Source: Lentimicrobium sp. L6
Lineage (GTDB): Bacteria; Bacteroidota; Bacteroidia; Bacteroidales; UBA12170
Direction of reading: 5' to 3'
DNA length: 32,148 bases
Assembly: GCF_013166655.1 (NCBI RefSeq)
Contig: NZ_JABKCA010000063.1
Span: 1 to 32,148, forward strand
Shown: positions 1 to 32,148 of the stretch, one piece after another
Numbering within the stretch: position 1 is the first letter of the stretch
Layout: each line of letters starts with the position of its first letter
Translations under genes and position numbers: made by a program
Notes under the pieces: model-generated
The model's database searches: none
What the model was told of the DNA's origin: nothing
What the model saw: the letters and a program-made list of their open reading frames with translations, nothing else

Positions 1-56
1 CTGGTTACTGGTTACTGGTTACTGGTTACTGGTTACTGGTTACTGGTTACTGGTTG
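1..56. repeat. Heptamer tandem repeat (CTGGTTA)n at window edge
   Basis: Seven perfect copies of CTGGTTA (1-49) are followed by one imperfect copy ending in G (50-56). The array begins at the window edge, so its true length is unknown. It lies at the 3' end of the minus-strand alkaline phosphatase gene: the last codons of that gene and its stop (TAA at 40-42) are made of repeat sequence (read as GTAACCA units on the coding strand). Because the stop falls in the first units read by the ribosome, changing the copy number would not alter the protein. Similar degenerate heptamers follow xseB at 22706-22729. Confidence 0.95.
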
Positions 57-1248
57 TTTCAAATTTAAAAGCTTCCATCATTTTGCGAAAAATTTCTGTA
101 TTTTCATAAATACCCATAAAGGCATCTGCTCCCGGGCCATAGGCAAAAACAGGAACCATAACGCTGGAGTGACTGCCTGTGGTGAATCGTCCTTCTACCT
201 TTCCTTTTTCTGGATCTGCATCATGTACACTCATTCCACCAGTTTCATGGTCGGCAGTGATGATGACTAAAGTATGGCCATCTTTTGCTGCAAACTTTAA
301 AGCCTCTCCAACCGTTCTGTCAAAATCCAACATTTCTTCTACCACATAGCCTACGCTATTATCATGTCCTCCCCAATCAATCTGAGATCCTTCTACCATT
401 AAGAAGAACCCATCCTCATCTTTTGAAAGAATTTCAATGGCTTTATTAGTAGAGTTTGGCAAAAACTCGCCACGTGCTGGATATTTATCAATGTGGCCAC
501 TGCTTAATAATCCAGCAATTTTACCTCCTTTAATCTTGTCCAACTCTTGCTCTGTTTTGGCTAACTGAAAACCTTTAGCTTCTAAATCTGGAAGTAAAGT
601 CCTGGTATCTTCTCTCTTATTAAAATCATCAAGACCTCCTCCGATAAATACATCTAAGTGGTCGGAAATAAAGAATTCGGCAATCTCTTCATATAGTTTT
701 CGACTCGGAACATGTGCTACAAAAGAAGCAGGTGTAGCATGGGTGATTTTTGCTGCAGCAACCAATCCTGTTGCTTTGCCATGTTGTGAAGCTATTTCTA
801 AAATGCTTTCTACTGCATTACTATCTGCATCCATGCCAATAAAACCATTATTGGTTTTTATTCCACAGGCCATTGAAGTTCCTCCGGCAGCTGAGTCTGT
901 CTTATATTTATTTTTGCTCTTTGTTTTTTGCAAACCTAATCTATTGGCATATTCAATATATAATTGATCATTATTTGCGCTTAATCCAGCAAATACTTCA
1001 CTCACACCCATTCCATCTCCTATTAATAAGATGATGTTTTTAATTTCCGCATTTGGATTTACTACAGCGGGAATCACTTCTACCTGGTGTTGATTATTAG
1101 TAGTATAGGTTTGTCCAACAGCTTCTTTTTTATAATCTCCTTTTAAATATGCTTTGGCTTGAGTAGTCTTAGCAGTTTGAGTAGTTTGAGCCCATGAAAA
1201 CTGAGCCATAAAAACTAATAGAATTAAAATCTTTATTCTTTGAATCAT
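40..1248 (-). CDS. Secreted alkaline phosphatase (PhoA family)
   Basis: A phosphomonoesterase of the two-zinc/one-magnesium PhoA family that would release phosphate from organic esters outside the inner membrane. The 402-residue length is typical. Residues 1-21 are a signal peptide (basic start, hydrophobic core, cleavage after FSWAQ). Visible active-site motifs are the metal-ligand LLIGDGMG (D78), nucleophile TDSAAGGT (S119), EGSQIDWGGHDN, ADHETGG and the late GSH motif before VPVFAYGPGA, so the enzyme looks complete. It is a lone minus-strand gene; the nearest gene upstream (TRIC family) is over 100 bp away. A near-match TAATTTTA lies at 1273-1280, but no exact -7 box was found. The gene ends inside a heptamer repeat, which supplies its last residues (TSNQ). 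No sorting domain is visible, so a periplasmic location is likely. Confidence 0.93.
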   Translation of the reverse strand: MIQRIKILILLVFMAQFSWAQTTQTAKTTQAKAYLKGDYKKEAVGQTYTTNNQHQVEVIPAVVNPNAEIKNIILLIGDGMGVSEVFAGLSANNDQLYIEYANRLGLQKTKSKNKYKTDSAAGGTSMACGIKTNNGFIGMDADSNAVESILEIASQHGKATGLVAAAKITHATPASFVAHVPSRKLYEEIAEFFISDHLDVFIGGGLDDFNKREDTRTLLPDLEAKGFQLAKTEQELDKIKGGKIAGLLSSGHIDKYPARGEFLPNSTNKAIEILSKDEDGFFLMVEGSQIDWGGHDNSVGYVVEEMLDFDRTVGEALKFAAKDGHTLVIITADHETGGMSVHDADPEKGKVEGRFTTGSHSSVMVPVFAYGPGADAFMGIYENTEIFRKMMEAFKFETTSNQ

Positions 1249-1379
1249 TATATTTGCTTTAATTTGAAAGTGTAAAATTACAAATTCTTTCCAGCTAGCA
1301 GGTTTCCTGAGGATGGAAATTCAATAATTAAGCATTCTTTAAGATATAATTAATGATAAATGAGTAATACGAGTCAAAA

Positions 1380-2003
1380 CTAGCGCTTAGAGTAAATTGT
1401 TGGCAGTTTTATTTCAAAGTGAACCACAATAGATCTCAGTATAATGATAATAAAAATAGCTAATAATTCCACCCATAAACCATTCATACCTAAGTTATGG
1501 AGGACAAAATACAAACTACCTCCAAAAATACTAATAGTGGCATAGACTTCTTTTTGAAATATCATGGGTACGTCATTCACTAAAATATCACGAATAACTC
1601 CACCAAAAGCACCAGTTATTGTACCAAGAGCAATACAACTCACACCTGACAAATCATTTTGTATTCCAATCTTTACTCCAATAATGGTGTATAAAGCCAA
1701 TCCAATAGTATCAAATAAGGATAATGTAGTACGAAGGTAGCCCAGTTTCTTCCTAAATAAAATAGAAAAAATAGTACCTCCAATAATGATATAAGTATAG
1801 ATGGGTTCTGTAAGCCAAAACACAGAACGATTGGCAATAATTACATCACGAAGCGATCCTCCACCCACAGCAGTTGCAAAGGCAATAATAAAAACGCCAA
1901 ATAAATCGAGTTTCTTCTCCATCGCCGTCAAAGCACCTGAAATAGCAAAGGCAAACACCCCTACAACCGTGATGATATCTATAATTTGTTCCACTGGTTC
2001 CAT
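1380..2003 (-). CDS. TRIC/UPF0126 family cation channel-like membrane protein
   Basis: A small integral membrane protein of the UPF0126 (YicG) family, now grouped with trimeric intracellular cation channels. It has about seven hydrophobic segments and two tandem copies of a three-helix unit, each with a glycine-rich turn followed by RD: GGGSLRDVI in the first half and GAFGGVIRDIL in the second. The duplication and these motifs identify the family. Physiological substrate and role in bacteria are unsettled. I place the start at 2003 (MEPVEQ), leaving the usual short lead before the first helix; an in-frame ATG at 2021 would add six residues (MHLLCS) not expected for the family. The gene is divergent from the T9SS protein starting at 2121, with about 115 bp between them. 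Confidence 0.88.
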   Translation of the reverse strand: MEPVEQIIDIITVVGVFAFAISGALTAMEKKLDLFGVFIIAFATAVGGGSLRDVIIANRSVFWLTEPIYTYIIIGGTIFSILFRKKLGYLRTTLSLFDTIGLALYTIIGVKIGIQNDLSGVSCIALGTITGAFGGVIRDILVNDVPMIFQKEVYATISIFGGSLYFVLHNLGMNGLWVELLAIFIIIILRSIVVHFEIKLPTIYSKR

Positions 2004-2090
2004 GCTGCAAAGTAAATGCAAAATGCATTGTTTTAATCACTTTTTGTAAATTTATTTTCATTCAAAATTGACATCTGATTGAACAAATAT

Positions 2091-2098
2091 TATATTTG
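2091..2098 (+). promoter_or_regulatory. Bacteroidota promoter (-33 TTG / -7 TATATTTG)
   Basis: TATATTTG matches TAnnTTTG exactly, and TTG at 2068-2070 lies 20 bp upstream, inside the expected 17-23 bp spacing. This is the best complete -33/-7 pair in the window. The start codon follows 22 nt later at 2121. Confidence 0.7.
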
Positions 2099-2120
2099 TT
2101 TGTCTATAAATACGTTTATT

Positions 2121-3791
2121 ATGAAATATATTATCTCTTTTTTATTGTTATTTAGTATATCTATAACATATCTGCAGTCTCAAAATACTAAAACGCAAAA
2201 AGAAAGCGAAATTCCGAAATTCTTTACTATTGATGAGATCGAGTATTTTCCACTACAAGAATTAGATTGGTTATTGGATTCTGCTTACAATTATTTAAGT
2301 TCACCCGAACTCATTTGGAGACCAAGCAGAATAACAAGAATAGCTGACAGAACTTTAACAGGTCTTCCATTGGTATTTGAAGAGCTAGGTTACGATTCAC
2401 AACTCGAGGAATATTTTATAAAGATTAAACATACTTGGGAGTACCCTGATATCAATAATAGAAATGTATATACGAAGTCTTTATTTAGTATTTATCAAGA
2501 AACTGGATTAACTACACCTTATTCAAGATACACCTACATTAATGATGAAAACGGTCTTGTTTCTGAAATCAATGAAGAGTTTTATAATAATTCATGGTAT
2601 GGGGAAAAAACAGTATCTTATATGTCAAATACTGAAAACTATACTGAGAGATATTTTAGAAACAATGAAAACGAAGAATGGAATTTTAGAGGAAAAGGTC
2701 ATAATTATGATGATATAATTAATCAGCGACTCGTATCCTATTCTATGGAATATTTAGATACTATAGTAAAATCATACTGGTATTATAATTCTGAAGGCCA
2801 CAAATTTTTGTTCGAGAGATATTTTAGGGATGACAACAATTTTTGGCTTAAAAAGTATAAAGCAAATTATATGTATAATGATAATAATGAAGAAATTGGA
2901 TACAACCATTATTACTTTACCGACAACAATTGGATTCATTTAGATTCTATTATAAACACTTATGATGATTTTGGGTTTTTAAATTCAACAACTTGGATAC
3001 AATGGAGGTCAAGTGGATATTGGAAATTCAAAGAAAAAACAGACTATGTTAATGATAGTTTAGGTAACATTTTAATGGAGTTGAGCTTTAACGATATTGC
3101 TGACACCGTTTGGGTAAGATCTCAAAAATGGGAATACATTTTTAATAACAATCATCAAATGATCGAAAAGGTTAAAAGCTCTTTTTATGCTGATATAAAC
3201 AGTTTCAGAAATAGGACTAAATGGAATTGGGAATATGATAATGATTTATTATTAAGCTATAGTATATACACATGGGACATTGCAGATTCGTTTTGGTTAC
3301 CTAAAGAAGCAGAAAGAACAGAATATGACAACCAAAATAGAAAAATATTCTTTATAAAGGAGCGAAGAGATTCAACAAATCAATATTGGGTTCCAGATTA
3401 TAAGACAGAAGAAGAATATTTCGACTCAGAAATACAAATTATTCGTAGTGGAGTTTACTTTGACTATAATGTAAATGAAAGTATTTGGGATAGTACCTCA
3501 AAAGGTCTTACATATTGGAATAAATACCTCACCAGTACCAATGAACTCCCAATAAACACCTTCAAGCTCTACCCTAATCCAAGTACAGAATTCATTATTA
3601 TTGAATCTGATATTTACCATTCACAAAAAACAACTTATGAGATTTTTGATATACAAGGGCATATCCTTAATTCAGGAAAACTCTCTCCTGATGGAATGAT
3701 TAAAATTAATCAATTGACAAAAGGCCAGTATTTTGTGAAAGTTTATAATCCTGAAGGCAGAGCATTGACTTTGAGTTTTGTAAAGAATTAA
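2121..3791 (+). CDS. T9SS-exported aromatic-rich repeat protein
   Basis: A secreted protein of unknown function, about 556 residues. The start at 2121 (MKYIISFLLLFS) gives a clean signal peptide ending near LQSQN; an in-frame ATG at 2079 lies upstream of and inside the promoter and is rejected. The body is built of degenerate repeats of roughly 30-45 residues rich in Tyr, Trp, Asn and Asp (for example WxYxNxxG, YxxDxNNFW, WEYDND, YDNQNRK), reminiscent of YD/RHS-like beta-strand repeats but without a toxin or RHS core. The C-terminus has a type A T9SS sorting domain: LYPNPSTEF followed by a beta-rich segment ending in ALTLSFVKN. It is therefore predicted to cross the outer membrane and be released or anchored. 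A damaged relative lies at 31170-32124: both have the DWLLDS motif after the signal peptide and a proline-leucine-FEE motif about 30 residues on. Confidence 0.85.
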   Translation: MKYIISFLLLFSISITYLQSQNTKTQKESEIPKFFTIDEIEYFPLQELDWLLDSAYNYLSSPELIWRPSRITRIADRTLTGLPLVFEELGYDSQLEEYFIKIKHTWEYPDINNRNVYTKSLFSIYQETGLTTPYSRYTYINDENGLVSEINEEFYNNSWYGEKTVSYMSNTENYTERYFRNNENEEWNFRGKGHNYDDIINQRLVSYSMEYLDTIVKSYWYYNSEGHKFLFERYFRDDNNFWLKKYKANYMYNDNNEEIGYNHYYFTDNNWIHLDSIINTYDDFGFLNSTTWIQWRSSGYWKFKEKTDYVNDSLGNILMELSFNDIADTVWVRSQKWEYIFNNNHQMIEKVKSSFYADINSFRNRTKWNWEYDNDLLLSYSIYTWDIADSFWLPKEAERTEYDNQNRKIFFIKERRDSTNQYWVPDYKTEEEYFDSEIQIIRSGVYFDYNVNESIWDSTSKGLTYWNKYLTSTNELPINTFKLYPNPSTEFIIIESDIYHSQKTTYEIFDIQGHILNSGKLSPDGMIKINQLTKGQYFVKVYNPEGRALTLSFVKN

Positions 3792-4217
3792 TGCTATAAA
3801 TGAAGCTAAATCTAAAAGCACTAAGTCAAAAAAGATAGTCACTAAAAGACCAGCTCAATTTTCACTAATAAACTCAGAGCTCATTCAGATATCAAACTAA
3901 GCCTAAGTACTTAAGACACTTTAGTTAGCTCTTAAACGAAACCATTCCCTGATTAATAGAATTAATAAAACTGAGTAAAATCTGGAAAAACGAGCGGTTT
4001 AAAATGCCGTCGGAACACAAGTATTATAACACAACTAATGATTGTAATATTTCTACAAAAGTAAGTAATCCAATTCTTTACTTCCATTACTAACTTCCTC
4101 TGGATCATCTATAAAATATAAAACATCTATTTTTTGGCATTAAGAGAATGAATATAAAACTTTAGCTCCTAATAGGTATAACATTTGAAAATGCTTACTT
4201 TTGCAAAAAAATAATAT
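3792..4217. other. 426-bp gene-free gap before the phosphonate cluster
   Basis: No convincing reading frame, RNA gene or T-tailed terminator was found here. The only recognisable element is the -7 box at 4196-4203 that serves the next gene. No hairpin terminator for the upstream T9SS gene is evident. Confidence 0.6.
4196..4203 (+). promoter_or_regulatory. -7 box TACTTTTG upstream of the phosphonate cluster
   Basis: An exact TAnnTTTG match 14 nt before the start codon at 4218. No TTG at the expected 17-23 bp upstream spacing was found. It is the only exact box seen at the head of the 4218-12207 cluster, so it is the likely main promoter for all five genes. Confidence 0.6.
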
Positions 4218-5510
4218 ATGAATAATATAGTTTATGTGGGGATGAGTGCAGATATGGTTCATCCTGGTCATTTGAACATTATAAAAGAAGCTGCCAAATT
4301 AGGAGAAGTTACGATTGGTTTATTAACTGATAAAGCCATAGCCTCCTATAAAAGATTACCAGCTTTGGAATATGAGCAACGTAAAATAATCATTGAAAGT
4401 ATAAAAGGGGTTAGCCAAGTTATTCCTCAGCATGAATTAGATTACTCTGTTAATTTAAAGAAGATAAAACCTGCATTTGTAGTGCATGGCGATGATTGGA
4501 AAGATGGAATTCAAAAAATAACACGCCAAAGGGTCATTGAAACTCTTAATGAATGGGGTGGTAAACTTCATGAAGTACCTTACACCAAAGGAATATCCTC
4601 AACCCAGCTTAACCAAAGTTTAAAAGAAATAGGAACTACCCCTCAAATTAGAATGGCAAAATTAAGACGATTAATTGATGCCAAACCAATTGTAAGAGTG
4701 ATGGAGGCTCACAATGGTCTTACTGGTCTTATTGTAGAAAATCTAACTGTTGATAAAGAGGGTAAGAAGAAAGAATTTGATGCCATGTGGCTAAGTAGTC
4801 TCACGGATTCAACAGCAAAAGGAAAGCCAGATATTGAAGCTGTTGATGTTACCTCAAGATTACATAGCTTAAATGATATTTTGGAAGTAACAACCAAACC
4901 TATTATTTATGATGGTGACACTGGTGGTATTCCTGAACATTTCTTATTCACAGTAAAAACATTAGAACGTCTTGGGGTATCTGCTATCATTATTGAAGAT
5001 AAAACAGGCTTAAAGAAAAACTCTCTATTTGGAACTGATGTTGCTCAAACACAAGATTCTATTGAGAATTTCTGTCTAAAAATAGAAACTGGAAAGAAAG
5101 CTCAAATTACTGATACTTTCATGATTATTGCTCGTATTGAAAGCCTTATTTTAAAGCAAGGTATGGAGGATGCTTTAAAAAGAGCAAAAGCCTATATTCA
5201 AGCTGGTGCCGATGGTATTATGATTCATAGTAAGGAAAAAAGCTCAGATGAGATTTTAGAGTTTTGTGAGAAGTACAAGCAATTTGAAAATAAGAAACCA
5301 TTGATTGTTGTTCCATCAAGCTATAATCATATTTACGAAAGTGAACTCATTGAAGCAGGTGCTAATGTGGTCATTTATGCCAATCATTTATTACGTAGCG
5401 CTTATCCAGCCATGGTTGATGTAGCAAAAACCATCCTAGAAAACGAGCGCTCCAGCGAAGTTAACGATAGATGTATGCCAATTAAAGAGATTCTTACTCT
5501 TATCAAATAA
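4218..5510 (+). CDS. aepX: PEP mutase with fused N-terminal cytidylyltransferase domain
   Basis: A two-domain enzyme for the first step of phosphonate biosynthesis. Residues 1-135 are a nucleotidyltransferase fold: HPGH at 15-18 is the HxGH nucleotide-binding motif, and KGISST near residue 130 is the matching C-terminal motif of cytidylyltransferases. Residues about 145-430 are a PEP mutase of the isocitrate-lyase superfamily: DGDTGG at 232-237 (Mg site) and the diagnostic [10 protein letters not shown] at 260-269 (EDKxGxKxNS), which separates true mutases from lyases. It converts PEP to phosphonopyruvate; the fused domain would activate a later phosphonate with CTP. An unfavourable equilibrium means it needs the decarboxylase encoded next. 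The symbol follows the Bacteroides fragilis capsule gene. The family call is firm; the CMP-phosphonate role of the N-domain is inferred. Confidence 0.94.
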
Positions 5511-5519
5511 AAAGATTTC

Positions 5520-5552
5520 ATTAAGCTTGTGCATTTTATGCACAAGCTTAAT
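5520..5552 (+). terminator. Perfect 15-bp hairpin between PEP mutase and decarboxylase genes
   Basis: The arm ATTAAGCTTGTGCAT (5520-5534) and its exact reverse complement (5538-5552) are separated by TTT. The stop codon is 10 bp upstream and the next start is 38 bp downstream. No T-run follows (the next bases are TCACCCGG), so it does not look like a full intrinsic terminator. It could be a partial terminator, an mRNA-processing or stabilising element that sets the ratio of the first gene to the rest, or a protein-binding inverted repeat. Confidence 0.7.
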
Positions 5553-5590
5553 TCACCCGGTAATTTCCTAATTCGTCCAATAGTATTCTT

Positions 5591-6712
5591 ATGATCAAAC
5601 CTAGCCATTTCTATAATTTCCTAATAAAAAAGAACATAAGCTTTTTTACAGGAGTTCCTGATTCATTATTAAAAGATATATGTGCCTATATTACAGATAA
5701 TACTTCTGCACAAAACCACATCATTGCTGCAAACGAAGGGAATGCAATTGCTCTTGCTGCTGGATATCACATGGCGACAAATAAAATACCCATGGTCTAT
5801 ATGCAAAATTCAGGTATAGGAAATGCTGTCAACCCACTTCTCTCCCTTACTGATGAAGAAGTATACAAAATTCCTTTATTGATGATGATTGGATGGCGCG
5901 GTGAAAAAAAAGATGAACCCCAACATATAAAGCAAGGAAAAGTTACAGCTGATTTGCTGGATGCGATGAAGATTCCTTATCTGATACTTGATGATGACGA
6001 ACAAAAAGCTCAGATTCAATTAGAAGAAGCAATACTTAAAATTAATGAGACCAACACTGCTTTCGCTATTATCATAAGAAAAGGAACTTTCGAAAAATAC
6101 AGCATCAAGAATAAACTAAAAACTAATTATTCTCTTTTGCGTGAGGATGCCATAAAAATCATTGTAAACCAATTGAGCGGCGATGAACTAATTGTTTCTA
6201 CAACCGGCAAAACTTCACGAGAACTTTTCGAATACAGAGTTGAGAAAAACCAAAAACATAATGCCGATTTCTTAACCGTAGGTTCCATGGGACACGCTAG
6301 TCAAATTGCACTTGGAATTGCATTGAACAAACCCAATAGGAAAATCATCTGCATTGACGGTGATGGCGCTTTATTAATGCAAATGGGTGGTCTTTCTATT
6401 ATTGGAGCTCAATCACCCAAAAACCTTTTGCACATAGTCATAAATAATGGTGCGCATGAGTCCGTTGGAGGACAACCTACGGTTGCATTTGGACTTGACA
6501 TTCCTCAAATTGCCATAGCCAACAAGTATAAATCTGCAGTGCAAGTAGCAAATGCTCAAGAATTAGAACTTGCATTGAAAAAGTTGACAGAAAACTCTTA
6601 TCCTGCACTTATTGAAATATTAACCAAAACAGGTTCACGTGATAATCTTGGTCGACCAACAATTAAACCTGTTGACAATAAAACAAACTTTATGCAAAAT
6701 CTAGCTCAATAG
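5591..6712 (+). CDS. aepY: Phosphonopyruvate decarboxylase (TPP-dependent)
   Basis: A thiamine-diphosphate enzyme that decarboxylates phosphonopyruvate to phosphonoacetaldehyde, the irreversible step that pulls the PEP mutase reaction forward. The 373-residue length fits phosphonopyruvate/sulfopyruvate decarboxylases rather than the ~550-residue pyruvate decarboxylase class. The N-terminal half is the PYR domain with FTGVPDSLL and the cofactor-activating glutamate in AANEGNA (E49); MQNSGIGNAVNPL is the family signature. The C-terminal half has the TPP/Mg motif GDG (257-259) with the matching NN after ...LHIVINN, then GAHESVGGQPT, typical of phosphonopyruvate decarboxylase. It follows the PEP mutase by 80 bp, with a hairpin in the gap, and is separated from the next gene by one base. 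Sulfopyruvate decarboxylase is the closest alternative; the neighbours decide against it. Confidence 0.94.
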   Translation: MIKPSHFYNFLIKKNISFFTGVPDSLLKDICAYITDNTSAQNHIIAANEGNAIALAAGYHMATNKIPMVYMQNSGIGNAVNPLLSLTDEEVYKIPLLMMIGWRGEKKDEPQHIKQGKVTADLLDAMKIPYLILDDDEQKAQIQLEEAILKINETNTAFAIIIRKGTFEKYSIKNKLKTNYSLLREDAIKIIVNQLSGDELIVSTTGKTSRELFEYRVEKNQKHNADFLTVGSMGHASQIALGIALNKPNRKIICIDGDGALLMQMGGLSIIGAQSPKNLLHIVINNGAHESVGGQPTVAFGLDIPQIAIANKYKSAVQVANAQELELALKKLTENSYPALIEILTKTGSRDNLGRPTIKPVDNKTNFMQNLAQ

Positions 6713-6713
6713 C

Positions 6714-7829
6714 ATGCAGATAGTATTTAAAGAAAATAGAGCGGAATTAACGGAACTTATTAAAGTCAAAAAATACAAGAATATCTTTCTGGTAAAAGGA
6801 GGCAAATCTTATACAGAATCTGGAGCTAAGAAATTTATTGAAGATACATTTCAAATCACAGATAGTTTCTCTGGCTTTGATAATAATCCACAGATAGAAG
6901 ATTTAAAAAAAGGTATTGAAAATTTTCAGCAAAAGCCTTACGATTGTATCATTGCCATTGGAGGCGGAAGTGTTTTGGATATGGCAAAACTAATTAGTGT
7001 TTTTACCCACCAAAGTCATAGTATTGAAGATATTATCTTAAATAATAGTAAGATTAATAATCAAAAGACTCCCCTATTAGCTATTCCTACCACTTCTGGA
7101 ACAGGGGCAGAAGCTACAGCATTCTCTGTTTTATATGTAAACAAGAAAAAGTATTCAGTAGCCAGCAAAACCATGCTCCCCAATTATGCTTATTTGTCTT
7201 CTTCCTTCTCATTAACTGCAAATAAATATTTAACGGCTTGTACTGGCGCAGATGCTTTTTGTCAAGCAGTTGAGTCAATTTGGAGCATCAATTCAAATTC
7301 TGAATCCCAAGAATATGCCTTAAAAGCTATTGAACTTGCATGGAAAAACCTTCCCAAAGCTGTAAACAATAATGCCAAAGCAAAAGAACTGATGCTAGAA
7401 GCATCCTTTTTGGCTGGGAAGGCCATCAATATCAGTAAGACCACAGCCCCACATGCCATATCTTATGCCTTCACTAGTTATTATGGAATCCCTCATGGAC
7501 ATGCCGTTAGTTTAAGCTTAGCTTATTTTTTCGAATTCAATTGCTATGTATCTCAGTCCAATTGCAATGATAAAAGAGGGAAAGAGGAAGTATTAAACCG
7601 ATTAAAAAAGATTTTAAGCATATTGGGTTCAAACGAAACCACAATAAAAAATGATTTAAACAGTTTTTTCAAATCAATTGGTCTAGAAAACAAAATCTCT
7701 ATATTAATAGAGAGTTTTAATCCAGAATTGATAATAGAGAATGTGAATATTCAAAGGTTGAAAAACAATCCTCGAAATATAGAATCAAAAGAACTACAAA
7801 ATTTTATTAATCTATTAGAGCAAGATTAA
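6714..7829 (+). CDS. Iron-containing alcohol dehydrogenase family, likely phosphonoacetaldehyde reductase
   Basis: A group III (Fe-ADH) dehydrogenase of 371 residues. The nucleotide-binding motif GGGSVLDMAK is at 83-92 and the family motif PTTSGTGAEAT follows at 125-135. Candidate metal ligands are D180, H247 (TAPHAISY) and H261 (GIPHGHAVSL). The second classical ligand position, usually His four residues after the Asp, is Gln here (Q184 in GADAFCQAVES). The gene sits one base after the decarboxylase where many phosphonate loci carry a 2-aminoethylphosphonate transaminase, so the likely reaction is NAD(P)H reduction of phosphonoacetaldehyde to 2-hydroxyethylphosphonate. The family is certain; the substrate is inferred from the neighbours. 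Confidence 0.88.
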   Translation: MQIVFKENRAELTELIKVKKYKNIFLVKGGKSYTESGAKKFIEDTFQITDSFSGFDNNPQIEDLKKGIENFQQKPYDCIIAIGGGSVLDMAKLISVFTHQSHSIEDIILNNSKINNQKTPLLAIPTTSGTGAEATAFSVLYVNKKKYSVASKTMLPNYAYLSSSFSLTANKYLTACTGADAFCQAVESIWSINSNSESQEYALKAIELAWKNLPKAVNNNAKAKELMLEASFLAGKAINISKTTAPHAISYAFTSYYGIPHGHAVSLSLAYFFEFNCYVSQSNCNDKRGKEEVLNRLKKILSILGSNETTIKNDLNSFFKSIGLENKISILIESFNPELIIENVNIQRLKNNPRNIESKELQNFINLLEQD

Positions 7830-7897
7830 TGATGTTTAGTATAAAATTAGTTTCAACTTAGAAGAAACCGATAATTAAATAGAAAAAAATAACAAAA

Positions 7898-9145
7898 ATG
7901 ATAGGGATTCTACTATATATTGATCCAGCTTCAACTAGTGCTTTACTGTATATTATTATTGCAATTGCTGCTACTTTAGGCTTTGCTTTACGTGGCTTTT
8001 TCTATAAAGTTAAAAATCTATTTCTTGGAAAAGGCTTTGTGAACACAAATGATTTTGAACATATTGACATCATCTTTTATTCCGAGGGAAAACAATATTG
8101 GCATGTTTTTTCTCCTATCATTAAAGCCCTTGTAAACAGAGACATTGAATGCGCCTATATTAGCTCTGATGAAAACGACCCTGGATTAAAATACAATTCC
8201 CCTCTTTTGCATACCAAATATATTGGTAACCTGACCATGACTTCGGTTTATTTAAACAAACTGAAAGCTAAATTTGTTGGGATGACAACACCTCAACTAG
8301 ACGTGATGATGATACGCCGCTCTAAGCATGTTAAGCATTACGCACACATCGTTCATGCTCCAATTGATGTATTTACCTATAGAAAATTTGCATTTGACTA
8401 TTTTGATTCTGTATTTTGCTCAGGTCCTCATCAAATGGAAGGAATAAGAAAGCTAGAAGAAAAAAGAGGCACCCATAAAAAACAACTACTAGAAACTGGT
8501 TTCACAGTCTATGACAAGATGTTAGAAGATATCAAAAGCCTACCAAAACCAAACAAATCAAGACCCGTTGTTTTAATTGCACCAACCTGGAAAGAATACT
8601 CTATTATCAATAGGTTTGGCCTTGATTTCTTTGAGAACCTATTAAAAGATGATTCCTACGATATTATTTTACGTCCTCACCCACAAACCTATGTGAGCCA
8701 TCCTAAACTTATTGCTCAAATAGAGGAGCGATTGAAAAACGAAAGACATGTTAGCATAGATAGAGAGTCCCTCGGAACAGAAAGTATGCTTAAAGCTGAT
8801 ATGATGATCAGCGATTTATCAGGAGTCTTTTGGGATTTTATATTTCTTTATTCTAAACCAGTATTGCTTTTAAAAACCGACTTTGAATCCATCGAAGGTT
8901 TTGAAGGGAGTGAGTTAGATTATGAAATGTGGGAAATGAGAGAAAGGAGTAAAGCCGGTCAAGTGTTTGATGAAAACGACATTAAAAACATAAGTGGCAT
9001 AGTAAGGAATTTACTTGACCATCCTCCTCTTACCCAATTAGAAGAATTAAGAGACCAATCTGTTTACCATTTTGGCCATGCTGGTGAAACAGCTGCCAAT
9101 CAGATTTTGGAGATTGTAGAGAAAATAAATATGAACCAGCAATAA
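7898..9145 (+). CDS. Membrane-anchored CDP-glycerol glycerophosphotransferase-like protein
   Basis: A 415-residue transferase of the teichoic-acid CDP-glycerol:poly(glycerophosphate) glycerophosphotransferase family. Residues 1-45 hold a short hydrophobic segment with the motif YIDPxxTS at its start, then a basic stretch, so the enzyme is tethered with its catalytic part in the cytoplasm. The catalytic half shows VVLIAPTWKEYS, LRPHP (R259-P262) and SDLSGVFWDF (305-314), equivalents of the family's conserved HP and SDxSS regions. Family members move an alcohol phosphate from a CDP carrier to a hydroxyl. In this cluster the donor could be CMP-hydroxyethylphosphonate and the acceptor a surface glycan or lipid; that is inference. 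It is 68 bp from the previous gene with no promoter box, so it probably belongs to the same transcript. Confidence 0.85.
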   Translation: MIGILLYIDPASTSALLYIIIAIAATLGFALRGFFYKVKNLFLGKGFVNTNDFEHIDIIFYSEGKQYWHVFSPIIKALVNRDIECAYISSDENDPGLKYNSPLLHTKYIGNLTMTSVYLNKLKAKFVGMTTPQLDVMMIRRSKHVKHYAHIVHAPIDVFTYRKFAFDYFDSVFCSGPHQMEGIRKLEEKRGTHKKQLLETGFTVYDKMLEDIKSLPKPNKSRPVVLIAPTWKEYSIINRFGLDFFENLLKDDSYDIILRPHPQTYVSHPKLIAQIEERLKNERHVSIDRESLGTESMLKADMMISDLSGVFWDFIFLYSKPVLLLKTDFESIEGFEGSELDYEMWEMRERSKAGQVFDENDIKNISGIVRNLLDHPPLTQLEELRDQSVYHFGHAGETAANQILEIVEKINMNQQ

Positions 9146-9153
9146 AATAAAGA

Positions 9154-12100
9154 ATGAATATTTTTGAGCAAATCATGTCACCTTTTATATATATTATTGA
9201 GCAAATTCTATTGTTCAGTTATAGTATAACCGGAAATTACGGTATATCAATTATCATATTAAGCTTTTCTATATCTCTTCTATTATTGCCGGTTTTTATC
9301 TACATTGAAAAATCCAAAAAAAAGGATGATATAGTAAAGAAAAAAATGCAACCTCTTATTGATGAAATCAAAAGAGTGTATAAAGGACAAGAACGATTTT
9401 ATTATATCAAAACCATCAACAGACAGCATAATTACAGTTCTTTTAAGGCATTAATTCCAATATTAAGTCTATTATTACAGATTCCTTTTTTTATTGCAGC
9501 CTATCAATTTCTTGAAAATTTCGAACCTCTTAATGGAGTTAGTTTTTGGTTTATACCTAACCTTAGTCAGCCAGATGGTTTTTTGGGAAGTATTAATATC
9601 TTACCCATCATTATGACATTAGTAAACCTAATCACAGTTTACTTTTACACTAAAAATGGGGACTCCGGAGAACGTAAGCAAATGTTGGTTCTTGCCATTG
9701 CATTTTTAGTTTTACTTTTCAACCTCCCCTCTGGATTAGTTCTGTATTGGACTATGAATAATGTTTTTAGCTTTTTCCGATTATTCATTACTAACCCTGA
9801 AGTGTTTCAAAGTAAAAAGACCTATCCCATAAATCGAATAAAAACCGATTATAAAGAGAACCTTTTCTCCCTAAGGATCATTTTTACTGCCTTAGTAACA
9901 ATAGCCTTCGTTTCACAGTTTATCTGGGCCTTTCAACATAATTTCGATGATATTTACCTAAGGTTAGGTTTTGCATTTTTTTTTAGTTTCGTTCTAACTT
10001 TTATTGCATTCCTATTTATAATTATTTTTAGAAATAACAGGGAAGCTATTGTCAATTTCAAAGTTTCTCCTTTTTACTTTAATTCATTATTATTTCTTTC
10101 CATATATTTCTTCATTGCGGCAAATTTATATTTCTCTGGCGAGAACAAAGAATTATATATCATCACTCTTATTGTATTAATACTATCTCAATTCGTAGGA
10201 TATGTATATACTTTAAGAGCAAAAAGAAATACAAATAAATATCTTTTTATCCCTACACAAATTATCCTAATTAGCTTGTTGGTATATCAGCTTTTAGTCT
10301 CTAGTTCGGTATTAAATGGTGAAGAATTCTCCTTTTCTATCGCAAAACTAAACCTAATAATAACCCCTTCCTCTTGGTCTGATTTAATTTTGCCTGGTTT
10401 TTTGTTTTCTTTTATTACCATGTTTTATTATTATTCAATAGTTCCAAAAAGTAGGAATGCCAAAACTCAAACTAGTTTCCAAATCTATTCTCTTTCAATT
10501 TTTTATGTTCTAGGTTTAATTTTTTTCTGGAATCCAATCTTAAGTTTAGCTTCATTCCCAGAAGCATTTGAATACACTGGTATTGATATTATTAAAAACA
10601 ATATTCTCATTTTTATAATATCATCAGCTATAGCTTTAAGCATTTATTTCTTGATACCAAGTAGATTTAAGCAGTCCATTCTGATATTAGTCCTTATTGC
10701 TGTAATTACGACATTCATAAATACCTCTATAATACCTATTGATTTAGGAAGTTTACAAATAAATAAATTTGAGAAGGAAGCCAATCTTGCTACAGCCTCA
10801 TATTATTATATTTTAGAGGCATTTATTCTTCTTATTCTTGTCTATTATTCCAGAAAAATCCTTTTATCAAAAAAATCTAGGTTATTGAAATTTGGATTAA
10901 TAGCCCTTAATATAATAATCATTAGTCAAAGCTTAAACTCTTCAATTCAATCTGACAGTTTTTATAGAACAAACTCCAAACAAGAAATGGTAGAAACATT
11001 TGATCCAAACCAGGATCTCATCCGCTTCTCAAAAACTGAAAAGAATATCGTTTTTATCCTTCCTGATATGTTCCAAGGTTGGAGTATGAACAAAATCCTA
11101 AAAGACAATCCAGAATACAAAGATGTTTTTTCGGGCTTTGTTTGGTATCCAAACACTCTATCAATCTCTAGAGTTACAAACACGTCTGTACCAGGAATGT
11201 TAGGGGGATTTGAATTTTATCCAAACATACTAAATCAGGATTCTTTAACTTCAAACAGAGTTAAAACTACCAATGCAATGAAAAATCTTATTCATAAAGC
11301 CCATGATAAAGATTTTCAAATTACTATGACTAAATTCCCATATACCAATATGGATGATATTAGCCACAATCATAAACTCCCTATTTGGAGTGACCATTGG
11401 AATTTACATAAAAACGAACTAAATATTGCTAAAGCAACTGATAATGGCTTTAAAATCCTTACCCAAAATGCATTGTTTTATTCTGCCCCATTATTCCTTA
11501 AACCAAAAATTTACAACCAAATGAAATTAGGGAGTTCAGAAACAGAATCACTGAATGAAAGACGAAAAAACACTTGGATAGCAAAGAAATATAATTTTCT
11601 TCGCTTGCTCCCTTATATTTCAACAGCAGAGGATGAAAACCCAAATTTTATTATGATATATTCTAGTGTCCCACATTTTCCTTGGAATTATATTGATGAT
11701 GATGGAGTATTAATTTCGGATGTTTCTCCTACTAAAAGTGCTCAATGGTCTCTCGAAAAATTTGCGCTTTGGATCAAATGGATGAAAGACAATGATGTTT
11801 ATGATAACACAAAAATAGTGATTGCCTCAGATCATGGAACCACCTGGGAAAAGTATAAACCAGGTTTAGATATTGATAATCCATTCAAAAATTACGAAGA
11901 TAAAGGCCAATTGCTTTATGATATGTTATTTCAGCTGAATGCCCTACTATTTGTTAAGGACTATAATAGCCAAGGACAAGTAAAAGAAGACTGGAGAATG
12001 ATGAGTAATGCTGATGTTAATTCAATTATGTTTGAAGAAGAAAACCCAACTATTGGAGCTCCTCCAAAGCATAGAACACTTACTGGTTATGTATCTTGGT

Positions 12101-12207
12101 GGAATAAGAAAATAGATACCGAAACTCAATATAACATACAACATGGTTATCAAGTTAAGAATAATATTTTCGATGCAAATAACTGGGAAAAAATTAATAC
12201 CAAATAA
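9154..12207 (+). CDS. Fusion: YidC/Oxa1-like domain + polytopic region + alkaline-phosphatase-superfamily domain
   Basis: One uninterrupted 1017-residue frame with three parts. Residues 1-215 resemble the YidC/Oxa1 insertase core: a first helix ending in LLLLP, a basic hairpin with MQPLIDEIKRVYKG, then IPILSLLLQIPFFIAAYQFL (compare the canonical LPMLLQIPIFIALY) and LFNLPSGLVLYWTMNN. The groove arginine expected in the first helix is Ser (S41). Residues about 240-595 contain roughly ten more membrane helices of unknown type. Residues about 625-910 form an extracytoplasmic sulfatase / phosphoethanolamine-transferase-like domain: LPDMFQG (D638), candidate nucleophile in VTNTSVPGM (T675 or T677), SVPHFPW (H841) and ASDHG (D893-H894). 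Last gene of the phosphonate cluster, 8 bp after the previous stop. A role in moving or placing a phosphonate/phosphate-bearing group on a surface molecule is inferred. Confidence 0.85.
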   Translation: MNIFEQIMSPFIYIIEQILLFSYSITGNYGISIIILSFSISLLLLPVFIYIEKSKKKDDIVKKKMQPLIDEIKRVYKGQERFYYIKTINRQHNYSSFKALIPILSLLLQIPFFIAAYQFLENFEPLNGVSFWFIPNLSQPDGFLGSINILPIIMTLVNLITVYFYTKNGDSGERKQMLVLAIAFLVLLFNLPSGLVLYWTMNNVFSFFRLFITNPEVFQSKKTYPINRIKTDYKENLFSLRIIFTALVTIAFVSQFIWAFQHNFDDIYLRLGFAFFFSFVLTFIAFLFIIIFRNNREAIVNFKVSPFYFNSLLFLSIYFFIAANLYFSGENKELYIITLIVLILSQFVGYVYTLRAKRNTNKYLFIPTQIILISLLVYQLLVSSSVLNGEEFSFSIAKLNLIITPSSWSDLILPGFLFSFITMFYYYSIVPKSRNAKTQTSFQIYSLSIFYVLGLIFFWNPILSLASFPEAFEYTGIDIIKNNILIFIISSAIALSIYFLIPSRFKQSILILVLIAVITTFINTSIIPIDLGSLQINKFEKEANLATASYYYILEAFILLILVYYSRKILLSKKSRLLKFGLIALNIIIISQSLNSSIQSDSFYRTNSKQEMVETFDPNQDLIRFSKTEKNIVFILPDMFQGWSMNKILKDNPEYKDVFSGFVWYPNTLSISRVTNTSVPGMLGGFEFYPNILNQDSLTSNRVKTTNAMKNLIHKAHDKDFQITMTKFPYTNMDDISHNHKLPIWSDHWNLHKNELNIAKATDNGFKILTQNALFYSAPLFLKPKIYNQMKLGSSETESLNERRKNTWIAKKYNFLRLLPYISTAEDENPNFIMIYSSVPHFPWNYIDDDGVLISDVSPTKSAQWSLEKFALWIKWMKDNDVYDNTKIVIASDHGTTWEKYKPGLDIDNPFKNYEDKGQLLYDMLFQLNALLFVKDYNSQGQVKEDWRMMSNADVNSIMFEEENPTIGAPPKHRTLTGYVSWWNKKIDTETQYNIQHGYQVKNNIFDANNWEKINTK

Positions 12208-12211
12208 TATA

Positions 12212-12246
12212 AAAGCCAGACTCAATTGAATCTGGCTTTCGTTTTA
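12212..12246. terminator. Bidirectional terminator between the phosphonate cluster and purL
   Basis: AAAGCCAGA (12212-12220) pairs with TCTGGCTTT (12231-12239) around a small AT-rich loop. On the plus strand CGTTTT follows; read on the minus strand a TTTTATATT tract follows. It lies between two convergent genes and suits both. Confidence 0.85.
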
Positions 12247-12280
12247 TAAGGAACAGTTTCTTATAGAATTTATATTCTTT

Positions 12281-15200
12281 CTAATGAGCTTCCACCCATT
12301 TACGAGCATTTACAAAAGCTTCCAACCAAGGAGTAACTTCATCTGTTCTATCTGCTGGATAATGCGCCCACTGCCAAGGATAAATAGCTCTTTCCAAGTG
12401 AGGCATCATAGCTAAATGACGGCCATCTTTGCTACAAATAGCTGCGGAATTGAAATCAGAACCGTTAGGATTCGCTGGATAATTCACTCCGCTATATTTA
12501 ACCGGAATGATATATTCTCCTTCTGCTTTTGGCATTTGGAATTTACCTTCCCCATGTGCAACCCAGATTCCCATCTTAGTTCCAGCTAGAGACTTCAGCA
12601 TCACTGAATTGTTTTCTTGGATATCTACATTTAAGAAAGCGGATTCAAATTTACGAGATTCATTATGCAACATTTTTGGCTGAGCTTCGTGTTCTGGATA
12701 AACTAAGTCTAGCTCAACCATCAACTGACAGCCATTACAAATACCCAAACTCAAAGTATCCTTACGTGCATAGAAATTTGCTAATGCTAACTTGGCTTTC
12801 TCGTTATACTTAAAGGCTCCCGCCCATCCTTTTGCAGAACCCAACACATCGGAATTAGAAAAACCTCCAACGAATACTATCATCTGGACATCCTCTAAAT
12901 TTTCTCTTCCTGCAATCAAGTCGGTCATGTGAATATCTTTCACATCGAAACCAGCTTGATGCAATGACCAGGCCATTTCTCTATCACCATTCACTCCTTT
13001 TTCTCGGATAATAGCGGCTTTGGCTTTCGAAGCTTCTTTTCTACTTCTTTGTAATCCGAATTGCTCAAAACTACCTTGGAAAGTTTCATTGAACTGATAA
13101 GACAGCTTGTTCAACTTATAATTCTCGAAACGCTCTTTGGCTAATTCCTTGCCACTTTGCTGACGATCTAATAAGTAAGAAGTCTTGAACCATAAGTCGC
13201 GCATAGCATCAATATCAAAACTATACTCTTCATTATTATGCTTAATATTTAGTTGACGAGCTTCAATAGGCTGACCAATTTCTACATATTTAATAGAAGC
13301 AGTATCTAATCTAGCTTTAAATCTTTCATTATTATTGGCTTGAACCAAGATAGAAGGGTTTTCAGCAAATAATAATTTGATGATATCTGTTTCATTGCAT
13401 TTAGAAAGATCTATATTTAAACCTCCATTAGTGTTAGAGAAATTCATTTCCAATAAAGCAGTGATTAATCCACCGGAAGAAATATCGTGTCCAGCCACAA
13501 TAGCATCCTCCATGATTAAATCTTGAATCACATTATATGCTTTCTTAAAGTAAGCCGCATCTTTCACGCCTGGAGCATTGTCCCCAACCCTATTAATAAT
13601 TTGCGCAAAAGAAGAACCACCGAGTTTTCTTGAATAGGAAGATAAGTCGATATAGAACAAGCTTTTAGATGAGTCTAATTTAAGGACTGGCTCAACCACT
13701 TTTTTTACATCTTTCACTTCACCCACCGAAGAGATAATAACAGTTCCAGGACTATAAACCACCCCATCATTATATTTCTGAGTCATAGACAGCGAATCTT
13801 TTCCTGTTGGAATATTCACTCCTAATTCAATGGCAAAATCACTCACCGCTTTTACAGCAGAGAATAAACGAGCATTTTCTCCAGGATTTTTAGCTGGCCA
13901 CATCCAGTTGGCACTTAAAGAAACTCCTTTTAAACCTTCCTCTACAGGAGCCCATATTAAATTGGTTAAAGCCTCAGCAATACTCAATTGAGAACCTCTT
14001 TCGGCATCAACCATAGCTGCAACAGGTGCATGTCCTATAGAAGTTGCAATTCCTTTTCCTCCTTGATAATCGATGGTGACCACACCCACATTATTTAAAG
14101 GAAGTTGTAATTCACCAGCGCATTGCTGTTTGGCAATTTTTCCAGTAACAGAACGGTCTACTTTATTTGTCAACCAATCTTTACAAGCCACAGCCTCTAA
14201 CTGTAATACATCTTCAACATAAGATTGCAATTTAGAAGCTTCATAGCTTAATGCTTCAAATTTAGAATCCTCAACTACATCTTCCAAAACTGTCTTTGGA
14301 GGTTTTCCGAAGAAATCATCCAAATCCATATTGATAGGCTTTCTACCTTCAGTATCAAAAACAAATCTCTTGTCATTAGTTGCTTTTCCAACCACATACA
14401 TGGGACTTCTTTCTCGTTCAGCAATTTTGCTCAACTTTTCTATATCTTTAGGATGCATCACCATCCCCATTCTTTCTTGTGACTCGTTACCAATAATCTC
14501 TTTTGCAGATAAGGTTGGATCTCCTACAGGCAGTTTGCCTACTTCAATGATTCCTCCACTATCTTCTACAAGTTCTGATAAACAGTTTAAATGTCCACCA
14601 GCACCATGATCATGAATAGAAACAACTGGATTTACATCGGCTTCCACCATAGCTCTAATAGCGTTGAAAGCTCTTTTCTGCATTTCTGGATTGGCACGTT
14701 GAACCGCATTTAATTCAATGCTATTTTTGAATTCACCAGTAGCTACTGAAGAAACAGCGCCTCCACCCATTCCAATTCTATAATTATCTCCACCTAGAAT
14801 AACAATGGCATCTCCTTCTTGAGGAATATCTTTTTGAGCATCGGATAGTTTTCCATAACCAATACCACCAGCCATCATAATGACCTTATCGAAACCATAT
14901 TTCTTTTCTTGCTCAAAATGTTCAAAGGTTAATACAGATCCACAAATTAGTGGCTGACCAAACTTATTACCAAAATCACTGGCTCCGTTGGAAGCTTTAA
15001 TCAGGATTTCTTCTGGAGTTTGATACAACCAAGGACGAGCTTCGGTAGCTTGCTCCCAATTTCTACCCTCCTCAGAGCGAGAGTAACTGGTCATATAAAC
15101 CGCGGTTCCGGCAATAGGAATACTACCTTTTCCACCCGCCATTCTATCTCTAATCTCTCCTCCTGTTCCTGTTGCAGCACCATTAAATGGTTCAACAGTA

Positions 15201-15964
15201 GTTGGGAAGTTATGTGTTTCCGCTTTTAAAGAAATAATAGCGTCCATTTCTTTAATCTGGAAATAATCAGAAACATCGTGGTTCGCAGGAGCAAACTGTT
15301 CAGCTTTTGGCCCTAATACAAAGGCAACATTATCTTTATATGCAGAAACCAAACGCTCAGAGTTCATCTTAGAAGTCTTCTTGATCAATGCAAAAAGGCT
15401 GTCTTGCATTTCAACACCATTGATGATGAAAGTACCATTAAATATTTTGTGACGACAATGTTCAGAATTTACTTGAGCAAATCCATAAACTTCACTATCG
15501 GTTAGCTTTCTTCCTAATTTGATAGCAATCTCATCTAAATAACTGACTTCTTCCTTGCTTAAAGCTAAACCTTCTGACTCATTATAGGCTGCTACATCCA
15601 TAATGAATTCAACAGGTTCAGGCTTCTTTACAATATTAAATATATCTTGATCCAACTCATGATACAGGACTTGAAGCATAGGATCGAAGTTACTATCTTT
15701 TTCTTGTTCAGCTACAAAGAACTCCTCTATTCTCTCAATACCTTGCAAACCCATGTTTTGTGTAATTTCCACAGCATTGGTACTCCAAGGGGTAATCATT
15801 TCTTTTCTGGGTCCAACAAAATAACCAGAAACACCTTTGTGATCTAGAAATTGTGCTTCGCCAAAAAGCCAGCTAAGTTTTTGCATATCCTCCTCAGAGA
15901 AAGCTTCTTGGGCTCCAACAGCCACTATTTTTTTTTCGTCTGATTTATAGAAAAATAGAATCAT
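12281..15964 (-). CDS. purL: Phosphoribosylformylglycinamidine synthase
   Basis: Purine biosynthesis step 4: FGAR + glutamine + ATP to FGAM. It is the long single-chain form (1227 residues) combining the PurM-like synthetase halves with a C-terminal glutaminase. Seen in order: [10 protein letters not shown], the Mg/ATP region [20 protein letters not shown] then [14 protein letters not shown], the central [12 protein letters not shown] repeat, GKDSLSM, and the glutaminase with catalytic cysteine C1076 in [10 protein letters not shown] plus the late [11 protein letters not shown]. Length and motifs are complete. The start at 15964 ([12 protein letters not shown]) is 34 nt after an exact -7 box. 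No purine gene adjoins it. An A9 run lies close to the start codon (15928-15936 on the plus strand, as T9), but the frame is intact. Confidence 0.97.
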
Positions 15965-15998
15965 TTTCGTTGCTTTAAGATGAACATTTTTTACGCGG

Positions 15999-16006
15999 CA
16001 AAGATA
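15999..16006 (-). promoter_or_regulatory. -7 box TATCTTTG upstream of purL
   Basis: An exact TAnnTTTG on the minus strand, 34 nt before the purL start. No TTG at the expected spacing is evident. No purine riboswitch fold could be recognised in the short leader. Confidence 0.55.
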
Positions 16007-16165
16007 ATATAATAGTCAATCTAGTATTATTAATTTTTCAAAGAATACAGGGAATGTTTTCAACGTTTATTTTGAGGATGTGGATAAGTAGGATTTTTCT
16101 TAAAAAATCATTGAAAATATATGAGATAGCAGCTCTTTTTTTCGTTCTCATTTCACAGAATATGT

Positions 16166-16173
16166 TAATTTTG
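16166..16173 (+). promoter_or_regulatory. -7 box TAATTTTG upstream of the glycosyltransferase gene
   Basis: An exact TAnnTTTG, 17 nt before the start at 16191. It is divergent from the purL box at 15999-16006, so the 226-bp gap holds two outward promoters. Confidence 0.55.
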
Positions 16174-16190
16174 GGCTCCAATAAAATCAA

Positions 16191-18152
16191 ATGAAGTTAT
16201 CTGTTATTATTGTCAATTATAATGTCAAGCACTTTTTAGAACAGTGTTTGAATTCTGTGCATCAAGCAACTCAACATGTAGATGCAGAAGTATGGGTGGT
16301 AGACAATAACTCGGTGGATCAATCGGTTGAAATGGTTCGAGAGAAATTTCCTGAGGTTTTGTTGATCGCCAATAAAGACAATCCTGGATTCTCAGTTGCT
16401 AATAATCAGGCCATTAAAAAAAGCAAGGGTGAATATGTTTTATTATTAAACCCCGACACCATAGTTGAAGAATTGACTTTTAAGAAGGTTGTGGATTTTA
16501 TGGATGCACATTCTGATGCTGGTGGCCTTGGAGTAAAAATGGTAGATGGAAATGGCAACTTCCTTCCAGAATCTAAAAGAGGTCTCCCTACTCCTGCTGT
16601 TGCTTTTTATAAGATATTTGGTTTAGCTGCTATTTTCCCAAAATCAAAAACATTTGGAAAATATCATTTGGGATATCTAGATAAGGAAGAAACCAATGAA
16701 ATAGAAGTGCTTTCTGGTGCTTTTATGCTCATGCGTAAGAAAACCTTAGATGAAGTTGGCTTATTAGATGAGACTTTCTTTATGTATGGAGAAGATATCG
16801 ATCTTTCTTATAGAATTACTTTGGGTGGATATAAAAATTATTATTTCCCAGAAACTAGAATCATTCATTATAAAGGAGAAAGCACAAAAAAAGCTAGTGT
16901 GAGCTATGTTTTCACCTTCTATCAAGCCATGATTATTTTTGCCAAGAAACATTTTAGTCTTCGCTATGCCAGTTTATTTACTTTACTGATTAATTTTGCG
17001 ATTTACATGAGAGCTGGGGCTTCTATTGCAAAAAGAATTCTCAACAGAATCTTCTTTCCTGTATTAGATGCTGGAATTTTATATTTTGGATTCTATATGA
17101 TCAAGCAATATTGGGAACAAACTTGGCTAATTCCAACAGGCAGCTACTACCCTCCTCTTTATTTACATTATATCGTCCCCATATACATATCCATACTACT
17201 CGGAGGAGTCTTATTAACTGGAGGATATGACAAGCCTTATCAAGTGCCAAAACTCGTAAAAGGCTTATTCTTTGGTATCATTACCATCTTAGTTATGTAT
17301 GCTTTAATTCCAGATAATTACCGATATAGTAGAGCTATTATCATAGCTGGGACCTTCTGGGGTTTTATTTCTCTTTCCGGTTATCGCTTTGCATTGCAAT
17401 TGGCTGGAGTTTCCGCATTTAATAATGAGGAGGCCAGAAAAAATAGAATTGCTGTGCTTGGTTCCATAGAGGAATCCAATAGAGTAGCTGGTCTAATCAG
17501 CAATATGAAACAGACAAGCTTTATAGGTTTAGTTGGGCTGGACGAGCAGGATAGAAAACAAGAAAACGTTATTGGTTTAGCAGCGCAGTTACAAGATATC
17601 ATTAGGGTTTATAGTATTGGTGAAGTTATCTTTTGCGCCAAAGATTTATCGGCTCAACATATTATCGACCAAATGATTCAGCTCCAAGATCAAGGAGTAG
17701 ATTATAAAATAGCTCCTCAAGAAAGCATGGCTATCATTGGTAGTAATAGTATAAATGCACATAGTGATCTATTTATGATTGAGGTAGATAGTGTTTCTAA
17801 GCCACAGAATAAAAGAAATAAAAGACTGATGGATATCGCACTGAGCATACTCTTCCTTCTCACCTTACCTATTATCATTTGGATGGTGAAAGATAAGCTC
17901 GGTTTCATTAAAAACATTTTCTGTGTGCTTTTCTCAAGAAAAACTTGGGTGGCTTATTATCTAGGTTCTATAGACCAAGAAGTGAAATTACCTAATCTTA
18001 AAAAAGGAGTATTAAACCCAGGAAACGCCTTTACTAAGGAAGATTTAAGTGATGATACACTTTCCCGACTTAACCTTCTCTATTCTAGAGATTATAAAAT
18101 CACCACTGATTTAGAGATTATCTGGAAGGGATTTTCTTTTTTGGGGAATTAG
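16191..18152 (+). CDS. Family 2 glycosyltransferase fused to a sugar-phosphate-transferase-like membrane/Rossmann region
   Basis: A 653-residue membrane protein for surface polysaccharide or lipid-linked glycan assembly. Residues 1-255 are a GT2 domain of the rhamnosyltransferase type: VIIVNYN, VVDNNS, the metal-binding NPDT (87-90) and FMYGEDIDLSYR (GEDID 200-204). Residues about 258-400 contain several membrane helices. From R419 (RIAVLGSIEESNRVAG) there is a Rossmann-like domain matching the central region of WcaJ-type polyprenyl-phosphate sugar-1-phosphate transferases, followed by NKRLMDIALSILFLLTLP, the form of their next membrane hairpin. The catalytic part of such transferases is absent; only about 90 residues follow. 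The GT2 half is probably the active one and the rest may anchor or regulate. Own promoter box; the lipoprotein gene follows 80 bp on. Confidence 0.82.
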   Translation: MKLSVIIVNYNVKHFLEQCLNSVHQATQHVDAEVWVVDNNSVDQSVEMVREKFPEVLLIANKDNPGFSVANNQAIKKSKGEYVLLLNPDTIVEELTFKKVVDFMDAHSDAGGLGVKMVDGNGNFLPESKRGLPTPAVAFYKIFGLAAIFPKSKTFGKYHLGYLDKEETNEIEVLSGAFMLMRKKTLDEVGLLDETFFMYGEDIDLSYRITLGGYKNYYFPETRIIHYKGESTKKASVSYVFTFYQAMIIFAKKHFSLRYASLFTLLINFAIYMRAGASIAKRILNRIFFPVLDAGILYFGFYMIKQYWEQTWLIPTGSYYPPLYLHYIVPIYISILLGGVLLTGGYDKPYQVPKLVKGLFFGIITILVMYALIPDNYRYSRAIIIAGTFWGFISLSGYRFALQLAGVSAFNNEEARKNRIAVLGSIEESNRVAGLISNMKQTSFIGLVGLDEQDRKQENVIGLAAQLQDIIRVYSIGEVIFCAKDLSAQHIIDQMIQLQDQGVDYKIAPQESMAIIGSNSINAHSDLFMIEVDSVSKPQNKRNKRLMDIALSILFLLTLPIIIWMVKDKLGFIKNIFCVLFSRKTWVAYYLGSIDQEVKLPNLKKGVLNPGNAFTKEDLSDDTLSRLNLLYSRDYKITTDLEIIWKGFSFLGN

Positions 18153-18232
18153 TAAGAAGTACAATATATGGCTTAAGTTCCTAGAATATTTAAGCTTTTA
18201 ATCAAAAAAATACACTCTTATTTAAAAGAAGG

Positions 18233-18733
18233 ATGCGCAAAAAGAAATTATTTGGATTACTAGCAATTGGCCTTATAGTTATGTTCGGTTGCGAACAAAG
18301 AAGCTCTGATTATTCAGACTCTATGCCTGATGATTTTAATTTCATTGCAAATATCGCTGATAATTCCTACATTCTTGATACCTATAGAGGTAAACTGACA
18401 AAGACAATTGATTGGAAACGTGACACTACTATCTCATATCAATTACCAATTGGAGAGAAACAAAAGATTTATAAGTTATTAAAGAATATTGATATTTATA
18501 AATACCCATTGAACTATGCACCAACATCGACAGTGAAAATATCACCTACTTTTTCTTATTGTTTCAAATTTACAATTAACGGAATTGACCATAAGATAAA
18601 TTGGAAAGAAAACACAGAATCTGAGATCAAAGAAGCAAGAGAATTGAGAAAACTTTTTCTTGAAATTCAAAATATCTTAGAAAAAGACGAATTAATCATA
18701 GAATTACCTTTATCAAAAAGAGCATTTTATTAA
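18233..18733 (+). CDS. Small lipoprotein of unknown function
   Basis: A 166-residue protein I do not recognise. Residues 1-19 are a lipoprotein signal peptide with three lysines, a hydrophobic core and lipobox VMFG before C20, so it should be acylated and membrane-bound. The mature part is small, Lys/Ile/Tyr-rich and without obvious catalytic motifs. A purine-rich AAAGAAGG sits immediately before the ATG. It lies 80 bp after the glycosyltransferase with no exact promoter box in between, so read-through is possible but not shown. Confidence 0.72.
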   Translation: MRKKKLFGLLAIGLIVMFGCEQRSSDYSDSMPDDFNFIANIADNSYILDTYRGKLTKTIDWKRDTTISYQLPIGEKQKIYKLLKNIDIYKYPLNYAPTSTVKISPTFSYCFKFTINGIDHKINWKENTESEIKEARELRKLFLEIQNILEKDELIIELPLSKRAFY

Positions 18734-18840
18734 AAAAGAAGCTATTTCGCAGATCTACTCAGAAGAAGGGAAGCCTTGTTCTACCCAGTCCATGCCAATC
18801 CGCTAAACAATTGTCATCAGTGTTCTATCTTAAAATGCAC

Positions 18841-18873
18841 AAAAAAAACCCACTCAATCAAGAGAGGGCTTTT
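18841..18873 (-). terminator. Intrinsic terminator after the ornithine carbamoyltransferase gene
   Basis: CCCACTC (18849-18855) and GAGAGGG (18862-18868) form a stem with one mismatch. Read on the minus strand it is followed by an eight-T run (A8 at 18841-18848). It lies 25 bp beyond the gene's stop codon. Confidence 0.75.
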
Positions 18874-18897
18874 CTTATATTCTATTATTCAGATTTC

Positions 18898-19899
18898 TTA
18901 AGCACCTAAAGTGGCTACCATAACAGCTTTAATGGTGTGTAATCTATTTTCTGCTTCGTCAAAAACAATAGAGTTTTCACTTTCGAATACTTCTTCGTTT
19001 ACCTCCATACCATCGATACCGAATTTTTGGAAAATCTCTTCTCCAACAGTTGTCTGACGGTTGTGGAAAGCTGGAAGACAATGCATGAATTTACACTTTG
19101 GGTTTCCAGTAGCATCCATCATGGCTTTATTCACTTGGTAAGGCTTTAATAACTCAATACGTGTTTTCCAAACCTCGTCTGGCTCACCCATACTTACCCA
19201 TACATCAGTATAAATAAAATCACATCCTTTAACACCTTCTTCAACGTTATCAGTAACGATGATTTCAGCACCAGTTTCAGCAGCTATTTCTTTAGCTTGA
19301 GCAACTAGTACATCAGTTGGTTGAACGCTTTTTGGAGCAACAGAACGGAATTTCATTCCCATTTTAGCAGCACCAATCATTAATGAATTACCCATATTAT
19401 TTTGGGCATCACCAACATAAGCGAAAGTAACTTCGTGAAGTGGCTTATCACTATGTTCCATCATGGTGAGGAAGTCAGCAAGAATTTGTGTAGGGTGAAA
19501 CTCAGTAGTTAATCCATTCCAAACAGGAACACCAGCATGAGCACCTAATTCTTCAACTATATCTTGTCCAAATCCACGATATTCAATACCATCATACATA
19601 CGTCCTAAAACGCGAGCAGTATCTTTCATAGATTCTTTTTTACCAATTTGCGAACCGGAAGGGCCTAAATAGGTTACTGTTCCACCTTGGTCATGAACTG
19701 CTACTTCAAAAGCACAACGAGTTCTGGTAGAAGCTTTCTCAAAAATTAAAGCTATATTTTTGCCTTTTAGTGTCTGTGTCTCTGTTCCGGCATATTTAGC
19801 CTTTTTCAAATCCATTGATAAATCAAGGAGAAATTTGATTTCTTTTGGGCTGAAATCTGATAATTTCAAAAAGTTACGGTTTCTTAAGTTGTAAGCCAT
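18898..19899 (-). CDS. argF: Ornithine carbamoyltransferase (ArgF/ArcB type)
   Basis: Transfers the carbamoyl group from carbamoyl phosphate to ornithine, giving citrulline. At 333 residues it is full length. STRTR at 57-61 binds carbamoyl phosphate, HPTQ is at 135-138, the ornithine-binding DVWVSMGEP is at 232-240, and HCLPAFH at 273-279 holds the catalytic cysteine. It closely resembles the long OTCases of proteobacterial ArgI/ArcB type rather than the N-acetyl- or N-succinylornithine carbamoyltransferases used in many Bacteroidota. No other arg or arc gene adjoins, so anabolic versus catabolic use cannot be decided here. It has its own -7 box with a leader of about 75 nt and its own terminator. 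Confidence 0.93.
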
Positions 19900-19977
19900 A
19901 ATTTTATATTTAAAAAAGTTTATAAATCATTTGATGACCATTTAAACGCCTTAAATTGGTCTTCAAATTTCTAGGGG

Positions 19978-19985
19978 CAAAAGTA
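19978..19985 (-). promoter_or_regulatory. -7 box TACTTTTG upstream of the ornithine carbamoyltransferase gene
   Basis: An exact TAnnTTTG on the minus strand, 78 nt before the start codon, giving the longest predicted leader among the boxes listed. An arginine-responsive operator could lie in or near it, but none was recognised. Confidence 0.5.
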
Positions 19986-20026
19986 TTATTTTCGGAGGAT
20001 ATATTGAGAAGTATTTTGGCTTTCTC

Positions 20027-20062
20027 AAAAAAAAACTCCGTTTTAATTAAAAAACAGAGTTT
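20027..20062 (-). terminator. Intrinsic terminator after sucD
   Basis: AAACTC (20033-20038) pairs with GAGTTT (20057-20062). The stem is extended by GTTTT/AAAAC past a C/A mismatch. On the minus strand a run of nine T follows (A9 at 20027-20035). It lies about 40 bp beyond the sucD stop. Confidence 0.8.
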
Positions 20063-20104
20063 CACTTATTATATAATTGATGATATATAAATTCAAAGTC
20101 TATT

Positions 20105-20974
20105 TTACCCCAATAATTCTTTCATTTTTGTGCCAATATCGGCTGGACTATCAACCACATGAATACCACAATCCACCATGATCGCTTTTTTGGCTTCAGC
20201 AGTATCCTCTACTCCACCAATGATTGCACCGGCATGCCCCATGGTTCTACCTTTAGGAGCGGTAGCACCAGCAATAAAACCAACAACAGGCTTATTACCA
20301 AATTCTTTCACATAACGAGCAGCTTCGGCTTCCATTCCACCACCAATTTCACCAATCATCACAATTCCTTTTGTTTCAGGATCGTTCATGAATAGTTCCA
20401 TGGCATCTTTTGTAGTTGTTCCGATTATAGGGTCTCCACCAATACCAATTGCAGTAGTTTGTCCCAAACCTGCTTTTGTTAACTGATCAACAGCTTCATA
20501 AGTCAATGTACCAGAACGACTAACTACACCCACTTTACCTGGTTGATGAATAAAGGCTGGCATGATACCAACTTTAGCTTCACCAGGAGTAATAATTCCA
20601 GGACAGTTAGGGCCAATTAAACGGCTATTCTTATCTGTTAGGTATTCTTTAACCTTCACCATATCAGAAGTTGGAATTCCTTCTGTAATACAAACGATGA
20701 CTTCGATACCAGCGCTGGCAGCTTCCATTACAGCATCAGCAGCAAATGCTGGCGGTACAAAGATTAAAGATACATTTGCTCCCGCTTTTTCTACAGCTTC
20801 TGCAACCGTATTAAAAACAGGTTTGTTGAGATGAGTTTGTCCACCTTTACCAGGTGTGACTCCACCGACTACATTAGTTCCGTACTCTATCATTTGGGTT
20901 GCATGAAAAGTACCTTCCGTTCCTGTAAATCCCTGAACGATGATTTTAGAATCTTTATTAACGAGTATGCTCAT
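20105..20974 (-). CDS. sucD: Succinyl-CoA synthetase alpha subunit
   Basis: Alpha subunit of the TCA-cycle succinate-CoA ligase, which works as a heterodimer or tetramer with SucC. The start at 20974 (MSILVNKD) gives 289 residues, the usual family length; the open frame extends 30 codons further upstream but reads through the promoter region. Seen: [10 protein letters not shown] (CoA-binding start), [22 protein letters not shown], and the phosphohistidine loop [10 protein letters not shown] with H247. It stands alone with its own promoter and terminator; sucC is not adjacent. Confidence 0.96.
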
Positions 20975-21007
20975 TTTGTTATTAGGTTTTTTGTTTTTTA
21001 GAGGATT

Positions 21008-21015
21008 CAAAGTTA
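21008..21015 (-). promoter_or_regulatory. -7 box TAACTTTG upstream of sucD
   Basis: An exact TAnnTTTG on the minus strand, 33 nt before the chosen sucD start. A TTTTG (CAAAA from 21032) lies 16 bp further upstream, close to the expected -33 spacing. Its position supports the 20974 start. Confidence 0.6.
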
Positions 21016-21087
21016 AAAGATTTTCCCATATCAAAAGGAATTTTCCTAGATTTCTAATCCTCAATATTATTTATTTATATAGAATAA

Positions 21088-21113
21088 AATACCTTTTGCC
21101 CTATTCGGGTATT
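21088..21113 (-). terminator. Possible weak terminator after the methyltransferase gene
   Basis: AATACC (21088-21093) and GGTATT (21108-21113) are inverted. On the minus strand TTTTATTCT follows. The stem is short and the loop is 14 nt, so support is modest. Confidence 0.35.
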
Positions 21114-21119
21114 CCAATA

Positions 21120-22184
21120 CTACTTTTTACATTTCAAAAGGGTATGACTCACTCCTAAACCATCAATATCTTCAGCTATTTCGAAGCCTACCTTTTTTAC
21201 CAAACGAATCATATCATCACTGTGATACATTCTGCTATTTCCGTTAGCCAAAGCAGTGAAGTATAAACTTGTCATATTTAAACTATAGCTACTAGCCACA
21301 TATTTCTGACGATCCCAATAGGTTTCATTGATATAAAGGATTCCACCTGGAACTAAAGCATCGAAAGCTCTAGATAAAAGATGAGTGATTTCCTCCTCAG
21401 AGAAGCAATCTAAAAACTGGCTCATCCAAATGGCATCTGCATTATTAGGATAAGCGTTTTTGGGGTTTAATAAGTCAATGGGGAAACCATCTATTCTATC
21501 CGATAAATCAACACTTTCAATATTTTGATAAGCGACATTAAGTTGGCCTGGTAGATCAAGGATGGTAATTTTTACATCTGGATTATACTGAGCGGCTTTG
21601 ATACTAAATTTACCAGTATTTCCTCCAATATCTAATAAGTGCTTTGGTTTATCAGCAAATATTAGTGGCATGACTAATGGAAAAACCAAATCGGAATAAT
21701 AATGATCAAATTTAAACCATGAATCCTGAACTTTTTCAGGTAAAGAAGAAAGTCCTTCATAAATGGTTTTCCATTTTCCAAATACTTTTAACCCTTCTGG
21801 TTTTCCATTTATTACAGAATCCTCTAAGTTATAGAATCCTTGATAGTTAACATCCTGAACAAAGTCCATATTGGCTTCGGTAAGCGGATCGTTAAGAATA
21901 AAATACCCTGTTTTAGTCAGGATGAATTTATCATCTTTTTGCATCACCACACCGCAGCTAATACCAGCATCGAGTAATACTTGAACACTATATTTTGATA
22001 GTTTTAATTCTTCTGAAATATCTTCAACGAGGATGCCTTTTTTACGAGACTCCTCTACTTTTTTTAATATACCTAAATCTCGCATCACGCGAACTGCTTG
22101 AAAGGCGATAGGACCAAAAGCTATTTTTTGAGCTTCGAATTTAGCATCTAATGCTGATAATTTATCTGAACCAAAGTTTCTCAT
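21120..22184 (-). CDS. SAM-dependent O-methyltransferase (family 2 / acetylserotonin-OMT fold)
   Basis: A 354-residue methyltransferase. Residues about 15-110 form the winged-helix dimerisation domain ([14 protein letters not shown], then [13 protein letters not shown]). The Rossmann part has SAM motif [10 protein letters not shown] (183-191) and the acidic residue D210 in ITILDLPGQ that binds the ribose. This domain order is typical of small-molecule O-methyltransferases acting on aromatic or polyketide-type hydroxyls. The substrate is unknown and no biosynthetic neighbours point to one. Its ATG overlaps the stop of yidD by four bases (22181-22184), so translation is probably coupled. Confidence 0.85.
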
Positions 22185-22468
22185 TGTAGTCTATTTTCTA
22201 CTTGTTTTGATTTGTATGTTACTTTAATAATAATCACAGGAACAGGGTCGTAACCTCTAGTTCCCCATGGATGACATCTGGATATTCTATTGGCTGCCAG
22301 CACTGACCCTTCTATAATTCCATGTTTTTTTAATGCTTGAAGACTATATTCAGAACAAGTGGGAATATGCCTACAACTTGCTGGCAAAAGTGGAGAAATG
22401 ACATATCTATAAAAATGAATGGGTAAACTCATTCCTTCTACCGCTATTTTACTCCAATCTACCTTCAA
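22181..22468 (-). CDS. yidD: Membrane protein insertion efficiency factor YidD
   Basis: A small amphipathic protein that helps YidC-dependent insertion of inner-membrane proteins. The 95-residue length suits the family. The core shows [28 protein letters not shown] and [18 protein letters not shown], the family's cysteine-rich and C-terminal signatures. In many bacteria it adjoins rpmH, rnpA and yidC; here it instead heads a two-gene unit with a methyltransferase. A -7 box lies 14 nt before the start. Confidence 0.94.
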
Positions 22469-22482
22469 TGCTTATCTTTTCG

Positions 22483-22490
22483 CAAATGTA
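22483..22490 (-). promoter_or_regulatory. -7 box TACATTTG upstream of yidD
   Basis: An exact TAnnTTTG on the minus strand, 14 nt before the yidD start. Confidence 0.55.
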
Positions 22491-22521
22491 AAAAATTATT
22501 CGCAGTTGTTTTAATATTAAA

Positions 22522-22570
22522 TGAATGATTCAATGAGGGAATGCCTGAATGAATGATCGAATGATTGATT
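22522..22570. repeat. Degenerate GAATGAT-type short repeats
   Basis: Within 49 bp the motif GAATGAT or a close variant recurs about four times (near 22523, 22546-22556 and 22559), with related CAATGAG and GAATGCC between. It lies in the gene-free stretch between yidD and xseB. Low-complexity sequence; function unknown. Confidence 0.6.
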
Positions 22571-22705
22571 AGCATATTATCCAGCTCAACCCAACCACAT
22601 TATGAGTCTAGTTTTCAAAACCTTATTAAATCAGAGTATTTATCGATAGGATAAGGCAAACTAACGCATTTGTATTCAGTAATTACACATTAATCCTCAT
22701 TATTC

Positions 22706-22729
22706 ACTGTTAACTGTTAGTTGTTAACT
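22706..22729. repeat. Degenerate heptamer repeat ACTGTTA after xseB
   Basis: ACTGTTA, ACTGTTA and GTTGTTA in tandem, then ACT, directly beyond the xseB stop. The period (7) and composition recall the CTGGTTA array at 1-56, and both lie immediately 3' of minus-strand genes. Confidence 0.6.
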
Positions 22730-22737
22730 AAATGGTA

Positions 22738-22938
22738 TTAATCTTCCTCAAATTGCCCTAGAATCTCATTCACATCATTCTCAGTCTGACGTAATTTAGT
22801 TTGGCAAAACTTCAGTAACTCAGCAGCTCGTTTTACCTTTTTTGACAACTCATCAATACCAATTCCTTCTCCTTCTATCTCGGATACTATATGTTGTAAT
22901 TCGCTTAAAGCGGACTCGTATGTTAGTTTCTTTGCCAT
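22738..22938 (-). CDS. xseB: Exodeoxyribonuclease VII small subunit
   Basis: A 66-residue helical subunit; several copies bind each XseA to form exonuclease VII, which degrades single-stranded DNA. It has the family pattern TYESALSELQHIVSEIE and LSKKVKRAAELLKFCQTKL. The start codon is two bases after the xseA stop, so the two genes are one transcriptional unit. Confidence 0.95.
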   Translation of the reverse strand: MAKKLTYESALSELQHIVSEIEGEGIGIDELSKKVKRAAELLKFCQTKLRQTENDVNEILGQFEED

Positions 22939-22940
22939 AA

Positions 22941-24374
22941 TTATGATTTGATAATTTTACTTTTGATGCTTCCGTCTGCTAATTGGGTTTCTATTTCTAT
23001 ACCCTCCTCTAAAAAGGCTGAATTCGTTATCGCTTTTCCATTCTGACGGGTAATACTGAATCCTCTTTTTAAAAGATTCTCAGGCTTCGATACCTTAATC
23101 AGTTGCTTTATATAATCTAACTTATTATGCTCTTTATCAATATTTAATAAAACATAATGTATTAATTGTTTTGATGGATATAAACCTGTACTTTCTCTAT
23201 GAATAAAATCCTTAGCTACCAATTCAACAGTTCTCTTTTGATGCCCAACAATAGCGTCCTGATCCTTAATAGAAGACTTAGATAAATATAAAACATCATT
23301 CTTAAATTGCTGAATTTGACTTTTGTATTGATGAATTAATTCCATGGTAGATTGATTGGCAGAAAAGCTAAGTTCTCGTATTTCTGATTTCTCAGATTGA
23401 AGTAACTCAAAACTTGCCTTTGCCATTCTTGAGGAGCCTTTTTCTAGCTGATACTTCCGCTCTGCAATATGGTCTTGAGTGAATTCCATCACAAAAGAAA
23501 ACAAACCCTTTACTTGGTTTTCAAAGTCAAAATTATGCTGGATGATATATTCTGCTACTGCTGTTGGTGTTTTCAAACGAGTATGAGCAATCATATCCGT
23601 TACCGATTGGTCACGCTCATGGCCTATTCCACTTAGTATTGGAAAGTAAGATTGAGCCAAACGTGCATTTAAACTATAGTCATCAAAACAAGCCAAATCT
23701 AAATTGGAGCCTCCTCCTCTAATGATTACCAAAGCATCATATTCTATACCAGTAGCTTCTAATTTTTCCAAAGCTAAAACAATGGATTCAGGAGCTTTAT
23801 CACCCTGCATAACAGCCGGATATAACTTTACATTAAACTGATAGCCATTTACATTCTGCTCCAATTGATTCATAAAATCCTGATAACCGGCAGCAGATTC
23901 CGATGAAATAATAGCAATGTTCTGCAATACTGATGGTAAAACATATTGCTTATTAAAATCAAATAAATCCTCATCTTGTAATCGCTTGATGGTTTCTTGT
24001 TTCTGGCGCTCTAACTCACCCAAAGAATAGGATGGATCAATATCTAAAACCTGAAAACTTAGGCCATAAACGGGATGGAAATCAACACTTAATTGAAGGA
24101 GCACCTTCATTCCAGTTTTTACAGTTTCTTTAGTCACATCCTCAAAAGCACGCATGATTTGTTGCCTACGAGAACTCCAAAGATTAGCTCTTGCCTTGGC
24201 GATAATCTGATGATTCGATTTCTCCACCAACTCCAAATACATATGTCCACGAGCAGAACCAGAAACATTCGCCAATTCAGCAACCACCCAATAAGAATGG
24301 TCGAAAGAGGAACGAATCACCATTTGTAATTCACTCATTAAATCGGAAAGGCTATAATTCTGTTGCTCTGGCAT
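22941..24374 (-). CDS. xseA: Exodeoxyribonuclease VII large subunit
   Basis: Catalytic subunit of exonuclease VII (477 residues). Residues about 5-105 are the N-terminal OB fold (tRNA_anti-like) for ssDNA binding: SYWVVAELANVSGSARGHMYLEL. The catalytic domain shows IIRGGGSNLDL, then GIGHERDQSVTDMIAHTRLKTPTAVAE, the conserved block with metal-binding and catalytic residues. A long coiled-coil region follows (about 285-400), then a short C-terminal segment (NLLKRGFSITRQNGK). Paired with xseB downstream. It is divergent from the hydrolase lipoprotein, with both promoter boxes in the ~207-bp gap. Confidence 0.96.
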   Translation of the reverse strand: MPEQQNYSLSDLMSELQMVIRSSFDHSYWVVAELANVSGSARGHMYLELVEKSNHQIIAKARANLWSSRRQQIMRAFEDVTKETVKTGMKVLLQLSVDFHPVYGLSFQVLDIDPSYSLGELERQKQETIKRLQDEDLFDFNKQYVLPSVLQNIAIISSESAAGYQDFMNQLEQNVNGYQFNVKLYPAVMQGDKAPESIVLALEKLEATGIEYDALVIIRGGGSNLDLACFDDYSLNARLAQSYFPILSGIGHERDQSVTDMIAHTRLKTPTAVAEYIIQHNFDFENQVKGLFSFVMEFTQDHIAERKYQLEKGSSRMAKASFELLQSEKSEIRELSFSANQSTMELIHQYKSQIQQFKNDVLYLSKSSIKDQDAIVGHQKRTVELVAKDFIHRESTGLYPSKQLIHYVLLNIDKEHNKLDYIKQLIKVSKPENLLKRGFSITRQNGKAITNSAFLEEGIEIETQLADGSIKSKIIKS

Positions 24375-24388
24375 GGAGATATTTTCTA

Positions 24389-24396
24389 CAAAAATA
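24389..24396 (-). promoter_or_regulatory. -7 box TATTTTTG upstream of xseA-xseB
   Basis: An exact TAnnTTTG on the minus strand, 14 nt before the xseA start. Confidence 0.5.
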
Positions 24397-24518
24397 GTAA
24401 AAGCTTCTATAGAATATAAATATTAGAGTTTTTTGGGAAGAATATTTTAGGCAAAACCTTCTGCTTAGTGTGGAATTCAATTTTTTGAATATTTTAGTGT
24501 ATAAGTAATTAAATTTTC

Positions 24519-24526
24519 TATATTTG
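24519..24526 (+). promoter_or_regulatory. -7 box TATATTTG upstream of the hydrolase lipoprotein
   Basis: An exact TAnnTTTG on the plus strand, 55 nt before the start at 24582. Divergent from the xseA box. Confidence 0.5.
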
Positions 24527-24581
24527 AAATTGCAATGAGCTTTTGCAATCGCACATATTAAGGCATTAAACATCAAGACTT

Positions 24582-25463
24582 ATGAAAATTAGATTATGGG
24601 TTTTATTATTATCTAGCCTCCTCATTATCACTTCTTGTAGAGATAAAGAGGATACTCAAAATCAAGAAACCCCAACTGAAACATTTCAGTTTAGCGACCC
24701 AAACGAGTTCAATAGAGATGCTGCTCCTTTAAGTATTCCAATAATAATACCGTCAGATAATAAACTAGCAGCCAGAATCTTACTAACTACTGGCAAAAGC
24801 ACAAAACCTACAGTTATATTTCTACATGGTAACCCTGGGTTTGAAAAAAATGAGGATATTGGTCAAGCATTAAGAAGAAATGGCTATAACAGCGTATTCT
24901 TTTCCTATTCAGGAACATGGGGTAATAATGGTTATTTTAGCTATTCTCAAAGTTTGCAAGATACAAAGGATGTGTATGAGTATTTAATTCAAAACTCAAA
25001 GAAATGGAGAATAAATACAGAGGAGATTTACCTTTTGGGTCATAGCATGGGTGGTGATATAGCTCTTATAGCTCTTGAAGAAATAAAAGGCATTAAAGGA
25101 GTGATTGCATTAGACCCTTGGAGTGGCTATTATGTTTTGAATCATAAAATCGACAAGCAAAGAATAAAATACATTACTAATTTAGAACAAAGACCTTGTA
25201 TAAATTTGGTTTCTGGGGAGAGCTTTGTAAATGATGCGATGTCAAATGCAAGGATGAACCTAGACAACTCATTAAAAAACAACCCTAAATCTATTCTCAA
25301 AATATTTAGCACTGACAGAGAGCAGTCTACTTTTATAAGTTTTCATCAGAATATGACTCAGGAAAACATGATAGTATTAGATGCATGTGACCATTCCTTT
25401 TCTGATAAAAGAATTAGTTTAGCAAAGACTATATATAACTGGTTAGAAAGTCACAATCAATAA
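24582..25463 (+). CDS. Alpha/beta-hydrolase lipoprotein
   Basis: A 293-residue predicted lipoprotein serine hydrolase. Residues 1-18 are the signal peptide with lipobox IITS before C19. The next residues RDKED resemble the Lys-plus-two-acidic surface-export signal of Bacteroidota lipoproteins, shifted by one position, so surface exposure is possible. The fold is clear: oxyanion-hole motif FLHGNPG, nucleophile elbow GHSMGG (S155), an acid candidate in ALDPWSG, and a late histidine in DACDHSF. Substrate unknown; esterase, lipase-like or peptidase activity are all possible. It stands alone, with its own promoter box and a terminator shared with def. Confidence 0.85.
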   Translation: MKIRLWVLLLSSLLIITSCRDKEDTQNQETPTETFQFSDPNEFNRDAAPLSIPIIIPSDNKLAARILLTTGKSTKPTVIFLHGNPGFEKNEDIGQALRRNGYNSVFFSYSGTWGNNGYFSYSQSLQDTKDVYEYLIQNSKKWRINTEEIYLLGHSMGGDIALIALEEIKGIKGVIALDPWSGYYVLNHKIDKQRIKYITNLEQRPCINLVSGESFVNDAMSNARMNLDNSLKNNPKSILKIFSTDREQSTFISFHQNMTQENMIVLDACDHSFSDKRISLAKTIYNWLESHNQ

Positions 25464-25481
25464 AATTCCTATTTTAAGGAT

Positions 25482-25519
25482 AAAAAAAAGGTGGAGATAT
25501 TTAATATTTCCACCTTTTT
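25482..25519. terminator. Bidirectional terminator between the hydrolase and def genes
   Basis: A8 plus GGTGGA (25482-25495) is complementary to TCCACC plus T5 (25509-25519) around an AT-rich loop. The A/T flanks provide a T-run on either strand. It lies between convergent genes. Confidence 0.85.
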
Positions 25520-25535
25520 AATATTTTGCTATATT

Positions 25536-26108
25536 CTATCGTCTTCCTTTTTTCGCTTTCGGAAAAACCATTCTGTATTTCACATCAATATTCCCAGTAC
25601 TGATATCATTTAGTTTTCTTTTTAATAATACCTTACGCATAGAGCTCAAATGCTCAGTAAATATTTTCCCATCAATATGGTCATATTCATGTTGCATAAT
25701 TCTAGCCATAATTCCATCAATCCATTCTTCATGCTTTTCCCAATTTTCATCCAAATACTGGATTTTTATTCTAGGTTGACGCATCACTGCTTCATGAATA
25801 TCTGGAACTGACAAACAACCTTCTTCAAAGCTCCACTCCTCGCCTTCTTGCTCAACAATATGGACATTAATCATGACCTTTTTTCCTTCAATAGCTTCAG
25901 GATACTCCTCTTTAAAAGGTGTAGCATCCAATACAAATAAACGTAGGTTTTTACCAATTTGTGGCGCAGCTAGACCTACACCATTAGTGGCATACATGGT
26001 TTCAAACATATTTTCAAGAAGCTGTTCAAGCTCAGGATAATCTTTATCAATGTCAACAGACATTTTCTTTAAAACAGGATGCCCGTAGGCTACTATAGGT
26101 AATATCAT
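25536..26108 (-). CDS. def: Peptide deformylase
   Basis: Removes the formyl group from the N-terminal methionine of new proteins. All three motifs are present in the 190-residue chain: GVGLAAPQ (43-50), EGCLS (96-100, metal ligand C98) and HEYDH (140-144, ligands H140 and H144 with catalytic E141). It is two bases downstream of ruvX and certainly co-transcribed. It has a basic C-terminal tail (PKAKKGRR). Confidence 0.97.
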   Translation of the reverse strand: MILPIVAYGHPVLKKMSVDIDKDYPELEQLLENMFETMYATNGVGLAAPQIGKNLRLFVLDATPFKEEYPEAIEGKKVMINVHIVEQEGEEWSFEEGCLSVPDIHEAVMRQPRIKIQYLDENWEKHEEWIDGIMARIMQHEYDHIDGKIFTEHLSSMRKVLLKRKLNDISTGNIDVKYRMVFPKAKKGRR

Positions 26109-26110
26109 GA

Positions 26111-26527
26111 TTAAATCTTTTTAAATTCCATATACGATTGCAAAATAAGAGAAGCACTAATGGTATCCACTAATTCTTTGTTTCGCCGGGCCTTTTTTCC
26201 TAAACCACCATCTATCATAGCTTGAAATGCCATTCTACTTGTAAATCGCTCATCCATTCTATCGATTTGAATATTTGGAAAAGCCTTTTTCAAACGCCCT
26301 ACAAAAGGTGCAATATATTTAGTGGAGTCACTAGCTTTATTATCCATAGTCTTTGGTTCACCTACCACCATTATACTGACCTCGTTCTTTTGAGTATAAT
26401 CCAGTAAAAAGTCAATAAGTTTAGAGGAAGCCACTGTGGTCAGTGGACTGGCAATCATTTGAAGTTCATCGGTAACCGCTATTCCCGATTTCTTTTGACC
26501 AAAGTCTATAGCTAATATTCTACTCAT
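26111..26527 (-). CDS. ruvX: RuvX/YqgF family putative Holliday junction resolvase
   Basis: An RNase H-fold nuclease (138 residues) of the YqgF/RuvX family, linked to 16S rRNA 5'-end processing and proposed as a Holliday junction resolvase. It shows ILAIDFGQKKSGIAVTD (catalytic D8), VVGEPKTMD, MDERFTS with the conserved acidic residue, and the late KELVDTISASLIL acidic motif. It leads a two-gene unit with def. The -7 box lies 10 nt before the start. Confidence 0.94.
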   Translation of the reverse strand: MSRILAIDFGQKKSGIAVTDELQMIASPLTTVASSKLIDFLLDYTQKNEVSIMVVGEPKTMDNKASDSTKYIAPFVGRLKKAFPNIQIDRMDERFTSRMAFQAMIDGGLGKKARRNKELVDTISASLILQSYMEFKKI

Positions 26528-26537
26528 TTTCAGGTTG

Positions 26538-26545
26538 CAAATTTA
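26538..26545 (-). promoter_or_regulatory. -7 box TAAATTTG upstream of ruvX-def
   Basis: An exact TAnnTTTG on the minus strand, 10 nt before the ruvX start, so the transcript would have an almost absent leader. Confidence 0.5.
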
Positions 26546-26689
26546 ATAAATATGTAACTCAACACTATAGTTAAAAACATAAGATTTGATAATAATTTGA
26601 TAAATCACGCAACTATTTTGACCTTTTTAAAGTCTATCAGTCTATACAGCTGGTTAATTCTGTATTTCTGCTTATTAAATGCTCGTAAC

Positions 26690-28252
26690 ATGAATAAATT
26701 ATACACTTTCATTTTATCACTTATTGCTATTTCCAGCACGGCTCAAATCAGCCCCTATTCCAAAGTATTATGGGCTGCTGGGGATATTAGTACACAAGCG
26801 TATTCATCTAGCCAGTCATTTGATAATAAAACCTTTATTATTGGTGAATACTTTGGCATCCATAAGTCCTTTGTTATGAAAATAGATGATTTTGGAGACC
26901 CTATTTGGACAAAAACGATTGCACAGGTAGATAATAACCATGAACCTAGGCTTATCAATATAATTAGTACTCTTGATTCTTGTCAGTTTATACTTGGGAG
27001 TATTTTAAATCAAAACAATAGCAATCAAGATGCTTTCTTTGCGAAAATGGATAGAAATGGGGTATTACTTTGGACAAAAACCAATAATTTAGGTGGATTG
27101 GTAAATGTTAGCGAAACTGCGGATAGTGGATTTATCTTAACAGGAGAACATGACTTTTCTAGTAGCGCCTATAAACAATTATCTGTGGTGAAAATCACTA
27201 AAAATGGTAGTCTAGAATGGTCAAGAATCATTCGTTTTGGTACAGCTTTAAGTAAAGGTTTATCTGCTATTCAAAATGAAAACGGTAATTTTATCATCAC
27301 TGGACATTATAAAAATGAAAACGAAACTAAAACCACAGCTTTATTAGCAGAGCTCTCTAATACAGGAGAAATCAATTGGTGCTATGGTTATAAAAATCCT
27401 ACTTTAGGTTATCACTATGAAATTGAAGATGTTCTCATTTATAATGATGAATACTATACATTGATGAATAATGACATGAATAGTATCTTAATGAAGACGG
27501 ACTCTTTAGGTAATGTGGTATCTGCAAAAGAAATAATCGGTTCTGGATATTATGATATTGGTTATGGGATTAAAAGAAAGCTCCACATTAACAATCAAAA
27601 TGAATTACTCTTTATTCACACAAATGGAATAGGCGGTTTTATAAAAACAGATTTAAACGCCGAAGCTATTATTAATGGAAACGTGTTTTTGCCGATTATT
27701 GATATACAATTCAAAGAGCAAAACAAACTTTTAGCTATTGGCAATGGCCCCTTAATGGGTGTGAAAAGCGCACCCCCCCCCCCGTACGAAACTATTGGGC
27801 TTATTCAAATGGACGATGAAGGAAATGGGATTGATTGTACTGAAGGCTCTTACGAAGGTTATTCAGAAGATTTCGAATTACAACAATTGAGCACCGAATA
27901 TATCATTGAAGGCGGAGGAATAAGTACAAATATTGCTATTGAAATCGATTTGATTGACATAGATCAAAGAGATGGTTGTGTTGATTTTATTGGAGGTATT
28001 GAAAACATACCAGATAATTTGGTTTCAGTGTATCCAAACCCAAGCCAAGGAATAATCAATATTGATTTTGAAGAGATGATTGATGCCAAGCTATACATTA
28101 TCAATCCATTCGGGCAAATCATACACCAGGAAACAATAAACCAACAACAATTTAAAATAGACTTAAATCGCTTCGGAAACGGAGTTTATTTATACCACAT
28201 TGAGTCTGATAAAGCGTTTATCTCCTCAGGTCACTTTATCCTCAATAACTGA
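26690..28252 (+). CDS. T9SS-exported protein with delta-60-like repeats and a poly-C tract
   Basis: A secreted protein of about 520 residues, function unknown. The start at 26690 (MNKLYTFILSLIAISS) gives a normal signal peptide ending at TAQ; the frame is open further upstream but that segment is not signal-like. The body holds repeats of the form K-x-D-x-x-G-x-x-x-W (KIDDFGDPIWTKT, KMDRNGVLLWTKT, KITKNGSLEWSRI), typical of beta-propeller-like surface proteins of this phylum. The C-terminus is a type A T9SS sorting domain starting VYPNPSQG and ending HFILNN. Eleven consecutive C at 27773-27783 encode APPPPY; a change of one base would shift the frame and remove the sorting domain. A near-match box TATTTCTG lies about 20 nt upstream of the start. 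Confidence 0.83.
   Translation: MNKLYTFILSLIAISSTAQISPYSKVLWAAGDISTQAYSSSQSFDNKTFIIGEYFGIHKSFVMKIDDFGDPIWTKTIAQVDNNHEPRLINIISTLDSCQFILGSILNQNNSNQDAFFAKMDRNGVLLWTKTNNLGGLVNVSETADSGFILTGEHDFSSSAYKQLSVVKITKNGSLEWSRIIRFGTALSKGLSAIQNENGNFIITGHYKNENETKTTALLAELSNTGEINWCYGYKNPTLGYHYEIEDVLIYNDEYYTLMNNDMNSILMKTDSLGNVVSAKEIIGSGYYDIGYGIKRKLHINNQNELLFIHTNGIGGFIKTDLNAEAIINGNVFLPIIDIQFKEQNKLLAIGNGPLMGVKSAPPPPYETIGLIQMDDEGNGIDCTEGSYEGYSEDFELQQLSTEYIIEGGGISTNIAIEIDLIDIDQRDGCVDFIGGIENIPDNLVSVYPNPSQGIINIDFEEMIDAKLYIINPFGQIIHQETINQQQFKIDLNRFGNGVYLYHIESDKAFISSGHFILNN
27773..27783 (+). repeat. C11 homopolymer inside the T9SS gene
   Basis: Eleven consecutive C between GCA and GTAC, inside the coding region, encode four prolines together with the following G. 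Such a tract stands out in AT-rich DNA and is prone to slipped-strand length change. Confidence 0.95.
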
Positions 28253-28356
28253 TGTTATCACTATCGCCATCTTAAGCACGTGGAGATATTTTGTAAAATC
28301 ACATTTTAATAACATCTTCTTTTTTGAATTATGGGCTGTAGAATTAGGAAATATCC

Positions 28357-28364
28357 TAATTTTG
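28357..28364 (+). promoter_or_regulatory. -7 box TAATTTTG upstream of dapD
   Basis: An exact TAnnTTTG, 17 nt before the ATG at 28382. It supports that ATG over the TTG at 28376. Confidence 0.55.
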
Positions 28365-28381
28365 CAGCCTAAATTTTGATC

Positions 28382-29200
28382 ATGTACACAGAACTAAGAA
28401 ACACTATAGAGAAAGCTTGGGATAATAAGGAATTATTATCGGAGGAGGCTACTCAAAAAGCCATCAGAGATTTAATAGAGCTTCTTGATAAAGGAGAACT
28501 TCGAACAGCAGAACCCGTAAATGGAGAATGGAAAGTTAACGAGTGGGTTAAAAAGGGAGTCATCCTCTATTTTCCTATTCAGAAAATGGAAACCATAGAA
28601 GTGGGTCCATTTGAATTTCATGATAAAATAGCTTTAAAAACCAATTATAAAGAGCTTAATGTAAGAGTGGTTCCTCATGCTATTGCTCGTTATGGTTCCT
28701 TTGTAGCTCCAGGTGTTATTATGATGCCAAGTTATGTGAATATTGGCGCTTATGTGGGTAGCGGAACCATGGTGGATACTTGGGCTACAGTTGGAAGCTG
28801 TGCTCAAATTGGAAAAAATGTTCACTTGAGTGGTGGTGTTGGAATTGGTGGTGTATTAGAGCCTATCCAAGCCGCACCAGTAATTATTGAGGATGATTGC
28901 TTCATTGGTTCTCGTTGTATTGTTGTAGAAGGTGTGAAAATTGAAAAAGAAGCAGTTCTTGGTGCAAATGTGGTGATTACTAAGTCTACTAAAATTATAG
29001 ATGTTACTGGAGACCAACCAAAAGAATATACAGGAGTAATACCTGAAAGATCGGTTGTTATACCCGGAAGTTATACTAAAAAGTTCCCTGCAGGAGAATT
29101 TCAAGTGCCTTGTGCCATGATTATTGGTAAAAGAAAACCATCTACAGACTTAAAAACCAGCTTAAACAATGCGCTACGCGACTATGGTGTAGCTGTTTAG
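28382..29200 (+). CDS. dapD: 2,3,4,5-tetrahydropyridine-2,6-dicarboxylate N-succinyltransferase
   Basis: Succinyl-CoA-dependent step of the lysine/meso-diaminopimelate pathway. It is a left-handed beta-helix acyltransferase that acts as a trimer. From the ATG at 28382 (MYTELRN) it has 272 residues, the family length; a TTG six bases upstream would add only two residues. It has the N-terminal helical domain, then hexapeptide repeats with VGSGTMVDTWATVGSCAQIG, VHLSGGVGIGGVLEP and IIEDDCFIGSRCIVVEG, and a C-terminal VIPGSYTKKFPAGE segment. Its presence indicates the succinylase branch of DAP synthesis rather than the DapL aminotransferase route common in Bacteroidales. Confidence 0.96.
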   Translation: MYTELRNTIEKAWDNKELLSEEATQKAIRDLIELLDKGELRTAEPVNGEWKVNEWVKKGVILYFPIQKMETIEVGPFEFHDKIALKTNYKELNVRVVPHAIARYGSFVAPGVIMMPSYVNIGAYVGSGTMVDTWATVGSCAQIGKNVHLSGGVGIGGVLEPIQAAPVIIEDDCFIGSRCIVVEGVKIEKEAVLGANVVITKSTKIIDVTGDQPKEYTGVIPERSVVIPGSYTKKFPAGEFQVPCAMIIGKRKPSTDLKTSLNNALRDYGVAV

Positions 29201-29236
29201 GAATTCAAATACTTATTTATATTCATTCTTTAATTT

Positions 29237-29255
29237 CTCAATGAAAATCGTTGAG
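29237..29255. repeat. Inverted repeat upstream of the family 9 glycosyltransferase
   Basis: CTCAATGA and TCGTTGAG pair as an 8-bp stem (one G-T pair) with an AAA loop. It ends 9 bp before the -7 box at 29265. It could be a weak terminator for dapD or an operator. No T-run follows. Confidence 0.4.
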
Positions 29256-29264
29256 CGAATATTG

Positions 29265-29272
29265 TAATTTTG
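29265..29272 (+). promoter_or_regulatory. -7 box TAATTTTG upstream of the family 9 glycosyltransferase-tsaC pair
   Basis: An exact TAnnTTTG, 10 nt before the ATG at 29283 (16 nt before the alternative ATG at 29289). Confidence 0.5.
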
Positions 29273-29282
29273 TATCTTTAAT

Positions 29283-30284
29283 ATGGAGATGAAAAAATAC
29301 CTTGTCATACAAACTGCCAGCATTGGAGATGTGATATTATCCACTTCTATTGCTGAGAAACTGAGAGCTACAGACTCTTCTTGCCAAATTGATTATTTAA
29401 TTAAAAAAGGTAATGAAGGTGTTTTTTATGGCAATATGAATATTAATGAATTGTTTATTTGGGATAAGAAAAAAGACAAATATAAAAACTTGTTGACTAT
29501 TATCTTTCAGATTCAGAATGAGAAATATGATGCCGTTTTCAATTTACAGCGTTTTTTTAGTAGTGGAATGGTTACTTTGTTTTCTGGAGCAAAAAAAACC
29601 TATGGTTTTAAAAAAAATCCGCTCTCCCTTTTCTTCTCCAAATCCTTTCCTCATGAATACAAAGAAGATTGGCATGAGATCAATAGAAATCATCAGTTAA
29701 TTAATCACCTTACTGATGAGGAGCCTGCACTTCCAAAGCTTTACCCTACTAAAAAGGATAATGCTAAAATGTCTATTCATAAAACCAAACCTTATATTAC
29801 AATTACGCCTGCAAGCCTTTGGTTCACTAAGCAATATCCTTATGAAAAATGGGTGGAGCTTTTGAAAGCACTCCCTCACCATCTTCATGTTTATTTTCTT
29901 GGAGGACCAGATGACAGCAGTCTTTGTAATCAATTAATTAAAGAAAGTGGCTATGTAAATGCCATGAATTTTGCTGGAAAATTATCTTTTGTGGAGTCTG
30001 CAACATTAATGAAAGATGCTTTGATGAATTTTGTAAATGATTCCGCAGCTCAACATATAGCCTCCTCTGTAAATGCCAAGACTACAACTTTATATTGCAG
30101 CACTGTTGCTAGCTTTGGTTTTGGTCCTCTTTCTGAGGATGCTGTAATTATCGAAACCAAAGAAACATTAAAGTGTCGCCCTTGTGGTATTCATGGTCAT
30201 CAATCTTGTCCTGAAGGACATTTTAAATGTGGATTAAATATTGATACGGAACAACTATTAAATCGAATTCAAGATGCAAACTGA
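29283..30284 (+). CDS. Family 9 glycosyltransferase (heptosyltransferase-like)
   Basis: A 333-residue GT-B enzyme of the ADP-heptose:LPS heptosyltransferase family, likely acting on the LPS core or another envelope glycan. N-terminal domain: IQTASIGDVILSTSIAEKL, the acceptor-side glycine-aspartate loop. C-terminal domain: ITPASLWFTKQYPYEKW, the nucleotide-sugar region with FVNDSAAQHIASS, and the late CRPCGIHGHQSCPEGHFKCG cysteine cluster seen in the family. The sugar donor is not certain for this phylum. Two A8 runs occur in the gene (29591-29598 and 29610-29617) but the frame is intact. The start could be 29283 or 29289. It overlaps the next gene by 11 bp. Confidence 0.88.
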   Translation: MEMKKYLVIQTASIGDVILSTSIAEKLRATDSSCQIDYLIKKGNEGVFYGNMNINELFIWDKKKDKYKNLLTIIFQIQNEKYDAVFNLQRFFSSGMVTLFSGAKKTYGFKKNPLSLFFSKSFPHEYKEDWHEINRNHQLINHLTDEEPALPKLYPTKKDNAKMSIHKTKPYITITPASLWFTKQYPYEKWVELLKALPHHLHVYFLGGPDDSSLCNQLIKESGYVNAMNFAGKLSFVESATLMKDALMNFVNDSAAQHIASSVNAKTTTLYCSTVASFGFGPLSEDAVIIETKETLKCRPCGIHGHQSCPEGHFKCGLNIDTEQLLNRIQDAN

Positions 30285-30837
30285 TATTAAAAAAGCCATC
30301 GAAGTATTGAAAAAGGGTGGAACTATTCTTTATCCAACAGATACTGTTTGGGGAATAGGTTGTGATGCTACTAATAATAAAGCTGTTTCTAAAATTTACA
30401 GTCTTAAAAACAGATCAGAAAAGAAAAGTATGATCGTTCTTCTTGATGATGTAAGTAGAATTAAAGATTATGTGGCTAATTATCCTGAACAAGCCTCTGA
30501 TTTAATCAGAGATTATCATAAGCCTTTAACCATTGTTTTTGAAGGAGCAAAAGGATTAGCAAAAGGCCTTATTGCTGATGACGGTACGATAGCTATTAGA
30601 GTAGTGAAACATGATTTTTGCAAACAATTGATTAAAGAACTGGGAAAACCATTGGTTTCCACCTCTGCAAATATTTCTGGTGACCCTACTGCTGCAGTTT
30701 TTAGAGATATTACAGATTTTATTAAATCTAAAGTCAACTATGTTGTAGAGTTTGAACAAGGTAATTTATCACCTGCCAACCCGAGTACTGTTATTAAAAT
30801 GGATAGTACTGGTAGTTATAAGGTTCTTAGGTCCTAA
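30274..30837 (+). CDS. tsaC: L-threonylcarbamoyladenylate synthase (Sua5/YrdC family)
   Basis: Makes threonylcarbamoyl-AMP from threonine, bicarbonate and ATP for the universal t6A tRNA modification at position 37. The 187-residue single-domain form is present. It shows ILYPTDTVWGIGCDA (about 18-32), YSLKNRSEKKSM (substrate-binding K and R), GTIAIRV, and LVSTSANISG. It starts within the last codons of the glycosyltransferase gene (11-bp overlap), so the two are probably translationally coupled. The related YciO branch is a possible alternative. Confidence 0.9.
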   Translation: MQTDIKKAIEVLKKGGTILYPTDTVWGIGCDATNNKAVSKIYSLKNRSEKKSMIVLLDDVSRIKDYVANYPEQASDLIRDYHKPLTIVFEGAKGLAKGLIADDGTIAIRVVKHDFCKQLIKELGKPLVSTSANISGDPTAAVFRDITDFIKSKVNYVVEFEQGNLSPANPSTVIKMDSTGSYKVLRS

Positions 30838-30867
30838 GACTTATTTAAGCTTGATTTAGTAAGTCTT
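30836..30867 (+). terminator. Possible weak hairpin after tsaC
   Basis: AAGACTTA (30836-30843) and TAAGTCTT (30860-30867) are exact inverted arms separated by 16 nt. The left arm overlaps the tsaC stop codon. No T-run follows, so terminator function is uncertain. Confidence 0.35.
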
Positions 30868-30992
30868 CTAATAAGCTATTACTTTACTCTTATCATATAA
30901 CAGCTCTATTGCTTCTCTTAAGGTAATAGCAAACACACCTATCATTATTCTAAGTAAGCAGCTGTGATATGAAAAGTTTTCCCTTTCAAACA

Positions 30993-31029
30993 TTCAATAA
31001 TTGATATCATTATTGAAATCATTATTGAA
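30993..31029. repeat. Inverted and direct repeats with core ATTATTGAA
   Basis: TTCAATAAT (30993-31001) is the exact reverse complement of ATTATTGAA (31009-31017), with a 7-nt spacer. A second direct copy, ATCATTATTGAA, follows immediately (31018-31029). The three arms lie about 110 bp upstream of the -7 box of the broken gene and could be a regulator-binding site, or chance in AT-rich DNA. Confidence 0.6.
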
Positions 31030-31139
31030 ATCATAAGATAATATTGCCAAATTCGTAAAATTACGAGTAGCTTACAATAGTATTTTTTCAGTTATCCTTT
31101 TTTTTATATGCTTAAAGTAATTGGATAAATATTTTTCTA

Positions 31140-31147
31140 TACCTTTG
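31140..31147 (+). promoter_or_regulatory. -7 box TACCTTTG upstream of the broken gene at 31170
   Basis: An exact TAnnTTTG, 22 nt before the ATG at 31170. TTG at 31121-31123 lies 16 bp upstream, near the expected -33 spacing. The promoter appears intact although the gene is not. Confidence 0.55.
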
Positions 31148-31169
31148 ATATACGCTAAAACATATCATT

Positions 31170-32124
31170 ATGAAAAAAAATATTCATCTCTCTATCGCTT
31201 ATAGTTATTCTTTTTCCAATTATTTCGAAATCACAAAACACAAATCCTTACCAATACCTTAAGGCTAATAATGATTGGCTCCTAGATTCAATTTTTGAAT
31301 ACAAGAATCATTATGGTGGAGACCAAACCATGAGCCGAATAAAAAGCAGAAATCCATATAACTTTCCTTTATTCGAAGAAACGTAAAAATTTAATTTTGA
31401 TACACAAGAATATGAATTTTCCTATTCCACTGAATATGAATACCCCATAGAATATGATACTACAGAATACACTTTCATTAATACATATCGTTTTAGTGAT
31501 GATGACATTGATAGGATGAGGTATTACCTTAATTATAATGATAATGGTTATAAGACGTCTTCAGAGGAATATTGGGATACAGATCATTGGTCATTTGGTC
31601 AAATGGAGAAGTTAAAGCATTCTAAAAATTATTCGACATATCATTTGCAAAAGCTCCGCAGATACTCAGAAAGCGAGAATTGGATCTTATACGAAGTACA
31701 AAGTTCTAATTATAATGAAGACTCAACAATATTATCAAGTTTTCTAGTCAAAATAGAAGCCGAAACCACCGACACTCTGACAGTAACGCATACCTATTAT
31801 GATAATGAGGGAAACTGGATATTATATGAGAATTTTAAAAAGCAAGATGAAGATTGGTATCTACATTATAAAGTAATATGGACTTATAATTCAGAGAATT
31901 TAATATCAGAATCTTTGAGTTTTACTGAATATGATGGCGCTTTAATAAACAATAACAAAAGTATTTTCAAATATGATGAGCATAACTATTTATCTTACGA
32001 AGCTTCGTATGATTGGGATAAGAATGATGAAATTTGGGAATATGATGTCCTGACTACCTATGAGAATGATAGCAATGGTAATATCCTTAAAAGGTATCAC
32101 CACTACCAAGCCCATCTTGCCTAA
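31170..32124 (+). pseudogene. Broken paralogue of the T9SS aromatic-repeat protein (frameshift plus stop)
   Basis: From the ATG at 31170 the frame stops after 30 codons (TAA 31260-31262). Eight A follow the ATG (31173-31180). With seven, the reading becomes MKKIFISLSL then a hydrophobic signal peptide ending near SKSQN, and continues into DWLLDSIFEY, matching the DWLLDS region of the protein at 2121-3791. That frame then meets an in-frame TAA (31384-31386) just after PLFEET, and resumes in the same frame with Tyr/Trp/Asn-rich repeats (for example WILYENFKK, YNSENL, FKYDEHNY) to a stop at 32122-32124. No sorting domain is seen before that stop. An internal ATG at 31516 could restart translation but lacks a signal. 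Most likely a decaying or phase-off paralogue; sequencing error is possible for the A-run. Confidence 0.75.
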
Positions 32125-32148
32125 CGATTCATGAGCCACTAATTTTGG

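Follow-up and report, generated by a model that had tools for sequence, protein, structure and literature searches.

What purpose might the fold of a membrane protein insertase serve when it is joined, in one polypeptide, to a domain resembling surface phosphotransferases and encoded beside genes of phosphonate biosynthesis? This question is raised by a locus of Lentimicrobium sp. L6 (contig NZ_JABKCA010000063.1; the whole stretch of 32,148 nucleotides that was analysed is referred to as the window), the features of which are collected in Table 1. According to Rice et al. 2019, phosphonates are activated as CMP conjugates, and what follows C-P bond formation when cell surfaces are tailored with phosphonates was described there as still enigmatic (PMC6697681). 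The fusion protein, here called YDS, and the Glyphos_transf protein encoded upstream of it in the window represent a concrete candidate for the steps following CMP activation, in Bacteroidales as well as in spirochaetes.

Table 1. Features of the window discussed in the text.
Feature	Position	Strand	Basis
Phosphoenolpyruvate (PEP) mutase with fused N-terminal cytidylyltransferase	4218..5510	+	PF01467 and PF13714; TIGR02320 over cut-off
Phosphonopyruvate decarboxylase	5591..6712	+	TIGR03297 over cut-off
Iron-type alcohol dehydrogenase, probably phosphonoacetaldehyde reductase	6714..7829	+	Best model TIGR03405, below cut-off
Partner Glyphos_transf (PF04464), 415 aa, hydrophobic YIDP N terminus	7898..9145	+	PF04464; locus and genome counts
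Fusion gene YDS, 1017 aa	9154..12207	+	Frame, Pfam/TIGR profiles, AF2 model
YidC/Oxa1-like domain, residues 1-215	9154..9798	+	PF02096, TIGR03592; groove position S41, not Lys/Arg
Eleven-helix membrane domain, residues 226-600	9829..10953	+	AF2 model
Alkaline-phosphatase-superfamily domain, residues 616-1017, predicted outside	10999..12204	+	D638, T675, H841, D893, H894; fold and profile matches

The Fusion Gene and Its Distribution

YDS is encoded by a single uninterrupted frame with an ATG start and comprises, in this order, a YidC/Oxa1 domain (Pfam 60KD_IMP), a membrane domain of 11 helices, and an alkaline-phosphatase-superfamily domain that is predicted to be extracytoplasmic (AF2 model of the full protein: mean pLDDT 89.9, pTM 0.73, 98 sequences in the alignment). 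That one open frame joins a YidC-like to a transferase-like domain had been proposed in the first-pass annotation, and the frame together with the profile matches bears this out. An erroneous joining of two genes during assembly, which had been named there as the alternative, is ruled out by a total of 74 loci of this type; their hosts include Bacteroidales, spirochaetes, and Clostridia, among others, and three of the loci lie, with the same domain order, in chromosome records (L022, CP123443.1; L031, NZ_CP009228.1; L053, NZ_CP067089.2). As far as literature and database searching can tell, the architecture is indeed not a described system.

The 74 loci correspond to the 80 of 175 relatives that were retained in the relatives scan. 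For residue counts, the window protein was aligned with 103 relatives chosen for matches to both domains and sufficient length, with L024 and L026 added by name; copies with a truncation or a broken frame were excluded, so that counts of 104/104 describe full-length proteins only. Alignment A1 holds 98 of these 104 sequences, six near-duplicates and partial or further copies having been dropped by hand, and alignment A2 holds 39 of the 58 prepared middle-domain stretches. At the level of genomes, the family was found in 108/191 and 6/295 members of two samples. YDS is a real, widespread bacterial family that accompanies one partner enzyme. Its probable role is to decorate the cell surface with small head groups containing phosphorus, by a route so far undescribed. 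A role as a defence system was discarded, as PADLOC matched neither YDS nor its partner, and so was a plasmid-borne origin (P0001 has no match in PLSDB); known RNA families were absent from the window at gathering score.

The YidC-Like Domain

Residues 29-214 match PF02096 with E values of 7.8e-26 (whole protein) and 2e-27 (excised N terminus), TIGR03592 is matched above its cut-off of 84.3 bits (94.2-99.3), and YidC of the PDB is matched by sequence, all of which agrees with the earlier delineation of a YidC-like core in residues 1-215. With a significant match over the five-helix core, the domain belongs to the YidC/Oxa1 superfamily by descent, and in the model its helices follow a YidC-like order and include a cytosolic hairpin; in the Foldseek search with YDS, a YidC chain was absent from the best 50 of 466 matches.

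What distinguishes the domain from the insertases is, above all, its groove. At position 41, the aligned set carries T (57), S (34), N (5), Q (3), or C (1), with four gaps and K/R in 0/100, whereas a groove Lys is present in 17/17 true YidC controls of Bacteroidota (proteins of 600-720 aa among the fetched relatives, all from the window's order and none from spirochaetes). The positively charged groove residue expected of a YidC insertase is hence lacking in the aligned YDS proteins. Conversely, N158, N202, N203, Y198, and W199 are invariant polar letters within the core of the 104 proteins, while N158 and N202 vary among the true YidC controls. Unlike the insertases, YDS is furthermore joined to membrane and catalytic domains, and its genome encodes a separate, true YidC. 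Judged by the lost groove Lys and this separate YidC, the YidC-like part appears not to be an ordinary insertase, and the groove control likewise disfavours an ordinary second YidC.

Membrane and Catalytic Domains

Where about ten further helices had been anticipated, the AF2 model contains 11 long ones. Folded alone, the middle domain reached a pLDDT of 90.4 and a pTM of 0.83; as residues 224-604 it returned 0 PDB fold matches at E <= 0.001, and a known PDB fold was accordingly dismissed at this threshold. The full YDS model could be aligned to PbgA over 675 columns (TM 0.20/0.33). With helix limits set by hand from the AF2 model, the short loops contain 33 K+R inside versus 3 outside, a positive-inside count that places the last 419 residues, and with them the catalytic domain, outside the cytoplasm by prediction.

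Fold and profile searches with the C-terminal domain returned PbgA/YejM, MCR-1, LtaS, and sulfatases, in line with its initial assignment to the alkaline-phosphatase superfamily; the profile matches also include the phosphonate monoester hydrolase 2w8s (E 3.1e-4), and Pfam Sulfatase PF00884, with 13.1 and 16.9 bits, did not reach its threshold of 25. EptA, MCR-1, and LtaS take phospholipid head groups and transfer them to acceptors. Among the residues that had been equated with those of EptA/LtaS-type enzymes, D638, T675, H841, D893, and H894 are conserved in 104/104 proteins (in the 98 rows of A1, H841 is listed at 90% or more and the other four are invariant), but T677 did not hold up, with Thr in just 13/104. 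T675 is therefore the likely nucleophile. A Thr nucleophile with Asp/Glu, Asp-His, and His is the signature of the EptA/MCR/LtaS group, whereas formylglycine sulfatases have Cys or Ser at the nucleophile position, which is Thr in all 104 proteins. YDS thus resembles EptA/MCR-1, LtaS, and PbgA/YejM both in this residue set and in its predicted extracytoplasmic catalytic domain behind a membrane domain; it differs in scoring below the Pfam Sulfatase cut-off and in carrying a YidC-like and an unmatched 11-helix domain in place of the five-helix membrane anchor of EptA-type enzymes. We infer that the C-terminal reaction is head-group transfer, sequence and fold being unable to separate a transferase from a hydrolase.

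The Partner Enzyme

The partner matches PF04464 at 48.8 bits (cut-off 22.1) and thereby belongs to the Glyphos_transf enzymes of the teichoic-acid type, from which it differs in its hydrophobic N terminus, in a match limited to residues 187-345, and in adjoining YDS without a teichoic-acid gene set as far as the loci show. Among 295 genomes of the window's order, the six with YDS are the same six that encode the partner (Fisher 1e-12). Among the 191 genomes from the spirochaete order of T. putidum, 106 have both, two the fusion only, none the partner only, and 83 neither, the partner tally being the fusion set minus two according to a by-eye comparison of both lists. All genome counts depend on chosen E-value cut-offs between 1e-30 and 1e-60, and the Fisher tests ignore the relatedness of the genomes. 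At the level of loci, the partner lies at most two genes away on the same strand in 56/74, with 32 loci showing one gene order and 24 the other. It is not in view in the remaining 18/74, some loci being cut short; L040, L042, L050, L064, and L074 show no partner despite at least five called genes on each side. The actual unit, not recognised in the first-pass annotation, comprises two genes, YDS and Glyphos_transf. Recruitment of an insertase fold, as suggested in that annotation, is made more plausible by the near-perfect co-occurrence with one transferase family, by the lost groove charge, and by the separate true YidC.

Probable Head-Group Synthesis and Activation

The phosphonate context that had been noted for YDS is supported, PEP mutase and phosphonopyruvate decarboxylase genes lying upstream, and in the window's order PEP mutase was matched in 6/6 fusion genomes and 8/289 others (Fisher 3.5e-9). 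The pair of YDS and partner also extends beyond phosphonate loci. Of the spirochaete genomes sampled, 79/108 with the fusion and 19/83 without it carry PEP mutase or the c6 gene, the two sources occurring together less often than expected (7 vs 14.4); c6 alone is weakly associated with the fusion (37/108 vs 13/83, p 0.0046), and in 13/50 c6 genomes the match to c6 is partial, in most cases to its cytidylyltransferase half. PEP mutase is found without the fusion in six spirochaete genomes, and in T. putidum a distance of about 34 kb separates it from the fusion array. A cytidylyl-activation gene is located near YDS in 40/74 loci and not in view in 34/74, PntC-AEPT-like genes are present in 7/74, and a neighbour in L076 matches PntC-AEPT 6PD1 along its whole length.

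For the window's genome, aminoethylphosphonate (AEP) instead of 2-hydroxyethylphosphonate (HEP) was rejected as the product, since the 96.5% complete assembly contains no AEP transaminase over the cut-off (two weak matches, 40.5 and 37 bits vs 360.8). The head group in this genome is probably hydroxyethylphosphonate.

LicC/LicD and PntC pathways likewise supply the cell surface with a head group activated by CMP or CDP, and the PntC-AEPT-like genes of fusion loci add to this likeness; the difference is that Glyphos_transf and YDS occupy LicD's place in the window. LicD (PF04991) was absent from nine scanned window segments that included fusion and partner, and present in 4/7 loci with PEP mutase and without the fusion, although in L103 at a distance of four called genes from PEP mutase. 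Among the remaining controls, L097 contains Capsule_synth and, despite lacking a fusion, a Glyphos-like ORF (23% identity), L100 no LicD visible by eye, and L099 is a 3.2 kb contig too short for the comparison, with other frames only. An eighth PEP-mutase genome without the fusion, G026, lies outside the seven loci; its match is confined to residues 146-427 (35%) and does not show the fused domain.

A Proposed Relay and Its Alternatives

We lean, with modest confidence, towards a two-step relay in which YDS and Glyphos_transf take an activated phospho- or phosphono-head group out of the cytosol and deliver it to an acceptor beyond the inner membrane. Going by their families, the three upstream enzymes would generate HEP and then CMP-HEP, from which the membrane-anchored Glyphos_transf could load HEP onto a lipid carrier on the inner side of the membrane. 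The charge-free YidC-like groove may dock the partner and/or hold the loaded lipid, which the YidC-like and membrane domains would carry across; the C-terminal domain would finally take the head group onto T675 and hand it to a surface acceptor, as known for EptA, MCR-1, and LtaS with their substrates. In other genomes, the donor supplied to the pair may be CMP-aminoethylphosphonate or, probably, either CDP-ethanolamine or a TagD-type CDP-alcohol. The pair would take the place of LicD, an enzyme that presumably uses this type of donor for direct transfer in sister loci. If true, an Oxa1/YidC fold serves a purpose other than protein insertion while joined to a surface phosphotransferase in one polypeptide.

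A doubtful but sizeable alternative is that the YidC-like domain is a mere scaffold that recruits Glyphos_transf and moves no lipid, the head group being drawn from phosphatidylethanolamine and Glyphos_transf acting on a separate lipid-linked glycan. Co-occurrence requires nothing beyond contact, known relatives of that C-terminal domain rely on phospholipid donors, and the 34 loci with no visible cytidylyl gene would fit too; however, the association with CMP/CDP head-group genes and the replacement of LicD connect YDS and partner with an activated donor, and the invariant N158, N202, N203, Y198, and W199 suggest a still-active groove. We regard it as improbable that the N-terminal domain works as a second insertase for the variable domains of its own chain or for partner proteins, with the fusion merely securing co-delivery: the clear YidC/Oxa1 match and helix order would suit such a function, but the groove control (with controls of the window's order only), the genome's own YidC, and the co-occurrence with a head-group transferase argue against it. 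Similarly unlikely is that the C-terminal domain acts at the surface as a phosphatase, phosphonate monoesterase, or sulfatase and trims or recovers head groups instead of adding them, a reading that the sulfatases and 2w8s among the profile matches would favour; here, the universal Thr, set against Cys/Ser in formylglycine enzymes, and the position of YDS among genes for synthesis, activation, and transfer point the other way.

Constant and Variable Parts of Tandem Copies

In tandem paralogues, the YidC-like segment is the constant part and the remainder varies: over 43 within-locus pairs, mean identity amounts to 68.5% in the YidC-like, 30.5% in the middle, and 39.6% in the C-terminal domain. 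Within the proposed relay, the constant part would serve a shared donor side, and the variable middle and C-terminal parts different acceptors. A more far-reaching and tentative idea is that the Oxa1/YidC fold was turned from an insertase into a lipid-handling conduit, its charge-free groove accepting the loaded lipid from Glyphos_transf and passing it through the membrane to the fused phosphotransferase, with tandem genes homogenising the conduit and swapping acceptor modules as cassettes that diversify the decoration of the surface; the homogenised segments could also be the result of plain gene conversion. The pattern of constant segment and variable remainder makes this division of labour directly testable. 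At the DNA level, codons 31-210 are 100% identical in L003 and L048, and copies in the T. putidum chromosome record share 856 bp at 99.2%.

The Fusion Protein and Its Family

The fusion gene of the window (YDS) is an uninterrupted open frame of 1017 residues, as the first-pass annotation had read it. Its residues 1–215 match PF02096 (2e-27 with the N terminus taken alone, 7.8e-26 with the entire protein), score over the cut-off of TIGR03592 and find YidC among PDB sequences, which bears out their initial assignment to YidC/Oxa1. In an AF2 model (98 sequences; mean pLDDT 89.9, pTM 0.73), a YidC-like core with a hairpin behind its first long helix is followed by 11 long helices, close to the ten or so claimed at first reading, and then by an alpha/beta domain. 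With 33 lysine and arginine residues in the short loops inside versus 3 outside, this last domain would be placed outside the cytoplasm. The best 50 of 466 Foldseek matches to the whole model are headed by PbgA/YejM (1.2e-8), MCR-1 (2.7e-7), sulfatases and LtaS, with no YidC chain among these 50; profile searches lead from the N terminus to YidC and from the C terminus to sulfatases, LtaS and MCR-1. Folded alone, the middle domain yields a confident model (pLDDT 90.4, pTM 0.83) that matches no PDB structure at E ≤ 0.001. Its median length is 408 residues in the window and loci L003–L021 and 265 in the remaining loci, and outside the Bacteroidales it is mostly too divergent for BLAST.

A contig scan returned 175 stretches encoding relatives; the top 80 were retained, giving 74 loci that span Bacteroidales, spirochaetes (mostly Treponema), Clostridia, and others. 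The recurrence of the same protein family in these loci, three of them in chromosome records, marks the fusion as genuine and rules out the assembly join considered earlier. Both the YidC-like and the C-terminal domain fall within one frame in 111 ORFs (83 + 28), a count in which a few sequences of the window or L003 figure more than once. From the active-site set named at first pass, D638, T675, H841, D893, and H894 are kept in 104/104 sequences (the window and 103 full-length relatives), whereas T677 varies; in the 98-sequence alignment A1, four of the five are invariant and H841 reaches at least 90 %. Titles and abstract starts among the matches listed in a full-text literature search, with most subscription papers outside its reach, held no published account of this fusion, and its suspected novelty thus holds as far as the literature was searched. 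The terms YidC, insertase, and sulfatase do not occur in the main text of Rice et al. 2019 (PMC6697681).

Gene Neighbourhood and Partner

In the window, the fusion comes last in a row of five genes on one strand, which are separated by 80, 1, 68, and 8 bases (see Table). The flanks, as read by eye, are largely housekeeping (e. g., purL downstream) with no polysaccharide cluster. Because the best family of the dehydrogenase is TIGR03405 (under its cut-off) and the host genome (assembly 96.5 % complete) encodes no aminoethylphosphonate (AEP) transaminase over cut-off, the head group is likely 2-hydroxyethylphosphonate (HEP), supplied as CMP-HEP via the fused cytidylyltransferase domain. In Fom1, the fused domain is reported to activate HEP as CMP-HEP (PMC6697681).

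Table. Coordinates of the five-gene row and of the c6 gene
Feature	Locus	Position	Place in row
PEP mutase with fused N-terminal cytidylyltransferase	window	4218-5510	first
Phosphonopyruvate decarboxylase	window	5591-6712	second
Iron-type alcohol dehydrogenase	window	6714-7829	third
Glyphos_transf protein (partner)	window	7898-9145	fourth
Fusion (YDS)	window	9154-12207	fifth
c6, LicC-like cytidylyltransferase fused to threonine-phosphate-decarboxylase-like PLP enzyme	L071	6942-8771	

Several further ORFs of the window were noted. A secreted-looking alkaline-phosphatase-like ORF (40-1248, by eye) lies on the opposite strand a few kb from the phosphonate genes. Three others (2079-3791, 26597-28252, and 31516-32124) resemble Bacteroidota surface proteins by eye; the first two end in an apparent C-terminal sorting domain, and a repetitive style is common to the first and third. 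The ORF at 16191-18152 combines a family 2 glycosyltransferase domain (residues 4-189) with a long membrane-helix half that received no Pfam name in the scan.

A Glyphos_transf gene lies on the same strand within two genes of the fusion in 56/74 loci, the partner coming first in 24 and the fusion in 32. In the other 18, none is in view; some of their contigs are short, but L040, L042, L050, L064, and L074 have at least five called genes on either side. Of 295 genomes sampled from the window's order, six carry the fusion, and the identical six carry the partner. In 191 spirochaete genomes from the order that includes T. putidum, both genes occur in 106, the fusion only in two, the partner only in none, and neither in 83. 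These tests ignore relatedness, but they draw on two phyla, and gene order varies. The partners of the window and of L003–L076 have a hydrophobic N terminus with a YIDP-type motif (Y7, D9, P10, and S14, each conserved in 90 % or more of 62 sequences), perhaps a membrane anchor contacting the YidC-like domain. The fusion is a real and widespread protein family and makes up, with its partner, a module of two genes that probably serves a variant form of head-group decoration at the cell surface.

For comparison, seven genomes with a full-length PEP mutase and no fusion gave seven control loci. Four of these contain LicD, which adjoins the phosphonate genes in L098, L101, and L102 and lies four called genes off in L103; the fusion–partner pair therefore tends, in this small sample, to occupy LicD's usual place. 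Control L097 has Capsule_synth and, although it lacks a fusion, a Glyphos-like ORF that is more remote at 23 % identity, L100 shows no LicD by eye across 18 kb, and L099 is too short to judge.

Candidate Head-Group Donors

PEP mutase matches occur in 6/6 fusion genomes of the window's order versus 8/289 others (Fisher 3.5e-9), seven of these eight matching across the full fused length. In the spirochaete sample, the enzyme is present in 49/108 fusion genomes versus 6/83 others and c6 in 37/108 versus 13/83, with 13 of these 50 c6 genomes matching only part of it, mostly the cytidylyltransferase half. One or the other is found in 79/108 genomes with the fusion versus 19/83 without, and the two coincide in fewer genomes than chance would give (7 observed versus 14.4 expected), as alternative feeds would. 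The product of c6 is possibly CDP-ethanolamine, formed from phosphoserine by a one-protein route. Furthermore, a neighbour gene in L076 aligns along its full length with PntC-AEPT 6PD1, PntC-AEPT-like genes occur in 7/74 loci, and TagD-like cytidylyltransferases in four. Against a donor link, 34/74 loci have no cytidylyl gene in view, and the T. putidum PEP mutase lies ~34 kb from the fusions. In L024 and L026, the visible surroundings contain no clustered cytidylyltransferase gene, so the pair may draw on another donor there. By eye, a SAM-methyltransferase-like gene stands ahead of the pair in both (8150-8779 in L024, a Fluviicola bin; 8126-8779 in L026, a Bacteroidales bin).

Proposed Mechanism and Alternatives

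We propose that HEP would be activated to CMP-HEP and its head group carried on a lipid intermediate, that the loaded lipid would move through the YidC-like domain, and that the C-terminal domain would form a Thr-bound intermediate and pass the head group to an acceptor. What the analysis shows directly is the domain make-up, active-site invariance, groove change, and partner and donor associations; topology and folds are predictions. The bolder claim, that an Oxa1 fold may have been converted to a lipid conduit, is testable. The chief rival to the proposed mechanism sees in the YidC-like domain no more than a dock, with the C-terminal domain drawing on phosphatidylethanolamine.

The other alternatives, a working second insertase or a C-terminal surface hydrolase, appear weaker. 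True YidC carries a groove lysine (17/17 controls from the window's order), whereas the fusion family has uncharged residues at this position (T in 57, S in 34, N in 5, Q in 3, C in 1, and four gaps) and never K or R. Moreover, N158 and N202 are invariant and Y165 is present in 103/104 family members, where true YidC controls mostly carry other residues, and the host encodes a separate YidC (C3:90204-90797). Judged by these residues, the YidC-like domain is probably not an ordinary insertase.

Constant and Variable Parts of Tandem Copies

Within-locus pairs (n = 43) share a mean protein identity of 68.5 % in the YidC-like, 30.5 % in the middle, and 39.6 % in the C-terminal domain, versus 51.9, 22.6, and 32.0 % between loci. 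In L003 and L048, which belong to different phyla, codons 31-210 are 100 % DNA-identical between copies; past codon 210, identity drops at once to 59 % in L048 and to 81 %, then stepwise, in L003. Codons 61-180 of L007 are likewise 100 % identical, with 93 % in the following block and 50 % in the one after, while the L015 pair has no 100 % block and the L009 pair a patchy one. A constant part serving a common partner and donor, with variable parts facing different acceptors, would account for this pattern, which could also reflect gene conversion without function. Since the loci compared are metagenome assemblies, the T. putidum chromosome record was examined: two copies have 856 bp in common at 99.2 % identity, a stretch ending near codon 262, a third copy resembles each of them over ~800 bp at 94 %, and two of the three are broken further downstream. 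In the T. putidum genome, which contains L031, some six fusion genes or remnants stand in an array, roughly half of them stop-broken and three with near-identical YidC-like segments.
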